Shown: positions 1 to 64,000 of the stretch, piece after piece
Position numbering within the stretch: position 1 is the stretch's first letter
Layout of the letters: each line of letters begins with the position of its first letter
Source of the DNA: Peptococcaceae bacterium BRH_c8a
Lineage (GTDB): Bacteria > Bacillota > Desulfotomaculia > Desulfotomaculales > Desulfallaceae
NCBI GenBank assembly: GCA_000961575.1
Contig: LADP01000003.1
Span: forward strand, 1-64,000
DNA: 64,000 bases
Reading direction: 5' to 3'
Program-made: the position numbers and the translations under genes
The notes under the pieces: model-generated
Seen by the model: the letters and a program-made list of their open reading frames with translations, nothing else
Told to the model about the DNA's origin: nothing
The model's database searches: none

Positions 1-406
1 CAGCTTCCCGGGCGGCACGGCAGATTTCTTCGTTGATTTCTATTAAAGCTTTGTTGCCAAAACGTTTACGAAAGTGGACCATAAGGGAAGGGTCAAACGG
101 TGCTCGGTTCTGGTATTCCCTAAGGCCGATGAAGTACTGAAGGTAGGGGTTCTCAGTGATCTGCTCCACTGTTTCACGGTCGGTGAAACCGCATCTTTCT
201 TTGATGATTAGTGCACCGAGGGCCATCCGGACGGGTTTGGCCTTCTGACCGCGGTGGCTAGTAAAACGGTTGGCATAGCGTTCTTCGATACTTTTCCATG
301 GAATAAGCTTAGCTAGTTTTACCCAGCGGTTATCGGCTCTTAATTTGCCTTCAAAGGGCAGAATGAATTCTTCGAGATAGTATTGGTTTTCTATTTTTTG
401 GAACAT
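1..406 (-). mobile_element. IS5-type transposase, 5' part (runs off the window)
   Basis: Reading leftward from an ATG at 404-406 gives 135 uninterrupted codons that run off the left edge. The product begins MFQKIENQYYLEEFILPFEG and continues with the DUF772-like N-terminal domain of IS5/IS1182-type DDE transposases, for example the stretches ALGALIIKERCGFTD and FDPSLMVHFRKRFG. The catalytic DDE residues would be encoded outside the window, so completeness of the element cannot be judged. A Shine-Dalgarno-like GGAGGGAC lies just upstream of the ATG. The outer end of the element is probably within 440-560 but cannot be fixed without the other terminus. Confidence 0.8.
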
Positions 407-1368
407 GTTTGTCCCTCCAGGTGCACGGTTTTTGCATTATTTACCGCGTTTTCCATGCATCTTATTTCGACAAATATGCTCCTAAATCCTTGATTTTATT
501 GGGTTTTTGTTTCGTTCAGCAAGCCCTAATTAATCTATATTAAGCGAACTTCCAAACTATTTTATTTAACAGCCTGCTGGACGTTATAAGGTGGCAGTAA
601 CACTAGACGCCACACATAATAAAAAAGTAAACCCACTATACTACTTATTATTGAATAAAAAGAATTTAATTTTTGCAGATTAAGTAGAATTATTGCGGAA
701 ATATCTTCGGCGAGCTATCAAAACTCTCCGCTTCGCTCCAACCGCAAGCGGCAGCTACAGGGTAGTTAGCGCTTAAGGGGCATTTCCCCTTCCCTCGGGG
801 AGACCGCCGAGTCTTTAATTGCCGGTACTAATACACTTTGCTTTTGATTCTGATTCTGATTCTTCCGTTCGCCCAGGCTTGTTCCAAACAATTTCGTCTA
901 ATGACCAGTCTCTGATTGGGCCTGACCATCCCTTAGATGGCGTAATTTAGCTTCTTCGACCGGTTTGTCCGATTTTTTTATTTAAACAGTACACATATTA
1001 ATCTATTAAAAAGGAACTACTATATTTCGGCTTCCGGGAATTATCTTTTTCGCATCGAATAAAGATTTTTAATTTTATTCGACTTTTTTCTACAATATTC
1101 CTGCAAAAATTTGCATTAAGCTAGAAATTAGTAAAGCTATTTCGTCGTTCCGGTCTAACTTTAACAGTCAAGGATAAAAATATAGATCAATTGTTTTGCC
1201 AGGAACTCGATAAGCACTTCTACAGCGCTAAGTAAATTGCCAGGTTAGGTAATAAAGATGTTAATACCGACATGTTCGGTAGGGCGCACTCTGTTTACAC
1301 TGTGCAACATTGAAAACTAACGGGGAGAAATTTTAAATTAAAGTCCCGATGTTTTTCTTATTTAAAGT
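407..1368. other. AT-rich intergenic stretch without a recognisable gene
   Basis: About 960 bases separate the transposase from the EamA gene. The stretch is AT-rich except for a GC-rich island around 705-830 and an odd patch at 850-980. On the minus strand the latter gives short open stretches interrupted by stops, such as DWSLDEIVWNKPGRTEESES. These look like decayed coding sequence, but I cannot assign a family. A 6-bp inverted repeat, TACCGA/TCGGTA, lies at 1265-1281. I see no convincing RNA gene. Confidence 0.4.
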
Positions 1369-1397
1369 AAAAAGACAGGAATTTTCCTGTCTTTTTT
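1369..1397 (-). terminator. Rho-independent terminator of the EamA gene
   Basis: The inverted repeat AAAAAGACAGGAA/TTCCTGTCTTTTT directly follows the stop of the transporter gene. It has U-rich flanks on both strands, so it could work bidirectionally. Confidence 0.8.
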
Positions 1398-1402
1398 ACA
1401 CT

Positions 1403-2299
1403 CTAATTTAATTTTTTCTTTTTCTGGACGGTTACAATCAATACTCCTAACAAAATTAGTGAGCCGCCAACAAAGAAATTCAAATCCAAATGTTCACTGA
1501 GTAATAACCATCCCAAAAAGGAACCGACTAATGGTTGGAAAAAGAAAAACAGCGAACCAATTCCAGTATCCATCATTTCCATTCCCTTGTTCCACAGAAA
1601 GAAAGCAGCAGCCGTTGATACTATTCCCAAATATAGAACTCCAAGGATGATTGAAGAATTATTAAAGAGAATGTTGTTTGTTTGAATCTCCCATAACATG
1701 AATGGTGTTGTAAAAACTAATGCAAATAAAATTGCATAAGTTGTTATAGTTAGTGAGGAATAGTTGTAAGATGCAACCTTAACATATACAGATAGTAAAG
1801 CCCATGTTATCGCAGCACCTACTAAAATGACACTTCCCCAAAAGTAAGTTCCAAGGGTTGGACTCCATCCAACAACAATTGCAACACCAATAGTGGCTAA
1901 TAAAAGAGAGAGAATCTTACGTATAGTAAGAGTTTCCTTCAAGACGAATCGAGCAAATATCACAATAAAGGCTGGTGTTGCCGAAGTGATTAGAGCACCC
2001 GTATGGGCATCCGAAAGTTTTGTTCCAATAAATTGAAAAGAAATCGAAACAAAATATCCGATAAATCCAATCCAGCCTAATAGTAGCCAATCCTTCTTTT
2101 CAAGTTTGGTACAATTTTTTGTTTTACGTTGAGATATTTTTAAAATTGCATACAAAACAGCAAACGCAATAACATATCGTAACCAAACAAGAGTAAATGG
2201 GGGAATAAAATCGAGTACATATTTACTCACAACATACATACCGCCCCAAATACTAGCTGCTAAAGATAAACATATTGCTCCTAATATCGTATTTCCCAT
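1403..2299 (-). CDS. EamA/DMT-superfamily transporter
   Basis: This 298-residue, highly hydrophobic protein has about ten predicted membrane segments arranged as two tandem EamA domains (roughly residues 8-145 and 155-290), as in drug/metabolite exporters. The N-terminal segment SIWGGMYVVSKYVLDFIPPF and the repeat-2 motif STAAAFFLWNKGME are typical of the family. Members export amino acids, metabolites or drugs; the substrate here cannot be read from sequence. The start at 2297-2299 follows a GGAGGT Shine-Dalgarno at 2308-2313. The gene is much more AT-rich than the housekeeping genes to its right. Its unusual leader (2320-2480) has a short peptide and interleaved hairpins, which suggests induction by translation stress or an inhibitor. 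Confidence 0.85.
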   Translation of the reverse strand: MGNTILGAICLSLAASIWGGMYVVSKYVLDFIPPFTLVWLRYVIAFAVLYAILKISQRKTKNCTKLEKKDWLLLGWIGFIGYFVSISFQFIGTKLSDAHTGALITSATPAFIVIFARFVLKETLTIRKILSLLLATIGVAIVVGWSPTLGTYFWGSVILVGAAITWALLSVYVKVASYNYSSLTITTYAILFALVFTTPFMLWEIQTNNILFNNSSIILGVLYLGIVSTAAAFFLWNKGMEMMDTGIGSLFFFFQPLVGSFLGWLLLSEHLDLNFFVGGSLILLGVLIVTVQKKKKLN

Positions 2300-2325
2300 T
2301 ATTTATTACCTCCGCCTTATTTAAT

Positions 2326-2401
2326 GAGATTTTATAAGCAAATCTCTAAGACGGGGCAGTTTTAGAACTTAGCTGTTCATCCCCGTCCTAGGAATGAACA
2401 G
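2326..2401 (-). promoter_or_regulatory. Leader with interleaved hairpins upstream of the EamA gene (putative attenuator)
   Basis: Read along the minus-strand transcript, stem A pairs CTGTTCAT (2401-2394) with ATGAACAG (2380-2373). Stem B pairs GACGGGG (2387-2381) with CCCCGTC (2356-2350). The arms interleave, so A and B exclude each other. Stem C pairs GAGATTT (2346-2340) with AAATCTC (2332-2326), ahead of the ribosome-binding site. The 5' arm of stem A lies inside the leader-peptide codons, so ribosome position could choose the fold. None of the hairpins has a clear U-tract and none obviously hides the Shine-Dalgarno, so the output mechanism is open. Confidence 0.6.
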
Positions 2402-2438
2402 TGGGTTGGTCATTTTCAAACAAGTTAAAGTAATACAT
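2388..2438 (-). CDS. Putative 16-residue leader peptide of the EamA gene
   Basis: An ATG at 2436-2438 is preceded at 7-nt spacing by AAAGGAG (2446-2452) and opens a 16-codon frame, MYYFNLFENDQPTVHS, ending in TAG. It lies between a promoter-like TGTTATAAT and the transporter start. The last codons overlap the 5' arm of a hairpin that competes with a downstream hairpin. This is the layout of leader peptides controlling drug-resistance genes by ribosome stalling. Function is inferred from architecture; I do not recognise the peptide. Confidence 0.55.
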   Translation of the reverse strand: MYYFNLFENDQPTVHS

Positions 2439-2471
2439 TTGAATTCTCCTTTCTAAAAATAATATACATTA

Positions 2472-2479
2472 ATTATAAC
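2472..2479 (-). promoter_or_regulatory. Extended -10 promoter element for the EamA transcript
   Basis: On the minus strand TATAAT is preceded by TGT, an extended -10 (TGNTATAAT). It lies about 35 nt upstream of the leader-peptide start. The -35 region is weak. Confidence 0.5.
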
Positions 2480-2783
2480 ATAAAAAATTAAAGCGGGCTT
2501 AATTAACATGCTGCACAGTAAACATTTATAGGCTGCAATTATCAAAGCAAGACAAGACTCCTTATAGCTGTGCTTTGCAGGTAAAATGTTCAGCAAGCTG
2601 ATTTCTCATTTTGTTATGGTCATTGTTAATTATGTTTAATAATTTAGGTTTTGGAAGGAAATTTGAACGTATGTAAAGAATATGTTCGGAATTAATAGCC
2701 TTGAAACGTGTTATTATTCTGGGTGAACATAACAATGATTATGCGGCACAACTAATAAAATCCCAGACTTTCACAGATAAACA
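2480..2783. other. AT-rich spacer before the sigma-K fragment
   Basis: About 300 bases with no gene, recognisable RNA or terminator. The DNA stays AT-rich up to roughly 2780. The change to more GC-rich sequence coincides with the sigma-K-like reading frame. Confidence 0.4.
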
Positions 2784-3068
2784 GTGGAAGGCAATGAGAT
2801 TCACTTCATGGACGTATTAAGCACCGATGCAGAGGCTGTGGCTGAACTGGTGGCCAAGAATCTGGACTGTGAGCAGTTGTGGCGCAAACTAAAACACCTT
2901 ACTCCGCAAGAGAGGAATGTTCTGGTACTGCGTTACGGGCTCCGCGGCAAGAAACGCCGGACACAGAAAGAAATCGCTAAAAATATGGGTATTTCCCGCT
3001 CCTACGTAAGCAGGATTGAAAAGAGAGCCATTGACCGCCTGTCGGAGCAATTCTTGGCGGAGGCTTAA
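2784..3068 (+). CDS. C-terminal half of sporulation sigma-K (SpoIIIC-like fragment)
   Basis: The 94-residue product is sigma-70 regions 3 to 4.2 only. Region 4.2 reads KEIAKNMGISRSYVSRIEKR, the helix-turn-helix wording typical of sigma-K; sigma-E usually has ISQSYISRLEKR. The frame opens at GTG 2784 with EGNEI, which in intact sigma-K/sigma-E follows DPIGTDK. An in-frame TAA lies two codons upstream and region 2 is absent. AATGA at 2793-2797 falls in the same codons as the 5-bp skin crossover core in Bacillus subtilis sigK. It may therefore be the 3' half of a sigK interrupted by an element, or a dead duplicate. It cannot work as a complete sigma factor in this arrangement. Confidence 0.75.
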   Translation: MEGNEIHFMDVLSTDAEAVAELVAKNLDCEQLWRKLKHLTPQERNVLVLRYGLRGKKRRTQKEIAKNMGISRSYVSRIEKRAIDRLSEQFLAEA

Positions 3069-3145
3069 CGATGGTTACGTTTATCTGCAGCATACTGATG
3101 ATTAAATTGCTTTTCAACAAGTTGCGAAAGATTCCCAATTGGCGT

Positions 3146-3186
3146 AAATGTTTAGCCCGGCCGTTTTAGGCCGGGCTAAACATTTT
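3146..3186. terminator. Strong bidirectional terminator between the sigma-K fragment and hcp
   Basis: A perfect 17-bp stem (3146-3162 with 3169-3185) has core TTTAGCCCGGCC/GGCCGGGCTAAA, a 6-nt loop and A/T-rich flanks on both sides. It lies between convergent genes. Confidence 0.85.
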
Positions 3187-3220
3187 AGGACTAACTAAAA
3201 CTTACTTCTTTTGAGAGGTA

Positions 3221-4504
3221 TTAACCCAGGACAGCCTTGATGTCTTCTTCCGGTGTGGTGATAAGCTGCAGGTTATAATTCTCTTGTATGACTGCCAGCA
3301 CGTTGGGGGTCAGGAACGCCGGGGCCGTGGGGCCGATGCGGATATTTTTGATCCCCAGATGCAGCAGAGTGAACAGAATGGCTACCGCTTTTTGTTCGAA
3401 CCACGACAGCACCAAGGTGAGCGGTAGGTCGTTTACGCCGCAGTTGAATACTTTGGACAGCGCCACGGCCACCTGGATGGCTGAATAGGCGTTATTGCAC
3501 TGACCCATATCTAAGAGGCGCGGGATACCGTCGATATCGCCCAGATCCAGGTCGTTAAAACGGTACTTGCCGCAGCCCAGGGTAATGACTACGCAATCCT
3601 TGGGCACTTGTTTGACGAAGTCGGTGAAGTAACTGCGGGATGACCGGGAGCCTTCACAGCCGCCCACCAGGAAGAAGTGGCGAATCTTACCGGCTTTTAC
3701 CGCATCGACAATCTTATCGGCGATGGAGAGCACGAAATTGTGGTGGAAACCGGTGGTTAGTGTGCCGCCTTGTTTCTCTGTGGCGGGCGGCAACGACTTG
3801 GCCTTTTCAACCACCGCGCTGAAATCACGGTCGGCGATGTGTGTCACACCGGGAAGACGGGCAATGCCACAGGTAAACATACGGTCTTTATAGGATTCCT
3901 TGGGGATCAGCACACAGTTAGTGGTGCCCAGGATGGCGCCTGGAAACTCGTCAAACTCTTTCTTCTGGTTCTGCCACGCTGAGCCATAATTTCCCACCAG
4001 GTTGGGGAACTTGTTAAGTAACGGATAGGCATGGGCCGGCAGCATTTCACCGTGGGTGTACACGTTTACTCCGGCGGCCTGGGCTTGCTTTAGAAGCTCG
4101 TGCAGATCCAGCAAGTCGTGGCCGGTAATCAGGATGGCCGGGCCGGGCTTAAGGCCGGTGGACACCTGGGTGGGCATTGGAGAACCGAACCGGTTAACGT
4201 TGGCCTTGTCAAGCAATTCCATGGCCCGGTAATTCATTTCACCACATTGGAGAACTTTTTCCACGTGGTTACCCAAGTCGAAATTTACGTTGGTCAGGGT
4301 GCTAAACAGCGCGTCATGCATAAAGGCGTCTACCTGCTCATCACGCTCGCCCAGTTCCCTGGCGTGGAAAGCATAGGCGGCTACACCTTTTAGACCGATA
4401 ATCAGTGCGTCCTGCAAACTAGCGATATCCTCGTTCTTGCCGCAAACTCCCACTTTGGTGCAGCCGGTACCGCCGGCTGTCTGTTCACATTGGTAACAAA
4501 ACAT
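3221..4504 (-). CDS. hcp: Hydroxylamine reductase / hybrid-cluster protein, class III
   Basis: Hcp carries a cubane and a hybrid Fe-S-O cluster. It reduces hydroxylamine and acts as an NO reductase in nitrosative stress; it is cytoplasmic. The N terminus MFCYQCEQTAGGTGCTKVGV has the Cys set for the proximal cluster (C3, C6, C15, C21). Downstream, GGCEGSR, TLGCGKYRF and DMGQCNNAYSAI carry hybrid-cluster ligands. At 427 residues it is about 110-120 shorter than class I/II proteins. The shortening is in the helical N-terminal domain, which is the class III form of archaea and thermophilic anaerobes. The start at 4504 has GGAGG at good spacing; an ATG at 4511 is too close to it. The gene is monocistronic. 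Confidence 0.93.
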   Translation of the reverse strand: MFCYQCEQTAGGTGCTKVGVCGKNEDIASLQDALIIGLKGVAAYAFHARELGERDEQVDAFMHDALFSTLTNVNFDLGNHVEKVLQCGEMNYRAMELLDKANVNRFGSPMPTQVSTGLKPGPAILITGHDLLDLHELLKQAQAAGVNVYTHGEMLPAHAYPLLNKFPNLVGNYGSAWQNQKKEFDEFPGAILGTTNCVLIPKESYKDRMFTCGIARLPGVTHIADRDFSAVVEKAKSLPPATEKQGGTLTTGFHHNFVLSIADKIVDAVKAGKIRHFFLVGGCEGSRSSRSYFTDFVKQVPKDCVVITLGCGKYRFNDLDLGDIDGIPRLLDMGQCNNAYSAIQVAVALSKVFNCGVNDLPLTLVLSWFEQKAVAILFTLLHLGIKNIRIGPTAPAFLTPNVLAVIQENYNLQLITTPEEDIKAVLG

Positions 4505-4618
4505 TATTCATGGCCTCCTTTTGTATTGTAAATATGTTATTCCTCTTTGGTTACTTATAGCTTACTGAATATTTAACCGGCTATCTATGATGCATCTCAC
4601 ACTTTGAATTCGAAGTTC

Positions 4619-4637
4619 GTCACAACAAATTAGTGAC
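4619..4637. promoter_or_regulatory. Inverted repeat in the hcp/homocysteine-operon divergent region
   Basis: GTCAC (4619-4623) and GTGAC (4633-4637) flank a 9-nt AT-rich spacer upstream of hcp. Just before it lies the near-palindrome ACTTTGAATTCGAAGT. Either could be an operator for a CRP/FNR-type regulator, a common controller of hcp, but the match is only to symmetry and not to a specific consensus. Confidence 0.25.
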
Positions 4638-4686
4638 ATTCTGTAGGTGTGTCCCCTTTCCCAAAAAGTGGTTACCAGCTATGCTG

Positions 4687-4716
4687 TTGACAAACAGACC
4701 AGACAATTGATAAACT
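4687..4716 (+). promoter_or_regulatory. Promoter ahead of the SAM riboswitch
   Basis: TTGACA at 4687-4692 and TAAACT at 4711-4716 are separated by 18 nt. Transcription would begin some 30 nt before the aptamer. The -35 is perfect and the -10 is moderate. Confidence 0.55.
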
Positions 4717-4751
4717 ATAAAAGTGTATTGTACACAACTAATTAAAAAGTG

Positions 4752-4909
4752 CTCTTATCCGGAGTGGTGGAGGGACTGGCCCTGTGAAGCCCGGCAACCG
4801 CCCCGCCTATGGCGGAGGTATGGTGCTAATTCCTGCAGAAGTAATAACTTCTGGCAGATAAGAGGTGACGTATCTAAAACCTCTTCTGTACCCTGAAGGG
4901 GTTTTATTT
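4752..4909 (+). promoter_or_regulatory. SAM-I (S-box) riboswitch with intrinsic terminator
   Basis: The aptamer starts with CTCTTATC (4752-4759) and closes with GATAAGAG (4857-4864), forming P1. The conserved core includes GGTGGAGGGA, CCCTGTGAAGCCCGGCAACC and TGGTGCTAATTCC. The expression platform has a terminator hairpin, AAAACCTCTT with AAGGGGTTTT (4876-4905), followed by a T-rich tail. The 3' side of P1 plus GT (AAGAGGT) can pair instead with ACCTCTT (4879-4885) as antiterminator. SAM binding should stabilise P1 and switch off the downstream homocysteine genes. Confidence 0.95.
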
Positions 4910-4944
4910 GTCGGAGCGGAGCACAAAACCAATGGAGGTGCTGT

Positions 4945-6141
4945 ATGGCAACGGAAAGAACATTCCGGGAAATTAATGAACGCATCAAGCAGGGTAAAGC
5001 GGTGGTAATTACCGCTGAAGAACTGGTGACCCTGGTCAAAGAAAAAGGCGTGAGCTATGCCACGTCGGAGGTCGACGTGGTGACCACCGGAACATTTGGA
5101 CCCATGTGCTCTTCCGGCGCTTTTTTAAACCTGGGGCATTCCAAACCCAGAATTAAGATGCAGAAAGTATGGTTGAACGGAGTACCTGCTTATTCAGGTA
5201 TCGCTGCCGTCGACGCCTACATCGGAGCCACCGAAGTTAGGGAAGACGACCCGCTGAACAGTGACTATCCGGGCGAGTTTCGGTACGGCGGCGGGCACGT
5301 AATTCAGGATTTGGTGGCTGGCAAGAAAGTAAATTTGCGAACCACCGGTTATGGCACCGACTGTTACCCGCGCCGGGAATTTGAAGCCCAAATTACCCTG
5401 GACGACATTAACGAGGCAATCCTGTTTAACCCGCGTAACGCTTATCAGAATTATAGCTGCGCTGTTAACCCAAGCTCCAAAACCATCCATACCTACATGG
5501 GGGTACTTAAAAGCAACATGCAAAACGCCCATTATTCAACGTCGGGACAGTTAAGCCCGCTGCTTAAGGATCCGTGGTTTAAGACTATCGGTATTGGAAC
5601 CCGCATATTCCTGGGTGGTAGTGTGGGTTATGTGGCCTGGAACGGCACCCAGCACTTCCCTTCCTTTATGAAGGATGAAAGCGGGCAAGATTTAAGCCCG
5701 GCTGGGGCTACCCTATCGGTAATCGGTGATCTGAAAAAAATGAGTCCCCGTTGGCTGGCCGGTGCCAGCATGCTGGGTTACGGTGCCAGTCTATCTGTTG
5801 GCCTGGGCATCCCTATCCCCATCCTGAACGAGGACGTTTGCCGATTTGCTGCCGCTGGTGACGATGAACTGTTCGCTCCCATTATAGACTACAGCCAGGC
5901 TTTTCCCGAGCGTGAGTCCGGTAATCTCGGTCACGTGAGCTATGCTGAATTAAAGAGCGGCACCATCAAAATTAACGGCCGGGAAGTGACCACGGCACCG
6001 ATGTCCAGTTACCCGCGGGCCAGGGAAATTGCAGGACTTTTAAAAACCTGGATCCAAAAGGGTGAGTTCCTGCTGGGTGAGCCGGTAGAACTGTTGCCCG
6101 ATGCCAACGCAGGAATCAACGCTAATGCGTTGCAGGGTTAA
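4945..6141 (+). CDS. Homocysteine biosynthesis protein (DUF39/COG1900)
   Basis: This 398-residue protein belongs to the DUF39 family. In methanogens and other anaerobes the family is needed to make homocysteine from aspartate semialdehyde and sulfide, without the usual homoserine-activation route. Visible family stretches are TTGTFGPMCSSGAFLNLGHS with its Cys near residue 56, CAVNPSSKTIHTYMG and GVGLG-like glycine-rich segments after residue 270. The start at 4945 has GGAGG six bases upstream. It is the first gene after a SAM-I riboswitch, which independently points to methionine/homocysteine metabolism. The next gene, a NIL-ferredoxin, is its usual partner and probable electron donor. Confidence 0.9.
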   Translation: MATERTFREINERIKQGKAVVITAEELVTLVKEKGVSYATSEVDVVTTGTFGPMCSSGAFLNLGHSKPRIKMQKVWLNGVPAYSGIAAVDAYIGATEVREDDPLNSDYPGEFRYGGGHVIQDLVAGKKVNLRTTGYGTDCYPRREFEAQITLDDINEAILFNPRNAYQNYSCAVNPSSKTIHTYMGVLKSNMQNAHYSTSGQLSPLLKDPWFKTIGIGTRIFLGGSVGYVAWNGTQHFPSFMKDESGQDLSPAGATLSVIGDLKKMSPRWLAGASMLGYGASLSVGLGIPIPILNEDVCRFAAAGDDELFAPIIDYSQAFPERESGNLGHVSYAELKSGTIKINGREVTTAPMSSYPRAREIAGLLKTWIQKGEFLLGEPVELLPDANAGINANALQG

Positions 6142-6185
6142 TAAAGAAGACCTGTGCGAAGATTGATTAAAAGGAGTGTGGGAAA

Positions 6186-6587
6186 ATGGCCCCTAAAAAG
6201 GTAGTGCTGCGATTTAGCGCCGACATATCGGATCAGCCCATGATTTACAAGCTGGTAAAGGACTATAATCTGGTTATTAATATACTGAAGGCCAATGTAA
6301 ACCCCCAAATGGAAGGCACTATGGTGATGGACATCAGCGGTGAGAACATCGAAGCGGGTATTGAATACCTAAGAAGCGTCGGAGTTGGTGTGCAGTCCCT
6401 GACCGAGGAAATCATTCAGAACGAAGATAAATGCGTAAGCTGCGGTTCCTGCACTGCTATCTGCCCTTCAGGGGCGCTGTTCATCGAACGGCCGGACATG
6501 ATAGTGCGCTTTGACAGTGACCGCTGTGTGGTTTGTCACCTGTGTCTAAAAGCGTGTCCCATGCGGGCCATGGAGGTTCGTTTTTGA
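6186..6587 (+). CDS. NIL-domain 4Fe-4S ferredoxin, homocysteine synthesis partner
   Basis: The 133-residue protein has an N-terminal NIL domain (about residues 1-75), a ligand-binding fold also found in methionine ABC transporters. It is followed by two 4Fe-4S motifs: CVSCGSCTAICPSGALF near 80-96 and CVVCHLCLKACP near 112-123. Fusions of this type sit beside DUF39 proteins in anaerobes and are required with them for homocysteine formation, presumably supplying electrons for reductive sulfur transfer. The start has AAGGAG at good spacing. It shares the riboswitch-controlled transcript and overlaps the next gene by 4 nt. Confidence 0.9.
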   Translation: MAPKKVVLRFSADISDQPMIYKLVKDYNLVINILKANVNPQMEGTMVMDISGENIEAGIEYLRSVGVGVQSLTEEIIQNEDKCVSCGSCTAICPSGALFIERPDMIVRFDSDRCVVCHLCLKACPMRAMEVRF

Positions 6588-7327
6588 ACGAATATGTAAA
6601 TCGTGCTTACCGGCTGTTGCACCGGCAGGATGACCTGGTTTTTTTTCAGCTGCTAGTTAAGGAAACCGATCTGGATATCGGCATCCCACGTGCCAGGTTG
6701 AACCAGGAACTTTTTGACGGCGCCAGGCAGGCGGTTATGGCAGTACGGTCACAGTTGGAACAGTATATCTTAAAAGATGAAAATTTTAGGCGCGCTTTAG
6801 AACCGCGTACGCCCCAACCCGGTGCGCCGGCCATCGTCCTAAGTATGGCGATGGCCGGTCAGGCCGCTGGTACCGGGCCCATGGCAGCCGTGGCCGGGGC
6901 TATTGCCCAGCATATCGGTGAATACCTGGCCCGGCGTACCCGGGAAGTAATCGTGGAAAACGGCGGCGACATCTTCATGCGTACTGAACGGGTGCGCCGG
7001 ATCGGTATCTTTGCCGGCCCTTCTACTTTTACCAACCGCCTGGCCCTGGAAATTGAACCGCACCGTACACCCCTGGGCATTTGTACCTCATCCGGTACTG
7101 TAGGCCATTCCCTCAGTCTGGGCTGTGCCGATGCGATGGTGGTACTGGCCCCGTCAGCGGCGTTGGCCGACGCAGTAGCCACGGCAGCGGGCAACCTGGT
7201 ACATAACGAGTCGGACTTGCAGTCAGCGGTGGATTTTGCCCTGGGAGTCAAGTCGGTAACCGGTGCGCTGGCGATTAAGAATGATAAACTGGCTGCCGCC
7301 GGCAACATTAAGTTGGCACCCATGTAA
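6584..7327 (+). CDS. UPF0280/COG2122 family protein (ApbE-related), homocysteine operon
   Basis: I chose the TTG at 6584-6586, which overlaps the ferredoxin stop (TTGA) and has GGAGG 7 nt upstream. Longer readings into the ferredoxin gene lack a ribosome-binding site. The 247-residue protein matches UPF0280, a family distantly related to ApbE flavin transferases, with glycine-rich stretches MAMAGQAAGTGPMAAVAGAI and GICTSSGTVGHSLSLGCADA. COG2122 members have been linked genetically to homocysteine synthesis together with DUF39, and position as third gene of a SAM-riboswitch operon supports that. The reaction it performs is unknown to me. Confidence 0.85.
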   Translation: MNEYVNRAYRLLHRQDDLVFFQLLVKETDLDIGIPRARLNQELFDGARQAVMAVRSQLEQYILKDENFRRALEPRTPQPGAPAIVLSMAMAGQAAGTGPMAAVAGAIAQHIGEYLARRTREVIVENGGDIFMRTERVRRIGIFAGPSTFTNRLALEIEPHRTPLGICTSSGTVGHSLSLGCADAMVVLAPSAALADAVATAAGNLVHNESDLQSAVDFALGVKSVTGALAIKNDKLAAAGNIKLAPM

Positions 7328-7328
7328 T

Positions 7329-7363
7329 GCGTTCAAGTCGGGGACGGTTCTTGACTTGAACGC
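7329..7363. repeat. 11-bp inverted repeat after the homocysteine operon
   Basis: GCGTTCAAGTC (7329-7339) and GACTTGAACGC (7353-7363) flank GGGGACGGTTCTT. Sequences of this wording resemble short REP-like palindromes dispersed in related Clostridia. No poly-U tail follows, so it is unlikely to be the terminator. Confidence 0.5.
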
Positions 7364-7386
7364 TCCAACTCGAAAGGCCCAAAGCT

Positions 7387-7420
7387 AAAGCGGACAAGAT
7401 TTTACTTGTCCGCTTTATTT
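7387..7420 (+). terminator. Terminator of the homocysteine operon
   Basis: AAAGCGGACAAG/CTTGTCCGCTTT (7387-7398 with 7405-7416) is a perfect 12-bp stem followed by ATTTAT. A/T flanks also allow it to stop the convergent acyl-CoA synthetase transcript. Confidence 0.85.
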
Positions 7421-7440
7421 ATCATGAGACAGATTAAATA

Positions 7441-9051
7441 CTAATTTACCTTGCGGTCGCGCCCGGCCCATTCCTTATCACGTAGTTTGTATTTCATAAT
7501 TTTGCCGGTGGACGTTTTGGGTAGTTCACCAAATTCAATAGCCTTGGGCACCTTGAAGCGGGCCATGTTTTCCCGGCAGTAGTTGATGATGTCTTCGGCA
7601 GTGGGGTTGGTGCCGGGTTTGGGTACTATGAAAGCCTTGGCTACCTCGCCCCATTTGGGATCCGGTATGGATATGACTGCCACTTCGTTTACATCCGGGT
7701 GGTTGTAAATAATGTTCTCCACCTCAACGGTGGAAATATTCTCGCCGCCGCTGATGATAATATCCTTCATGCGATCCTTAATTTCTACATAGCCGTTGGG
7801 GTGAACCACCGCCAAGTCGCCACTGTGGAACCAACCACCCCGGAAAGCTTCATCGCTGGATTCAGGTTGCTTGTAATAACCAAGCATCACGTTATTGCCG
7901 CGCATAACTATTTCACCCATGGTTTCGCCGTCCCAGGCCACCGGTGCCATGCTGGCGGGATCGACAACGTCCATGTAATGGGCCGTAATATAGGGAACTC
8001 CCTGGCGGGCCTTAATTTTAGCCCTTTCGTCAGCCGACAAGCTATCCCATTGGGGCTGCCACTCGCAGATGCTGTGCGGCCCGTAAACTTCGGTTAAACC
8101 GTAAACCTGGGTTACATTGGCCCCGATTACTTCCATATTCTTAATTATCGCCGGTGCCGGCGGTGCCCCCGCCGTTATTACATTCAACTGGCGGGTCATC
8201 TTTACTTCTTTGGCGCCGGGGAAAGTGGACATCGCTATTAATACCGTGGGGGCAGCACACAGGTGGGAGATACCTTCCTCTTCCACCAAGCGGTAGATTT
8301 CTTCCGGAACCACCTTGCGCAGGCACACATGGGTACCCCCTACTGCTGTTACACCCCAGGTGAAGCACCACCCGTTGCAGTGGAACATGGGCAGGGTCCA
8401 CAGGTAAACGGATTGCGAATTCATACCACATTCCAGCGCTTCGCCAAGGGCATTAAGGTAAGCCCCCCGGTGGTGATACATAACCCCCTTGGGCAGCCCG
8501 GTAGTGCCGCTGGTGTAGTTAATAGTGGCCACCTGGTACTCATCGTCCACATCTATTTCCACCGGCTCCTCGGAACCGCCGGCGATGAATTCTTCGTAAT
8601 CCGGCCCTGCCAGAGGTTTTTCGGCACTGATATCGCATATGTTAACAATATTGGTTACATTGGTTAACTCATTAATAATTGGCTTGATTAGCCCGGCAAA
8701 TTCGTTATCTACAAAAAGGGCCTTGGCGTCGGAATGATTAATAATGTAAGCAATTTCTTTTGCTACCAAGCGGATGTTAATACTAACCAGCGTAGCACCG
8801 ATCATCGGTACCGCGTAATGAGCTTCCAACATTGGCGGCGTGTTGGGGCAGATAAAGGCAACCTTATCACCTTTACCGATACCCGCATTTTTCAAAGCAT
8901 TGGCCAGGCGGTTAACCCGGTTATAAAACTCCCGGTAACTATATCGCTGATCATTGTATACAACCGCTTCCTTATCACTGTAAGTCAAAGCGCTGCGGGG
9001 TAAAAATTTGACCGGCGACAATACATCATAGTTAACACTTCTTTTCGACAT
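7441..9051 (-). CDS. Acyl-CoA synthetase (AMP-binding, medium/long-chain type)
   Basis: The enzyme activates a carboxylic acid with ATP to the acyl-AMP and then the CoA thioester. Signature motifs are the P-loop-like TINYTSGTTGLPKGV, the substrate/AMP motif GLTEVYG, GWFHSGD with its ribose-binding Asp, and the C-terminal catalytic Lys in KTSTGKIMKYKLR. The ATG at 9049-9051 (MSKRSVNYDV) follows AGGGAGG at good spacing; a longer reading to 9207 would add 52 unsupported residues. At 536 residues it has normal family length. The long strings of small hydrophobics around FHCNGWCFTWGV fit fatty or aromatic acyl substrates, but substrate cannot be fixed. It is monocistronic, as expected for an anaerobe that oxidises fatty or aromatic acids. 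Confidence 0.88.
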   Translation of the reverse strand: MSKRSVNYDVLSPVKFLPRSALTYSDKEAVVYNDQRYSYREFYNRVNRLANALKNAGIGKGDKVAFICPNTPPMLEAHYAVPMIGATLVSINIRLVAKEIAYIINHSDAKALFVDNEFAGLIKPIINELTNVTNIVNICDISAEKPLAGPDYEEFIAGGSEEPVEIDVDDEYQVATINYTSGTTGLPKGVMYHHRGAYLNALGEALECGMNSQSVYLWTLPMFHCNGWCFTWGVTAVGGTHVCLRKVVPEEIYRLVEEEGISHLCAAPTVLIAMSTFPGAKEVKMTRQLNVITAGAPPAPAIIKNMEVIGANVTQVYGLTEVYGPHSICEWQPQWDSLSADERAKIKARQGVPYITAHYMDVVDPASMAPVAWDGETMGEIVMRGNNVMLGYYKQPESSDEAFRGGWFHSGDLAVVHPNGYVEIKDRMKDIIISGGENISTVEVENIIYNHPDVNEVAVISIPDPKWGEVAKAFIVPKPGTNPTAEDIINYCRENMARFKVPKAIEFGELPKTSTGKIMKYKLRDKEWAGRDRKVN

Positions 9052-9298
9052 CAATTGTGACCTCCCTTGATATTCTGTTGCTCGGACAACGTTGTCACGA
9101 GAAAATGCTGCTGTTAATTTTTCTACTCTTCCATCAAGTGTAAAGATTCTGAATAAATAGATTATTCGACCTTGTCGTTTTGTTTTCCTGCTGGAATTAA
9201 AAAACAAGCATCTTTAAATGAAGGCTGTTAAAGAAGTCCGGGTACGGTTCATGCTAAAAGGAAACAAAGCGAAATGGAGAATCAAAACTTGGCAATTA

Positions 9299-9910
9299 TT
9301 AAAACATATCGGCCAGTGCCTTAATGGCTACTTGGGCCATTTTACTGTTTCCCGCGTTGCTCAGATGTGCTTCGTCAATGAAATAAAACGGGTCCCCAAT
9401 CTGGGTGCCCGTCTGGCATAGCGGTGTAAAATAATCAATCAGTGGGATGGATTGGGCGGCAGCGTATTCCTGCAGCCAAACCCGGTGCCGGTTTAGCCAG
9501 TTGATAATTTCATCTAATCCGAAAGGAAAAAAGCTGTTACCGCCATCAGCTACTGTACATACCGGGGTAGTGATGCCCAGTATTGGCGTTATATTCTTTT
9601 TGAAACACATTTGCACCATTTGCTCAATACAACGTCTTGAATATTCCGGATTGCTTTCCATCCAGGCATCGTTTGTACCGCCTAGAATATGCACATGGGA
9701 TACGCCGGGGTTCCTTAATTCCTCGGGTAGCCGATGAAGCATGTCTGACGTGGTATTTCCGTTCATGCCCCGGTTTAGCGGCATGACAGCAATTTTGCCG
9801 GCCAATACTTTTACCCAGGACGATTGTGGGCCGTAGGGGAAACCGTATGTGATGCTGTCGCCAAGGCAAACCAGAATTTTATTGTGGGGTGTTTTGTCTG
9901 CATGGTTCAT
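9299..9910 (-). CDS. SGNH/GDSL-family hydrolase
   Basis: The protein has the four SGNH blocks: CLGDSITYGF (nucleophile Ser), the following Gly, GGTNDAW (oxyanion Asn) and DEAHLSN (catalytic Asp-His). Members are esterases/lipases, including acyl-CoA thioesterases and carbohydrate esterases. There is no signal peptide, so it is probably cytoplasmic; the substrate is unknown. Two starts are possible. The ATG at 9908-9910 has GGAG at 8 nt and is preferred; a GTG at 9917-9919 would add three residues. The 206-residue length is typical. It lies downstream of pyk, separated by a CTGACTA repeat. Confidence 0.8.
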   Translation of the reverse strand: MNHADKTPHNKILVCLGDSITYGFPYGPQSSWVKVLAGKIAVMPLNRGMNGNTTSDMLHRLPEELRNPGVSHVHILGGTNDAWMESNPEYSRRCIEQMVQMCFKKNITPILGITTPVCTVADGGNSFFPFGLDEIINWLNRHRVWLQEYAAAQSIPLIDYFTPLCQTGTQIGDPFYFIDEAHLSNAGNSKMAQVAIKALADMF

Positions 9911-9960
9911 GCTTTTCACTCCACCAGCCTCCCAGCAATTCCATGTCGTTATGTTTTTTA

Positions 9961-9994
9961 TTCTGACTACTGACTACTGTCTACTGAATACTGA
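9961..9994. repeat. CTGACTA-family tandem heptamer repeat, copy 1
   Basis: A run of imperfect CTGACTA units between pyk and the hydrolase gene. Related runs occur at about 29314-29406, 47181-47216 and 57524-57613. Confidence 0.6.
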
Positions 9995-9998
9995 GTTT

Positions 9999-11750
9999 TT
10001 ACAGTACCCTGGCTGAACCGCGGTAGACCAAGCCCCGTTGCCCATCCACGGTAATGGTTTCCCCATCGGGGATAATGTTTGTGGCCCCGGACACTCCCAC
10101 CACTACCGGGATGCCAAACTCCAAACCCACGATAGCGGCATGGGAGGTCAAGCCGCCTACTTCGGTAATAATGGCCCCGGCCTTTTCTATAGCCGGGATG
10201 AAGTCCCGGTCGGTATCATTGGTCACTAAAATATCGCCCCTGGATATTCTTTCCACTGCCTGGCGGGCATTAACCGCCACACATGCCTTGCCAGTCATAG
10301 CCCGGTTGCCAATGCCGGTACCATTGGCCATGATGTCACCCACGGTCTGCACCTTAATCAAGTTGGTGGTGCCATGCACGCCGACGGGAACCCCGGCTGT
10401 AATGATAATTAAATCCCCGCCCTTAATTAATTGGGACTTTAAAGAAACATCCACTGCCGCAGCGATCATACTGTCGGTATCCTCCGTGCGTTCCACCAGC
10501 AGCGGCTGGGTTCCCCAGATCAGAACCATTTTACGCAATACGTTTTTATGGGGTGTTACCGCTATAATAGTGGCCTTGGGGCGGTACTTGCTAACCATTT
10601 TAGCTGTATACCCCGACTCAGTGGAAGTAATGATAGCTGCCGCCCCCAGATCCAGGGCGGTGGTAACGGTGGCGTGGCTTATGGCATCGGTGATGGTGCG
10701 GGAAATAGCCCGTCGTTTACTCCTGAGCAGTTCGTCATACTCCAGAGCCGCTTCTGCCCGGGCCGCAATGCGGCCCATGGTTTGTATAGCCGCCACCGGG
10801 TATTTGCCGGCAGCCGTTTCACCGGACAGCATGACGGCGTCTGTCCCGTCCAGAATAGCGTTGGCCACGTCGCTGGCTTCAGCCCGGGTGGGCCGCGGGT
10901 TCTGCACCATCGACTCCAGCATTTGGGTGGCTGTAATCACTGGTTTGCCGGCCAGGTTGCACCGCTCAATGATGGCCTTCTGTATTATAGGTACTTCTTC
11001 CGGTGGTATCTCCACGCCCAGGTCACCCCGGGCAACCATAATACCGTCGGAAACCTTGATAATTTCGTCCAGATTGTCAACGGCTTCCTGATTTTCTATC
11101 TTAGCAATTATATCCATATGGCCATTGTTTTCTTCAATAATCCGCCTGATGGCCAGTACATCCCCGGCTTTACGGACAAAAGAAACGGCAATGAAATCAA
11201 AATTATTATTAATGCCAAACAAAATATCATCTTTATCTCTTTCGGTCAGTGACGGCAGGTTAATTCGGACTCCGGGTACATTTACTCCTTTTTGGCTGGT
11301 CAGTTTGCCGCCGTTTTCCACCACACAGAGGATCTCGCATGCTTCAACTTCTTTAACCAGGAGAGCGATCAGCCCATCTGAGATTAAAATCCGATCTCCT
11401 GGTTGCACGTCCCTGGGAAGGTCTTTATATGTAACCGGCAGCACCTTTTCATTGCCTTTAACGTCATCAGTGGTGATCCGGACTTCTGCGCCGGGCAATA
11501 ATTCAACCGATTCCCGTTCCAGGAAACCCAACCTTATTTCCGGTCCCTTGGTATCCAAAAGAATAGCAATGTTATTGCTGGTTTTAATGGCCGCCCTACG
11601 GACGGCCTGCACACGCCTTAAATGATCTTCGTGGTTGCCGTGAGAAAAATTTAGCCGGGCCACGTTCATCCCGGCCAGCATCATTTTTTCCAGCACTTCC
11701 ATTTGCTCGCTGGCGGGGCCGATGGTGCATACTATCTTGGTGCGCCGCAA
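9999..11750 (-). CDS. pyk: Pyruvate kinase
   Basis: Pyruvate kinase transfers phosphate from PEP to ADP, the last step of glycolysis. Motifs include NFSHGNHEDH, the Mg/K-site region IAKIENQEAVDNLDEI, MVARGDLGVEIPPEEV and LSGETAAGKYP. A C-terminal swivelling domain (about residues 480-583) contains GGLTSHAAIVGLEFGIPVVVGV, the PEP-utilising phosphohistidine-like domain of Bacillus-type enzymes. I place the start at TTG 11748-11750, giving the canonical MRRTKIVCTIGPASE and a GGGGGG Shine-Dalgarno 7 nt upstream. An ATG at 11765 would swallow that site. It lies about 100 nt downstream of pfkA and is probably cotranscribed. Confidence 0.95.
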   Translation of the reverse strand: MRRTKIVCTIGPASEQMEVLEKMMLAGMNVARLNFSHGNHEDHLRRVQAVRRAAIKTSNNIAILLDTKGPEIRLGFLERESVELLPGAEVRITTDDVKGNEKVLPVTYKDLPRDVQPGDRILISDGLIALLVKEVEACEILCVVENGGKLTSQKGVNVPGVRINLPSLTERDKDDILFGINNNFDFIAVSFVRKAGDVLAIRRIIEENNGHMDIIAKIENQEAVDNLDEIIKVSDGIMVARGDLGVEIPPEEVPIIQKAIIERCNLAGKPVITATQMLESMVQNPRPTRAEASDVANAILDGTDAVMLSGETAAGKYPVAAIQTMGRIAARAEAALEYDELLRSKRRAISRTITDAISHATVTTALDLGAAAIITSTESGYTAKMVSKYRPKATIIAVTPHKNVLRKMVLIWGTQPLLVERTEDTDSMIAAAVDVSLKSQLIKGGDLIIITAGVPVGVHGTTNLIKVQTVGDIMANGTGIGNRAMTGKACVAVNARQAVERISRGDILVTNDTDRDFIPAIEKAGAIITEVGGLTSHAAIVGLEFGIPVVVGVSGATNIIPDGETITVDGQRGLVYRGSARVL

Positions 11751-11852
11751 TGTTATTCCCCCCATTAATTGGTAAACATCCTATCGGCTATATTCCTCAT
11801 TTGATGAGAAAAATAGCCATTTTTCATAAACAACTAATATGGCCAATAGATA

Positions 11853-12815
11853 TTAAATTGATAATATACCCGCCAGGTTATAAACATCCATGTCGATAGG
11901 TTTTTTGACAGTAAAAACAGTTTCCAGGGGGCAGGCTATTATTTCACCCGCAACCATGCCCACCATATGCTGGCGGTAACCTGACATCAGCAAGTCTACA
12001 GCTCTGGCTCCCATGCGGCTGGCCAGGATACGGTCGAAGGCGGTAGGTGTCCCTCCGCGCTGTAAATGGCCCAAGATGGTTACTTTGGTATCTAACCCTG
12101 TTTTTTCTTTAATGGCCCGACTGACATCAATGCCGCTGGCTGCTCCTTCAGCTACAATGATAATACTATGCAATTTTCCTCGCTTATAGCCTCGGTAAAG
12201 CTTATCACATACCTCATCGAGGTTATATTCCAATTCCGGGATTAGAATTGATTCCGCCCCCCCGGCTAGTCCGGAAGTCATGGCAATACAACCGCTTTCC
12301 CGGCCCATTACCTCTACAATAAAAGTGCGCTCGTGGGAAGTAGCGGTATCTCTTATTTTATTGATCGCTTCAACCACGGTATTTACCGCAGTGTCAAATC
12401 CGATGGAATAATCGGTTCCGGCAATATCATTATCAATGGTTCCCGGCACTCCCGTCACCGGCACGTTAAATTCGTTGTGGAATATTTCCGCGCCTTTAAA
12501 AGAGCCGTCACCACCGATAACCACCAGTCCCTGAATGCCGAACCTTTCTACGTTGGCGTAGGCTCTTGCTCGTCCTTGGCTAGTCATGAATTCCTCGGAA
12601 CGGGCGGTGCGCAGAATGGTGCCGCCGCGGTGGATGATGTCGGCTACCGAGCCTAGATTCATAGGGCCCATGTCAGCCTCTATAAAACCGCTAAACCCCC
12701 GCTGGATACCAATCACTTCCAGCCCATGGTAAATAGCTTTACGCACTACGGCACGGATAGCAGCATTCATGCCCGGGGAGTCGCCGCCACTGGTCAAAAC
12801 GGCAATTCTGAGCAA
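11853..12815 (-). CDS. pfkA: ATP-dependent 6-phosphofructokinase
   Basis: PfkA phosphorylates fructose 6-phosphate to the 1,6-bisphosphate, the committed step of glycolysis. The 320-residue length and motifs are standard: [25 protein letters not shown] (a Gly that favours ATP over pyrophosphate), the catalytic [12 protein letters not shown], and [11 protein letters not shown]. The start is a TTG at 12813-12815 with GGTGG about 9 nt upstream; the nearby ATG is in another frame. It precedes pyk on the same strand. Neighbours upstream are mtrB and dnaE. The accD/accA pair that commonly lies between dnaE and pfkA in Firmicutes is absent. Confidence 0.95.
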
Positions 12816-13011
12816 ATTCCATGGCCACCTTTCCTAATATTAAAATAATTAATATTACTCTTTGGATCCAGTAGATTAAATATGCAATTTCATTTTTGCG
12901 ACTTTTAGGAAACTATGGTTTCACATTAGAGGTTTGGATTTATTAGCTGTTGGATAAAAATTTTTAAAATTGAAGGTATGGTTGGGTACGGGCATTAAAC
13001 CTGTGAAACAA

Positions 13012-13042
13012 GTATATCCAGAGTTAAACTCTGGATATTTTG
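13012..13042 (-). terminator. Hairpin downstream of mtrB
   Basis: ATATCCAGAGTT (13014-13025) and AACTCTGGATAT (13027-13038) can form a 12-bp stem. The T-rich tail is better on the plus strand than on the minus strand, so use as the mtrB terminator is only likely. Confidence 0.4.
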
Positions 13043-13043
13043 C

Positions 13044-13274
13044 TTACACGTCGGTTTTTAGGCTACCGTGCTTGGTCATTACCTCAGCCCGGCCGCGGAT
13101 TTTGATAGCGGAGGTGTGTTCGGTAAATTGGGCAATCATTATTTCGCCTTTATCTAGTTTCTCTGAATGGTGGAACTTGGTGTCCCGACCCCGAGTGAGG
13201 CCGATAATGGTCACCCCGTTTTCCAACGCTTTAATAACTACGTATTGGCCAGCTATTTCACTTGATGTATTCAT
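13044..13274 (-). CDS. mtrB: Trp RNA-binding attenuation protein (TRAP)
   Basis: The 76-residue protein aligns along its length with Bacillus TRAP, sharing NVIGLTRG-like, [14 protein letters not shown] and [12 protein letters not shown] stretches. TRAP forms an 11-mer ring that binds tryptophan and wraps leaders containing repeated GAG/UAG triplets, causing termination or blocking translation of trp genes. The Lys and Arg of KFHH and IKIRG correspond to the RNA-contacting residues. The ATG at 13272-13274 has GGGG about 8 nt upstream; an earlier GTG overlaps that site. It sits between dnaE and pfkA. No trp gene, anti-TRAP or folE neighbour is visible, so its targets lie outside the window. Confidence 0.93.
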
Positions 13275-13353
13275 TTTTTTCACCCCGTGTTATTACCATT
13301 ACTTCTTACGATGCTACAGAATCATGATATCATAAGGCCACCGGTTTGACAAG

Positions 13354-16300
13354 TTATACCATGCCGCCGGAGCTGTTTTCCGGGTCTTGTAAAACTTGCT
13401 CTTTTACTTTCACCTGGTCAGGGCCCAACAGCTCCGCCATCTCTTCAACCACGCCGGAGTCCAGGTTTACCCAGAACCGTCGGTCGGTGCGGGCCAATTT
13501 TTTGGAGTCGGGAAAATAAAGGTAAACTGGGCACTCTCCAGGAAAGGAACTCAACACCTGCTGGATTTTAGCCACCAATCCGGTAGTAACCTGCTCCAGC
13601 TTAAGAAATAATTCCCCATACTGCTTCTTTATCAGCGGTTTCATGGAATTAACAATCACTTTTACTTCATCGGCGCTTTGGTTGGTGACACCGCTTACCA
13701 GCACTGCCCCCTCGTCTTTTAGCAGGGTGGCGCACTCCCGGAAAGTATGCGGGAAAATGACCAACTCGGTTACACCGGTTAAATCCTCCAAGCTGGCAAA
13801 AGCCATGTTGTCGCCCCGCTTGGTAATAATTTTTTTAATACCTGACAACAGGCCGCTCACCACCACCTCGGATCGCTCATCCAGTTCGCCGAGACCGGCA
13901 ATCCGATGCGAAGCACTGCGATTGATAACTTCCCGGTACTCGGTAAGCGGGTGACCGCTAACGTACAGGCCCAGTGCTTCTTTTTCCAGAACCAGCATTT
14001 CCGATGGCGGAAATTCTCTGATGTTTGGCATGTCAATGTTGACAGTGTTTTTGACGTCTTCACCCCAGAAATCCAGTAGTGATAGTTGGCCGTTTTTCCG
14101 GTCTTTATGTGAAGCCTGAGCCAGGCCCAAGCCCGCCTCCACTGCCGTCATCATTTGGGATCGGAAATGGCCCAGTGAATCCAGGGCGCCGCTCTTGATC
14201 AGGTTCTCCAGCACCCGCCGGTTGATCACCTTGGTTTCCATCCGCTGACAGAAATCAGCAAAGGATAGGTAGGGACCGCCCTGCTTTTTAATCTCGATGA
14301 TGGATTGCACCGCGCCCTGGCCTACGTTCTTAATCACTGCCAGGCCGAACCTAATTTTATCGTCATCTACAGTAAAATTAATCCCGCTGATATTGACATC
14401 CGGCGGCAGCACGTCTATATTCATCCGCCGGCTTTCCTCAATGTAATAAGCTACTTTATCTGAGTTATCATTGACCGATGTCAGTAGAGCCGCCATATAT
14501 TCTACCGGGTAGTTGGCTTTTAGGAAGGCGGTCTGGTAAGAGACCATGGCATAAGCAGCGCTATGACTTTTATTGAACCCGTACCCGGCAAAATAGGCCA
14601 TCAGGTCAAATATTTGCCCGGCCACGTTAGCGTCCACTTCGTTTTTAACTGCACCTTCTACGAACTGAGCCCGCAAATCGGCAATTATTTCCGGCTTCTT
14701 TTTGCCCATCGCCCGGCGTAGCATGTCGGCTTCACCCAAGGTAAAGCCGGCTAGGTCGCTGGCAATGCGCATCACCTGCTCTTGGTACAATATCACCCCG
14801 TAAGTGTCGCGGAGAATGGGTTCCAGCTTGGGGTGCAGGTAAGCTGCCTTTTTTTCACCGTGTTTGCTTTTGATAAAGTCTTCCACCATACCGCTGCCCA
14901 GCGGTCCCGGTCGGTACAGGGCCACCAGGGCAATGATATCCTCGAATACTTCGGGTTTTAAATCCCTAAGGATAGCCCGCATGCCGCTGCTTTCAAGCTG
15001 GAATACGCCTACCCCTTCACCGCGGATTAAAAGTTCGAATGCGTTATGATCGTCTAGTGGAATCTCATCAATATCAATTTGCACGCCGCGGTTTTGCTTA
15101 ATCATTTGTAGCGCGTCAGTGATTACAGTTAATGTGCGCAAGCCCAGGAAGTCCATTTTTAATAGACCCAACTCTTCCACCGGATCCTTAGCGAACTGGG
15201 TGGTTAGCGGGCCGTCCGCAGCCTTGCACAGAGGCAGGTAGTGGGTCAGCGGCTCACGGGTGATTACCACGCCGGCGGCATGGGTGGACGCGTGCCGAGG
15301 CATCCCTTCCAGCAAGGATGCGGTGTCGATTAGTTTGCGTACCTGGTCGTCTTCCCGGTACAGGGCACTCAGCTCGGGGGTATCGTTGAGCGCTTTTTCA
15401 ATGGTAATGTGCAGTTCAGTAGGTATCAGCTTGGCGATACGGTCAACGTCGCCGTAAGGTATACCCAGCGCCCGGCCCACGTCCTTAATGGCCGCCCGGG
15501 CCGCCATCGTGCCAAAGGTAGCAATTTGGGCCACCCGGTCTGAACCATACTTTTCGGCCACGTAGTCAATAACCCGGCCGCGTTTTTCGTAACAAAAATC
15601 TATATCTATATCCGGCATGGACACCCGTTCGGGGTTGAGGAATCGTTCGAAAAGCAGATCGTACCGCAGCGGGTCGATATTGGTAATCCCCAGCGCGTAG
15701 GCCACAATGCTGCCTGCCGCCGAGCCACGGCCGGGACCCACCGGGATATCATTTTTTCTGGCAAAATCTATAAAGTCCCAAACAATCAGGAAATAGGTTG
15801 TGTAACCCATTTGTTTGATTACTTTAAGCTCAAATGTAAGCCTTTGGTCAATGGTGTCGTTCATTTCACCGTAGCGCCATTTAATACCCTCAAGGCAAAG
15901 CTCTAGTAGGTAGGAATCGGGGGTGTGCTCTTGGGGTACATGGTATTCAGGCAGGTGCAGTGTGCCAAACTGCAACTCCACGTTGCACCGCTGGGCTATC
16001 AGGGCGGTATTCTCCAGCGCATCCCCGTATTCACCGAACAGCAAGGCCATTTCCCGTTGATCCTTAAGGTAAAATTCCTTGGAATCAAAACGCATCCGGT
16101 TTGGGTCGTCCACTGTTTTACCGGTTTGGATGCAAAGCAGTACATCCTGCATTTCGGAATGGCTTTTCAGCACGTAGTGTACGTCGTTGGTGGCCACCAG
16201 GGGGATGCCCATTTTACGGTGCAGTTCCAGCAGGCCACGGTTGGCAGTTTTCTGCCCGTCCAGGCCGTGATCCTGAAGTTCCAAGTAAAAGTTGTGCTTT

Positions 16301-16830
16301 CCGAAAATATTCACATATTCATTGGCGCTTTTAGCGGCCTGCTCCATGTTGCTATTAATTATGTGGGTGGCCACTTCCCCGGCAATGCAGCCACTTAACG
16401 CAATTAATCCCTCACTGTGTGCGGCCAGCAGTTCCTTGTCCACCCGTGGTTTGTAATAGAAGCCTTCGGTAAAGCCCAATGAAACCAGGCGCAGCAGGTT
16501 GCGATAACCTGTTTCGTTTTCCGCCAGCAGTACCAGGTGGTACAGATTGTCATCCACCTTGGGGGTGCGGTCGTGCCTGGTTCGTGGTGCTACGTAAACT
16601 TCGCAGCCTAGGATGGGCTTGATGTTTTGCTTCAAACAAGCTTTGTAAAAATCGACCACACCGTACATAACTCCGTGGTCGGTAATGGCCAGGGACTGCA
16701 TACCCATGCCGGCGGCGGTTTCCACTACCTTCTTTATACGGGAGGCACCGTCTAAAAGGCTGTACTCGGTATGTACGTGCAGGTGGATAAATCGGTTGTT
16801 ACGGTTGTTTAAATTGTTGTCGGCTGACAT
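13354..16830 (-). CDS. dnaE: DNA polymerase III alpha subunit
   Basis: This is the 1158-residue replicative polymerase alpha subunit of the DnaE type. Domains in order are PHP (HLHVHTEYSLLDGASRI, residues 16-32 and on to about 280), the polymerase palm with GPGRGSAAGSIVAYALG and the catalytic MPDIDIDFCYEKRG, fingers and the helix-hairpin-helix region, and a C-terminal OB fold around VVVSGLLSGIKKIITKRGDN. In Firmicutes, DnaE works with PolC, especially in lagging-strand initiation. The start at 16830 has GGAGG 7 nt upstream. The gene is followed closely by mtrB, probably on the same transcript. Confidence 0.97.
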   Translation of the reverse strand: MSADNNLNNRNNRFIHLHVHTEYSLLDGASRIKKVVETAAGMGMQSLAITDHGVMYGVVDFYKACLKQNIKPILGCEVYVAPRTRHDRTPKVDDNLYHLVLLAENETGYRNLLRLVSLGFTEGFYYKPRVDKELLAAHSEGLIALSGCIAGEVATHIINSNMEQAAKSANEYVNIFGKHNFYLELQDHGLDGQKTANRGLLELHRKMGIPLVATNDVHYVLKSHSEMQDVLLCIQTGKTVDDPNRMRFDSKEFYLKDQREMALLFGEYGDALENTALIAQRCNVELQFGTLHLPEYHVPQEHTPDSYLLELCLEGIKWRYGEMNDTIDQRLTFELKVIKQMGYTTYFLIVWDFIDFARKNDIPVGPGRGSAAGSIVAYALGITNIDPLRYDLLFERFLNPERVSMPDIDIDFCYEKRGRVIDYVAEKYGSDRVAQIATFGTMAARAAIKDVGRALGIPYGDVDRIAKLIPTELHITIEKALNDTPELSALYREDDQVRKLIDTASLLEGMPRHASTHAAGVVITREPLTHYLPLCKAADGPLTTQFAKDPVEELGLLKMDFLGLRTLTVITDALQMIKQNRGVQIDIDEIPLDDHNAFELLIRGEGVGVFQLESSGMRAILRDLKPEVFEDIIALVALYRPGPLGSGMVEDFIKSKHGEKKAAYLHPKLEPILRDTYGVILYQEQVMRIASDLAGFTLGEADMLRRAMGKKKPEIIADLRAQFVEGAVKNEVDANVAGQIFDLMAYFAGYGFNKSHSAAYAMVSYQTAFLKANYPVEYMAALLTSVNDNSDKVAYYIEESRRMNIDVLPPDVNISGINFTVDDDKIRFGLAVIKNVGQGAVQSIIEIKKQGGPYLSFADFCQRMETKVINRRVLENLIKSGALDSLGHFRSQMMTAVEAGLGLAQASHKDRKNGQLSLLDFWGEDVKNTVNIDMPNIREFPPSEMLVLEKEALGLYVSGHPLTEYREVINRSASHRIAGLGELDERSEVVVSGLLSGIKKIITKRGDNMAFASLEDLTGVTELVIFPHTFRECATLLKDEGAVLVSGVTNQSADEVKVIVNSMKPLIKKQYGELFLKLEQVTTGLVAKIQQVLSSFPGECPVYLYFPDSKKLARTDRRFWVNLDSGVVEEMAELLGPDQVKVKEQVLQDPENSSGGMV

Positions 16831-16925
16831 AACCGGACCTCCACGCTTATTTAGTTCCTCTGAGTGCCCGCAGGGCGCGAGTTCTTCGGCGCCCGTAGGC
16901 GAATGAGTGCCTCAAGGTAAAGAGT

Positions 16926-17567
16926 TTAGTTGGTCTTCATAAGATGGATCTTAATTTCGTAATAGGGAAAATACGGGTCGTCAATGATTACCGGTACTAC
17001 GGCCTCCCGCTCTTCTACCACGTCCAGGGTTGTCCTCAGTGCCTGTAGAAATTCACCGGTGGCGGGCCGGCCCGGGTGGGCGGCCAGAATGCAACCACCG
17101 GGGGTAATAAGTTTTGGCAGTAACCGCAATAAGTGTATGTTTAATTGGGGATTATAAAATATGTCCGAACCTAACACCCAGTTATATTTCTTTTCTGGCT
17201 GATAAGTGCGCCAATCGGCCTGCAGAGTAGAAAAAACGGCCAGGTCGTTGCGTTTGGCGTTTGCAGCGGCCATTTCAAGGGCTAAAGGGTTAAAGTCCGA
17301 AAAGGTCACCCGGGCTCCTTTCAGCCCGCACACTATGCCAGGCAAGCCAAGGCCGGCACCCAATTCGATGAGCTCGTCGCCATCGAACCGTAAGTGTTCC
17401 CAAATCCAGTGTGCTGCTCCATGGGCAGCGGGCCATATATCGGCCCAGTAAGGCACTTTATCTTCATCACCCGGGTCGGTGATTAGCTTCTCTATATCCC
17501 TCACCAGGAGCAGGCTAACCTTGTGGCCGGGTAGTTCGAAGGTTGTTTCCCTGGTTTCAATAGTCAA
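16926..17567 (-). CDS. Class I SAM-dependent methyltransferase (PrmA/ETFB-KMT-like)
   Basis: The 213-residue protein has a Rossmann methyltransferase fold. Motif I reads ELGAGLGLPGIVCGLKGA, followed by the acidic loop FSDFNPLAL and motif IV/post-I LGSDIFYN. The start of the domain (VPYWADIWPAAHGAAHWI) resembles the METTL-type lysine methyltransferases that modify proteins such as ETF-beta or ribosomal proteins; the target here is unknown. The start is TTG at 17567. Its GGGGG Shine-Dalgarno lies inside a hairpin with a U-tract that could end the upstream regulator transcript. It precedes dnaE by about 95 nt. Confidence 0.8.
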   Translation of the reverse strand: MTIETRETTFELPGHKVSLLLVRDIEKLITDPGDEDKVPYWADIWPAAHGAAHWIWEHLRFDGDELIELGAGLGLPGIVCGLKGARVTFSDFNPLALEMAAANAKRNDLAVFSTLQADWRTYQPEKKYNWVLGSDIFYNPQLNIHLLRLLPKLITPGGCILAAHPGRPATGEFLQALRTTLDVVEEREAVVPVIIDDPYFPYYEIKIHLMKTN

Positions 17568-17591
17568 ATAAAAATCCCCCTTCTCAAGGGG
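17567..17591 (-). terminator. Hairpin overlapping the methyltransferase ribosome-binding site
   Basis: On the minus strand CCCCTT (17591-17586) pairs with AAGGGG (17582-17577) across a 3-nt loop, followed by GATTTTTATTT. It looks like the terminator of the sigma-54 activator gene. Its 3' arm is also the Shine-Dalgarno of the next gene. Confidence 0.6.
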
Positions 17592-17648
17592 AATTTTATC
17601 CTAATTTCAGGTTTTATTCAATTAGTACTTTTAATTATTAGTGCCTAA

Positions 17649-19367
17649 TTACAACCCAATTTGGTATTGCTTTATTTTCTTGTATAACCAGGCGCGAGAA
17701 ATGCCCAAAGCCTTGGCGGCGCGAAGCTTGTTGCCGCCGGTTTTCTCCAGTGCTTCGATGAGTGCTTCCTTTTCAACACTTTCCAAAAGCACCGGCAGCG
17801 TCTTATCGTTATTCATCGGCCTAACTGTTTCCTTTTGTTTAATCAGGTATTGAGGTAAATTATTTAGCTCAATTTTATCGCTTTCCACCAGGTTGAAGGC
17901 CCGCTCAATTATATTTTCCAATTCCCGGACGTTGCCCGGCCAGTTATATGCTTCAAACAAGCCGGCCACTTCAGCGTCGAGACGCTTAATGTTCAGGTTG
18001 AACTCCCGGTTGAAATGCGTGATAAAATAATTGGCCAGTTCAGGGATGTCTTCTCTCCTATCCCGCAGAGGTGGAATGCTGATGTTAATCACGTTCAGAC
18101 GAAAGTACAAATCTTGGCGGAATTTACCTTCACTAATCATTTCGGTAAGATTGCGGTTGGTGGCAGCCAGTACCCGTACGTCAATCTTTTTGGGAGCCCG
18201 ATCCCCCAACTTTTCAATTTCTTTTTCCTGCAGTACCCTAAGCAGCTTAGCCTGCATTGACATAGGCATGTCACCTATTTCATCAAGCAGAATGGTACCT
18301 TTGTGGGCCAGTTCAAACTTGCCTGTCTGGCCACCTTTCCGGGCGCCCGTAAAGGCGCCTTCCCGGTAACCGAACAGCTCCGATTCAAGAAGGTTTTCGG
18401 GCACTGCGGCGCAGTTGACCTTGATAAAAGGCCCGTCACAGCGGGAAGAATGGGCATGCAGAGCGTGAGCAAACAACTCCTTACCGGTTCCGCTCTCTCC
18501 GGTTATCATCACCGTGGATGGCCCTCTAGCCACCCGCCGGGTCATATCCTTAAGTTGGCTGATAGTTTTGCCGGCGCCGATAATGTCATCCAGCCTGTAA
18601 TGCGCTCCATCCGCACGACTTTCCTGCTTGGCATGGTTTTTACGCTGGGCTATTGCCGCCAGTTTGTCGAGATCCTGACAAATAACTCTGCAAACAGCGC
18701 CATCAACCTGGCCGTTATTAGACACCGGGAAACGGCTAATGAGGATATTTTGGTTACCCAGTTGCACCAATTCGTTATGTTGCGAAGTGCCGTCAATTTG
18801 TAACAGGTGCAGTTGGGTCTCCGGTATTACCTCGGTTATATGGCGGCCCAGGATGTTATCGGAGGATACGCTTAATAATTCCACCATCGCCGGGTTAATT
18901 AAATTAATATAACCCTCTTTGTTAATCGATAAATAACCTTCACGGGTATGTTTGAAAATCGATGTCAAGGCCTGCTTTTGCCTGTTAGTTTCATCCAGTT
19001 CGGTGGCCTGTTTATGTAGTTCGATGGCCTCCTGAGCTACGCCAATGGCCCCGACAACCTGATTATTCTTTATAATGGGCGTGCGGTTGGCTATGTAAAG
19101 GTCGTTGCCAAACACAACCTTGCGCCCAATATGGGCTTTACCCGTTTTAAGCACTTTAATTAAGCCGGTGTAAGGTACGACTTCCTTAATCGGCTTGCCG
19201 ATGGCATCGCTGGCTAAAATGCCAAAGATTCTTTCACAAGTATGGTTAAAGATTGTTATACAAGCGCGGTTGTCTATGGCTATTACCAAGTTGGCCATGC
19301 TATTGTAAATAAAATTATCGTCAATTAAGGCAAAATGTTTGCGCGCCGCGCTATTTTTAACTGCCAT
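17649..19367 (-). CDS. PAS-domain sigma-54-dependent transcriptional activator
   Basis: The protein has two N-terminal PAS domains (about residues 15-125 and 135-235) and an AAA+ sigma-54 activation domain with Walker [16 protein letters not shown], the sigma-54 contact loop GAFTGA, Walker B ILLDEIGD and arginine-finger region. A C-terminal Fis-type helix-turn-helix follows ([17 protein letters not shown]). There is no receiver domain, so it senses a ligand or redox state directly through PAS rather than by phosphorylation. The ATG at 19365-19367 has GGGAG at about 10 nt; a GTG three codons earlier overlaps that site. No sigma-54 target is adjacent, but two sigma-54-type promoters lie at 26.4 kb. 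Confidence 0.9.
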
Positions 19368-19717
19368 ATCCAACACTCTCCCTTATTATCGCAGAACTTT
19401 ATGACAATTTAAAATATTCGGCACAAAAAGTGTTACTCCTGCTTACACAATCAAAAAAATTAAGTTTTTTATTTCACTTGCCACTACATTTATTGGGTTT
19501 TTTATCTTTAAAAGTCTTATTTGTTACCATTTATAACTATGGGCATTATGACACAAACAATATTTAATATTACATAAGCACTTTTTTAGGTTCCTTTTTT
19601 ATGCTTTGTTTTACGTTTCATTACATAATACGTAAAATTATTTTATTCAAATCTTGCCTAAAATTATTTAATTAGATTTTTTTCAGATAAGAACTAATGC
19701 TAGTGCGTAATATTATA
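19368..19717. other. AT-rich intergenic region
   Basis: About 350 bases of very AT-rich DNA between the MoxR gene and the sigma-54 activator. I found no open frame of note and no GG-N10-GC sigma-54 element. It should contain the activator's promoter, though no single match stands out. Confidence 0.4.
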
Positions 19718-20611
19718 TTACACTAAATTTTTACCTGCTGCCGCCCGAACCAAGTTTTCCAGTCCCAGTTCGTTCTTTAGCAGTTCCTGGTCGTCTCTGT
19801 TTTTCAATAGCAGGTTCAGGGTCTTGCCTATATTACCGGCGGTCAGAGAATCTTCCCCCAGCGTAATAAGTGCTCTGGTCCAATCTATGGTTTCAGCAAT
19901 CGATGGTTTTTTGCGCAGGTTCAAGTTGGTACGAATATAGCTGGCAGCGTTGGCAATCTGGGCAATAATTTTTTCGCCGGCCTCGGGAACTTTAACTTGC
20001 AAAATACGAGACTCTTTTTCTATTGAAGGAAAATCTATGTATAGGTAAACGCACCGCCTCTTCAAGCCGTCGGAAAGTTCCCTCTCCCCGTTACTGGTAA
20101 GCACCACCATTGGAATGTGCCTGGCACCAATAGTACCAAGTTCAGGTATGGAAATCTGAAAGTCGGAAAGCAGTTCAAACAAAAACGCTTCAAATTCAGA
20201 TTCAACCTTGTCTACCTCATCGATTAAAAGTACAACTTTAGATTCGGCTCTGATGGCTCGGAGTAACGGGCGCTCCAGCAGGTAATCTTCACTGAACAGG
20301 TTCCGTTCCAGTTGTTCGCCCGGGTCACTGTTCCGGGAGATTTGGATCTTAATTAATTGCCGCTGGTAGTTCCACTCATACAGCGCTTTGTTTTCATCCA
20401 AACCTTCGTAACACTGAAGACGAATTAATTCGGTGTTAAAAATACCGGCCAAAACTTTGGCAACTTCTGTTTTACCCACCCCCGGTGCCCCTTCAATCAA
20501 TAATGGTTTTTCCAGGGCCAGCGCCAGGAAAATGGTTACCGCCACTTCATCTTCGCTAATGTAGCCTTGGTTTTCCATGGCTAGGCGTAATTCCGGTATA
20601 GTATTAGGCAT
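19718..20611 (-). CDS. MoxR-type AAA+ ATPase
   Basis: The 297-residue protein is a MoxR-family AAA+ ATPase: Walker A EGAPGVGKTEVAKVLA (about residues 40-55), Walker B VVLLIDEVDKVE, sensor-1 VVLTSNGERELSDGLKRR and an arginine finger in that last stretch. MoxR proteins act as chaperones in cofactor insertion or complex assembly, usually beside a von Willebrand factor A (CoxE-type) partner. No such partner is next to it here. The start at 20611 has GGAGG six nt upstream. It is probably a single gene or cotranscribed with trmL upstream. Confidence 0.88.
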   Translation of the reverse strand: MPNTIPELRLAMENQGYISEDEVAVTIFLALALEKPLLIEGAPGVGKTEVAKVLAGIFNTELIRLQCYEGLDENKALYEWNYQRQLIKIQISRNSDPGEQLERNLFSEDYLLERPLLRAIRAESKVVLLIDEVDKVESEFEAFLFELLSDFQISIPELGTIGARHIPMVVLTSNGERELSDGLKRRCVYLYIDFPSIEKESRILQVKVPEAGEKIIAQIANAASYIRTNLNLRKKPSIAETIDWTRALITLGEDSLTAGNIGKTLNLLLKNRDDQELLKNELGLENLVRAAAGKNLV

Positions 20612-20683
20612 ATTAATCCTCCTATTGTGGCATGCTATTTTATGCGTTTTTTTTAAGAGGATGTTCGAACACCCACTTTAATT

Positions 20684-21142
20684 TCATTTCATCCCGGCAA
20701 AGCTGTTTTGCCTTAGTGCTTCGTAAAGCACAATAGCCACCGAGTTCGAAAGGTTCAAGGAACGGGCCTCGTTTAACATGGGGATACGAATGCAGTTAGC
20801 GCTAAAGTTATTAATTATTTCTTCCGGGAGCCCGGCAGTTTCTCGCCCAAAAACAAGGAAATCATCAGACCCGTAATTAACCTCCGTGAAAAAACGGCTG
20901 CCTTTGGTGGTGGCAAAGTAAAACTGGTGGTCAGGGTAAGTATTAAGCACATCGTAAAAATTATCATGGTAATGGATGCTAAGCAGGTGCCAGTAATCCA
21001 AACCAGCTCTTTTAAGCTGTTTATCGTCTACAGAAAAACCTAGTGGTTTCACTAAATGAAGATGGGCTCCGGTGACAGCGCATGTGCGAGCTACGTTACC
21101 GGTGTTAGCCGGGATTTCCGGTTCCACCAGTACAAGATGCAT
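20684..21142 (-). CDS. trmL: tRNA (cytidine(34)-2'-O)-methyltransferase
   Basis: This SPOUT-family enzyme methylates the wobble ribose in certain leucine tRNAs. The small SPOUT fold with the trefoil knot is visible in three motifs: EPEIPANTGNVARTCAVTGA, FGRETAGLPEEII, and MLNEARSLNLSNSVAIVLYE, which binds SAM. Without an N-terminal extension, it is typical in length at 152 residues. I chose the ATG at 21140-21142, which has AGGGGG about 9 nt upstream, over a TTG nine bases earlier. It follows nth on the same strand with an 80-nt gap. Confidence 0.92.
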   Translation of the reverse strand: MHLVLVEPEIPANTGNVARTCAVTGAHLHLVKPLGFSVDDKQLKRAGLDYWHLLSIHYHDNFYDVLNTYPDHQFYFATTKGSRFFTEVNYGSDDFLVFGRETAGLPEEIINNFSANCIRIPMLNEARSLNLSNSVAIVLYEALRQNSFAGMK

Positions 21143-21221
21143 AATCAACAACCCCCTGTATCTATCCTTAAATACTAATAAACGTTACCTGTTGGGATGA
21201 CTTTTTTGGAACCCCTACGAT

Positions 21222-21863
21222 TCATAAGGAAATGCGACTGGGGCAGTATAAACGTACTACGCAGTTGTCGCAGTCCGGTTTACGGGCGGTGCAGGTCGAC
21301 CTGCCGAAGTGGATTAACCTGTGATGCCAAATCCCCAGTTCGCTGGGAGGTATAAGCCGGGTTAAATCTTGTTCCACCAGCAAAGGGTTTTTGCCGTTTG
21401 ATAGGCCCAACCGGCGGGTTACCCGGAAAATGTGTGTATCAACGGGAAATGCGGGGATGCCGAAAGCTACGCTGAGCACAACGTTGGCTGTTTTACGTCC
21501 CACACCTGGTAGTGATTCCAAATCTTCTAAGTTATGCGGAACCAGTCCGCCGAATTTATCCAACAGTATCCGTGATGTTTCGATGATGTGCCGGCTTTTG
21601 TTACGGTAAAGGCCGCAGTCCCTAATTTCCTCGGCCAGATTCTTTTGCTCCAGAGCGGCGAAATCCCGGGGGGTGCGGTACTGGGTAAACAGCCTCGCGG
21701 TGATTATGTTCACCCGCCGGTCGGTACACTGAGCTGATAGCATTACCGCCACCAGCAGTTCAAAGGGGTTGCTGTAATGTAGGGTGGGGTTCGCAGTAGG
21801 GATATGTCCGGCCAGCAGTTTGAGTATTGTTTTTTGATTGTTTTTGGGTATCATATTTGCCAT
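21222..21863 (-). CDS. nth: Endonuclease III
   Basis: Nth is the base-excision DNA glycosylase/AP lyase for oxidised pyrimidines. The helix-hairpin-helix LESLPGVGRKTANVVLSVAFG holds the catalytic Lys, VDTHIFRVTRRLG carries the catalytic Asp, and the C-terminal CTARKPDCDNCVVRLYC gives the four Cys of the 4Fe-4S cluster (spacing C-x6-C-x2-C-x5-C). The length of 213 is standard. Two ATGs (MANM) are possible at the start: GAGG is close to the first and about 11 nt from the second, so the N terminus is uncertain by three codons. Confidence 0.95.
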   Translation of the reverse strand: MANMIPKNNQKTILKLLAGHIPTANPTLHYSNPFELLVAVMLSAQCTDRRVNIITARLFTQYRTPRDFAALEQKNLAEEIRDCGLYRNKSRHIIETSRILLDKFGGLVPHNLEDLESLPGVGRKTANVVLSVAFGIPAFPVDTHIFRVTRRLGLSNGKNPLLVEQDLTRLIPPSELGIWHHRLIHFGRSTCTARKPDCDNCVVRLYCPSRISL

Positions 21864-21959
21864 TGCCTCAATTGCTAGTGCTCCTAAAAACCCTGATTAA
21901 GTTTACGTTCTTCTGATTGGCATTCTTATGGTGAGATAAAATAGCTTTCTTTATCTTTA

Positions 21960-22394
21960 TTATAAAGGTAGTATCCCACAGTTGCCAAGCAACCGGGCAT
22001 GTTCAACCTTTATACACTTGTCCATAATGATGGAAATCCCGGCCTTGTCGGCTATGTCAGCGGCTTCTTCATTCATTATACCCAGTTGCAGCCAAATGGC
22101 CTTTGGGTTGAGGTGCAATGCGTCGCTCACAACCGGGGGCACCAGTTCGCTGCGCCGGAAAACGTTAATTATATCCACTGGTTCCGGGATAGACAACAGG
22201 TCAGGATAGCTTTCTTCTCCAAGTATGGTTTTAAGACGCGGATTTACGGGAATAATGCGATAACCATGCTCTTGCATGTATTTGGCGACGCGGTAGCTGT
22301 CGCGGTGGGTTTTATCAGAAAGACCAACCACGGCAATAGTTTTCACTTGTTGCAACAACTGGCGAATGTGCTCATCCGCAGGTAAGCAATACAT
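21960..22394 (-). CDS. CoA-binding domain protein (YccU-like)
   Basis: The 144-residue protein is a stand-alone CoA-binding Rossmann domain. The nucleotide loop is VVGLSDKTHRDSYRVAKYMQ, followed by YRIIPVNPRL and, later, AIWLQLGIMNEEAADIADKAG and the conserved MDKCIKVEH. Such proteins bind CoA or acyl-CoA and have been linked to CoA-mediated regulation, but no reaction is established. The start at 22394 has AGGAG seven nt upstream. It appears to be a single gene reading away from the alpha-glucan operon. Confidence 0.9.
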   Translation of the reverse strand: MYCLPADEHIRQLLQQVKTIAVVGLSDKTHRDSYRVAKYMQEHGYRIIPVNPRLKTILGEESYPDLLSIPEPVDIINVFRRSELVPPVVSDALHLNPKAIWLQLGIMNEEAADIADKAGISIIMDKCIKVEHARLLGNCGILPL

Positions 22395-22587
22395 AAAAAC
22401 ACTCCTGTTTTTTAGATTTTAATTCTATTAAAAATAATTATATACCTGCCCGGAATGCAAGTGGGTTATAATTTAGGATTTTATCCCGTTGGGTTAAGAA
22501 AAATATCACAGATTCTGATAGTTTTACGAGAGCTAATCACCGTTTTATATTTATAATCAAAAAGGGTACTGGCAATAATAAAAAAAA

Positions 22588-22649
22588 CTCCGCTAAATGA
22601 AAACTACGCTGCGGATAGCCTTTACGGCATTTATCCCGCTGTTTTTTTG
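22588..22649 (+). promoter_or_regulatory. Putative attenuator leader of the DUF4912-GH57 operon
   Basis: A terminator-like hairpin pairs GCGGATAGCC (22611-22620) with GGC/TATCCCGC (22626-22639), followed by TGTTTTTTT. Upstream, TCCGC (22589-22593) can pair with GCGGA (22611-22615), the 5' arm of that terminator, so the two folds exclude each other. This is the layout of transcription attenuation. No known riboswitch aptamer is recognised in the short 5' segment. The 305-base gap 22395-22699 holds nothing else I can identify. Confidence 0.45.
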
Positions 22650-22699
22650 TTTGTAAGAATGTTGTATTTCAATTTCATAAAACACAAGGAGGGTAATGC

Positions 22700-23449
22700 A
22701 TGAACATTATGGCCTGGGTTTTAGGGTTGGCAGCATTTTTGCTGCTCCTGGCCGTTATTGTGTGGCGGGCCGGCATCAACCAGAGAGCCTTAAGAAAAAA
22801 ATTTGGCTCATCTATAGCGTCCCCCATGGAAGAATTTGCCGATGAGATTGCCGGCGATTTTTTGGTTGCACCGACACCGTATCCTAAAACAAAACCACAG
22901 CACCCGGAGATCCCCTGGCATTACGGGGCCGACAGAATGGTATTAATGGTGCGCGATCCAAACTGGCTGTTTGCCTACTGGGAGATTACGGCAGCCAAAC
23001 AGGATGAATTTAGCCAGCAGTACGGGGAATCGGCTTGGAGTTCGTCCAGACCAGTTTTAAGGGTTTATGATGTGACTGGCGTTGAATTTAACGGCAACAA
23101 TGCCAATAACTATATTGATTTCGCCATCAGTGATTACGTTGATAACTGGCATTTGGATGTATCACGTCCCAACAGTACTTTATGTGTTGACGTAGGTAGG
23201 GTTTTTCCGGACGGCAGATTTGTTACCATTTTGCGTTCCAACCTTGTGCATACCCCCAGTATGGAAGTTTCCAATCTGGTTGATGAAGAGTGGATGTGGA
23301 TTGAGGGCATTTATCGTACTATTACTCGACTGCATCCGGGCAGTTCGCCAATGATGTTGGAAGATGTTTCCCAACGTATGGGTCTGGTGCCGCTGGGGAT
23401 TAGCTCACCCGAGTTCGCAAAACCCGGCCATAATGGAAACGTATCATAA
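22700..23449 (+). CDS. DUF4912 membrane-anchored protein of the alpha-glucan operon
   Basis: A single N-terminal membrane helix (residues 4-24, hydrophobic AAFLLLLAVIVW) is followed by a soluble DUF4912 domain from about residue 65. It contains the characteristic LMVRDPNWLFAYWEIT and a later RPVLRVYDVTG. DUF4912 proteins usually sit next to GH57 glucan-branching enzymes and resemble a carbohydrate-binding or accessory beta-domain; their exact role is not established. The start has AAGGAGGG upstream. The next gene begins 51 bases later, so the two are likely cotranscribed behind the leader hairpin. Confidence 0.85.
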   Translation: MNIMAWVLGLAAFLLLLAVIVWRAGINQRALRKKFGSSIASPMEEFADEIAGDFLVAPTPYPKTKPQHPEIPWHYGADRMVLMVRDPNWLFAYWEITAAKQDEFSQQYGESAWSSSRPVLRVYDVTGVEFNGNNANNYIDFAISDYVDNWHLDVSRPNSTLCVDVGRVFPDGRFVTILRSNLVHTPSMEVSNLVDEEWMWIEGIYRTITRLHPGSSPMMLEDVSQRMGLVPLGISSPEFAKPGHNGNVS

Positions 23450-23500
23450 GCTGGTATAAAGATTTATATAAAAACTGTTGCAGAAAGGAAGAACCGGAAT

Positions 23501-25111
23501 TTGAATAAAGGAAACCTATGTTTTGTGCTTCATGCCCATTTGCCATTTGTCAGGCATCCCGAAGACGAGCATTTTTTGGAAGAACGATGGTTTTATGAAG
23601 CCGTCACTGAATCGTATATCCCGCTGATTAACGCTTTTGACGAACTGGTAGAAGAAGGCGTTCCTTTTCGGTTGACTTTTTCTGTCTCCCCCACCCTGAT
23701 TACAATGTTGACCGACGGGTTGCTTCAGGAAAGATACCTTCGACATTTAGATAAACTTATTGAATTGGCCGAAAAAGAAGTACAGCGTACTACCAATACG
23801 GTTTTACATCCTGTGGCAGTGATGTACCGGGATAGGTTCCATCACGCCAGATATATATTCGCCCAAAAATACGGTTGCAACCTGATTAATGCTCTTAGGA
23901 GACTGCAAGACCTTGGGCGGTTGGAGGTAATTACCTGTGCGGCTACGCATGGATTCCTGCCACTGTTGATGACTCAACCGGGCGCGGTACGCGCCCAAAT
24001 AGGGGTTGCCGTCGAGCTTTACACCAAGCATTTCGGCAGGCCGCCTGTGGGCATTTGGCTTCCCGAATGTGCTTACACTCATGGAACAGACGAAATATTA
24101 AAAGAGTTTGATATCAAATACTTTTTTACCGATACCCACGGGGTGCTTTTTGCTTCCCATCGGCCCAAGTACGGTGTATTTGCGCCGGTTTTCTGCCCCA
24201 CCGGTGTTGCCGTCTTCGGCCGGGATTTGGAATCTTCCAGACAAGTATGGAGTTCCAACGAGGGTTATCCGGGAGACTTCGATTACCGGGAGTATTACAG
24301 GGATATAGGACACGAACTTGACTATGATTACATTAGCCCTTACATCCATCCAGACGGCCTAAGATTAAACACAGGTATTAAATATTGCCGCATCACGGGC
24401 AAGAGTTATGATAAAGAGCCTTACCATGTTGATTATGCGCGTTCTAAAGCCCAAGACCATGCCGGTAATTTTCTCTTTAACCGGGAACACCAGTTTCAAC
24501 ACCTGAACTCACTGATGGACAGGGAACCGATCATTGTGGCCCCGTATGATGCTGAACTGTTTGGACACTGGTGGTTCGAGGGCCCCTACTGGTTGCAAAA
24601 TGTACTGCGCAAAGCTCATTACGACTTTCCCGGCATTGACACAATTACGCCGGGGGACTATTTGAAAAAATACCCCTGCAACCAGGTCGTCCGGCCCTGC
24701 CCTTCCACGTGGGGCAATAAAGGTTACAACGAGGTGTGGTTGTGCCGGGAAAACGACTGGGTATATCGGCATCTGCACATTGCCGCCACGCGCATGGTTG
24801 AGTTGGCCGGCGAACACGCCTACGCAGACGGGCTAAAAGAACGGGCTGTGAAACAAGCGGCCCGGGAACTGCTTTTGGCCCAAAGCAGCGATTGGGCTTT
24901 CATTATGCACACCGGCACCATGGTAGATTATGCTATCAGAAGAACCAAACAGCATATGCAGAACTTTTTACGGTTGTATGAGCAAATTAAGACTAATAGT
25001 ATCGATGAGTCTTTTGTAGGGGATTTGGAATATCGAAATAATATTTTCCCGGATATTAATATCAATCATTTTAAAGATAAAAACCCTGAGGCCTACTCAG
25101 CAACGGGGTAA
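23501..25111 (+). CDS. GH57 1,4-alpha-glucan branching enzyme (DUF1957 type)
   Basis: The 536-residue protein matches GH57 branching enzymes of the Thermococcus/Thermus type: HAHLPFVRHPEDEHFLEER at the N terminus, the nucleophile motif WLPECAYTHG, and the Asp motif APYDAELFGHWWFEGP. The C-terminal DUF1957 helical domain contains AQSSDWAFIMHTGTMVDYA. The enzyme cuts alpha-1,4 links and makes alpha-1,6 branches in glycogen-like polymers, in the cytoplasm. The start is TTG at 23501 with a GAAAGGAAG Shine-Dalgarno. It follows DUF4912. A GT4 glycogen synthase-like gene and a starch-binding module gene lie at 32-34 kb. Confidence 0.92.
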   Translation: MNKGNLCFVLHAHLPFVRHPEDEHFLEERWFYEAVTESYIPLINAFDELVEEGVPFRLTFSVSPTLITMLTDGLLQERYLRHLDKLIELAEKEVQRTTNTVLHPVAVMYRDRFHHARYIFAQKYGCNLINALRRLQDLGRLEVITCAATHGFLPLLMTQPGAVRAQIGVAVELYTKHFGRPPVGIWLPECAYTHGTDEILKEFDIKYFFTDTHGVLFASHRPKYGVFAPVFCPTGVAVFGRDLESSRQVWSSNEGYPGDFDYREYYRDIGHELDYDYISPYIHPDGLRLNTGIKYCRITGKSYDKEPYHVDYARSKAQDHAGNFLFNREHQFQHLNSLMDREPIIVAPYDAELFGHWWFEGPYWLQNVLRKAHYDFPGIDTITPGDYLKKYPCNQVVRPCPSTWGNKGYNEVWLCRENDWVYRHLHIAATRMVELAGEHAYADGLKERAVKQAARELLLAQSSDWAFIMHTGTMVDYAIRRTKQHMQNFLRLYEQIKTNSIDESFVGDLEYRNNIFPDININHFKDKNPEAYSATG

Positions 25112-25145
25112 TCTTTTTAAAAACTGTTTTTAATTATCCATTAGG

Positions 25146-25170
25146 GGGTTTGTGGGGAAACCTACTTTTT
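25146..25170 (+). terminator. Hairpin after the GH57 gene
   Basis: GGTTT (25147-25151) pairs with AAACC (25158-25162), followed by TACTTTTTC. The stem is short, so it is only a moderate terminator. Confidence 0.4.
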
Positions 25171-25228
25171 CAGTGGTTTCGTCTGCGAACCTCCTGTTTT
25201 TATTGAGTAAATACATGCACAAAAAGAG

Positions 25229-25954
25229 TTAGAAAAAACAACTTCCCTTTGTTTGTTGTTCAAACTGCTCGTATAACTGGTTCAGGTTATTTATTCGTCT
25301 TCTTTGTAATTCAACTAGTTGAAGAAGAAAAACTTCAGCAGTTAAAAGACAGTCCCCCAGTGCAGAATGACGTCCAACAGGCCTAATCTTATATTGATTA
25401 AGCAAATTGTCCAAAGAGTAATCAGATAAAACCGGATATAGGTAACGGGCCACTGCTTTAGTGTCAAAGATAATAGAATTTATTTTACCGGCCTTGTATT
25501 GGGAAAGTTTATAGTTTAAAAAACCAATATCAAAACCCAGGGCGTGCCCTGCTATCACGCCGTCACCCAGAAGGTTGAGGAATTCTTTAATCGCCTGGTA
25601 TACCGAAGGCCTTCCTTTAACCATACCATCGTGTATCCCGGTTAATTCGCTAATACTGTCTGGTATGGGGCGAAACGGGTTAACCAGATGGTTCAGAGAG
25701 CTTTGCAGGCAAATTGTGTCACCCTGCACCACTACCGCAGCCAAAGAGATGACCTCGTCACCGTTATCGGCCTCAAAACCGGTAGTTTCGATATCAATAA
25801 TTACAAAACGTACCTTATTAAATGGTACATGCAGGTAAGCTCTACCAGTGTATTTTTTAGTCATTTGTCGCAAAGCGGCCAGCGTCTGTTCGTTGAGCCC
25901 GGGGCACCCGGGCGCAGGTTCCGGGCCCGGTAGGCGTGGAATCGTAAAAAACAT
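25229..25954 (-). CDS. DnaQ-like DEDDh 3'-5' exonuclease
   Basis: The exonuclease domain spans about residues 50-220. Exo I is VIIDIETTGF (Asp, Glu), Exo II includes GHALGFDIGFLN (Asp), and Exo III is HSALGDCLLTAEVF (His and Asp), the full DEDDh set. It resembles the epsilon proofreading subunit and PolC exonuclease domains but is free-standing, so it may act in repair or RNA processing. The ATG at 25952-25954 follows GGAAGGAG at 9 nt; the frame extends 17 codons further without a better site. The N-terminal 40 residues are Pro-rich and unassigned. Confidence 0.88.
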   Translation of the reverse strand: MFFTIPRLPGPEPAPGCPGLNEQTLAALRQMTKKYTGRAYLHVPFNKVRFVIIDIETTGFEADNGDEVISLAAVVVQGDTICLQSSLNHLVNPFRPIPDSISELTGIHDGMVKGRPSVYQAIKEFLNLLGDGVIAGHALGFDIGFLNYKLSQYKAGKINSIIFDTKAVARYLYPVLSDYSLDNLLNQYKIRPVGRHSALGDCLLTAEVFLLQLVELQRRRINNLNQLYEQFEQQTKGSCFF

Positions 25955-26441
25955 GCTTACCATCTCCTTCCCGGGGAAAAATAGTAACCCAATATAGCTG
26001 CACAAGTTTTAATATTAAAAACATATGCAAAATTCTAACTCTAAAATATGAACCAGTCAATTATTCAGGTTAATTATCTTGCTATATACATGCCAGTTTA
26101 AATGATGCTTCGAACTCATTGAGCAGAACTCTTTTTATGATACTCATAGCTGGTATTTGGCTTTACGATACTATAAAGCGGGTTGGAATGTTATCGGATG
26201 CAGTTTTCAGAGCATGTTACAAGTGTTTACAGTGTATGTGGCAATGGGCACTGTCGTCTCAAGCGTACTGGTATTAGGGATTTTGTTTAATAGCAGGCAT
26301 TTATTGTACACGCCCTATACAGTGGACTAATCTTAAAAAAGCATTTGAGCACTGGGTGGCGGTTTTTTTTGTTGCTATTTGTATTATATATTGCCTGAGT
26401 TATTGTTTAAAGATTGAAAATTGATTGAAAATTGTAGAATT
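25955..26441. other. Long intergenic region upstream of the symporter operon
   Basis: About 490 bases with no strong gene. An open frame without a ribosome-binding site ends at 26330; its last 38 codons (from ATG 26214) encode one hydrophobic helix. An inverted repeat ACAGTG/CACTGT at 26229-26254 could be an activator site about 200 bp upstream of the sigma-54 promoters. Confidence 0.4.
26229..26254. promoter_or_regulatory. Candidate enhancer-binding site for a sigma-54 activator
   Basis: ACAGTG and CACTGT are separated by 14 nt and lie 190-240 bp upstream of two sigma-54-type promoters. The distance suits an enhancer-binding protein. Assignment rests on symmetry and distance only. Confidence 0.3.
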
Positions 26442-26458
26442 TAGGCACAATTGTTGCA
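26442..26458 (+). promoter_or_regulatory. Sigma-54 promoter, upstream copy
   Basis: AGGCACAATTGTTGCA carries GG and GC separated by exactly 10 nt. It matches the TGGCAC-N5-TTGCA consensus at all but the first base pair. Confidence 0.7.
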
Positions 26459-26469
26459 ATTAAATATCA

Positions 26470-26485
26470 TGGCATAGTTGTTGCT
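26470..26485 (+). promoter_or_regulatory. Sigma-54 promoter, downstream copy
   Basis: TGGCATAGTTGTTGCT again has GG-N10-GC. It lies 27 nt downstream of the first copy and about 160 nt ahead of the symporter genes. Confidence 0.7.
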
Positions 26486-26643
26486 GCCAAAAGGAAAAAG
26501 CATGCCAAGTAAAAAAACGCGGTTTTTTCACAACGGGAGCAAATTACCGGGGAGGTGGTTGTTGGCAAAACGTTTAGAGGTCAGTGGTCTGTGACGCCAC
26601 TTGACGGCCAATAGAGTTTACTTTAACTAAAGGGGTGCATTGT

Positions 26644-26949
26644 GTGAACAAAGGAATGTATCAAAAGGAAATCCTTTTAACTGTTGGTTTTACGCTATTA
26701 TTTCTTGTATTGGGCCATGCCGCATCTATTTTTGTTCTTTTCCCCGGTTTGCAGGGTAGTTGGATGTGGGGATTCCCCGTGCATTATATTGTCCCTTTGC
26801 TGCTTGGTTGGTTTGGTCTTACTGCTGCCTCCATATTGTTTACATTAGTTATGAACAAGTTTGACGACGACATGGAAGCAATGGTTAAAGGCAGTAGAAG
26901 CGCTAAACAAGTTCCATCTCAGACCATGTCGGCTTCGAAGGGGGATTAA
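26644..26949 (+). CDS. Small subunit of a sodium/solute symporter (DUF4212/DUF485-like)
   Basis: The 101-residue protein has two membrane helices (about residues 9-32 and 45-70) with a short acidic cytoplasmic tail (KFDDDMEAM). Such proteins precede SSS-family symporters of the acetate/organic acid type and form their small subunit. I chose GTG at 26644, 8 nt after AAAGGGG; a GTG nine bases earlier overlaps that Shine-Dalgarno. The stop is 3 nt before the symporter start, so the two are translationally linked. The operon follows two sigma-54 promoter matches. Confidence 0.8.
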   Translation: MNKGMYQKEILLTVGFTLLFLVLGHAASIFVLFPGLQGSWMWGFPVHYIVPLLLGWFGLTAASILFTLVMNKFDDDMEAMVKGSRSAKQVPSQTMSASKGD

Positions 26950-26952
26950 TTG

Positions 26953-28593
26953 ATGGGTGAACAAAGTTTTTATATAACTAATTTACCACTTGCTATGGGT
27001 GTTGTTATCGCTCTTTTCGCAATTTTCTACTATATTGGCTGGAGTTCTTCCCGCAAGACGACAACCACCGGTGATCTGTATGCGGCCGGTTTTACCATTG
27101 GTCCGGTGACCAACGGTTTGGCCATGTCTGCCACCTGGGCCAGCCTGGCAACCTTCATGGGATTAAGTGGATTAATTCTGGCATTAAAGGCGCCCTTTGT
27201 GTTCCTATGGATCCAGTGGGCTATTTCCATTCCCCTGATTACATTACTTTATGGTACAACTTTAAGGAGAATGGAAGTTTATACGCCGGCTTCTTTTATT
27301 AAAATGCGCTATGGTAACAGTTGCACAGTGGTTATCGCAGGCTGGATGATCTTAACCATGGTTATGTACGCCTTGGGACAGATGATCGGTCTGGGACAAG
27401 CGTTTGAAATTTTGTTTGGCATTCCGTATATCACTGCGCTGATTATCGCCGGCGTGGCTACGGTTGGCTTTATCACCCTGGGCGGCATGCTTGGCGCTTC
27501 CTACAACGCAGCATTCCAGATGATTGTTATGACCATCGCGCTGGTGGTGCCTATGGGCGCGATCATGAAAGTAATGGGTTCATCCGGTTGGTGGTTCCCG
27601 CCACTGGCTTATGGTGATATGGTGCCGGCTATGTTAGCTGCGGTGCCCGATTTCTTTGACACCCACTATGATTATCGCTGGTATTTTGCTTTAATTCCTG
27701 CTTTTACCCTGGGCCCCATTGCATTGCCGCACCTGGCTATGCGTGTATTTACAGCGACCAGTGTTAAGTCAGCCCGCTGGGCAGTTGTTTGGTTTAACCT
27801 GTTCCTTGGTTTCTTATTCAGCGGCGGTTATATTGTCGGTTTTGCCGGTAACTTCTATACTGCGACAACCGGTACCGTCATTACCAAGCCGGACCAAATT
27901 ATATTTATCCTGAACGTTATCTACAATCCGGAATGGGTAACGGCGTTTGTGGTGGGCGGTGCGTTGGCCGCCGGGCTTTCCACGGTGGCAGGCAACCTGA
28001 TGGCCGTTGCTGCTCTGGTGGGTCACGATTTACTCAGTGTTTTTGCGCCCAACATGGAGACCAAGACCAAACTGCGCATTGGTTACGTGGCCTTGGGACT
28101 GGGCGGTCTTATCGCCATCTTACTGGCTTTCAATCCACCCAAGTTCCTGGTAACCAGTATTCTGTGGGCTTTCGGACTACTGGCCAGCGCAGTTACCCCG
28201 GCTATCTTGCTGGGTGTATGGTGGAAAGAGGCAAACCGGTTGGCGATGTTTATATCGTCACTGTTCTGCGGTATCACTTACATTATCATCTCACCACACG
28301 TGTTACCCAATATTGTTGTGGGTAACGGCGTTACAGCTGCATTGGGTATGGCTAGCGGTTTAATTACCGTGCCCCTATCCTTCGGCATGTTCATTATATT
28401 ATCGCTAATCTTCAACCGGATACCCGCTCTGTCAGCTTATGCTCCCACCGAAGAGGATAAGCGCATGATTGACCGTATTCACGGTTGGGGCGATGACTAT
28501 GATGAGAAGCGCTACGCCAGCGTGGTTTGGCCGCTTATTGCTGTGGTCGGCTGTGTAGCAGTCTTTTTCTGGGGCATGGTTCCCTGGGCTTAA
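26953..28593 (+). CDS. Sodium:solute symporter (SSS family) large subunit
   Basis: The 546-residue protein has about 13 membrane helices and the SSS fold. TTTGDLYAAGFTIGPVTNGLAMSATWAS near residues 35-65 is the TM1-TM2 signature of ActP/monocarboxylate-type members. GFAGNFYTATTG and VGGALAAGLSTVAGNLMAVAA near 300-350 hold the Na-site region (the Ser/Thr of TM8). The likely substrate is a short carboxylate or amino acid, but it cannot be fixed. The ATG at 26953 has GGGGG at 8 nt. A strong terminator follows. Sigma-54 control suggests induction by a specific substrate. Confidence 0.9.
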   Translation: MGEQSFYITNLPLAMGVVIALFAIFYYIGWSSSRKTTTTGDLYAAGFTIGPVTNGLAMSATWASLATFMGLSGLILALKAPFVFLWIQWAISIPLITLLYGTTLRRMEVYTPASFIKMRYGNSCTVVIAGWMILTMVMYALGQMIGLGQAFEILFGIPYITALIIAGVATVGFITLGGMLGASYNAAFQMIVMTIALVVPMGAIMKVMGSSGWWFPPLAYGDMVPAMLAAVPDFFDTHYDYRWYFALIPAFTLGPIALPHLAMRVFTATSVKSARWAVVWFNLFLGFLFSGGYIVGFAGNFYTATTGTVITKPDQIIFILNVIYNPEWVTAFVVGGALAAGLSTVAGNLMAVAALVGHDLLSVFAPNMETKTKLRIGYVALGLGGLIAILLAFNPPKFLVTSILWAFGLLASAVTPAILLGVWWKEANRLAMFISSLFCGITYIIISPHVLPNIVVGNGVTAALGMASGLITVPLSFGMFIILSLIFNRIPALSAYAPTEEDKRMIDRIHGWGDDYDEKRYASVVWPLIAVVGCVAVFFWGMVPWA

Positions 28594-28603
28594 GCTAAAA
28601 CTG

Positions 28604-28638
28604 AAAAGGCCTGAGGGTTACCCCCTCGGGCCTTTTTC
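28604..28638 (+). terminator. Terminator of the symporter operon
   Basis: AAAAGGCCTGAGGG and CCCTCGGGCCTTTTT form a GC-rich stem with a short loop and a T-run, 11 nt after the stop codon. Confidence 0.9.
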
Positions 28639-28756
28639 TCTCTATTGTTAAACTTTGAATTTGCTAAAATGAAGCTAACTGGTTTATAATGTAAGCAATA
28701 CTGCTCGCTGAACGCAGGTTAGATATTAATGCCAGGCAAAACCGGGAGGGGATTAT

Positions 28757-29311
28757 TTGAGCTATTTGAGATATCTAGGCCGTTTGTTCCGTTTTGATTT
28801 TTCTGTTTTTTCACCGGGTGGGTTACCGGCGCGTCCTTTTTTGTTTTCATTTATTAATGTCTTCATTGTTGGTTTACTTTACGGGAGTTTCTCACTGCTG
28901 TACAACCAACAGCAACTTAGCGTTTTTACGGACTCATTCAGTAAAAATCTTACCGCTGGCTTAATAGTGCTATCCGGTGCCCTAGTTGCATTAATTGTCC
29001 ACGCTGGCGCTTCACTTTTTATCTGGACCTTCTGCCGCGGCGTGGGAGGTAATACGGGCCTAATTTATTATTACGTGGCCACCGGCCTTGCCGTTCCGCT
29101 ATTGTGGTTGGCCATGCCGTTTTTATCCGCATATAATGCCGGCCTAACCAGTTATTTTATCTTAATTGCTATTGCGTTTCCACTGGCTGCATTTTTGGCA
29201 TCGATGGCGGCATCGTTAAAAGAAGCATCCGGTCTGTCAGTGCCCAGGCTTGTGGCGGGCCTATCGCTGACGGTGGTTGTCGTAGGCAGCTTCTTATACC
29301 TGTGGCTATAA
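28757..29311 (+). CDS. Yip1-like integral membrane protein
   Basis: The 184-residue protein has about five membrane helices after an amphipathic N terminus (SYLRYLGRLFRFDFSVFSP). This resembles the Yip1/YIPF-type domain found in many bacterial membrane proteins of unknown role. The start is TTG at 28757 with GGGAGGGG upstream. It is a single gene between the symporter operon and a convergent nucleotidyltransferase gene. I cannot assign a function. Confidence 0.65.
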   Translation: MSYLRYLGRLFRFDFSVFSPGGLPARPFLFSFINVFIVGLLYGSFSLLYNQQQLSVFTDSFSKNLTAGLIVLSGALVALIVHAGASLFIWTFCRGVGGNTGLIYYYVATGLAVPLLWLAMPFLSAYNAGLTSYFILIAIAFPLAAFLASMAASLKEASGLSVPRLVAGLSLTVVVVGSFLYLWL

Positions 29312-29313
29312 AA

Positions 29314-29406
29314 TCAGTAGTCAGTAGTCAGAATAAGAACAAAGTACTCAGAATTTAAGAGTACTTTGTTCTTATTCTGACTACTGACTACTGACTACTG
29401 ACTCCT
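29314..29406. repeat. CTGACTA-family repeat with a perfect 36-bp inverted repeat
   Basis: Bases 29314-29349 and 29359-29394 are exact reverse complements with a 9-nt loop. The outer part is made of CAGTAGT/CTGACTA heptamers and the inner part is GAATAAGAACAAAGTACTC. More heptamers follow to 29406. Confidence 0.9.
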
Positions 29407-29444
29407 GACTACTAAAAGTGAGGGCTGTTTAAAGACAGCCCTCA
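29407..29444. terminator. Bidirectional terminator between Yip1-like and nucleotidyltransferase genes
   Basis: AAAAGTGAGGGCTGT (29407-29421) pairs with ACAGCCCTCACTTTT (29428-29442), with A and T runs on both sides, between convergent genes. Confidence 0.9.
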
Positions 29445-29449
29445 CTTTT

Positions 29450-31948
29450 TTATTGCGCCTTCTTGCCGGTGCCGGCGATGCTGATAATTTTATCAATATA
29501 AAAGTCAGCTAGAGATTCGGCGACCTCCATGGTACTTCCTTCACTGAAAACCCGGCATATCGGTTCATCCGGATCCGGCAGCACCAGGGCCCACCCTTCG
29601 GGGTGGTATACCTTGACCCCTTCCAGCAGTTCCATCTCATGGCCGTCTGTATCTTCGGCAATGCTTCTAATTACAGTCCCTTTGGCTTCCCATGGTACTG
29701 ATGTCTCTTTATTGGTCATAAAATAAGCAGGTATTTCGTCAATGAGAGTTGACATGTTCATTTTCTCCGTTACCAGGTATTCAGCTATTTTGCTTACTGC
29801 CGCCAAGGCATCAAAGTGCAGCAGGGATTGGGATACACCAACCGGCGGGGCGTTGCCGGTGGTGTGTTCCAGATCCAGCATCTTCTCGTAGAAATCTTGC
29901 AGTGCGGTTTTAGTTCGAATAACCCTGGCCCCGTAGCGGGCGGCTATGTTTTCCACTGCCCGGGTTGCGGTAACCGGTACCACCACCGCCTCCCCGCGGC
30001 TGCGCAGGATCATTAAAGCGATTAGAGCCAATAGCATATCTTCCTGTACCGTTCGGCCCAGATTGTCAATGAGTACAAAATGGTCGGCACCGGGATCCAT
30101 AATTACTCCAAAATCCAATCCCCGGCTTGTAATCTGGTCAGCCGCGTGCTCGGCAAGGATGCGGTGTTCACTCCAGTTGGCCGGTAAATGGACTGCCCCT
30201 GCGCTTTGCAAGGGTTCCAAGGTAATATTAAGCTCGTTGCATAAAGGTTCCAGCAAGAGCCCGGCATTTAGAGGGTCGTATGCCGCGGCAATCCTTAGGC
30301 CAGCCTTTTTGACCAGGCCGGTGTTAATGTTATTTAACAACCAGCCCAAATACGTTTCCGGCATAGCGGGTACAAACCGCGGTTCAATAATTTGCGTACT
30401 ATCCGAGCGGCTAAAGTCTTCCCGGGCTAGCAGGTTTTCGACTTTACGTTCCAGGCTGCGGGGGATATTCCCGCCCCTGGCACCGGTAAATATTATATTC
30501 ACTGCATTAGGGCGCCGGGGCGAGGTGCGTACATGCATTCCGCCGTCGCAGTTTATTTCACGTACCGCAAAACGGTGCAGTGGTGTAGTCCCTTCCGCAG
30601 AGGTAAAAGCGTTTGCTCCCGCTGATTGCAAACCACAAACCAGCGCGTTTTTAAGCATTTGGGACATGTTAGCGGTGTCGCTGCTAACCAGCACCCGGCA
30701 GCCCGTGCCAAGAGCGGATGCGAATGCGGCTGCTGCTCTGGCTGCTAGTTCCGGAGTAATCTCCAGGTTGGCTATTCCCGACATCCCGTCAGTACCAAAT
30801 AGGCGGCGCGTAGCCCGGGTACTCCACACCAGGCTTTCTCGCACCACCGATCCCGTTTCCACAATCTTGTGCGGCCAGAGTTTTACGTCCGGGTTAATCG
30901 AGCACCTTTCTCTGATTATACAATCGTTACCGATTACGGCCCCTTCATAAATATTGCTGCCGGGGTGTACCTGCACCCGGCTGCCAATTACTGCACCGCG
31001 CAGGCTGGCCCCCGGGCCGGTGAAAACGTTATTCCAGAGTACACTTCGTTTTATTGATGCGCCTTCCCTTACGGTGCACCCAGATCCGAGCACCGAGAAC
31101 TGTTCCACCCTGGCCCCTTTGCCGATAACAGTACCGGAACCAAGATATACCGGGCCTTCTATGTTAGCGGATTCTGCCACAGACACATCTTTTTCTATAA
31201 AAACACCGGGTTTAACTTGTTGCGCCGGGATATCCAAATGCACTGCGCCGGAAAGGAAGTCAAAGTGGGCCTGCAGGTACTGGGTCAGGTCACCTATGTC
31301 GCACCAGTAACCATCCAGTACTGCGCCAAAAAGTGGCCGGCCTTCTTTCAACAGCAGGGGGAACAAATCCTTGCTAAAGTCGAACTTCTGGCCCGGCGGT
31401 ATGTAATCTAGTACTTCCGGTTCCAGGATATAAATACCCGTGTTTACGGTATCGCTAAAAACCTCGCCCCAGCCCGGTTTTTCCAAAAAGCGAACAATTT
31501 TACCGTCCCGCCCGGTAATTACCACCCCATATTCCAGAGGTATAGTCACCCGGGTCAGTACCAGGGTAACTAGAGCGCCTGCTTTTCTATGGAATGCCAT
31601 GGCCCGGGAAAGGTCAAAGTCGGTTAGCGCATCACCACTAATGACGATAAAGGTACTGTCCAGCAACTGTTCAGCATTCTTTACACTGCCTGCCGTGCCC
31701 AGTGGTGTTTCCTCTACGTAATAACTAAGATTAACACCGTATTCGCTTCCGTTACCAAAGTGGTTGCGGATTTCTTCGGGCATATACTGTAAGGTGACCC
31801 CGATATCAGAAAAACCATGTTTTTTAAGCAAATTGATAATGTAATGCATGATCGGTCTGTTTAATACCGGCACCAGCGGTTTTGGCAGTCCGCAGGTCAG
31901 GGGCCTCAGGCGGGAGCCTTCTCCACCGGCCATTATTATTGCTTTCAT
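29450..31948 (-). CDS. Sugar-1-phosphate nucleotidyltransferase fused to a degenerate phosphohexomutase
   Basis: The 832-residue protein has three parts. Residues 1-235 are a nucleotidyltransferase ([20 protein letters not shown], typical of mannose-1-P guanylyl- or glucose-1-P transferases). Residues about 245-370 are hexapeptide repeats forming a left-handed beta-helix. From about 380 onward is a phosphomannomutase/phosphoglucomutase module. In the mutase the usual TASHNP loop reads RTSPRRP, keeping a Ser. The metal loop, normally DGDADR, reads DPGADH, losing an Asp and the Arg. Its mutase activity is therefore doubtful. The start has AAAGGAGG. It follows a GT4 synthase by 18 nt, so the two are cotranscribed. 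Confidence 0.85.
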
Positions 31949-31966
31949 CTCTTTAGGCCTCCTTTG

Positions 31967-33214
31967 TTAATTTTGGGCGTTTTTCCCCAATCCTCTGGAA
32001 AACCGGCCAAAAATACCGCCCTGCCGGACATACCAATTCTGGCCTCGGTGCTCTTCGTACACGTCCTTGTATACTTCCAGGGTCTTGGCGGCAATGTCAT
32101 GCCAGTTAAATTGCAGTTTTATTTTTTGGTATGCGTTTTGTTTCAGTTGAATCCCCAACTTAGGATTACCAAGGATGGCCAGGATATTGTCCGCCAGTGA
32201 GCGGGGATTACCCGGATACGTTTTAAGCCCGTCTAAATTGTGGATCACGATTTCACTTAGTCCCCCGGCATCTGATACAACTACCGGGGTTTGCGCGGCC
32301 ATTGCTTCCAGGGCCACGATGCCGAAGGGCTCGTACAGGCTGGGGAATACTGCTACGTCGGACCAACTGTAAAGCGAGTTGCGGGTATAATCGTCGATGT
32401 ATCCGGTAAAATACACCCGCTTGGAGATACCCATACGGGCGGCTTGGTTTTGCAATTCATTAAGGTGCGGCCCCTTGCCGGCAATGATGAACTTGGTACT
32501 GGGCATATAAGCAAGCACCTTGGGGACTGCGTCCAACAGCACCTGGACTCCTTTTTCCCGTACCAGTCGGCCTACGTAAAAAACAATTTTTTCTCCGGTT
32601 GCTGCATAGTCGTTACGAGAAAGCTTAGTGCTTTTTTGGGCGTAGTTCTTGGGATCAACCCCATTGGGAATGACCACCAGTTTGTCGTCGGGGATTTGGA
32701 AAACAAACTTGATTTCTCCCTCCATATAATGGCTGCAACATATAACCCGCCAGGCTTCGTATCCCAACCACCATTCCACGTCACTGATATGGCGCTGGTT
32801 GTCATTATGCAGGCCGTGGTTCCGACCATATTCAGTGGCATGGATTGTGGCCACCATCGGAATCTTGTAAGCATGTTTTAGCGCCCGGGCGGCGTAAGCC
32901 ACCAGCCAGTCGTGGGCATGTACCACATTCCAGTTTCCGTGCTCGTTCATAACCGGGATGGCCTTTTCCATCATGGCCACGTTAAACTGGGAAACCCAGG
33001 TAGTGAAATCAGGAGAAGAAACATTATAAGGGGTAATGCGGTAAACGTGCACCCCGTTAACCCGTTCATATTCCGGTATACCTGGCTCACCCATGGTGAA
33101 AAGATGTACTTCTGCCCCGTGATCGGCAATAGCGCTGGTGAGGTCGTAAACGTGCTGGGCCAGCCCACCGACACTCTTGGGTGGGTATTCCCAGGAAAGC
33201 ATGGCAACGCGCAT
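31967..33214 (-). CDS. GT4 glycosyltransferase, glycogen/starch synthase-like
   Basis: The 415-residue GT-B enzyme starts with MRVAMLSWEYPPKSVGGLAQ, the nucleotide-sugar site loop of bacterial/archaeal glycogen synthases of family GT4. The C-terminal domain has VVIPNGVDP, YVGRLVREKGVQVLLDA and the donor-binding Glu motif PSLYEPFGIVALEAMAA. It probably extends an alpha-glucan from ADP- or UDP-glucose in the cytoplasm. The start has AAGGAGGA. It is upstream of the nucleotidyltransferase and downstream of a starch-binding-module gene. This supports a glucan-synthesis role together with the GH57 branching enzyme at 23.5-25.1 kb. Confidence 0.88.
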   Translation of the reverse strand: MRVAMLSWEYPPKSVGGLAQHVYDLTSAIADHGAEVHLFTMGEPGIPEYERVNGVHVYRITPYNVSSPDFTTWVSQFNVAMMEKAIPVMNEHGNWNVVHAHDWLVAYAARALKHAYKIPMVATIHATEYGRNHGLHNDNQRHISDVEWWLGYEAWRVICCSHYMEGEIKFVFQIPDDKLVVIPNGVDPKNYAQKSTKLSRNDYAATGEKIVFYVGRLVREKGVQVLLDAVPKVLAYMPSTKFIIAGKGPHLNELQNQAARMGISKRVYFTGYIDDYTRNSLYSWSDVAVFPSLYEPFGIVALEAMAAQTPVVVSDAGGLSEIVIHNLDGLKTYPGNPRSLADNILAILGNPKLGIQLKQNAYQKIKLQFNWHDIAAKTLEVYKDVYEEHRGQNWYVRQGGIFGRFSRGLGKNAQN

Positions 33215-33390
33215 AGATGTCCTCCTTAAGTTAGGGATATTCCATATTGGTGATAATCCAACTTCTAACTTCTAATGTGAGGTGTGTCCCTTTACTTATT
33301 TAACTATTGCTTTTTGACAACATTACTATTTTATGTAAGTTAAGGCTAATTTATAATTTTTGTTTTAACTTTTACTTAAAAAACTTGGTC

Positions 33391-33423
33391 AACAAAAAAC
33401 ACCACTTATGTCAGTGGTGTTTT
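33391..33423 (-). terminator. Terminator downstream of the starch-binding-module gene
   Basis: AAAACACCACT (33396-33406) and AGTGGTGTTTT (33413-33423) form an 11-bp stem. The minus-strand transcript ends in GTTTTTTGTT. Confidence 0.85.
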
Positions 33424-33475
33424 AGGAGTGAACAGATTTAAGACTTCTAGTGGTTAAACTATAATAGCAACCCCC

Positions 33476-33847
33476 TTAATGACGCCTGCCGTTATGGATT
33501 TCAAAACTCCAGTTGATGCCGTTATTATTGTCCCAATTGCCGGCCCCGTCGTGAAAACAAAAATTATATCTGTCGTCATCCGGTATCTCCATTGTTTTTA
33601 CCCAGCCCCAGCCTGTTTTAGACATCCGCAGATCATGGGCGTTGCGCCATTCCCTGGCGTCACCATAGCCAACGTGCAGGTACATTTGGGTTGCGCCGCT
33701 GGCATCCAGCAGTCCGTCATATAAAACGGTTATCTCTTCACCGGCGGTAATGGGGGTGGGATCTACAACTACACCGCCTGGATAGCGGGCATCATGCATG
33801 GCTTTAAGCTTGTTTTCTCCGGTTCCAAAATTAGTAGGATTGGACAT
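33476..33847 (-). CDS. Stand-alone carbohydrate-binding module (CBM25/53-like)
   Basis: The 123-residue protein is a single beta-sandwich module without a signal peptide. Family wording includes GEEITVLYDGLL, MYLHVGYG, WGWVKTMEIPDDDRYNFCFHD and WDNNNGINWSFEI; the conserved Trp/Tyr residues form starch-binding sites in CBM25/CBM53. As a cytoplasmic single-domain protein it could tether enzymes to glycogen granules. It sits next to a GT4 glucan synthase gene on the same strand but is separated from it by a terminator. The start has GGAGGAG upstream. Confidence 0.85.
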   Translation of the reverse strand: MSNPTNFGTGENKLKAMHDARYPGGVVVDPTPITAGEEITVLYDGLLDASGATQMYLHVGYGDAREWRNAHDLRMSKTGWGWVKTMEIPDDDRYNFCFHDGAGNWDNNNGINWSFEIHNGRRH

Positions 33848-33913
33848 TTAATATCTCCTCCGATAATAGTTTTGCTCAAAACTATTATCCATAATCCCAC
33901 TTGTTTTTATGCG

Positions 33914-33957
33914 AAAAAAAAAGTGTCAGGCATTTAAAGTTTAAATGCCTGACACTA
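33914..33957 (-). terminator. Terminator of the dehydrogenase gene
   Basis: A long perfect inverted repeat, AGTGTCAGGCATTTAAA with its complement (33922-33956), ends on the minus strand in a run of nine T. Confidence 0.9.
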
Positions 33958-34009
33958 AAGCATGTTTGTTGTAGGGGCAAACGCAACCCCTGTGGCTGCC
34001 CCTAGATAA

Positions 34010-35008
34010 TTATAATTGATCAATAATAGCGTCAGCCATTTGGCTGGTGCTGGCGTTGCCGCCCAGATCGTAGGTCAATGATTTGCCCTCTTCCAGAACG
34101 GTGTTGACCGCTTGCGCCACTGCTCCTGCAGCACTGTGTTCGCCAAGATGGTGAAGCATCATCACGCCACTTAAAATGATGGCCAGCGGGTTAACCTTGT
34201 TCTTACCGGCATGTTTGGGGGCACTACCGTGTACCGGTTCAAAGACTGAGGACTCCAAGCCGATATTGGCCCCGGGAGCCACGCCCAGACCGCCTACCAG
34301 ACCGGCACACAGGTCGCTGACTATATCACCGTACAGGTTGGGCAGCACCATAACATCGTAGTTTTCCGGTGACTGCACCAGTTTCATGCACATGGCGTCC
34401 ACGATCATGTCTTCAAATTCAATGCCAGGGTAATCCTCGGCTACATTGCGGGCACATTCCAAGAATAGGCCGTCGGATAGTTTCATAATATTGGCCTTGT
34501 GCACTGCCGTGACCTTTTTGCGGCCCTGTTTAATGGCTAGATCAAAGGCGTAGCGGCAAATACGTTCCGATGCTTCCCTGGTAATTATTTTTATACTTTC
34601 TGCGGCATCTTTCCCTACCCTGTGCTCGATACCCGCGTATAGATCCTCAGTATTTTCCCTAACCACAATCAGGTCTATATCTTTATACCGGGATACAATA
34701 CCAGGTAAAGATCTGGCCGGTCTCACATTGGCGTACAAGTCCAGATTTTGCCTTAAAGTTACATTGACACTGCGAAAACCTTTGCCCACCGGGGTAGTTA
34801 GAGGTCCTTTTAAAGCCACCCCGTTTTTCTTTACCGAGTCCAGCACATAATCGGGCAACGGAGTACCATAACGTTCAATTACCGCTTCGCCGGCATCCAC
34901 CACTTCCCAGTTAATGCCCGGGCAAGCGGCGTCGATAACCCTACGCGAGGCTTTGGAAATCTCCGGGCCGATACCGTCGCCCGGTATCAGTGTTATATCG
35001 TATGTCAC
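34010..35008 (-). CDS. NAD(P)-dependent isocitrate/isopropylmalate-type dehydrogenase
   Basis: This 332-residue beta-decarboxylating dehydrogenase has the family motifs [29 protein letters not shown] (substrate arginines), [24 protein letters not shown] and [21 protein letters not shown]. The sequence SVNVTLR and the ENTEDLYAG loop favour isocitrate or homoisocitrate over isopropylmalate. The start is GTG at 35008 with AGGAGG. Next upstream, 130 nt away, is a homocitrate/Re-citrate synthase-like gene. The pair would make 2-oxoglutarate if an aconitase is supplied elsewhere. Specificity is inferred. Confidence 0.85.
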
Positions 35009-35071
35009 TTTCTAACCTCCTAGTTTTATGTATTTCGTTCTGCATATCATTCTGTATGTAACAATAAATGA

Positions 35072-35097
35072 AATCTCCGCCGGTTAGGGCGGAGCCA
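35072..35097 (-). terminator. Weak hairpin between synthase and dehydrogenase
   Basis: CTCCGCC (35075-35081) and GGCGGAG (35088-35094) form a 7-bp stem. The minus-strand tail ATTTCATTTA is only partly U-rich, so partial readthrough into the dehydrogenase gene is likely. Confidence 0.35.
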
Positions 35098-35139
35098 TTT
35101 AAAATTTGGAGTAAGGTTCCGGGGGCTGGGCACCCCTGT

Positions 35140-36297
35140 TTAATCCCTGTGTATTCCGCCGTAATAGTCCTCATAAATATACATTAATTCCTTGTCAAAC
35201 AGTGGCCGCTTCATTGAAACAGTGTAGGAACGAATCTTGGGTAGCAACTCCTCGGCCTGGTGCTCGGTAAGCCGGATACCATACTCGGCGTATTTGGATT
35301 TAAGGGCAGCGGTACCCGAGTGTTTGCCTACCACAATCTGCCTTTCCAGGCCCACTTCCTCGGGCAGGAAAGCTTCGTATGTCTTGGGATTTTTAAGCAC
35401 CCCGTCCCCGTGGATGCCAGACTCGTGGGCGAACATGTTTGAACCTACAATGGCTTTCCAGGTCGGCAGTTCCCTACCGGAGGCCTGCGATACGTACTCG
35501 GCCACTTCCCGGAACATTTCCGTCTTAAAGTTAAGATTAATCTTGAACAGATGTTTAAGCGCCATAACAACTTCTTCTAGTGCAGAGTTGCCGGCCCGTT
35601 CACCAAGTCCCATAACGGTAACCCCGATGTAGTTGGCCCCCGCCATCACTCCGGCCAGGGCGTTGGCCGTGGCCATCCCGAAGTCGTTGTGAGTATGCAT
35701 CTCAATATCTATGTCCACATTGTCCATAATTTTCTTGATGTTATCAAAAGTGGTGAACGGTTCAAGAATGCCGACCGTATCACAGTAACGCAATCGGTTG
35801 GCACCAGCCTCTTTAGCAGCCTTGGCGAAATGTATTAAAAAATCCATGTCGCTACGGGATGCGTCCTCTGCGTTAACGGATATGTACATGCCTTCTTTCT
35901 TGGCAAACTCGACGGCTCTGACCATATTTTCAACAACCCATTCGCGGCTTGTCCGTAACTTGTGCTTGATATGGACGTCCGAGGTGGAAATGGAAATAGC
36001 CACCGCGTCTACGCCGCAATCGATAGATTCCTCAATATCCTTAATAACCGGGCGGTTCCAGCCCATGATACTGGATTTTAGTCCGCACTGGCAGATTTTC
36101 TTAATGGATTCCTTTTCGTCGCCGCCCATAATGGGGATTCCCGCTTCTATTTGGTGAACACCTAGCTCGTCTAGAAACTTGGCTATTCTTACCTTTTCGC
36201 GGTTAGCAAATACCACGCCGGCGGTCTGTTCGCCATCCCGTAGGGTAGTATCAACAATATAGATGGTTTTAGTCTGTGGTACAAAACTTTCCAGCAT
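35140..36297 (-). CDS. Homocitrate synthase family protein (NifV or Re-citrate synthase)
   Basis: This 385-residue DRE-TIM metallolyase starts with VDTTLRDGEQTAGVVF and has the metal site EMHTHNDFGMATANALAG plus a family signature with GLGERAGNSALEEV. It condenses acetyl-CoA with a 2-oxoacid. NifV-type enzymes use 2-oxoglutarate, while clostridial Re-citrate synthases, closely similar in sequence, use oxaloacetate. An isocitrate dehydrogenase-like gene immediately downstream, and no nif gene in view, favour the citrate role. There is no C-terminal regulatory LeuA domain. The start has AGGAAG at good spacing. Confidence 0.8.
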   Translation of the reverse strand: MLESFVPQTKTIYIVDTTLRDGEQTAGVVFANREKVRIAKFLDELGVHQIEAGIPIMGGDEKESIKKICQCGLKSSIMGWNRPVIKDIEESIDCGVDAVAISISTSDVHIKHKLRTSREWVVENMVRAVEFAKKEGMYISVNAEDASRSDMDFLIHFAKAAKEAGANRLRYCDTVGILEPFTTFDNIKKIMDNVDIDIEMHTHNDFGMATANALAGVMAGANYIGVTVMGLGERAGNSALEEVVMALKHLFKINLNFKTEMFREVAEYVSQASGRELPTWKAIVGSNMFAHESGIHGDGVLKNPKTYEAFLPEEVGLERQIVVGKHSGTAALKSKYAEYGIRLTEHQAEELLPKIRSYTVSMKRPLFDKELMYIYEDYYGGIHRD

Positions 36298-36472
36298 TAA
36301 ACATTCTTCCTTTCAAATTTTGTTGATTTATATGGGAAACAAGGGAATTAGTTAACTCGTTAAAGTAGCCTAGATTTACATTTTATCATAATTAAAAGAT
36401 GGTGGAAAGTTGTGCTGGTGTTAAATACTGTATACTTAGAAAAGAGGCATCTACCATGAGAATAGAGTTTAT

Positions 36473-36543
36473 GGATTGTCATCCTGAGCGTAGCGAAGGA
36501 TCTGATCTTTTAAGATTCTTCACTTCGTACAGAATAACAATCC
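36473..36543. repeat. TCATCCTGAGCG-family dispersed element, copy 1
   Basis: A 71-bp element bounded by GGATTGT and ACAATCC. It contains CATCCTGAGCGTAGCGAAGG near its left end. Related copies lie at about 44360-44420 and 62201-62263. The rest of the 36298-36619 gap holds only the gat terminator. Confidence 0.75.
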
Positions 36544-36579
36544 AAACAAAAACGGAACAGCGGTTCAGACCGCTGTTCC
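36543..36579 (-). terminator. Terminator of the gatCAB operon
   Basis: GGAACAGCGGT (36554-36564) pairs with ACCGCTGTTCC (36569-36579). The minus-strand transcript continues with GTTTTTGTTTGG. Confidence 0.85.
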
Positions 36580-36619
36580 AAGCTTCTTTGCTTTTATGTT
36601 AAGCTATAAATGGTATAAA

Positions 36620-38056
36620 TTAAAGCTTATCCTTCAGCATTTTGTTTACCATCCCGGGGTTGGCCTTGCCCTTGGATGCTTTCATCACTTGGCCCACCAA
36701 AAAGCCCAGCGCCTGGGTCTTACCAGCGCGGTAATCTTCCACCGACTTGGGGTTATTGGCCAGCACATCGTTAACTATCGATTCAATGGCCCCTTCGTCG
36801 CTAATCTGAACCAGGCCTTTTTCTTGTACAATTAGGTCTGGATCCTTGCCGGTGGCAAACATATCTTCAAATACGGTCTTGGCGATTTTGCCACTGATGG
36901 TCCCTTTTTCAAGCAATTGCAGCATCTTGGCCAGTTGAGCAGGTTGGATACGTACGTCGGTAATTTCCATGTTGTCTGCGTTCATCAAGCGTGAAAAATC
37001 ACCCATCATCCAATTGCTGATGGCCTTGGGGTTATTATATTGCTCCACACACTGTTCGTAAAAATCGGCCATTTCCTTTAATGATGTCAGCACCATGGCA
37101 TCGTAGGCCGGCAGTCCGTACTGCTCAACAAACCGGGCTTGGCGTTCGTCCGGCAATTCAGGTAGCGTAGCCCTGATTTCATCTACCCAGTTGTCGGAAA
37201 TCACCATTGGTACCAAATCCGGTTCCGGGAAATAGCGGTAATCATGGGCTTCTTCCTTGCTGCGCAGGGACAGGCTAACGCCCTTGGCTTCATCCCAGGA
37301 ACGGGTCTCCTGAACCACCCGACCGCCTTCTTCGTTTATTTCAATTTGGCGCTCAATCTCGTAAACCAGGGCCTTTTGCAGAGCCTTAAACGAGTTCATA
37401 TTTTTTAGTTCTGCCCGGGTGCCGAATTCTTGCTGTCCCAGTGGCCGCACCGAAACGTTGGCGTCACAGCGCAGCGAGCCCTCCTGCATTTTACAGTCAC
37501 TGATGCCGGTATACTGGATGATGGCTTTGAGCTTTTCCAGGTAAGCGGTGGCCTCTTCCGGGCTGCGCAGGTCTGGTTCGGATACGATTTCAATCAAGGG
37601 CACTCCGGTGCGGTTATAGTCAACCAAAGAGAAAGGCGAGGTGGCGATGGTGCCCTGGTGTACCAGTTTACCGGCGTCCTCTTCCATGTGCACCCTGGTG
37701 ATCCCCACCCGCTTGGTATTGCCGTCCACCTCTATTTCAAGAAAACCATGTTCAGCAATAGGCAGGTCGAACTGCGATACCTGGTAGTTCTTGGGCAGGT
37801 CGGGGTAGTAATAATTTTTACGGTCAAATTTAGAAAAAGGTGCAATTTTACAATTCAAGGCCAGCCCGGCCTTGATGGCGAATTCAACTACTTTTTTATT
37901 GGTAACAGGCAGCACTCCGGGCAGGCCCAGACATACCGGGCAGGTATGGTGGTTGGGGTCGGCGCCGAATGCAGTGCTGGAATTGCAAAATATCTTGGTA
38001 TTGGTCTTAAGTTCAACGTGTACTTCCAGGCCGATAACCGGTTCGTATTGGGCCAA
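36620..38056 (-). CDS. gatB: Aspartyl/glutamyl-tRNA amidotransferase subunit B
   Basis: GatB binds mischarged Glu-tRNA(Gln) or Asp-tRNA(Asn) and performs the kinase/transamidation step with ammonia from GatA. The 478-residue protein begins with [18 protein letters not shown] and contains [20 protein letters not shown], the conserved cradle domain. The C-terminal tail is the YqeY-like helical domain ([19 protein letters not shown]). The start is a TTG at 38054-38056 with GGAGG 9 nt upstream. It is the last gene of gatC-gatA-gatB. The gatA-gatB gap contains dispersed repeats. Confidence 0.96.
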
Positions 38057-38090
38057 AACGGCACACCTCCAGGGATTTTCTACCGGTGCC

Positions 38091-38170
38091 TGGTGCCAGG
38101 TGTTGCAACACCTGGCACCAAAGCCTACTACTCAACTTGCAACAAAATCAACTTGCAACACCTGGCACCA
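38091..38170. repeat. GGTGCCAGGTGTTGCAAGTT-family repeat, copy 1 (gatA 3' end)
   Basis: A perfect 30-bp palindrome (38091-38120, arms TGGTGCCAGGTGTTG and its complement) is followed at 38131-38170 by a 40-bp unit identical to one at 39986-40025. The unit overlaps the last codons and stop of gatA. Confidence 0.9.
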
Positions 38171-39611
38171 GATGGTGATGGTCGGTGGTTTGTTCAAAGG
38201 CGTAGGCTGCCCGCAGAATGTCGCCTTCGCCAAAAGGTTTGCCCATCAGCTGAAGTCCCACGGGTAGCTTGTTTGCAAATCCAGCCGGTATGGATATGGC
38301 CGGTATGCCGGCCAGGTTGATGGAAAGCGTACAGATGTCCACCATGTACATCTGCAGCGGGTCGTCCATTTTTTCACCGCGTTTAAATGCCGGGCCCGGC
38401 GCAACGGGTGAAAGCAGCAGATCATATTTTGCAAAAGCCCGGTCAAAATCAGCCTTAATCAAGGTTCGCACTTTTTGGGCCTTGTTATAATAGGCATCGT
38501 AATAACCCGCGGAAAGTGCGTATGTACCAAGCATGATTCTCCTTTTTACTTCGGCGCCGAATCCTTCACTACGGGTTTTCATAAACATGTCCACTATATC
38601 CTCGGCCTCTTCATTACGGTAACCGTAGCGCACGCCGTCGTAACGCGCCAGGTTGGAACTGGCCTCGGCCGTAGCCAGCAGATAGTAAGCCGGCAGGGCG
38701 TATTCGCTATGGGGCAGCGATGTCTCTTCCACCTCGGCGCCCAAGCCGGTGAACACATTGACGTTTTCCCGGATTACCTCTCTAACGGCCGGGTCAATGC
38801 CTTCGCCCATGTACTCTTTAGGTACACCAATTTTTAGGCCTTTAATATCGCCGGTGAGGTAACTGGTATAGTCGGGCTGATTATATGGCGCTGAGGTGGA
38901 ATCTTGGGGGTCGTGGCCGCTGATGGTGTTGAAAACCAGAGCACAGTCGGTGACGTCACGGGTAATGGGTCCGATCTGATCCAAGGATGAGGCATAGGCC
39001 ACCAGTCCGAAGCGGGACACCGACCCATAGGTGGGCTTTAAACCCACTACTCCGCAGTACGATGCAGGCTGGCGGATGGAACCGCCGGTATCAGAGCCCA
39101 AAGCCACAATGGTTTCGCCAGCGGCCACTGCTGCCGCTGACCCGCCACTGGAACCGCCGGGCACCCGGTCAGTATCCCAGGGATTACAGGTGGTGAAAAA
39201 GGCCGAGTTTTCTGTGGATGACCCCATGGCAAATTCATCCATGTTGGTTTTGCCGGTCATTACGGAGCGGGCTTCGGTAAGCCGTTGTACAACCGTAGCG
39301 TTATATGGGGGTACGAAGTTATACAGAATTTTGGATGCACAGGTGGTGCGCACCCCTGCGGTGCACATGTTGTCCTTGAATGCGATAGGAATACCCGCTA
39401 ACGGGGCTATTTTTTCTCCCATAGCAATGGACTTGTCCACTGCCCGGGCCTGCCTTTCAGCGGTTTCCCGGGTCAGGGTGACATAGGCCCTAATTTTATC
39501 TTCCACCGCATCGATGCGTCCAAAAACTGCGCGGGTGATTTCCTCAGCGCTAATCTCTTTTTTAATTAGCATGTCATGTAATTGATGTGCAGTCAGATAA
39601 TATAATTCCAA
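38148..39611 (-). CDS. gatA: Aspartyl/glutamyl-tRNA amidotransferase subunit A
   Basis: GatA is the amidase-signature subunit that hydrolyses glutamine to supply ammonia. The Ser-cisSer-Lys triad is visible in [13 protein letters not shown] (Lys) and [16 protein letters not shown] (two Ser). The start is TTG at 39609-39611, giving [11 protein letters not shown] with GGAGG 7 nt upstream; an ATG at 39629 would lie before that site. The C terminus is odd. After TTDHHH, the codons LVPGVAS and the stop come from a copy of a dispersed repeat, replacing the usual family end. The key catalytic parts are intact. Confidence 0.96.
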
Positions 39612-39633
39612 AACTGTCCCTCCAACCATTTAG

Positions 39634-39915
39634 CTATAGTATCCTGGGCACCTTGAAGTAGTCATCCTGGCGATCAGGCGCATTGGCCAGCACCTTTTCC
39701 GTGGCCATATGTTCGCCGGGCCGATCCTCACGAAATACGTTCTGCAGCGGCAGTACGTGTGAGGTGGGCGGCACGTTGGCAGTGTCCAGATCCTGCAGTT
39801 TACGGGCGTGTTCCAAAATATCGCTTAACTGCTTGGAGTAAAGCTTTTTTTCTTCCTCAGTAAGTTCCAGCCGTCCTAGCAAGGCAACGTGTTCCACTTC
39901 TTTAAGGCTAATCAT
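39634..39915 (-). CDS. gatC: Aspartyl/glutamyl-tRNA amidotransferase subunit C
   Basis: GatC wraps around and stabilises GatA. The 93-residue protein starts MISLKEVEHVALLGRLELTE and ends in the conserved pattern LRED-like VFREDRPGEHM and DDYFKVPRIL. The ATG at 39913-39915 gives the normal family length. The frame extends another 25 codons upstream through sequence without family resemblance. It is first in gatCAB, downstream of ligA. Confidence 0.95.
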   Translation of the reverse strand: MISLKEVEHVALLGRLELTEEEKKLYSKQLSDILEHARKLQDLDTANVPPTSHVLPLQNVFREDRPGEHMATEKVLANAPDRQDDYFKVPRIL

Positions 39916-39985
39916 ATTACACCATCCTATTCTACTAAAAACTGACATCATTATACCACGTCCTGATGCCGGGTGTTCAGCCAAC

Positions 39986-40029
39986 CTCAACTTGCAACAA
40001 AATCAACTTGCAACACCTGGCACCAAAGC

Positions 40030-40032
<3 letters not shown>
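39986..40032. repeat. GGTGCCAGGTGTTGCAAGTT-family repeat, copy 2 (ligA 3' end)
   Basis: A 40-bp unit (39986-40025) identical to 38131-38170, extended by AAGCCTA so that it includes the ligA stop codon. Confidence 0.85.
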
Positions 40033-42096
<2,064 letters not shown>

Positions 42097-42123
42097 CTAC
42101 AGTCTAACTTTTGACTTATGCTG

Positions 42124-44304
42124 TTAACATTTTTCCAGCGGTGCGTAGCGGGCCAGCAGGGTCTTGACCCCCAGTCCCGGAAAATCAATGCTTATTTCAG
42201 ATTTTTCCCCCTGGCCTTTGACGCTTACCACCGTGCCCCGACCCCATTTGCGGTGTTCTACCTGGTCACCGTACTGTAGTTCAAAGGCGGTGGTTGAGTT
42301 TCTCTGTACACCGGGGTTATAACTATTATTTGTCACAGCTGAATTATTCTCTCGTCTCGGCTGACTAGAAGTTTGATCCAACGAGTCAGAATCGGCAACC
42401 AGTTCCTGAGGCAATTCACTCAAAAAGCGTGATGGTTCGTTCATCCGGGTGTGGCCGTATATGGTGCGTTGCCAACTGTGTGAAAGATACAGCAACTCCC
42501 GGGCCCTGGTAATGCCCACGTAGCAGAGCCTTCTTTCCTCTTCCAGTTCGTGCCTGTCTTCCAGTGAACGGGAATGGGGGAAAACTCCCTCTTCCAAACC
42601 AGTCAGGAAAACCACGGGGAATTCCAGGCCCTTGGCACTGTGCAGTGTCATCAGCGTCACCCGATCCGTTTCTTCACTGTAGTCGTCCATGTCAGTGAGC
42701 AGCGAAAGCCCGGCCAAAAAATCGTCTAAACTGCCGTCGGGGTAATTTTTGTCGTATTCACCAGTCACAGAGTAAAATTCTTTCAGGTTTTCCAGCCTGG
42801 TGGCAGCCTCAATGGTGCGCTCGTTTTCCAGGGCCAGCCGATATCCGGTATCCTGTAATACCATCTCCACCAGAACGGTGACGTTCAATTGGGGTAACAG
42901 CTTGCGCAGTGCACCCAGCGTGCGGCCGAAACCCATGGCGCCCTTGCCCGCCTTGCCGGCCAGACCGGGAACTGACTCCTGACTCTCCAGCAGTTCCAGG
43001 GGGGTAATGCCCAGTTCATCGGCCCGGGTAAATATCTTATCTATCGACGCTTCACCAATGCCCCGTTTCGGTTCATTAATCACCCGGCGCAGGCTGACCC
43101 TGTCCCCCGGATTAACCAGTAACCGCAAAAAGGCCAGTAAGTCCTTGATTTCCTTGCGTTCGTAAAAGCGCAGGCCGCCTACGATAACGTACGGAATGCC
43201 TGCCACGAGGAATTTATCCTCAAGTACCCGGGATTGGGCGTGGGTGCGGTACAGCACTGCAAAATCATTGTATGATCTATCCCGGACATTATGCCAGCGT
43301 CTAATCCGCTCCACCACAAAATTTGCCTCGGAGTGCTCGTCCCGGGCCGTGAATATAACCAGTGGATCCCCGGTGGCACCGGCGGTCCATAGATTCTTGG
43401 GTTTACGTTCCCGGTTGTGATTAATGACTTCGTTGGCGGAGTCCAGTATCGAACGGGTGGAGCGATAATTCTGCTCCAGCAGGATTACCTCTGCTTCAGG
43501 GTAATCCTGCTCGAAATTCATGATATTTGATATATCGGCTCCCCGCCAGCCATAAATCCCCTGGTCGGGGTCACCCACCACGCACAGGTTGCGGTGTTTG
43601 CCGGCCAGCAGGTTTACCAGCACGTATTGGGCGTGGTTGGTGTCCTGGTACTCGTCCACCATGATGTAGCGGAACCGATCCTGGTAATAGGCCAGCACCG
43701 CCGGGTTTTCCCGGAACAGGCGAACAGTGTGCAGCAGCAAATCGTCAAAATCCAGGGCGTTATTCTGATGTAATTTTTCCTGATACAGCCGGTAGACCTC
43801 ACAAACCTTTTGACTAAAGTAGTCAAAAGATTTCTTCTCCAGTTCGGCAGGTCCGTAAAGAACGTTCTTGGCCTGGGAAATGGCAGCGCTGATAGCGGGT
43901 GGGGCGAATTTTTTCTCGTCCAGGTTTAGCTTTTTAAGACATTCTTTAATGACGGTTTTCTGATCGGCAGTATCGTAGATGACGAAGTTTGTCGTGTAGC
44001 CGGCAAAACCAGATTGTCTTCTCAATATGCGCAGGCAGGTGGCGTGAAAAGTAAACACCCACAAATCCCGTGCCTGGTCGGGCACCGCAGCGGCAATCCT
44101 TTCCCGCATTTCCCGGGCCGCCTTATTGGTAAAGGTGATGGCCAGTATATTGAAGGGGTCAATCCCTTTTTCTTTTAACAAGTAGGCAATCCGGGTGGTC
44201 AGTACCCTGGTTTTACCACTGCCTGCCCCGGCCAGGATCAGCATCGGGCCGTTGTCGTAGGTAACCGCCTCAAGTTGTGCTTTATTTAAAGAATTTAAAT
44301 CCAT
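42124..44304 (-). CDS. pcrA: ATP-dependent DNA helicase PcrA/UvrD
   Basis: PcrA is the superfamily 1A 3'-5' helicase used in repair and plasmid replication. Walker A is LILAGAGSGKTRVL, motif II is VDEYQDTN, motif III GDPDQGIYGWRGAD, motif IV QNYRSTRSIL, motif V TLHSAKGLEFPVVF and motif VI YVGITRARELLYL. The C-terminal tail carries the RNA-polymerase-binding Tudor-like domain (YGDQVEHRKWGRGTVVSVKG). The ATG at 44302-44304 (MDLNSLNKAQ) has GGAGG five nt upstream; the frame extends 11 codons further without support. PcrA-LigA is a common Firmicute pair. Confidence 0.96.
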   Translation of the reverse strand: MDLNSLNKAQLEAVTYDNGPMLILAGAGSGKTRVLTTRIAYLLKEKGIDPFNILAITFTNKAAREMRERIAAAVPDQARDLWVFTFHATCLRILRRQSGFAGYTTNFVIYDTADQKTVIKECLKKLNLDEKKFAPPAISAAISQAKNVLYGPAELEKKSFDYFSQKVCEVYRLYQEKLHQNNALDFDDLLLHTVRLFRENPAVLAYYQDRFRYIMVDEYQDTNHAQYVLVNLLAGKHRNLCVVGDPDQGIYGWRGADISNIMNFEQDYPEAEVILLEQNYRSTRSILDSANEVINHNRERKPKNLWTAGATGDPLVIFTARDEHSEANFVVERIRRWHNVRDRSYNDFAVLYRTHAQSRVLEDKFLVAGIPYVIVGGLRFYERKEIKDLLAFLRLLVNPGDRVSLRRVINEPKRGIGEASIDKIFTRADELGITPLELLESQESVPGLAGKAGKGAMGFGRTLGALRKLLPQLNVTVLVEMVLQDTGYRLALENERTIEAATRLENLKEFYSVTGEYDKNYPDGSLDDFLAGLSLLTDMDDYSEETDRVTLMTLHSAKGLEFPVVFLTGLEEGVFPHSRSLEDRHELEEERRLCYVGITRARELLYLSHSWQRTIYGHTRMNEPSRFLSELPQELVADSDSLDQTSSQPRRENNSAVTNNSYNPGVQRNSTTAFELQYGDQVEHRKWGRGTVVSVKGQGEKSEISIDFPGLGVKTLLARYAPLEKC

Positions 44305-44360
44305 GCCAACCTCCATAAATTGGGAACATTGGGACATTATACGTTAGACTATTTTCTATT

Positions 44361-44420
44361 TCATCCTGAGCGTAAGTTAATTAAAGAATCATAAGATCCT
44401 TCGCTTGCGCTCAGGATGAC
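44361..44420. repeat. TCATCCTGAGCG-family dispersed element, copy 2
   Basis: TCATCCTGAGCG (44361-44372) and CGCTCAGGATGA (44408-44419) form 12-bp arms around an AT-rich middle. It lies between pcrA and the his terminator. Confidence 0.75.
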
Positions 44421-44463
44421 AACGATATATTTAATTTAGGGGCATTAATGCATCCTACTGCAA

Positions 44464-44485
44464 CAAAAGACCACCTTGCGGTGGT
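44464..44485 (-). terminator. Terminator of the his operon
   Basis: ACCACC (44470-44475) pairs with GGTGGT (44480-44485) around TTGC, just after the hisI stop. The minus-strand tail is CTTTTGTTG. Confidence 0.7.
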
Positions 44486-44493
44486 TTTTGAAT

Positions 44494-44883
44494 TTACTCC
44501 CGGCCGTAAACTTTTTCCGGGTCAAACAACTGCTGTCCTTTGATGGTTACAGTTCCGTCCGGCGCCAGCGCGTAGTGGAAGCAGGTGAAATAACCCTCGT
44601 GACAAGCCGCATCTTTTTGCTCCACCAGCAAAAGAAGCGTGTCGCGGTCACAGTCGAAATATACCTCCACCACCTTTTGCACGTTACCGGATGTTTCACC
44701 TTTGTGCCAAAACTTTTGCCTGCTGCGGCTCCAGAACCAGGTTTCCCCGGTAGCCAGAGTTTTGGCCACCGCCTCACAGTTCATATAGGCCATCATCAAC
44801 ACTTCTTTAGTGGCGACGTCCTGTACTATAGCCGGTATCAGGCCGCTGGCATCGTATTTTAATTCTTCTGGTTTAATCTGCAT
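44494..44883 (-). CDS. hisI: Phosphoribosyl-AMP cyclohydrolase
   Basis: HisI opens the purine ring of PR-AMP in the third step of histidine synthesis. The 129-residue protein has [19 protein letters not shown], the Mg/Zn-binding [13 protein letters not shown] and the Zn-binding Cys in [11 protein letters not shown]. It lacks a fused HisE pyrophosphohydrolase domain, and no separate hisE follows. It is the last gene of the his operon. A perfect 76-bp palindrome lies between its start and the hisF stop. Confidence 0.95.
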
Positions 44884-44901
44884 TTATTACACCTCATGAC
44901 C

Positions 44902-44977
44902 GGTGCCAGGTGTTGCAAGTTGGATTTGTTGCAAGTTGGCCAACTTGCAACAAATCCAACTTGCAACACCTGGCACC
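44902..44977. repeat. Perfect 76-bp palindrome, GGTGCCAGGTGTTGCAAGTT family, copy 3
   Basis: Bases 44902-44939 and 44940-44977 are exact reverse complements with no spacer. Each arm reads GGTGCCAGGTGTTGCAAGTT at its outer end and continues with TGGATTTGTTGCAAGTTGG. It lies in the 99-bp hisF-hisI gap, so any hairpin would be cotranscribed. Confidence 0.95.
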
Positions 44978-44982
44978 AAGGT

Positions 44983-45741
44983 TTAGATTCTTACCGGTAC
45001 GTTATGCTTGCTTAAATACTGCTTGGTTTCGGCTATTGAGTAAGTACCAAAGTGGAATATGGATGCCGCCAGGGCGGCGTCAGCTTCTCCAGCGGTCAGG
45101 CCCTCGACTATGTGATCCAAATTACCTACGCCCCCCGAGGCGATGACGGGGATTTGCACGGCTCGGGAAATAACACTGGTGAGAGGAATATCATACCCGT
45201 CCAGGGTGCCGTCCCGATCCATGCTGGTAAGCATAATTTCGCCTGCTCCCAGTCTTTCCATCTCCGTGGCCCACCAAACCGCGTCGATGCCGGTGGGCGT
45301 TCGTCCACCGTGTATGTATACTTCCCATTTGCCGGGCTCGGTGCTGCGGGCATCAATGGCCACCACAATGCACTGGCTGCCGAACCGGGCTGAGGCTTCG
45401 GTGATTAGCTGCGGGTTTTTAACCGCGGCAGTATTGATGGAAACCTTGTCCGCCCCGGCGGTAAGCATAGCCCGGATATCTTCCAGCGTGCCAATACCCC
45501 CGCCAACGGTATAAGGAATAAATACTTCTTCAGCTGTGCGTCGTACCATGTCCAGCACAGTTTTGCGCCCTTCATGCGAAGCTGTTATATCAAGAAAGAT
45601 AAGTTCGTCAGCCCCTGCACGGTCATAAAAAGCAGCCAGTTCCACCGGGTCGCCGGCATCACGCAGGTTGACGAAATTGGTGCCTTTGACCACCCGGCCG
45701 CCGGTGACGTCAAGACAGGGGATAATCCTTTTCATTAACAT
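44983..45741 (-). CDS. hisF: Imidazole glycerol-phosphate synthase subunit HisF
   Basis: HisF is the cyclase half of IGP synthase. It takes ammonia from HisH and converts PRFAR to IGP and AICAR. The 252-residue TIM barrel has the catalytic Asp in [15 protein letters not shown] and the second Asp in [14 protein letters not shown], with the phosphate-binding IASGGVGN. Two ATGs are possible (45741 and 45735); the first overlaps the hisA stop by 7 nt, the second by TAATG. Translational coupling is likely. AICAR released here feeds PurH in the purine operon to the right. Confidence 0.96.
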
Positions 45742-46478
45742 GATATAGATCTTTTTTCTTCCGCCACCGCCAGGGCGTCGAAAATATCAACGGTACCGGC
45801 ATAAAGAGCCTTGCCGACAATAACCCCTTCCACACCGTGGGGTTCCAGTGTTTTCAATGCCTCAATGTCTTTGATGGTGGAGACTCCTCCTGAGGCAATA
45901 ATTTTAATTTTACAGGCCAAAGCCAGTTTTTTTACAGCCTCCAGGTTGGGGCCTTTAAGGGTGCCGTCCCGGGAGATATCAGTAAAAATAACTCTAGAAA
46001 CCCCTACCCGGCTTACTTCCAAGGCCAGTTCCTGGACATCTTTTTCAGCTGTAAGGCCCCAGCCTTCAATGGCCACTTTACCGTCGCGGGCATCAATCCC
46101 CACTACGATCCGATCCCCGAAGCGTTCCACCGCCTCAGCAACCAGTAAAGGTTTCTGAATAGCCACGGTACCCAGGATAACCCTGGCCACACCCATCTGC
46201 AGCAGCTTGTCCACCGTTTCCAGGTCACGGATACCACCGCCCACCTGAACCGGTATGCTAATCGAACTGATAATGCTGCTGATGGTATCAAGGTTTCTGG
46301 GTGAACCGGCAAAAGCGCCGTCCAAATCCACGATGTGCAGCAACGGCGCCCCGCTGTTTTCCCAAATGTGGGCCACTGCCGCCGGGTCGTCAGAATAGAT
46401 AGTTTCGCGGTCCAGTTTCCCTTCCACCAAGCGGACGCATTTACCAGCCCGCAGGTCGATAGCTGGGATGATTAACAT
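45735..46478 (-). CDS. hisA: Phosphoribosylformimino-AICAR-P isomerase
   Basis: HisA performs the Amadori rearrangement of ProFAR to PRFAR. The 247-residue TIM barrel has [17 protein letters not shown] (catalytic Asp), HIVDLDGAF, the second catalytic Asp in [14 protein letters not shown] and the phosphate loop [12 protein letters not shown]. It overlaps hisH by 7 nt and hisF by 7 nt. Confidence 0.96.
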
Positions 46479-47083
46479 TTTTCTACCAACCCCCCAAATT
46501 TTTGCAAGATACGCAGGCCTAGGGCACTGCTTTTTTCCGGGTGGAACTGGATGCCGAACACATTATCCCTGGCTGCCACCGAGGTAAACTCAATGCCGTA
46601 ATCGGTGGTGCAGGCCGCAAGTGACGGTTCAGCAGGTTCCACGTAATATGAATGAACAAAATAGAAAGCGGCGTTCTCCGGTAGGTCGGAGAAAAGTGGA
46701 CAGGGGTTTTGCACCTTAATTGTGTTCCAACCCATGTGCGGCACTTTCAAGCCAGGGGGCAGTTTGCGAACCCGCCCGGGAAATACGCCCAGTCCTTCCG
46801 AGGTACCCCACTCTTCGCTGGATTCAAATAATAATTGCAATCCAAGGCAGATACCCAGAAATGGCTTTCCTTTTTTTACTGCCCGGTGGACTGCTTCCTC
46901 TAGGCCCAGTTTTCTTAAATTACTCATGGCATCAGAAAAAGCACCCACCCCTGGTAATACTACTCCCGGTGCGTCATCCACAACTCTGGGACTGTCTGTT
47001 ACCCGGGCATCAATGCCCATTTTTTCAAAACCTTTAGCTACGCTGCGCAGGTTGCCCATACCGTAATCAATTATGGCAATCAA
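46472..47083 (-). CDS. hisH: Imidazole glycerol-phosphate synthase glutaminase subunit HisH
   Basis: HisH is the class I glutamine amidotransferase partner of HisF. The nucleophile Cys is in FLGICLGLQLLFESS, the His-Glu pair is in FGIQFHPEKSS, and the N terminus IAIIDYGMGNLRSV is canonical. Length 203 is standard. It overlaps hisA. About 140 nt with a CTGACTA-type repeat separate it from hisB. Confidence 0.96.
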   Translation of the reverse strand: MIAIIDYGMGNLRSVAKGFEKMGIDARVTDSPRVVDDAPGVVLPGVGAFSDAMSNLRKLGLEEAVHRAVKKGKPFLGICLGLQLLFESSEEWGTSEGLGVFPGRVRKLPPGLKVPHMGWNTIKVQNPCPLFSDLPENAAFYFVHSYYVEPAEPSLAACTTDYGIEFTSVAARDNVFGIQFHPEKSSALGLRILQKFGGLVEKC

Positions 47084-47180
47084 ATATTTCCCTCTTCCCC
47101 GGTCACTCTTTCTCTAATACACCTAATTCTCCGGACTCAGAATGAGAAAAAAACTAGCGGTATGCAAACATATTCTTGGG

Positions 47181-47216
47181 ACATTCTGAATTCTGACTAT
47201 TGAATTCTGACTCCTT
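47181..47216. repeat. CTGACTA-family repeat, copy 3 (hisB-hisH gap)
   Basis: ATTCTGAATTCTGACTAT and TGAATTCTGACTCC units between hisB and hisH. This is the same wording as the copies near pyk, 29.3 kb and purC-purF. Confidence 0.6.
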
Positions 47217-47222
47217 ACAAAC

Positions 47223-47825
47223 TTACAATACTCCTTTTGTGGAAGGCACTCCCCGGCTGGGGTCTATAATCTCTACTGCCGAGTGCAGGGCGCGACCCAG
47301 GCCTTTAAAAACAGCCTCTATAATATGATGGGTGTTACTACCGGCCAAAAGTTTCACGTGCAGGGTGAGCCCGGCGTTAACGGCCAGGGCGCGCATGAAT
47401 TCTTCAACCAGTTCGGTGTCAAATGCGCCTACTTTAGCTGTGGGCATGGGCACCTCAAAGGCCAGGTAACCGCGCCCGCTTATGTCTACGGCCACCAGCA
47501 CCAGGGACTCGTCCATGGGTAGTATAACGTGACCATACCGCCCGATGCCGCTTTTATCGCCCAGCGCCTCCCGGACAGCCTGTCCCAGGCAGATTCCCAC
47601 ATCTTCCACGGTGTGATGAGCGTCTACATCAATGTCACCGGTGGCGTGAAGCTCCAGGTTGAATCCACCGTGCCTGGTAAACAGCGTCAGCATATGATTC
47701 ATAAATGGTACACCGGTGTTAATTACTGCACTGCCGTTACCGTCCACACAAAGTTTCAACTGGATATCGGTTTCACCCGTGACGCGTTGCACGTTGGACT
47801 TGCGCGAGAAATTTTTCTCAATCAT
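47223..47825 (-). CDS. hisB: Imidazoleglycerol-phosphate dehydratase
   Basis: HisB (IGPD) dehydrates IGP to imidazole acetol phosphate. The 200-residue protein has both His-rich Mn-binding motifs: VDAHHTVEDVGICLGQA and THHIIEAVFKGLGRAL. There is no fused HolP phosphatase, so that step uses another enzyme. The ATG at 47823-47825 has GGGGGAG at 7 nt; the frame continues 8 codons further without support. It overlaps the end of hisC by 8 nt. Confidence 0.95.
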   Translation of the reverse strand: MIEKNFSRKSNVQRVTGETDIQLKLCVDGNGSAVINTGVPFMNHMLTLFTRHGGFNLELHATGDIDVDAHHTVEDVGICLGQAVREALGDKSGIGRYGHVILPMDESLVLVAVDISGRGYLAFEVPMPTAKVGAFDTELVEEFMRALAVNAGLTLHVKLLAGSNTHHIIEAVFKGLGRALHSAVEIIDPSRGVPSTKGVL

Positions 47826-48909
47826 TTTTTTTCTCCCCCAGGGTATCAATAACCTTCCTTAACGCACGTAAAAATATTTTGTTTTCCTCCGGAGTGCCGA
47901 CAGTCACCCGCAGGTAACGGGCCAGGAGCGGATCGCCAAAATTTCTAATCAGCACCTTCTCCTGCAATAAACCTTTATATACCTCGTTTGCCGGGGCGCT
48001 GGTGGCAAAGAGCAGATAATTTGTATCTGACGGGTAGACTTGTATACCGGGCATGTCTTGCAGCGCCTGGTATAGTTTTTCCTTTGCGCCGGTTATTTGC
48101 GCCACCTGCCAGGCAAATAAGTCCCGATTACGTAGCACCTCCCGGGCGGCAGCCTGAGAAAAATTGTTCAGGTTAAATGGTTGTTTAACTTTAAACAAGA
48201 AATTAAGTAGACCGGGATTGGCAAACAAATAACCCACCCGCAGCCCGGCCAAGCCAAAGGCCTTGGAAAACGTGCGTAAAATTACCAGATTATCATATTC
48301 AGCCAACAAAGGCTGCATATCTGTACCGCCGAACTCCAGGTAGGCCTGGTCAACCACCACCGGGCAGTGGCAGCAGCCTTCCAGTATGGCAATAAGTTGT
48401 TCGGTGGTGGCTGAATTACCGGATGGATTGTTGGGCGAACAAATTACCACCAGCCCCGCACCACTTCCGGCCTGCACAATTTCATTCACCACCAGGTCGA
48501 AGTTTCGGTCTCTGGGCACTTCGACTATTTCTGCACCGGCCACCCGGGCATGAATTCCGTACATTGAAAAAGTGGGTACCGCTATAACCACCCGGTTGCC
48601 GGCCCCAAATGTAAGCATTAAGTTTTGAATCAGTTCATCAGAACCGTTGCCCAACATAACCTGATTCGGGTCAAGTCCGTAACAGGTGCAGATTTCATGT
48701 ACTAGTTTGCCGGCCATAGCGTCCGGGTACCGGGTGAAAGTTTCCGTGCCGAGTGCCCTGCATATTCTTTCTTGGATGTCCTTGGGGAATGGGTAGGGGT
48801 TTTCATTGGCGTCCAATTTTACACATTCCGGGTAAACGTCCGGATTGTAAGGTGTTAACCCCTTAATCTCCTCCCGGACGAATATTTCGGCATTAAAGCT
48901 GCTGCTCAT
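47818..48909 (-). CDS. hisC: Histidinol-phosphate aminotransferase
   Basis: HisC is a PLP-dependent class I/II aminotransferase. The substrate/cofactor motifs are KLDANENPYPFP at the N terminus, NPSGN, VVDQAYLEFGG and the Schiff-base Lys in LRTFSKAFGLAGLRVGY. The ATG at 48907-48909 (MSSSFNAEIF) has AAGGA 8 nt upstream and gives the standard 363 residues; a longer reading would run into hisD. The gene overlaps the end of hisD by 17 nt and the start of hisB by 8 nt. Confidence 0.95.
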   Translation of the reverse strand: MSSSFNAEIFVREEIKGLTPYNPDVYPECVKLDANENPYPFPKDIQERICRALGTETFTRYPDAMAGKLVHEICTCYGLDPNQVMLGNGSDELIQNLMLTFGAGNRVVIAVPTFSMYGIHARVAGAEIVEVPRDRNFDLVVNEIVQAGSGAGLVVICSPNNPSGNSATTEQLIAILEGCCHCPVVVDQAYLEFGGTDMQPLLAEYDNLVILRTFSKAFGLAGLRVGYLFANPGLLNFLFKVKQPFNLNNFSQAAAREVLRNRDLFAWQVAQITGAKEKLYQALQDMPGIQVYPSDTNYLLFATSAPANEVYKGLLQEKVLIRNFGDPLLARYLRVTVGTPEENKIFLRALRKVIDTLGEKKND

Positions 48910-50443
48910 CACAGTCATCCTTTCCGTCCAGGTCGCTAGTGTCCTCGGGTTTGCTGCCGCCGGCGTGCCCGGTTCGATTCGTTTTTTGCGCCCTGGTATC
49001 CTTATGTAGGTCGCCAAAACTCGGTTTTAATGATTGCATACCCGGTAAATCTCGCAAACCCTGGTTGTTAAGGGATGAATTTTCGGCGGGTTGGTCATTT
49101 GACCTGCGCACACGGTTGCCGTTACCGTTTCCTGATTGAGTATTGTTCTGTTTAACTAGCATGTTTTCCAGTCTGATTCTTATTGATCCGGCGTGTGCAT
49201 CAAGGCCTTCAGTTTCAGCAAGAACCACGGCATGCCTGCCGTCCTGCTGTAATGCCTGGGGTGAATAATCAATTAGGCTGGTCTTTTTAGTAAAGGTATC
49301 CACATTAAGCGGTGAAAAAAACCTGGCCGTACCACTGGTAGGTAGTACATGGTTCGGACCGGCTATATAATCCCCTACCGCCTCCGGTGAATAGTGGCCC
49401 AGAAAGACTGCCCCGGCACCGCTCACCCGGCCAAGCCAGCGGTATGGTTCCGCCAGCATAAGTTCCAGGTGCTCGGGAGCAAAGCGGTTGGCCACTGCAA
49501 AGGCTTCTTCCAGGTCGGCCGTCAAGACAATACAACCATGATCGGCAATCGATTTGGTTGCTACCGCCTGACGGTTTAACCCGGCCAGCTGGGTTGCCAG
49601 TTCCTGCCTGACGTTCTCGGCCAGTTGCCGGTCAGGTGTAACCAGGATGGCTGAGGCCATCTCATCATGCTCGGCTTGGGCCAGCATGTCTGCGGCGACA
49701 AAATCAGGCCTGGCTGTGTCGTCTGCCACAATGAGCACTTCACTGGGCCCGGCCAGCATGTCGATATCCACAACGCCGTAAACTTGGCGTTTAGCAGCGG
49801 TCACGTATATATTCCCGGGGCCGGTTATTTTATCTACCTTTTTAATAGTGGCTGTACCGTATGCCAGGGCGGCCACTGCCTGAGCCCCGCCCACCCGGTA
49901 GATTTCCGTGACCCCTGATTCGGCCGCTGCTACCAGGGTGCAGGGATTTACCAAACCATCCTTACCGGGGGGGGTGACCATAACTATCTCCGGCACACCG
50001 GCCACTGCCGCCGGGATAGCATTCATTAATACTGATGATGGGTAAGAAGCCTTTCCGCCGGGCACGTAAATGCCCACTCTTTGCAGGGGGGTGATAAGCT
50101 GCCCTAATACCGTGCCGTTAGGCTGGGGGTCGAACCAGGAATTTTTTAGTTGGCGACGGTGATAACGATAGATATTCTCGGCGGCCAAGCGCAAGGCGTT
50201 TAAAAAATCTTCGCTTACCTGGCTATAGGCATCCTTAATTTCACCGGCGGTTACAGGCAGGCGGGGCGGTTCTATTTCAATGCCGTCAAAACGGGCGGTA
50301 GTGGCGCATAACTCCTCGTCCCCGCCTATTTTAACAGCGTTGACGATGGCTGCAACTGTTGTTTCAACCTTCTCCAGGTCAAAAGTTCTTCCTTGCAGCA
50401 GGGTGGAAAAACGTTCCTCTCCCGGCTTGATAATCGGGATCAT
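48893..50443 (-). CDS. hisD: Histidinol dehydrogenase with an unusual C-terminal tail
   Basis: HisD oxidises histidinol to histidine in two NAD-dependent steps. The catalytic domain, residues 1 to about 428, is normal: GIYVPGGKASYPSSVLM, YRVGGAQAVAALAYGT, KITGPGNIYVTAAKR, GPSEVLIVADDTA and the zinc/catalytic region HDEMAS with the later APEHLEL. It should end near SIRIRLENM. Here about 88 further residues follow, rich in Asn, Asp, Lys and Ser, with no recognisable domain. The tail reaches into hisC. The start at 50443 follows a promoter with TTGACA-N17-TAGTAT; hisD is the first his gene. Confidence 0.93.
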   Translation of the reverse strand: MIPIIKPGEERFSTLLQGRTFDLEKVETTVAAIVNAVKIGGDEELCATTARFDGIEIEPPRLPVTAGEIKDAYSQVSEDFLNALRLAAENIYRYHRRQLKNSWFDPQPNGTVLGQLITPLQRVGIYVPGGKASYPSSVLMNAIPAAVAGVPEIVMVTPPGKDGLVNPCTLVAAAESGVTEIYRVGGAQAVAALAYGTATIKKVDKITGPGNIYVTAAKRQVYGVVDIDMLAGPSEVLIVADDTARPDFVAADMLAQAEHDEMASAILVTPDRQLAENVRQELATQLAGLNRQAVATKSIADHGCIVLTADLEEAFAVANRFAPEHLELMLAEPYRWLGRVSGAGAVFLGHYSPEAVGDYIAGPNHVLPTSGTARFFSPLNVDTFTKKTSLIDYSPQALQQDGRHAVVLAETEGLDAHAGSIRIRLENMLVKQNNTQSGNGNGNRVRRSNDQPAENSSLNNQGLRDLPGMQSLKPSFGDLHKDTRAQKTNRTGHAGGSKPEDTSDLDGKDDCDEQQL

Positions 50444-50455
50444 TTTTAACCCCCT

Positions 50456-50472
50456 TTACTACGTTAAAGTAA
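50456..50472 (-). promoter_or_regulatory. Candidate operator between the his promoter and hisD
   Basis: TTACT and AGTAA flank 7 nt immediately downstream of the predicted transcription start. Because a YerC/TrpR-like regulator gene lies just upstream, this symmetric site could be its operator. This is inferred from position only. Confidence 0.35.
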
Positions 50473-50484
50473 TGATACAATAAA

Positions 50485-50513
50485 ATACTAAAGCAATGCC
50501 CGGGCCATGTCAA
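50485..50513 (-). promoter_or_regulatory. Promoter of the his operon
   Basis: On the minus strand TTGACA (50513-50508) and TAGTAT (50490-50485) are separated by 17 nt, about 40 nt upstream of hisD. Confidence 0.75.
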
Positions 50514-50565
50514 TAATTTTTAACTGTCCGAAAAATAGACTTTAGGCATAATACAAATTAGGAGA

Positions 50566-50874
50566 TTATTTGTTGTCCGGGGTTGTTTTTAATCTTTTCA
50601 GCACTGTTTTATACCCGTCGGCTCCATAATGAAGGCACCTTTTAACCCTGCTGATAGTTGCGGTGCTGGCTCCGGTACGGGCGGCTATTTCTCCATAAGT
50701 ATAATTATCCTCCAACATCCTGGCTACTTCCAGCCTTTGGGCCATGGATTTGATTTCGGACACCGTACAGACGTCCTCAAAAAATTGGTAGCAATCGTCA
50801 AGATCGCTTAAATGTAAAATGGCCTGGAAGAGCTGATCCAGCATCGGATCCCGCAGTTTTCCGCTGTATGCCAC
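50566..50874 (-). CDS. YerC/YecD-type TrpR-like regulator, probable his repressor
   Basis: The 102-residue protein belongs to the YerC/YecD family with a TrpR-type fold. The C-terminal helix-turn-helix reads YTYGEIAARTGASTATISRVKR, and the N-terminal half (DQLFQAILHLSDLDDCYQFFED) is family-typical. YerC-like proteins have been proposed as histidine-responsive repressors (HisR) in Gram-positive bacteria. Location immediately upstream of hisD, same strand, fits that. The start is GTG at 50874 with GGGGGTGG. It is the probable regulator of the his operon rather than a trp regulator. Confidence 0.85.
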   Translation of the reverse strand: MAYSGKLRDPMLDQLFQAILHLSDLDDCYQFFEDVCTVSEIKSMAQRLEVARMLEDNYTYGEIAARTGASTATISRVKRCLHYGADGYKTVLKRLKTTPDNK

Positions 50875-51012
50875 TTAAGTTTCCACCCCCAATTAATATA
50901 GCCGGTACCGCTCCCTTCTTGCTTTGGGTATTATTTCATTTATCATCTCCTGTAATTCGACAACGGGATTGCAAATCCTTTCAAAATCCTTTAATTAAGC
51001 AAAGTGTTAATA
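50875..51012. other. AT-rich gap upstream of yerC
   Basis: About 140 bases ahead of the regulator gene. No gene or RNA is recognised; it must hold the yerC promoter. Confidence 0.3.
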
Positions 51013-51014
51013 TG

Positions 51015-51048
51015 AAAAAGACAACTCTCCCAAAGAATGAGAGAGTTG
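51015..51048 (-). terminator. Terminator downstream of the pur operon
   Basis: CAACTCTC (51022-51029) and GAGAGTTG (51041-51048) form a stem. The minus-strand tail is TCTTTTTCATATT. It is about 375 nt after the purD stop, beyond the 187-bp element. Confidence 0.55.
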
Positions 51049-51081
51049 ATTCTTTTAGATTCGAATTTGGTAAAATTGTTA

Positions 51082-51268
51082 CTTAGGGCGTAGCGAAGGA
51101 GCTTTTTAAGCAATATAGTACCCGTGAAAAAAATACTTTTAATGTTGTTGTAGTGGGGCGATCCGGTGATATCGTTCCGCTCTCTCTTGCAATTCTTATT
51201 GTTGTGGTCGGAGCGGATTATTGACACCGCATGGCATAAACTGCTTAACCGTTTGGCTACGCCCTAAG
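51082..51268. mobile_element. MITE-like element with 13-bp terminal inverted repeats
   Basis: CTTAGGGCGTAGC (51082-51094) and GCTACGCCCTAAG (51256-51268) are exact reverse complements. A second inner match (TTAAGCA/TGCTTAA) extends the termini imperfectly. The 187-bp interior has no open frame with a start signal. It lies downstream of purD. Confidence 0.65.
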
Positions 51269-51413
51269 CAGTCATGAATTCGGGGCTATGACGGGCTAAT
51301 CAACGCATCCAGGTGCACCGTTCGCTCCAGATATCACCGGATCGCCTGCGATGGCTGTTTTGGGTGCCCCTACGGATGTTGGTGTAGTTGGGCGAATTCG
51401 GTGACATCGCTCC
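51157..51413. repeat. Inverted and direct copies of GGCGATCCGGTGATATC
   Basis: The 17-mer at 51157-51173 is repeated exactly as its reverse complement at 51330-51346. A diverged direct copy (GGCGAATTCGGTGACATCGC) lies at 51391-51410. The first copy lies inside the 187-bp element, the other two outside it. Confidence 0.7.
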
Positions 51414-51422
51414 GAAAATGGC

Positions 51423-52685
51423 TCACTTTAAAGCTTTTTTACCAATGTCCTTGCGGTAATGCATGCCTTCATAATGTACCTTGGACACTCCCTGGTACGC
51501 CAGATTAATGGCGGCGGGTATGTTTTCGGCCAGGGCGGTGATGCCCAGCACCCGCCCGCCGGCGGTGACTACCTGGTTACCCTTTAGACCTGTACCGGCG
51601 TGAAAAGCCATCACGTTTTCGGGCATGTCATGCAGACCGGTAATGATGTCGCCTTTACGGTAATTGCCGGGGTAGCCGCCCGAGGATAGCACCACGCAAA
51701 CCGAGGCGCCGCTGTTCCAGCGCAAATCCACCTGGTTTAGTTCACCCGCCAGTAATGCTTCTAAAACATCAGCCAGGTCGGATTCCAGCATCATTAGGAT
51801 GGGCTGGGCCTCAGGGTCGCCGAAACGGGCGTTATACTCCAGAACGTAAGGCCCCCGGTCGGTAATCATCAGCCCGGCGTAGAGTATGCCGCGGTACGGG
51901 CGGCCTTCTGCCGCCATGCCGCGCACCGTGGGAATTAATATTTTTTCCAGGGCTTCTTTTTGCAGCGCTGCGGTCATTACCGGCGCTGGTGCATAAGCTC
52001 CCATGCCGCCTGTGTTCGGCCCCCGGTCATCGTCGTAAACCCGTTTGTGATCCTGGGCCGGCAGCATCGGGATGACATGTTCCCCGTCAGTAAAAGCCAG
52101 TATGCTGGCTTCCTCGCCTCGCAGGCATTCTTCAACAATAATCCGGTCACCGGCGGCGCCGAATGCTCGCTGTTTCATGATCAAATCTACTGATGCCAGC
52201 GCGGTATCCACGTCCTCGGCCACAATGACACCTTTGCCGGCGGCCAGGCCATCTGCTTTTACCACACAGGGGCCGCCTATTTTTTTGATATAACTGGCCG
52301 CTTGTTCAGCGTTGTCAAATACACCATACCAGGCAGTGGGGATGTCGTACTTAAGCATAATCTCTTTGGCCAGTACTTTACTGCCTTCTATTTCCGCCGC
52401 TTTCCTGCGGGGGCCGAAGACCGGGTAGCCCTCATGCTCCAGGGCATCAACCAGGCCTGCCACCAGCGGCGCCTCGGGCCCCACTACGGTCAGGTCAATT
52501 TTTTCGCTCCGCACCAAGTCCAGGATAGCAGGTACGTTATCGGATTGGATGTTCACACATTCCGCTAGCGCGGCAATCCCGGCGTTGCCCGGGGCGCAGA
52601 ATATTTTTTTTACCCGGGGGCTAAGGCTAAATTTCCAGGCCAGGGCATGTTCACGCCCGCCTCCGCCTACAATTAATACTTTCAC
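51423..52685 (-). CDS. purD: Phosphoribosylamine-glycine ligase
   Basis: PurD joins glycine to phosphoribosylamine using ATP, the second step of purine synthesis. The 420-residue ATP-grasp enzyme starts VLIVGGGGREHALAWKF. It has VVGPEAPLVAGLVDALE, GPCVVKADGLAAGKGVIV (ATP site), and the metal-binding LEYNARFGDPEAQP. The start is GTG at 52685 with GGGAGGG. It is the last gene of the pur operon, 50 nt downstream of purH. Confidence 0.96.
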   Translation of the reverse strand: MKVLIVGGGGREHALAWKFSLSPRVKKIFCAPGNAGIAALAECVNIQSDNVPAILDLVRSEKIDLTVVGPEAPLVAGLVDALEHEGYPVFGPRRKAAEIEGSKVLAKEIMLKYDIPTAWYGVFDNAEQAASYIKKIGGPCVVKADGLAAGKGVIVAEDVDTALASVDLIMKQRAFGAAGDRIIVEECLRGEEASILAFTDGEHVIPMLPAQDHKRVYDDDRGPNTGGMGAYAPAPVMTAALQKEALEKILIPTVRGMAAEGRPYRGILYAGLMITDRGPYVLEYNARFGDPEAQPILMMLESDLADVLEALLAGELNQVDLRWNSGASVCVVLSSGGYPGNYRKGDIITGLHDMPENVMAFHAGTGLKGNQVVTAGGRVLGITALAENIPAAINLAYQGVSKVHYEGMHYRKDIGKKALK

Positions 52686-52736
52686 GGGTATTCCCTCCCA
52701 TGATTTTTTAATCTTTTATTTTTGCGTGTCTATATC

Positions 52737-54278
52737 TTAATGCCTAAAATGACGCATGCCGGTAAACACCATCGCCATACCGCTAGCATCGGCAACAGTC
52801 ACTGATTCGTCGTCCCGCATTGAACCGCCGGGTTGGATGGCCGCTGTAACACCGGCCTTGACGGCTTCTTCCAGGGTATCCGGGAAGGGGAAGAAAGCAT
52901 CCGAAGCCAGTACGGCACCACGGGCCGCTTCGCCGGCGTGGGTCAGTGCTATCCGGGCTGAGGTCACCCGGTTCATCTGGCCCGCTCCTACACCCAACAC
53001 TTTTTTGTTTTTAGCTACTACAATAGCATTGGACTTGACATGCTTACACACCGCCATGGCGAAAAGCAGATCATCCATTTCGGCACTGGAAGGCTCGCGT
53101 TCAGTTACCGTTTTTAATTTCTCACTGTCTACTACGCCCAGATCCAAGCCTTGCACCAGCAGACCACCATTAACTTTGCGCAGATTAGCACGATCGGTGG
53201 ACACCGCCTCTATGGGCTCGGTTTGCATAATCCGCAGATCTTTCTTTTGCTTCAATCTAGCCAGCGCATCATCGTCGTAACCCGGAGCGATAATGGCCTC
53301 GATAAATATTTTGTTCATTTCCTCGGCGGTGGCCACATCTACCTTGGTGTTACTGGCCACAATGCCGCCATAGGCGGATACCGGGTCGCCTTCATAAGCG
53401 CCGATGTACGCGTCAACAAGCCTGGGGGCGCAGGCAACGCCGCAGGGGTTGTTATGCTTGACGATCACCACTGCGGTAGTATTGAATTCCTTAACGGCTT
53501 CGAATGCCGCATTCAGATCCAGAATGTTGTTATAGGAAAGTTCTTTACCGTGCAGTTGCCGGGCGCCGCCCGCACAGGCACCAGTAACACCGGGGTCACG
53601 GTAAAAGGCCGCCTGCTGGTGAGGATTCTCGCCGTAACGCAGGGTTTGAACCAGTTCATACTGCTTCTGCCACAGCGGCGCAAATTCACCGGTTGCGGTT
53701 GGCTCTTTTAGCCCGGACAGGTAGCCTGAAATAGCCCCGTCGTATGCCGCAGTATGAGCAAAGGCCTCCCGGGACAGTGCCAGGCGGAACTCCTCGGTTA
53801 CCGCATCCTTATCCAGGGTTTCGATGACTTCACTGTAACGCTGCGGGTTCACTACCACCAGTACGTAGCGGTGATTTTTGGCCGCTGCCCGAACCATAGC
53901 CGGGCCGCCGATATCAATATTTTCTATGGCTTCTTCCAGGGTTACCCCGGCCTTGGCTACTGTCTCCCTAAACGGATACAGGTTTACCGCCACCAGGTCG
54001 ATGGGGGTGATATCCTGTTCCCGAAGCTGAGCCAGGTGTTCATCGGTGCGCATGGCCAAGATGCCCCCGTGCACCCGGGGGTGCAGGGTTTTTACCCGGC
54101 CGTCCAGTATTTCGGGGCAACCGGTAACGTCTGTTATGTAAGTGACAGGCACTTGTGCTTCACGCAGCGTCTTGGCCGTACCGCCGGTGGAAACTATTTC
54201 ATAACCCAGGCGATGCAACTCCCGGGCGAATTCCACCACGCCGCGCTTGTCGGACACGCTAATCAGCGCTCTTTTCAT
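52737..54278 (-). CDS. purH: Bifunctional AICAR transformylase / IMP cyclohydrolase
   Basis: PurH formylates AICAR and closes the ring to IMP, the last two steps. The 513-residue protein has the N-terminal MGS-like cyclohydrolase domain (ALISVSDKRGVVEFARELH, KTLHPRVHGGIL) and the C-terminal transformylase domain with KHNNPCGVA and the ending QPGGSMRDDESV-like motif. The ATG at 54276-54278 has AAGGAG 8 nt upstream. A longer frame to 54323 would read through a dispersed repeat and is rejected. Confidence 0.97.
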   Translation of the reverse strand: MKRALISVSDKRGVVEFARELHRLGYEIVSTGGTAKTLREAQVPVTYITDVTGCPEILDGRVKTLHPRVHGGILAMRTDEHLAQLREQDITPIDLVAVNLYPFRETVAKAGVTLEEAIENIDIGGPAMVRAAAKNHRYVLVVVNPQRYSEVIETLDKDAVTEEFRLALSREAFAHTAAYDGAISGYLSGLKEPTATGEFAPLWQKQYELVQTLRYGENPHQQAAFYRDPGVTGACAGGARQLHGKELSYNNILDLNAAFEAVKEFNTTAVVIVKHNNPCGVACAPRLVDAYIGAYEGDPVSAYGGIVASNTKVDVATAEEMNKIFIEAIIAPGYDDDALARLKQKKDLRIMQTEPIEAVSTDRANLRKVNGGLLVQGLDLGVVDSEKLKTVTEREPSSAEMDDLLFAMAVCKHVKSNAIVVAKNKKVLGVGAGQMNRVTSARIALTHAGEAARGAVLASDAFFPFPDTLEEAVKAGVTAAIQPGGSMRDDESVTVADASGMAMVFTGMRHFRH

Positions 54279-54298
54279 TTTTAACATCTCCTTGGTGG

Positions 54299-54344
54299 TA
54301 GGCTTTGGTGCCAGGTGTTGCAAGTTAAGTTTGTTGCAAGTTGC
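54299..54344. repeat. GGTGCCAGGTGTTGCAAGTT-family repeat, copy 4 (purN-purH gap)
   Basis: TAGGCTTTGGTGCCAGGTGT at the start, followed by TGCAAGTTAAGTTTGTTGCAAGTTG, is a half-palindrome of the same wording as the copies near gatA, ligA and hisI-hisF. Confidence 0.8.
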
Positions 54345-54362
54345 AGGAAATATGTAACAATT

Positions 54363-54974
54363 TTAGTCTTTAACGCGTACCCGGCGTCCTTCCAACACCA
54401 GTTTACCTGTGGCATACAGCTTAATGGCCTCAGGGTAAATGCGGTGTTCCTGCTCTAAAATACGCGCAGCCAGGTGGTCAGCCGTATCATCTTCCAGAAC
54501 AGGCACCACCGCCTGGATGATGATGGGGCCGGTGTCCATGCCCTCGTCCACGAAGTGCACGGTGCAACCGCTGTATTTTACGCCATAGTGCCAGGCTTGT
54601 TCCTGACCGTGCAGCCCGGGAAAGGCGGGCAGCAGAGCCGGGTGGATGTTTATAATGCGTCCCGGAAAGGCTTGCAGCAATTCCGTTCCCACCAGGCGCA
54701 TGTAGCCGGCCAGGCAAACTAAATGGACTTTGTTTTCATTCAGAGCCTGGATGATCTTGCGCTCGTATGCTTCTTTGGTGTCAAAACCACCGACCCTGGC
54801 ATGAACCGCCGGTATCCCAGCCAGGCGGGCCCTCTCCAGGGCATAGGCATCGGGGTTATCGCTAAACACCACAGCCACTCGGGCCGGAATCAATCCCGCT
54901 GCGCAAGCGTCCATGATGGATTGCAGATTGGAACCCCGGCCCGAAGCCAGCACGCCCAGGTTTAATATGCTCAT
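54363..54974 (-). CDS. purN: Phosphoribosylglycinamide formyltransferase (folate-dependent)
   Basis: PurN transfers a formyl group from 10-formyl-THF to GAR. The 203-residue protein has LASGRGSNLQSI, IINIHPALLPAFPG (catalytic Asn/His) and VHFVDEGMDTGPII (catalytic Asp). The start at 54974 has GGGGGGAAAGT. It lies 22 nt downstream of purM. Confidence 0.96.
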   Translation of the reverse strand: MSILNLGVLASGRGSNLQSIMDACAAGLIPARVAVVFSDNPDAYALERARLAGIPAVHARVGGFDTKEAYERKIIQALNENKVHLVCLAGYMRLVGTELLQAFPGRIINIHPALLPAFPGLHGQEQAWHYGVKYSGCTVHFVDEGMDTGPIIIQAVVPVLEDDTADHLAARILEQEHRIYPEAIKLYATGKLVLEGRRVRVKD

Positions 54975-54996
54975 ACTTTCCCCCCGCTGGTGTTAT

Positions 54997-56037
54997 TTAA
55001 TCAAGCTGGACGGTACCGGCACCGGCAATCACCCGGCCGATGACCCGGGCGTCTTCGCCCTGCCGCGTAAGTTGCTCCAGCGCCGTCCCGGCTTCATTCT
55101 CTGCCACCGCCAGCACCAGGCCGATACCCATGTTAAATACCCGGTACATTTCGGATTTTTCCACCGGTCCTTCCCGGGCGATTAATTCAAACACCGCCGG
55201 TTTATTCCAGGTACCGGTATCAATTTGGGCCGCGGTGCCCGGCGGCAGCATGCGGGGTACGTTTTCCGACAGCCCGCCCCCGGTAATGTGAGCAATACCC
55301 TTGACGGTGCACTGCCCGGTTAAAGCCAGCACCGGACGCACATAAATCCTGGTTGGTTCCAGCATTTCTTCAGCTACGGAGCGCCCCAGTGCCGGGTGCA
55401 CCTGATCCACCGGGTACTCCGGGTTATCCAGCAGCACCCGCCGGGCCAGGGAATAACCATTACTGTGCAGGCCCGAAGAAGGCAAGCCAATGAGCACGTC
55501 CCCGGGGGTGATGGCCGCGCCGTCAATAATCCTGTCCCGTTCGGCGACTCCCACAGCAAAGCCGGCAATATCATACTCTCCATCCCCGTAGAAGTCGGGC
55601 ATTTCGGCGGTCTCCCCGCCGATAAGAGCGCAACCTGCCTGGCGGCAGCCTTCAGCCACGCCTGATACGATGTCGGCTACCTTCTCGGGTTCCAATCGAC
55701 CCACGGCCAGGTAATCCAGGAAAAAGAGCGGCTCTGCACCCAGAGCCAAGATATCGTTAACGCACATGGCCACGGCGTCAATACCGATGGTGTCGTGTTT
55801 GTCCAATAAAAATGCGATGCGTAGTTTGGTGCCCACCCCGTCGGTACCGGATACCAACACGGGCTGGCGGTACTTGGCGGTGTCAATGGCGAACAGGCCT
55901 CCAAACCCACCGATCCCGGTAAGCACTCCGGGCCGGAAAGTTGAGGCCACCGAATTTTTCATCAATTTAACGGCGCGGTTGCCGGCGTCTATGTTGACCC
56001 CCGCCTCCGCGTAAGTTACCGGTTTTTTTTCCGGCAT
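54997..56037 (-). CDS. purM: Phosphoribosylformylglycinamidine cyclo-ligase
   Basis: PurM closes FGAM to AIR with ATP. The 346-residue protein begins [19 protein letters not shown] and contains [28 protein letters not shown] and [15 protein letters not shown] use the ATG at 56035-56037 (MPEKKPVTY) after GGGGGAG; the frame reaches 56058 but starts within purF spacing. Its substrate FGAM must come from PurL/PurQ/PurS, which are not in this window. Confidence 0.95.
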
Positions 56038-56058
56038 GCGTCTCCCCCGTTTCCGCAT

Positions 56059-57498
56059 TTATTCCAAACTGTATTTGCCAGTGTCCCTGGGCTGGGGCAC
56101 TTCCACCGGGTAGTGACCGTCGAAGCAGGCGGTACAAAAATTATTCCGCGTCTCGCCGAAAATACCCAGCAGGCCTTCCAGGGAAAGATAATGCAGCCCG
56201 TCAGCGCCGATGGAACGGCGGATTTCATCCAGGGATTTTTGGGCTGCAATCAACTCTTTTTTGTTGGAAGTGTCGATGCCGTAGTAACATGAATTGGTGA
56301 TCGGTGGGGAACTCAGGCACATATGCACTTCCCGTACCCCGCAGTCCCGCAGCATATTGACCAGTTTGTTGCTGGTGGTGCCCCGGACGATGGAATCGTC
56401 CACCATAACCACCCGCTTGCCGTTCAGCACCTCCCGAACCGGGTTCAGTTTTAGCCTTACGCCCAGCTCACGCATGTCCTGGGTGGGCTGGATAAAGGTG
56501 CGGCCGATGTAGCGGTTTTTCATTAAGCCCTCTTCGAAAGGGATGCCTGCCGCTTCGGCGAAACCCCGGGCTGCCGTGGTGCCGGAATCGGGCACCGAAA
56601 TCACGATATCGGCGTCCACCGGATATTCAGCAGCTAGTACCCGGCCCATTTCCTGCCTGACCTTATACACGTTGAAGCCGTCTATTTTGCTGTCCGGACG
56701 GGCAAAGTAAATGTATTCAAAAATACAGTGGGATCGATGACGGGGTTTAAACATCTGGATCGATTCCAGGCCGTTTTTGTCGATGACCACAATTTCACCG
56801 GGCTGGACGTCCCGCAGGAATGTTGCTCCCACAGTATCCAAGGCGCAGGATTCGGAAGCCACCACGTAACCACCATCACCCAGGGTGCCCAGGCAAAGCG
56901 GCCTGAATCCGTGGGGGTCACGCATAGCCAGCAGCTGATTTTCAGTAATGATTACCAGTGAGTATGATCCCCGGACATCGATCATGCTTTTAATCAGCCC
57001 GTCCATCAGATTGTTTTGGGCGGAACGGGCAATAATGTTGACAATTACCTCGCTGTCGGTGGATGACTGAAACACCGAACCGTTGGTCAACAACTGGGAG
57101 CGTAACTCGGTGACATTGGTAATGTTGCCGTTGTGGGCCAAGCCCAGCATGCCACCGGAATAACGGAACAGCAGTGGCTGTGCGTTTACGGGATGGCTGG
57201 CACCGGTGGTGGAATAACGCACGTGTCCAATGGCCGCAAAGCCTGGCAGGCTTTGTAACTGGTTGCCTGAAAATACTTCCGGTACCAAGCCCATGCCTTT
57301 ATACAACTGTATCTTGGTGCCGTCGGCTACTGCAATGCCTGCGCTTTCCTGGCCACGATGCTGCAGAGCGTATAGCCCGTAGTAAGAAAGCTGGGCCACA
57401 TCGTGCCCCGGGGCGTAAATACCAAATACACCGCATTCTTCCCTGGGTCTGTCCAGCAAGCTGATTTTTTCCGGGCAGTTGGTTCGGCAGCCTCCCAT
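56059..57498 (-). CDS. purF: Amidophosphoribosyltransferase
   Basis: PurF makes phosphoribosylamine from PRPP and glutamine, the first committed purine step. A short propeptide (about 21 residues) precedes the nucleophile Cys in EECGVFGIYAPG, as in the Bacillus-type enzyme that is processed. The later Cys residues (RSHCIFEY and NNFCTACFDG) match the 4Fe-4S ligands of that class. The PRPP loop is KRVVMVDDSIVRGTTSNKLV. Start at 57498 with GGGGGAG at 7 nt; 479 residues. Confidence 0.96.
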   Translation of the reverse strand: MGGCRTNCPEKISLLDRPREECGVFGIYAPGHDVAQLSYYGLYALQHRGQESAGIAVADGTKIQLYKGMGLVPEVFSGNQLQSLPGFAAIGHVRYSTTGASHPVNAQPLLFRYSGGMLGLAHNGNITNVTELRSQLLTNGSVFQSSTDSEVIVNIIARSAQNNLMDGLIKSMIDVRGSYSLVIITENQLLAMRDPHGFRPLCLGTLGDGGYVVASESCALDTVGATFLRDVQPGEIVVIDKNGLESIQMFKPRHRSHCIFEYIYFARPDSKIDGFNVYKVRQEMGRVLAAEYPVDADIVISVPDSGTTAARGFAEAAGIPFEEGLMKNRYIGRTFIQPTQDMRELGVRLKLNPVREVLNGKRVVMVDDSIVRGTTSNKLVNMLRDCGVREVHMCLSSPPITNSCYYGIDTSNKKELIAAQKSLDEIRRSIGADGLHYLSLEGLLGIFGETRNNFCTACFDGHYPVEVPQPRDTGKYSLE

Positions 57499-57523
57499 AA
57501 TATATCTCCCCCATGTTTAGGTA

Positions 57524-57613
57524 TTCAGGTAGTCAGAAGTCAGGAGTCAGAATAGAGACGATAACCTTTCCCTCATTCTGAATTCTGACTACTGACTCCT
57601 GACTCCTGACTTC
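57524..57613. repeat. CTGACTA-family inverted repeat, copy 4 (purC-purF gap)
   Basis: AGTCAGAAGTCAGGAGTCAG near 57532-57551 faces ATTCTGACTACTGACTCCTG near 57582-57605, with more units to 57613. It forms an imperfect inverted repeat filling the gap between purC and purF. Confidence 0.75.
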
Positions 57614-57620
57614 TATTGCA

Positions 57621-58328
57621 CTATTTCCCCGTCAGCCGGCGGTATACCTCCTGGTATGCTTCCTCCACATTACCCAGGTCCTGGCGAAAACGATCCTTAT
57701 CAAGTTTTTCCCTGGTATTCTTGTCCCAGAAACGGCAAGTGTCGGGCGATATTTCGTCGCCCAGCATTAGTTCTCCGTTGTGCAAGCCAAACTCCAGTTT
57801 AAAGTCGATTAAATCCAGTTCACGTTCGGCCAGGTGGGCGCGTAGCACTTCGTTAACCTTCAGGGCAATTTCTTTAATCCGCGTCATTTGTTCCGGGGTA
57901 GCCAGTTCCAACACCTTGATATGGTCGTCGTTAATCAGCGGGTCGTGCAGTTCGTCGCTTTTATAATAGTACTCTACAACGGTGGACGGCATTACAGTGC
58001 CCTCAGCCAAACCAAGGCGCTTGGACAGACTGCCGGCGGCGATATTGCGTACCACCACTTCTACCAGGATTATTTGCAGCGCTTTGACTACCATTTCCCG
58101 GTCGGATTTTTCTTCCACGAAATGGGACTCGACGCCGTTTTCGGCCAGCAACCGGAAAAAATAAGCCGAAATTTTGTTATTCAATGGACCTTTGCCGGTA
58201 ATGGTACCCTTTTTAAGGCCGTCCAAGGCAGTGGCATCGTCTTTGTAGTCCACCCAAAATAGGTTTTCATCATCAGTACGGTAAACCCTTTTGGCTTTAC
58301 CCTCGTACAACATTTCTTTTTTTTGCAC
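57621..58328 (-). CDS. purC: SAICAR synthetase
   Basis: PurC joins CAIR and aspartate. The 235-residue protein starts [20 protein letters not shown] after five residues and contains [11 protein letters not shown] and [20 protein letters not shown], the signature region. The start is GTG at 58328 with GGGGGG at 7 nt. Downstream, where Bacillus-type operons carry purS-purQ-purL, there is only a 120-bp repeat before purF. Confidence 0.96.
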
Positions 58329-58395
58329 AATACTTCCCCCCGGTTTTTATTGAGGTGCCCGATGTGGTTCTGCGAAAGACTTTCTAAATAATCTT

Positions 58396-59688
58396 TTATA
58401 ACCCGAACCGTTTGTATATTTCATCTACATACTGCAGGTGGTAACTGCTATCGAAAAGGGCTTCAATTTCGTTTTCCGGCAGCACCGCAGTAATTTCGCT
58501 GTCATGCAGCAGCAGCTGTTTGAAATCCTCGCCCTCGTTCCAGGAACGCATGGCGTTACGCTGCACCAGTTCGTAGGCATTTTCCCTTGACTGGCCCTTG
58601 TCTACCAGGGCCAGCAGGGCCCGCTGGGAAAAAATCAGCCCATGTGTTTTGTCCAAATTCTTTTGCATGTTTTCCGGGTAAACTATCAGGTTTTGCATGA
58701 TATCGGTAAATTTATACAGCATGTAATCCATGGTAATGGTGCTGTCCGGAATAATCACCCTTTCTACCGAGGAGTGGGATATATCCCGCTCGTGCCACAG
58801 GGGCACGTTTTCCATGGCCACCAGGGCGTTGCCCCGCAGTAGGCGGGCCAGACCGCTGATGCGTTCCGTGGTAATGGGATTGCGTTTGTGAGGCATGGCT
58901 GAAGAGCCTTTTTGGCCTTTTTTGAAAAATTCTTCGGCTTCCAAAATATCGGTGCGCTGCAGACTTCTGATTTCCGTGGCGAACTTGTCCAGTGAACTGC
59001 CGATTACCGCCAGGGTAGTCATGAATTCAGCATGCCTGTCCCGCTGCAGCACCTGGGTGGATACCCGGGCGGGCTCGAGGCCCAGTTTACGGCATACATA
59101 TGCCTCCACAAAGGGGTCAATATTAGCGTAAGTGCCCACAGCACCGGAAATTTTACCTGCACTGACGGTTGCCACCGCGCTTTCCATCCGCTTGATGTTT
59201 CGTTCCGTTTCCGCCACCCAGAGCAGCATCTTCAGCCCGAAGGTGGTGGGCTCGGCGTGGATGCCGTGGGTGCGCCCAATCATAATCGTATTGCGGTGGG
59301 CCACGGCTTTTTCCAGCAGCGCCAGTCGCAATTCTTTCATCCGGCGCAAGATCTGTTCGCCGGCTTCCTTAATCTGCACAGCCAGGGCGGTGTCCAGCAC
59401 ATCCGAAGAGGTGAGCCCAAGGTGTATGTATTTGGCTGAGTCGCCGACATATTCGGCCACACAGGTTAAAAAGGCAATCACGTCGTGGTTGGTGACAGCC
59501 TCAATTTCATCAATCCGCGTCACTGTAAAATTGGCCTTGGCCTTAATTTCCCGCAGTGCGTCAGCCGGGACAATACCTTTTTCGGCTAGGGCCTCGCAAG
59601 CGCATATTTCTACATCCAGCCATTTGCGGTATTTGTTTTCCTGAGACCAAATCGCCTTCATTTCTGGTAATGTGTAACGGTCAATCAA
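58396..59688 (-). CDS. purB: Adenylosuccinate lyase
   Basis: PurB cleaves SAICAR to AICAR and adenylosuccinate to AMP. The 430-residue fumarase/aspartase-family protein has the signature GSSAMPHKRNP with the catalytic Ser, TSSDVLDTALAVQ and TIMIGRTHGIHAEP. The start is TTG at 59688 with GGGGGG that lies in the last codons of purE, 3 nt away; the genes are coupled. Confidence 0.97.
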   Translation of the reverse strand: MIDRYTLPEMKAIWSQENKYRKWLDVEICACEALAEKGIVPADALREIKAKANFTVTRIDEIEAVTNHDVIAFLTCVAEYVGDSAKYIHLGLTSSDVLDTALAVQIKEAGEQILRRMKELRLALLEKAVAHRNTIMIGRTHGIHAEPTTFGLKMLLWVAETERNIKRMESAVATVSAGKISGAVGTYANIDPFVEAYVCRKLGLEPARVSTQVLQRDRHAEFMTTLAVIGSSLDKFATEIRSLQRTDILEAEEFFKKGQKGSSAMPHKRNPITTERISGLARLLRGNALVAMENVPLWHERDISHSSVERVIIPDSTITMDYMLYKFTDIMQNLIVYPENMQKNLDKTHGLIFSQRALLALVDKGQSRENAYELVQRNAMRSWNEGEDFKQLLLHDSEITAVLPENEIEALFDSSYHLQYVDEIYKRFGL

Positions 59689-59691
59689 TTT

Positions 59692-60222
59692 TTATTTCCC
59701 CCCCATTTGCTCCAGGTAACCGGCAATGCCCAGTTCCTGCAGTTTTTGCGACTTATTATCCACCTGCCGGGCCATTTGTTCCTTAAAAGAAACAATTCTG
59801 GCCCTTATATCCGGCTGGCCGGCCCCGATAATTTGGGCCGCCAAAATGCCGGCGTTTCTGGCCCCGTTAATGGCAACCGTGGCCACCGGGATCCCCGGGG
59901 GCATCTGCACCGTGGCGTACAGGGCGTCCACGCCCTGCATGGCGCCTGAGGCAATGGGTACACCAATCACCGGTAGCGGCGCATGTCCGGCAATTACTCC
60001 GGCCAGGTGGGCCGCCCCACCGGCCCCGGCGATGATTACTTGCAGACCCCGGGATGCCGCATCACGGGCATAGACTGCGGTTTTTTCCGGAGCCCGGTGG
60101 GCTGATGAAATAACTATTTCCCAGGGAATACCCAGCTCGTCCAGTACTGCGGCCGCATTTTTCATAACAGGCAGATCAGAATCGCTGCCCATAACAATCC
60201 CCACCAATGGTCTGTTCGTCAT
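59692..60222 (-). CDS. purE: N5-carboxyaminoimidazole ribonucleotide mutase (class I PurE)
   Basis: PurE rearranges N5-CAIR to CAIR. The 176-residue protein has the signature [20 protein letters not shown], the catalytic His in [11 protein letters not shown] and [22 protein letters not shown] use the ATG at 60220-60222 with AAGGAGG. No purK is next to it; the N5-CAIR synthetase, if present, lies elsewhere. Confidence 0.95.
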
Positions 60223-60595
60223 AAGTCCTCCTTGTAACAAATAATGATTAATTTAGAATATCAATATCATTATTCTGAACCGGGCAACCAGTAATAACAC
60301 GCTTTAGTATTAATCTGTTGCAAAGTTAATATAATCCGGTTAAAAAAATAGTAAAACCCAGGCAGTAGGCTCTGTTTGAGGAAACCTACCCGCCTGGGCT
60401 TTTATCCCGACCGGTGTAGCCGCGCTGTTGCTGCGCTGCCTGTACCGCTTGGACCGAGCCGCCGGTAAGCCGGCGTGGAACCCTAGGTACACTTTCTCTC
60501 GTAATTGTTATTTAAAAAAACATATTTCCACATTAATAATAAATAAGCTCGTTAGATTAGTCAAGAAAAAAAGGGGTAAATTTTGGATTATACTT
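60223..60595. other. Intergenic region between guaA and purE
   Basis: About 370 bases holding a large hairpin at 60358-60398 and, at 60441-60491, a nested GC-rich inverted repeat (TGTACC...GGTACA outside, CGCCGG-TAAG-CCGGCG inside). The purE promoter must lie here if guaA is terminated. I recognise no riboswitch. Confidence 0.45.
60341..60402 (-). terminator. Probable terminator between guaA and purE
   Basis: CCCAGGC (60358-60364) with the inner GTAGG pairs with CCTAC and GCCTGGG (up to 60398). On the minus strand it is followed by TTTTACTATTTTTTT. The loop is long (about 15 nt). Confidence 0.6.
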
Positions 60596-62137
60596 TTATT
60601 CCCACTCAATGGTCGCCGGGGGTTTGGAGGTAATGTCATAGACCACCCGGTTAATTTCCTTGTTTTCGCTGACGATGCGGCCCGAGATACGCTCCAGCAC
60701 GTCGTAAGGTATTTTAGCCCAGTCAGCGGTCATGCCGTCATGGGAATATACCGCCCGGATGCTCACTGTGTGAGCGTAAGTACGTTCGTCGCCCATTACC
60801 CCTACGCTGTACAAGCCGGGCAGTACCGCGAAATACTGCCAGATCTCCCGATCCAATCCCGCCCGGGCAATTTCACCGGTGACAATGGCGTCAGCCTCCT
60901 GAAGTAAGGCTACCTTATCAGGCGTTACCTCGCCCAGGATGCGTACTGCCAGGCCGGGGCCGGGGAAGGGTTGGCGCCACACTATATTATCGGGCATACC
61001 TAATTCTTCACCAACCCGCCGCACCTCATCTTTGAACAGCCAGCGCAAAGGTTCAATTAAAGAAAGACGCATGTTTTCCGGCAGCCCGCCCACGTTATGG
61101 TGCGATTTAATTACTGCTGCGGTGGCGGTACCGCTTTCCACCACGTCGGGGTACAGGGTACCCTGGACTAAATAATCAATTTCTCCCACCTTGGCCGCCT
61201 CTTCCTCAAAGACCCGGATAAATTCTTCGCCGATTATTTTACGTTTACGTTCCGGGTCGGTAACACCCTGTAACCTGGTCAGAAACCGCTTAGAGGCATC
61301 GACGTAGACCAAATTAATGTTGAATTTACCTCGGAATAGTTCCTGCACTGTTTCAGCTTCGTCCTTACGCAGCAGCCCGTGGTTAACAAATACGCAAGTC
61401 AATTGGTCACCGATGGCCCGGTGGATCAGCACTGCCGCCACTGATGAATCTACGCCGCCGCTTAACGCGCATAGTACTCGCCGGTCACCTACCTTGGCCC
61501 GAACCTCAGCCACGGTTTGTTCGATGAAGGAATCCATGGTCCAGCTTCCGGAACAGCCGCAAATGTTGAACAGGAAGTAACGCAAAATATCTTGTCCCCG
61601 GGGAGTGTGCACTACCTCGGGGTGAAATTGCACCGCATATAAATTGCGCCCGGGTTCAAACATGGCGGCCACCGGTGCCTTCTCGGTGCGAGCCAGCACT
61701 TTGAATCCCGGCGGTGGTGCTTCCACCCGGTCACCATGACTCATCCAACACAGGTCTTTCTCACTCATGCATTCTAGTAGCCCGCTCTGAGGCAACACCT
61801 CAATTTCGGTTTTGCCGTATTCACGCATCATTGCCCCGTTCACTTCACCGCCTAGTTGGAAAGCCATTAACTGCATACCGTAGCAAATGCCCAGCACAGG
61901 AATGCCCAGGTCGTAAATGGCCGGATCGATGCGTGGCGCCCCTTCCTGGTAAACACTTGACGGACCCCCGGAAAAAATCAAGGCCCGGGGCTTTTTGCTT
62001 TTAATTTCGTCCAGTGGAGTGTTGTAAGCAAGCATCTCACAAAACACGTTGTGTTCGCGGATGCGGCGGGCAATCAGCTGGCTGTACTGGCCGCCGAAGT
62101 CCACCACGATAACTAATTCCTGTTCCGGGACAATCAT
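60596..62137 (-). CDS. guaA: GMP synthase (glutamine-hydrolysing)
   Basis: GuaA aminates XMP to GMP. The N-terminal glutaminase domain has the nucleophile Cys in [16 protein letters not shown] and [11 protein letters not shown]; the ATP-pyrophosphatase domain has [14 protein letters not shown]. The C-terminal dimerisation domain ends [13 protein letters not shown], as in the family. Length 513. Start at 62137 with AAGGAGG. It lies between hpt and purE in the same direction. Confidence 0.97.
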
Positions 62138-62163
62138 GGGCTGTTTCCTCCTTAATTTGTGAG

Positions 62164-62284
62164 CACCATTGAAAAAACCAACATCAGAGGGTGAGCTTTT
62201 GTTGTCATCCTGAGCGTTAGCGAAGGATCTAGATTCTTCACTGCGTTCAGAATGACAATCCTAGATTTTCATCCTCTAATGGTG
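62164..62284. repeat. TCATCCTGAGCG-family element, copy 3, inside an outer inverted repeat
   Basis: The unit GTTGTCATCCTGAGCGTTAG at 62201 onward to ATGACAATCC at 62263 lies between outer arms CACCATT (62164-62170) and AATGGTG (62278-62284). CAGAGG and CCTCT also match inside these arms. It lies in the hpt-guaA gap. Confidence 0.75.
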
Positions 62285-62304
62285 CCGCGTTAGCGGCCTG
62301 GGGT

Positions 62305-62850
62305 CTACTTGGTTATTTTATATACTTCCTGTTTCAACACATAAATCTCCGGCAGGTTGCGGTACATTTCATTGTAATCCAGCCCGTAGCCCACCACAAA
62401 TTCGTCCGGGATAGAAAAACCGTTGAAATCAACCGGCACTTTTACTTCCCGGCGAGACGGTTTATCCAGCAGCGCACAAATGCGCACACTGGCCGGTTCA
62501 CGCGCCTTCAGGATGTCCAGCAGGTAATTAAGGGTCAGTCCGGTGTCCACAATATCCTCAACCACCAGGATGTGACGGCCCTGAATGTTTTGATCCAGGT
62601 CTTTTATTATGCGCACCACGCCTGTGGATTTGCTGGATGAACCGTAGCTGGATACCGCCATAAAGTCAAACTGTACGTCTATGGATATGGCCCGTACCAA
62701 GTCGGCCATGAAAATCATGGCCCCTTTTAGGATCCCGACAATTAACAGGTTCTTGCCGTGATACTCCTCGGAAATGGCCAGAGCCATCTCGTTTACTTTT
62801 TTGTCTATGTCTGCTCTCGAGATTAAAACTCTTTCTACGCCCTGATGCAA
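62305..62850 (-). CDS. hpt: Hypoxanthine phosphoribosyltransferase
   Basis: Hpt salvages hypoxanthine and guanine with PRPP. The 181-residue protein has the PRPP-binding motif VVEDIVDTGLTL, the flexible loop VSSYGSSSKSTGVV and the base-binding region DEFVVGYGLDYNEMYRNLPEI. The start is TTG at 62850 with GGGGGAA upstream. A strong promoter (62880-62909) precedes it, so hpt is probably the first gene of the hpt-guaA-pur stretch. Confidence 0.96.
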   Translation of the reverse strand: MHQGVERVLISRADIDKKVNEMALAISEEYHGKNLLIVGILKGAMIFMADLVRAISIDVQFDFMAVSSYGSSSKSTGVVRIIKDLDQNIQGRHILVVEDIVDTGLTLNYLLDILKAREPASVRICALLDKPSRREVKVPVDFNGFSIPDEFVVGYGLDYNEMYRNLPEIYVLKQEVYKITK

Positions 62851-62879
62851 TTTAATTCCCCCTCGTCAAAATCTGGGTT

Positions 62880-62909
62880 ATTATAACAAGATGCGGTAAC
62901 AGGTGTCAA
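62880..62909 (-). promoter_or_regulatory. Promoter of hpt
   Basis: On the minus strand TTGACA (62909-62904) and TATAAT (62885-62880) are separated by 18 nt, about 30 nt upstream of the hpt start. Both hexamers match the consensus exactly. Confidence 0.85.
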
Positions 62910-62982
62910 TATAGGTTGTCCTGGCGGCTGTAGTGATGATAACATAATAATGGTGAATTAGTACCATAAAGGAGTGGTTTTA

Positions 62983-64000
62983 ATGGCAGAAGTCTATTTT
63001 ACCGACCTGCGTACAAGCAGCAAGGAAAACCTGCTGGACAAGCTGTCCCGGCTTTGTGAACAAGTTGGCCTTAAAGATGTTGTAAAAAAGAATGACCTGG
63101 TGGCTCTCAAAATACACTTTGGCGAAAAGGGTAATCTGGCTTATGTCAGGCCCCAGTTCGTGCGGTTAATCGTAGACAAAGTCAGGGCGGCAGGCGGTAA
63201 ACCGTTTCTTACCGATGCCAACACCCTGTACGTGGGCTCCAGGGCTAATGCCGTAGACCATTTGGAAACGGCCGTATTAAACGGTTTCGATTTTGCAGTG
63301 GTGGGCGCTCCGCTGGTCATTGCCGATGGGCTTAGCGGTAAAGATTACATTAATGTGCCCATTGAAGGTAAGCATTTTAAAGATGTCAAAATCGGCAGCG
63401 CTGCCGTCCATGCCGGTGCATTGGTTTCGATAACCCATTTCAAGGGTCACGAACTAACCGGATTTGGCGGGGTGTTAAAAAACATCGGCATGGGACTGGG
63501 CAGCCGCAGCGGTAAACAGATGATGCACTCGGACGTACTGCCAAAGGTCAAAGAAGAAAAATGCCTGGCCTGTGGCATGTGTTCAGACTGGTGCCCGGCC
63601 GGAGCCATCAGCGTTGAAGAGCGCGCCTTCATCGACGAACAGGTCTGCTGGGGCTGCGGCGAGTGCACGGTTACCTGTCCCGAGGGGGCTATCGGGATCA
63701 ACTGGAGATCCAGGCCCAATGTGGTGCAGGAAAAAATAGTCGAATATGCTATAGGTGTATTAAAAAACAAGCACGATAAGGCGATACACATTTCATTTGT
63801 CATGAACGTATCACCCGAATGCGACTGCTGCTCATTTAACGACGCCCCGGTGGTACGGGATATCGGTATCCTGGCTTCCCGGGATCCGGTGGCCCTGGAT
63901 CAGGCCTGTATCGACCTGGTGAACGGAGAAAAAGTACTACCAGGTTCCCGCCTGGGAGAATCCCCGGATATCCAGGACAAATTCGGGGCGCTGCACAAAA
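62983..64000 (+). CDS. DUF362 iron-sulfur protein (truncated by the window)
   Basis: The frame opens at ATG 62983 with AAAGGAGTGG upstream and runs 339 codons to the right edge. The N-terminal DUF362 domain (VALKIHFGEKGNLAYVRP, GLSGKDY, HFKGHELTGFGGVLKNIGMG) is followed by two 4Fe-4S motifs near residues 190-235: CLACGMCSDWCPAGAI and CWGCGECTVTCPEGAI. A DUF362 tail follows with NVSPECDCCSF. Such proteins are redox proteins of unknown function, common in anaerobes. The C terminus is outside the window. Confidence 0.88.
   Translation, partial: MAEVYFTDLRTSSKENLLDKLSRLCEQVGLKDVVKKNDLVALKIHFGEKGNLAYVRPQFVRLIVDKVRAAGGKPFLTDANTLYVGSRANAVDHLETAVLNGFDFAVVGAPLVIADGLSGKDYINVPIEGKHFKDVKIGSAAVHAGALVSITHFKGHELTGFGGVLKNIGMGLGSRSGKQMMHSDVLPKVKEEKCLACGMCSDWCPAGAISVEERAFIDEQVCWGCGECTVTCPEGAIGINWRSRPNVVQEKIVEYAIGVLKNKHDKAIHISFVMNVSPECDCCSFNDAPVVRDIGILASRDPVALDQACIDLVNGEKVLPGSRLGESPDIQDKFGALHK

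Follow-up and report, generated by a model that had tools for sequence, protein, structure and literature searches.

The EamA-type transporter gene near the start of contig LADP01000003.1 of Peptococcaceae bacterium BRH_c8a is preceded by a short leader ORF, which very probably is a translational attenuator of the ermC type: stalling of the ribosome at a conserved F-E-x-D-x-P peptide core would switch on the exporter. Control by the leader, one half of the original prediction for this locus, is strongly supported, as peptide and stems are conserved, the stems covary, and the switch occurs in the computations just where the peptide motif is. Three traits of an ermC-type leader were found in the sequence and in the computations. 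The leader ORF has its own Shine-Dalgarno sequence (SD) and overlaps the first helix; computed folds and covariation indicate helices that exclude one another, with the main-gene SD buried in one of them; and in the computed average over the leaders, this SD is freed by a ribosome at the motif but stays buried when the ribosome has reached the stop codon.

Layout of the Leader Locus

The window analysed is a stretch of 64,000 nt (positions 1 to 64,000 of the contig), and all elements of the leader locus lie on its minus strand (Table 1). The original prediction had named an extended -10 promoter just upstream, a 16-codon leader ORF with its own SD, a stem A overlapping this ORF and interleaved with a stem B, and a stem C ahead of the transporter SD. 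All of these are present in the sequence or its fold, but helix 3:4, the key helix that buries the EamA SD, was omitted from that list. Stems A and B, for which no individual coordinates had been given, were equated with helices 1:2 and 2:3, and stem C with the hairpin capping helix 3:4. About 75 nt separate the leader ORF from the EamA SD. Most stretches preceding the homologous leaders are SD-like, and extended -10-like elements were found upstream of 20 out of 38 leaders, whereas 200 mononucleotide shuffles gave 3.2 on average and never more than 8. A consensus promoter scan, which additionally requires a -35 hexamer, listed none at the position of the extended -10 element of the window.

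Two other features of the window were recorded on the plus strand. A 94-aa ORF, divergent from the leader, has sigma-70 region 4 as its best Pfam match and is either a stand-alone gene or a remnant. A SAM riboswitch (88.9 bits, cut-off 44.4) precedes a 398-aa ORF.

Table 1. Features of the leader locus and of selected other loci. Window coordinates count from the first letter of the 64,000-nt stretch.
Locus	Feature	Position	Strand	Basis
Window	Extended -10 promoter element TGTTATAAT	2480-2472	minus	read from sequence
Window	Leader SD AAGGAG	2451-2446	minus	sequence
Window	Leader ORF MYYFNLFENDQPTVHS, 16 codons and TAG	2438-2388	minus	sequence, homologous leaders
Window	FENDQP codons (F-E-x-D-x-P core), predicted stall site	2403-2420	minus	codon tables, pattern match, computed switch point
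Window	Helix 1:2 (stem A)	2401-2390 with 2384-2373	minus	fold, arm-swap duplex test
Window	Helix 2:3 (stem B), CUAGGACGGGG with CCCCGUCUUAG	2391-2381 with 2356-2346	minus	fold, covariation
Window	Helix 3:4, GCCCCGUCUUA with UAAGGCGGAGGU	roughly 2357-2347 with 2319-2308	minus	fold, covariation
Window	Stem C, GAGAUUU with AAAUCUC, hairpin capping helix 3:4	2346-2340 with 2332-2326	minus	fold
Window	EamA SD GGAGG	2313-2309	minus	sequence
Window	EamA/DMT transporter gene, 298 aa, start ATG at 2299	1403-2299	minus	ORF, Pfam
Window	94-aa ORF	2784-3068	plus	Pfam
Window	SAM riboswitch	4752-4864	plus	
Window	398-aa ORF	4945-6141		
L013	Adenylyltransferase-like ORF	3897-4760		
L037	Adenylyltransferase-like ORF	3015-3962		
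L045	Adenylyltransferase-like ORF	3229-4125		

Distribution of the Leader

The best 80 of 535 relatives of the EamA protein, with 50-75% identity, were kept as homologues. An intact and correctly placed leader was found at 38 of these 80 by script and by reading; 35 were taken from the script listing, and L062, L067, and L082 were found by reading. The other 42 homologues have no intact adjacent leader, and among them are one displaced leader and two remnants. Covariance model R1, with which the leaders beyond the first set were found, was built from 39 leaders and includes helix 2:3. When run over these 42 loci and L029, it recovered the L029 leader, the displaced leader of L031 (Clostridium ljungdahlii, 60 bits), and the remnants in L014 (1900-1993) and L023 (1873-1993), where the RNA arms are partly kept and the peptide is lost. 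The leader of L031 (146-305) lies about 1.7 kb upstream of the EamA gene, which runs from 2001 onward; in between is a transposase-like ORF of approximately 377 aa (at about 702-1830), presumably TnpB-like. In the sister species Clostridium ragsdalei (L032), the leader adjoins the EamA gene. On a tree built from the window protein and its 80 homologues, presence or absence of the leader changes at least 17 times (mean of 27 for shuffled labels), and 11 of the 17 changes are forced by well-supported branches. The pattern would fit an old leader that was often lost; gains may also have occurred.

Genomes were then searched with R1 in four sets, of which the Bacilli-, Negativicutes-, and Clostridia-type sets carry class labels inferred from named loci in the genomes searched. 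In the Bacilli-type set, 61 matches were obtained in 58 of 398 genomes at E ≤ 0.01. Fifty-one of them were inspected (27 new, 4 already known, and 20 later ones; the remaining 10 all have E > 0.002), and 45 precede an EamA gene, including the degenerate L232, while six look like chance. For L173 and L177, both among the 27 new ones, the script had chosen another frame, and the EamA gene was recognised by reading the sequence downstream. Negativicutes-type matches were present in 12 of 150 genomes, and all 12 precede EamA (11 were read, and L149 is identical with the L086 leader). The class of the window genome itself gave matches in 6 of 113 genomes: three intact leaders, one remnant (L197), and two chance matches; L194 is the leader of L062. 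In the Clostridia-type set, with matches in 13 of 291 genomes, the known leader of C. ragsdalei is real, and none of the four that were read among the other 12 is such a leader. Sharing of the leader with unrelated genes was rejected, as the inspected matches away from EamA genes look like chance inside other sequence (L195, L196, L198-L201, L153-L156, L160, L236, and L238-L242).

Two EamA genes are present in the Alicyclobacillus genome of L081, and a leader precedes each of them. At L227, leader MFWTMLFENDVPTVFSCF stands before a divergent DMT gene whose product is only 23% identical to the window protein; judging by this sequence, the leader type may be portable. On plasmids, 175 records match the EamA protein, and three of the 25 matches listed were examined: Priestia megaterium pBM500 and Bacillus badius pPM400 have the leader together with the gene, and the EamA match on Selenomonas plasmid pSRC2 has no leader. 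Searching with a loose DNA pattern for FENDxP lacked specificity: of 23 matches in the 113 own-class genomes, only those in G000 and G022 are leaders; at phylum level the pattern gave raw matches in 67 of 398 genomes.

RNA Fold and Covariation of the Helices

The minus-strand leader RNA of the window folds better than 200 out of 200 dinucleotide shuffles (z -4.27), and the minus-strand RNA of 2296-2401 reaches a z of -5.29. No unusual folding was found on the plus strand (z -0.74). Four arms form three mutually exclusive helices, numbered as in ermC, where 1:2 and 3:4 alternate with 2:3. Helix 1:2 pairs the leader codons after Pro with the region 3' of the stop codon. Helix 2:3, the anti-sequestor, has 11 pairs and contains the leader stop codon, and helix 3:4 buries the EamA SD and encloses stem C. 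Trimming of the window RNA from its 5' end separated these states. As long as arm 1 is present, the minimum-energy fold is 1:2 with 3:4; once it is trimmed off, the 2:3 fold appears and four of the five bases of the EamA SD are unpaired; after removal of arms 1 and 2, the 3:4 fold returns. Since the minus strand of 1500-4500 yielded no terminator-like site, the control is read as translational, and transcription attenuation was rejected on the same ground. A known RNA family was also rejected, as Rfam gave no match at the leader either in window positions 1-8000 (E up to 1) or in 11 related loci (E up to 0.5).

Helices 3:4 and 2:3 are backed by covariation. In alignment A1, 80.5% of the cells of helix 3:4 are paired, with a covariation score of 0.280 as against 0.226 in shuffles, and 78.9% of the cells of helix 2:3, with 0.376 as against 0.246. 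In alignment A2, helix 2:3 has 79.9% of cells paired and again 0.376, as against 0.255. None of 500 shuffles reached the observed scores of the two helices. When only pairs changed on both sides were counted, the observed values were reached by 73 of 500 shuffles for helix 3:4, and for helix 2:3 by 40 (A1) and 127 (A2) of 500. Helix 1:2 is the weakest: pairing was found in 56.4% of its cells, and the structure itself is outscored by a slide of -1, which was put down to misalignment.

Compared with their own dinucleotide shuffles, 28 of 38 leaders pair better at p < 0.05 in helix 3:4, 32 in helix 2:3, and 17 in helix 1:2. When arms were swapped between species in 74 leaders, all three helices became weaker, and 0 of 5000 permutations were as good for each. 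In both of these tests helix 3:4 is favoured, because arm 3 was picked as the best partner of the leader's own SD. Cutting the arms at fixed A1 columns removes this bias, and with the 38 leaders cut in this way again 0 of 5000 permutations were as good for each helix; as the sequences are related, the permutation counts are not independent probabilities. The leader's own arms paired better than the mean of the swaps in 34 of 38 leaders for helix 3:4, in 35 for 2:3, and in 32 for 1:2. A chance origin of the ORF or the stems was rejected on the conservation of the leader together with this covariation. Lack of conservation had been named beforehand as what would speak against the leader; in the aligned homologues, peptide and stems recur and covary.

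Peptide Core

Across 74 leaders, the core residues are L in 66, F in 68, E in 74, N in 67, D in 73, and P in 74, where the invariance of E and P, though not the freedom of third codon positions, is partly imposed by the search pattern. The residue before P is Q in 37 leaders, V in 33, R in two, and T in two. Variants FEIDHP, FECDVP, FEYDVP, and FEHDVP were added by later leaders, so that the nearly constant part is F-E-x-D-x-P; the core of L009 deviates (LEKYRP). Pro is encoded by CCA in 25, CCT in 23, CCC in 20, and CCG in six of the 74. The core is under selection at the amino acid level, with third codon positions free and residues fixed. Three to six residues follow Pro before the stop codon. 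The listed leaders have 12-18 residues, with start codons chosen by script, and Pro can come as early as residue 8. A ribosome at the predicted stall site would carry a nascent chain of about 8-13 residues, which resembles drug-dependent leader peptides and is too short for secretion monitors.

This conservation bears on whether the RNA could be a metabolite riboswitch that binds its ligand directly, with the ORF a chance find or a passenger and the peptide irrelevant. Covarying helices and a sequestered SD would fit an expression platform as well, and the ykkC subtype 2d orphan riboswitch is already known to control EamA genes, according to the available part of the source (PMC7266159). Nevertheless, direct ligand binding by the RNA is very improbable because conservation is at the protein level, with third codon positions free, and because Rfam gave no match at the leader of the window (E up to 1) or in 11 related loci (E up to 0.5). 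The peptide-less remnants also score lower with R1 (26 bits in L014 and 32 in L023, compared with 74 for an intact leader), a drop that comes partly from the missing sequence itself.

Computed Switch Point

A ribosome covering the RNA to 15 nt past the P site was placed on each leader codon by codon, and the accessibility of the EamA SD in the remaining RNA was computed. Averaged over 74 leaders, accessibility is 0.41 when the P site holds the conserved Pro codon and 0.42 when it holds the preceding one, compared with 0.14 five codons before Pro and 0.11 five codons after. The maximum falls at Pro or one codon before in 48 of the 74 (edge +15). The first 38 leaders gave 0.19 five codons before Pro, 0.48 one codon before, and 0.44 at Pro, with values down to 0.16-0.17 near the stop codon. 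A test set of 36 leaders (42 further loci without L210, which was lost by the script, and without five repeats of leaders already used) had the same peak, with 0.36 and 0.39 as against 0.06-0.08 far from the motif. With shuffled spacers this peak was absent and accessibility rose slowly from 0.24 to 0.40. At the peak itself, real leaders are not more open than shuffled ones (0.36-0.39 vs. 0.32-0.35); the difference is that real leaders are shut elsewhere. The computed switch is unclear in several leaders, such as L009, L081, L177, L214, and L218.

The position of the peak depends on the assumed edge of the ribosome. With edges of +12, +15, and +18, it shifted in the 74 leaders from Pro and the next codon to the two codons before Pro; an edge of +17 was measured by inverse toeprinting, as given in the available part of PMC6238534. 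Taken across the assumed edges, the best position for opening the SD is D-x-P, within about a codon. Among the arguments for the peptide as the sensor, this agreement between the peptide motif and the RNA switch point in the models is the strongest.

With the ribosome at the stop codon (k = +4 to +6), the SD is predicted to be buried on average. It argues against constitutive coupling, whereby the leader merely helps ribosomes to reach EamA or to reinitiate there and senses nothing. Short leaders have been hypothesised to raise expression by reinitiation (PMC4833913, available part), but for this purpose the conserved FExDxP core would be needless as well, and such coupling is very improbable.

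A peak near Pro would also fit a ribosome waiting for an uncharged tRNA at or near the Pro codon. In such an amino acid starvation attenuator, an empty codon of the E-N-D-Q-P stretch would be sensed and the transporter would serve amino acid balance. Codons for Glu, Asn, Asp, Gln, and Pro do lie side by side in roughly half of the leader cores (Q in 37 of 74), and the EamA protein matches the amino acid/amine DMT model 2A78, although below its cut-off. Against this, the features of trp- or his-type attenuators are absent: there is no regulating codon run, and the minus strand of 1500-4500 is free of terminator-like sites. At the Q position V, R, T, or H also occur, and in place of N there can be K, Y, W, C, H, I, or Q; what remains is F, E, D, and P, and all four Pro codons are used. 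Since EamA proteins are mostly exporters, transport would go in the wrong direction. Sensing of starvation is less likely because a codon run is lacking and the x positions vary freely, and overall it is judged unlikely.

Proposed Mechanism

For the attenuator of the ermC type, the folds suggest the following course. At rest, arm 1, made of the leader codons after Pro, would pair with arm 2, which would leave arm 3 free to pair with arm 4 containing the EamA SD, and the exporter would stay untranslated. Helix 3:4 would still form with a ribosome that reads through to the stop codon. Under induction, arm 1 would be covered by a ribosome that slows or stalls while the D-Q-P codons of FENDQP occupy its P site; arm 2 would then pair with arm 3, the SD would be freed, and EamA would be made. 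We infer that the ribosome stalls at FExDxP with the nascent FExDxP chain as part of the sensor, and that some small molecule induces the leader through its action on the ribosome, with EamA exporting this inducer or a related molecule. The other half of the original prediction, that the EamA protein exports an antibiotic or toxic metabolite that stalls ribosomes, is plausible, and the role is regarded as putative.

Only tentatively, a wider reading may be offered: FExDxP would be an orphan nascent-chain sensor, shared by several classes of Bacillota, in which a short ribosome-bound peptide responds to one undescribed small molecule in the tunnel or at the peptidyl-transferase centre and switches on a dedicated DMT exporter. 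The molecule may be a common antibiotic or an endogenous toxic metabolite. If this is true, the leader before the divergent DMT gene of L227 would represent a portable sensor module. Motifs of drug-dependent stalling include XPX under erythromycin (PMC13410324, available part), which by analogy would fit a Pro near the P site and serves as a lead. From arrest peptides whose inducers are known, it has been learned how drugs and metabolites act inside the ribosome. The FExDxP leader is short and conserved over a wide range, and a single exporter gene offers a simple read-out, so its inducer should be directly screenable; finding it would give this group of transporters a substrate and ribosome studies a new nascent-chain motif.

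EamA Protein and Gene Neighbourhood

The window protein matches Pfam EamA (PF00892) with 159.6 bits (cut-off 28.2). All six NCBIfam DMT families listed for the protein (2A78, YddG, YedA, and others) are below their curated cut-offs, and 5i20 (E 0.0033) is the only solved chain at E ≤ 0.01. The neighbourhood of 37 leader-bearing loci held nothing conserved as a clue to the substrate: apart from DMT genes, no family occurs in more than six of the 37. An ORF that we take to be aminoglycoside 6-adenylyltransferase-like is located downstream of leader and EamA in three of these loci, from two genera (Table 1).

In the Anoxybacillaceae loci L009, L019, L020, L022, L026, L034, L044, and L046, a second DMT-like gene is directly 3' of EamA on the same strand, possibly in an operon with it. 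The Rfam sRNA BsrC (80.7 bits, cut-off 38) was recorded in L180 at 1098-1185, upstream of leader and EamA.

Comparison with Known Systems

Secretion monitors such as SecM, MifM, and VemP rely on a nascent chain that is long and includes a segment for export or membrane insertion; the FExDxP leaders, with their 12-18 residues, are unlike them. In a text search of the literature, which covered few subscription papers, FENDQP, FENDVP, LFENDQ, and LFENDV occurred in no paper, and nothing was found that links EamA/DMT genes to a leader peptide. EamA, leader peptide, and ribosome were mentioned together in a drug-resistance review only, as far as its text was available. Two papers on discovery of ncRNAs (including PMC8632094) list other uORF candidates, and EamA is not named in the available main text.

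One of these candidates, uORFC-6-1 upstream of hflX in Bacillales, likewise combines a short uORF of conserved peptide with covarying RNA and was found by comparative genomics, but it has an Arg-Leu-Arg motif and another gene, hflX (PMC8632094, available text). The ykkC subtype 2d orphan riboswitch also regulates EamA transporter genes, and its ligand is given as undetermined there; it differs in being a riboswitch, with a leader peptide unmentioned in the available part of the source (PMC7266159), and Rfam has no ykkC match at the FExDxP leader.

Closer in mode of action are leaders read by the ribosome. In bmrBCD of Bacillus subtilis, a drug transporter of a Gram-positive bacterium is under ribosome-mediated control by a leader (PMC4191407, available part), as is predicted for the FExDxP case with its putative substrate. 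Control of bmrBCD is transcriptional and its target is an ABC transporter, whereas the FExDxP leader targets an SD, and a scan of the minus strand of 1500-4500 gave no terminator-like site. The toiL uORF of Escherichia coli topAI-yjhQ, when stalled by ribosome-targeting antibiotics, opens a buried ribosome-binding site, similar to what is predicted for a stall at FExDxP. As described in the available part of PMC12121999, toiL differs by proposed stalls at different positions and by Rho-dependent termination, while the FExDxP switch is tuned to one motif.

The nearest relative in design is ermC/ErmCL, where the available parts of the sources describe a short leader ORF, a main-gene SD buried at rest, and stall-induced refolding that frees it (PMC13410324, PMC5118997). 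The FExDxP leader has in common with it the leader ORF, the buried SD, and a predicted stall-induced refolding. Unlike ermC, it has the FExDxP peptide core, a DMT exporter instead of an rRNA methylase as its target, and a distribution over several classes of Bacillota, where most of the leaders were read on chromosomes or genome contigs. The proposed mode of action is a known one, that of ermC, and the peptide family, the target gene, and the spread appear to be new.
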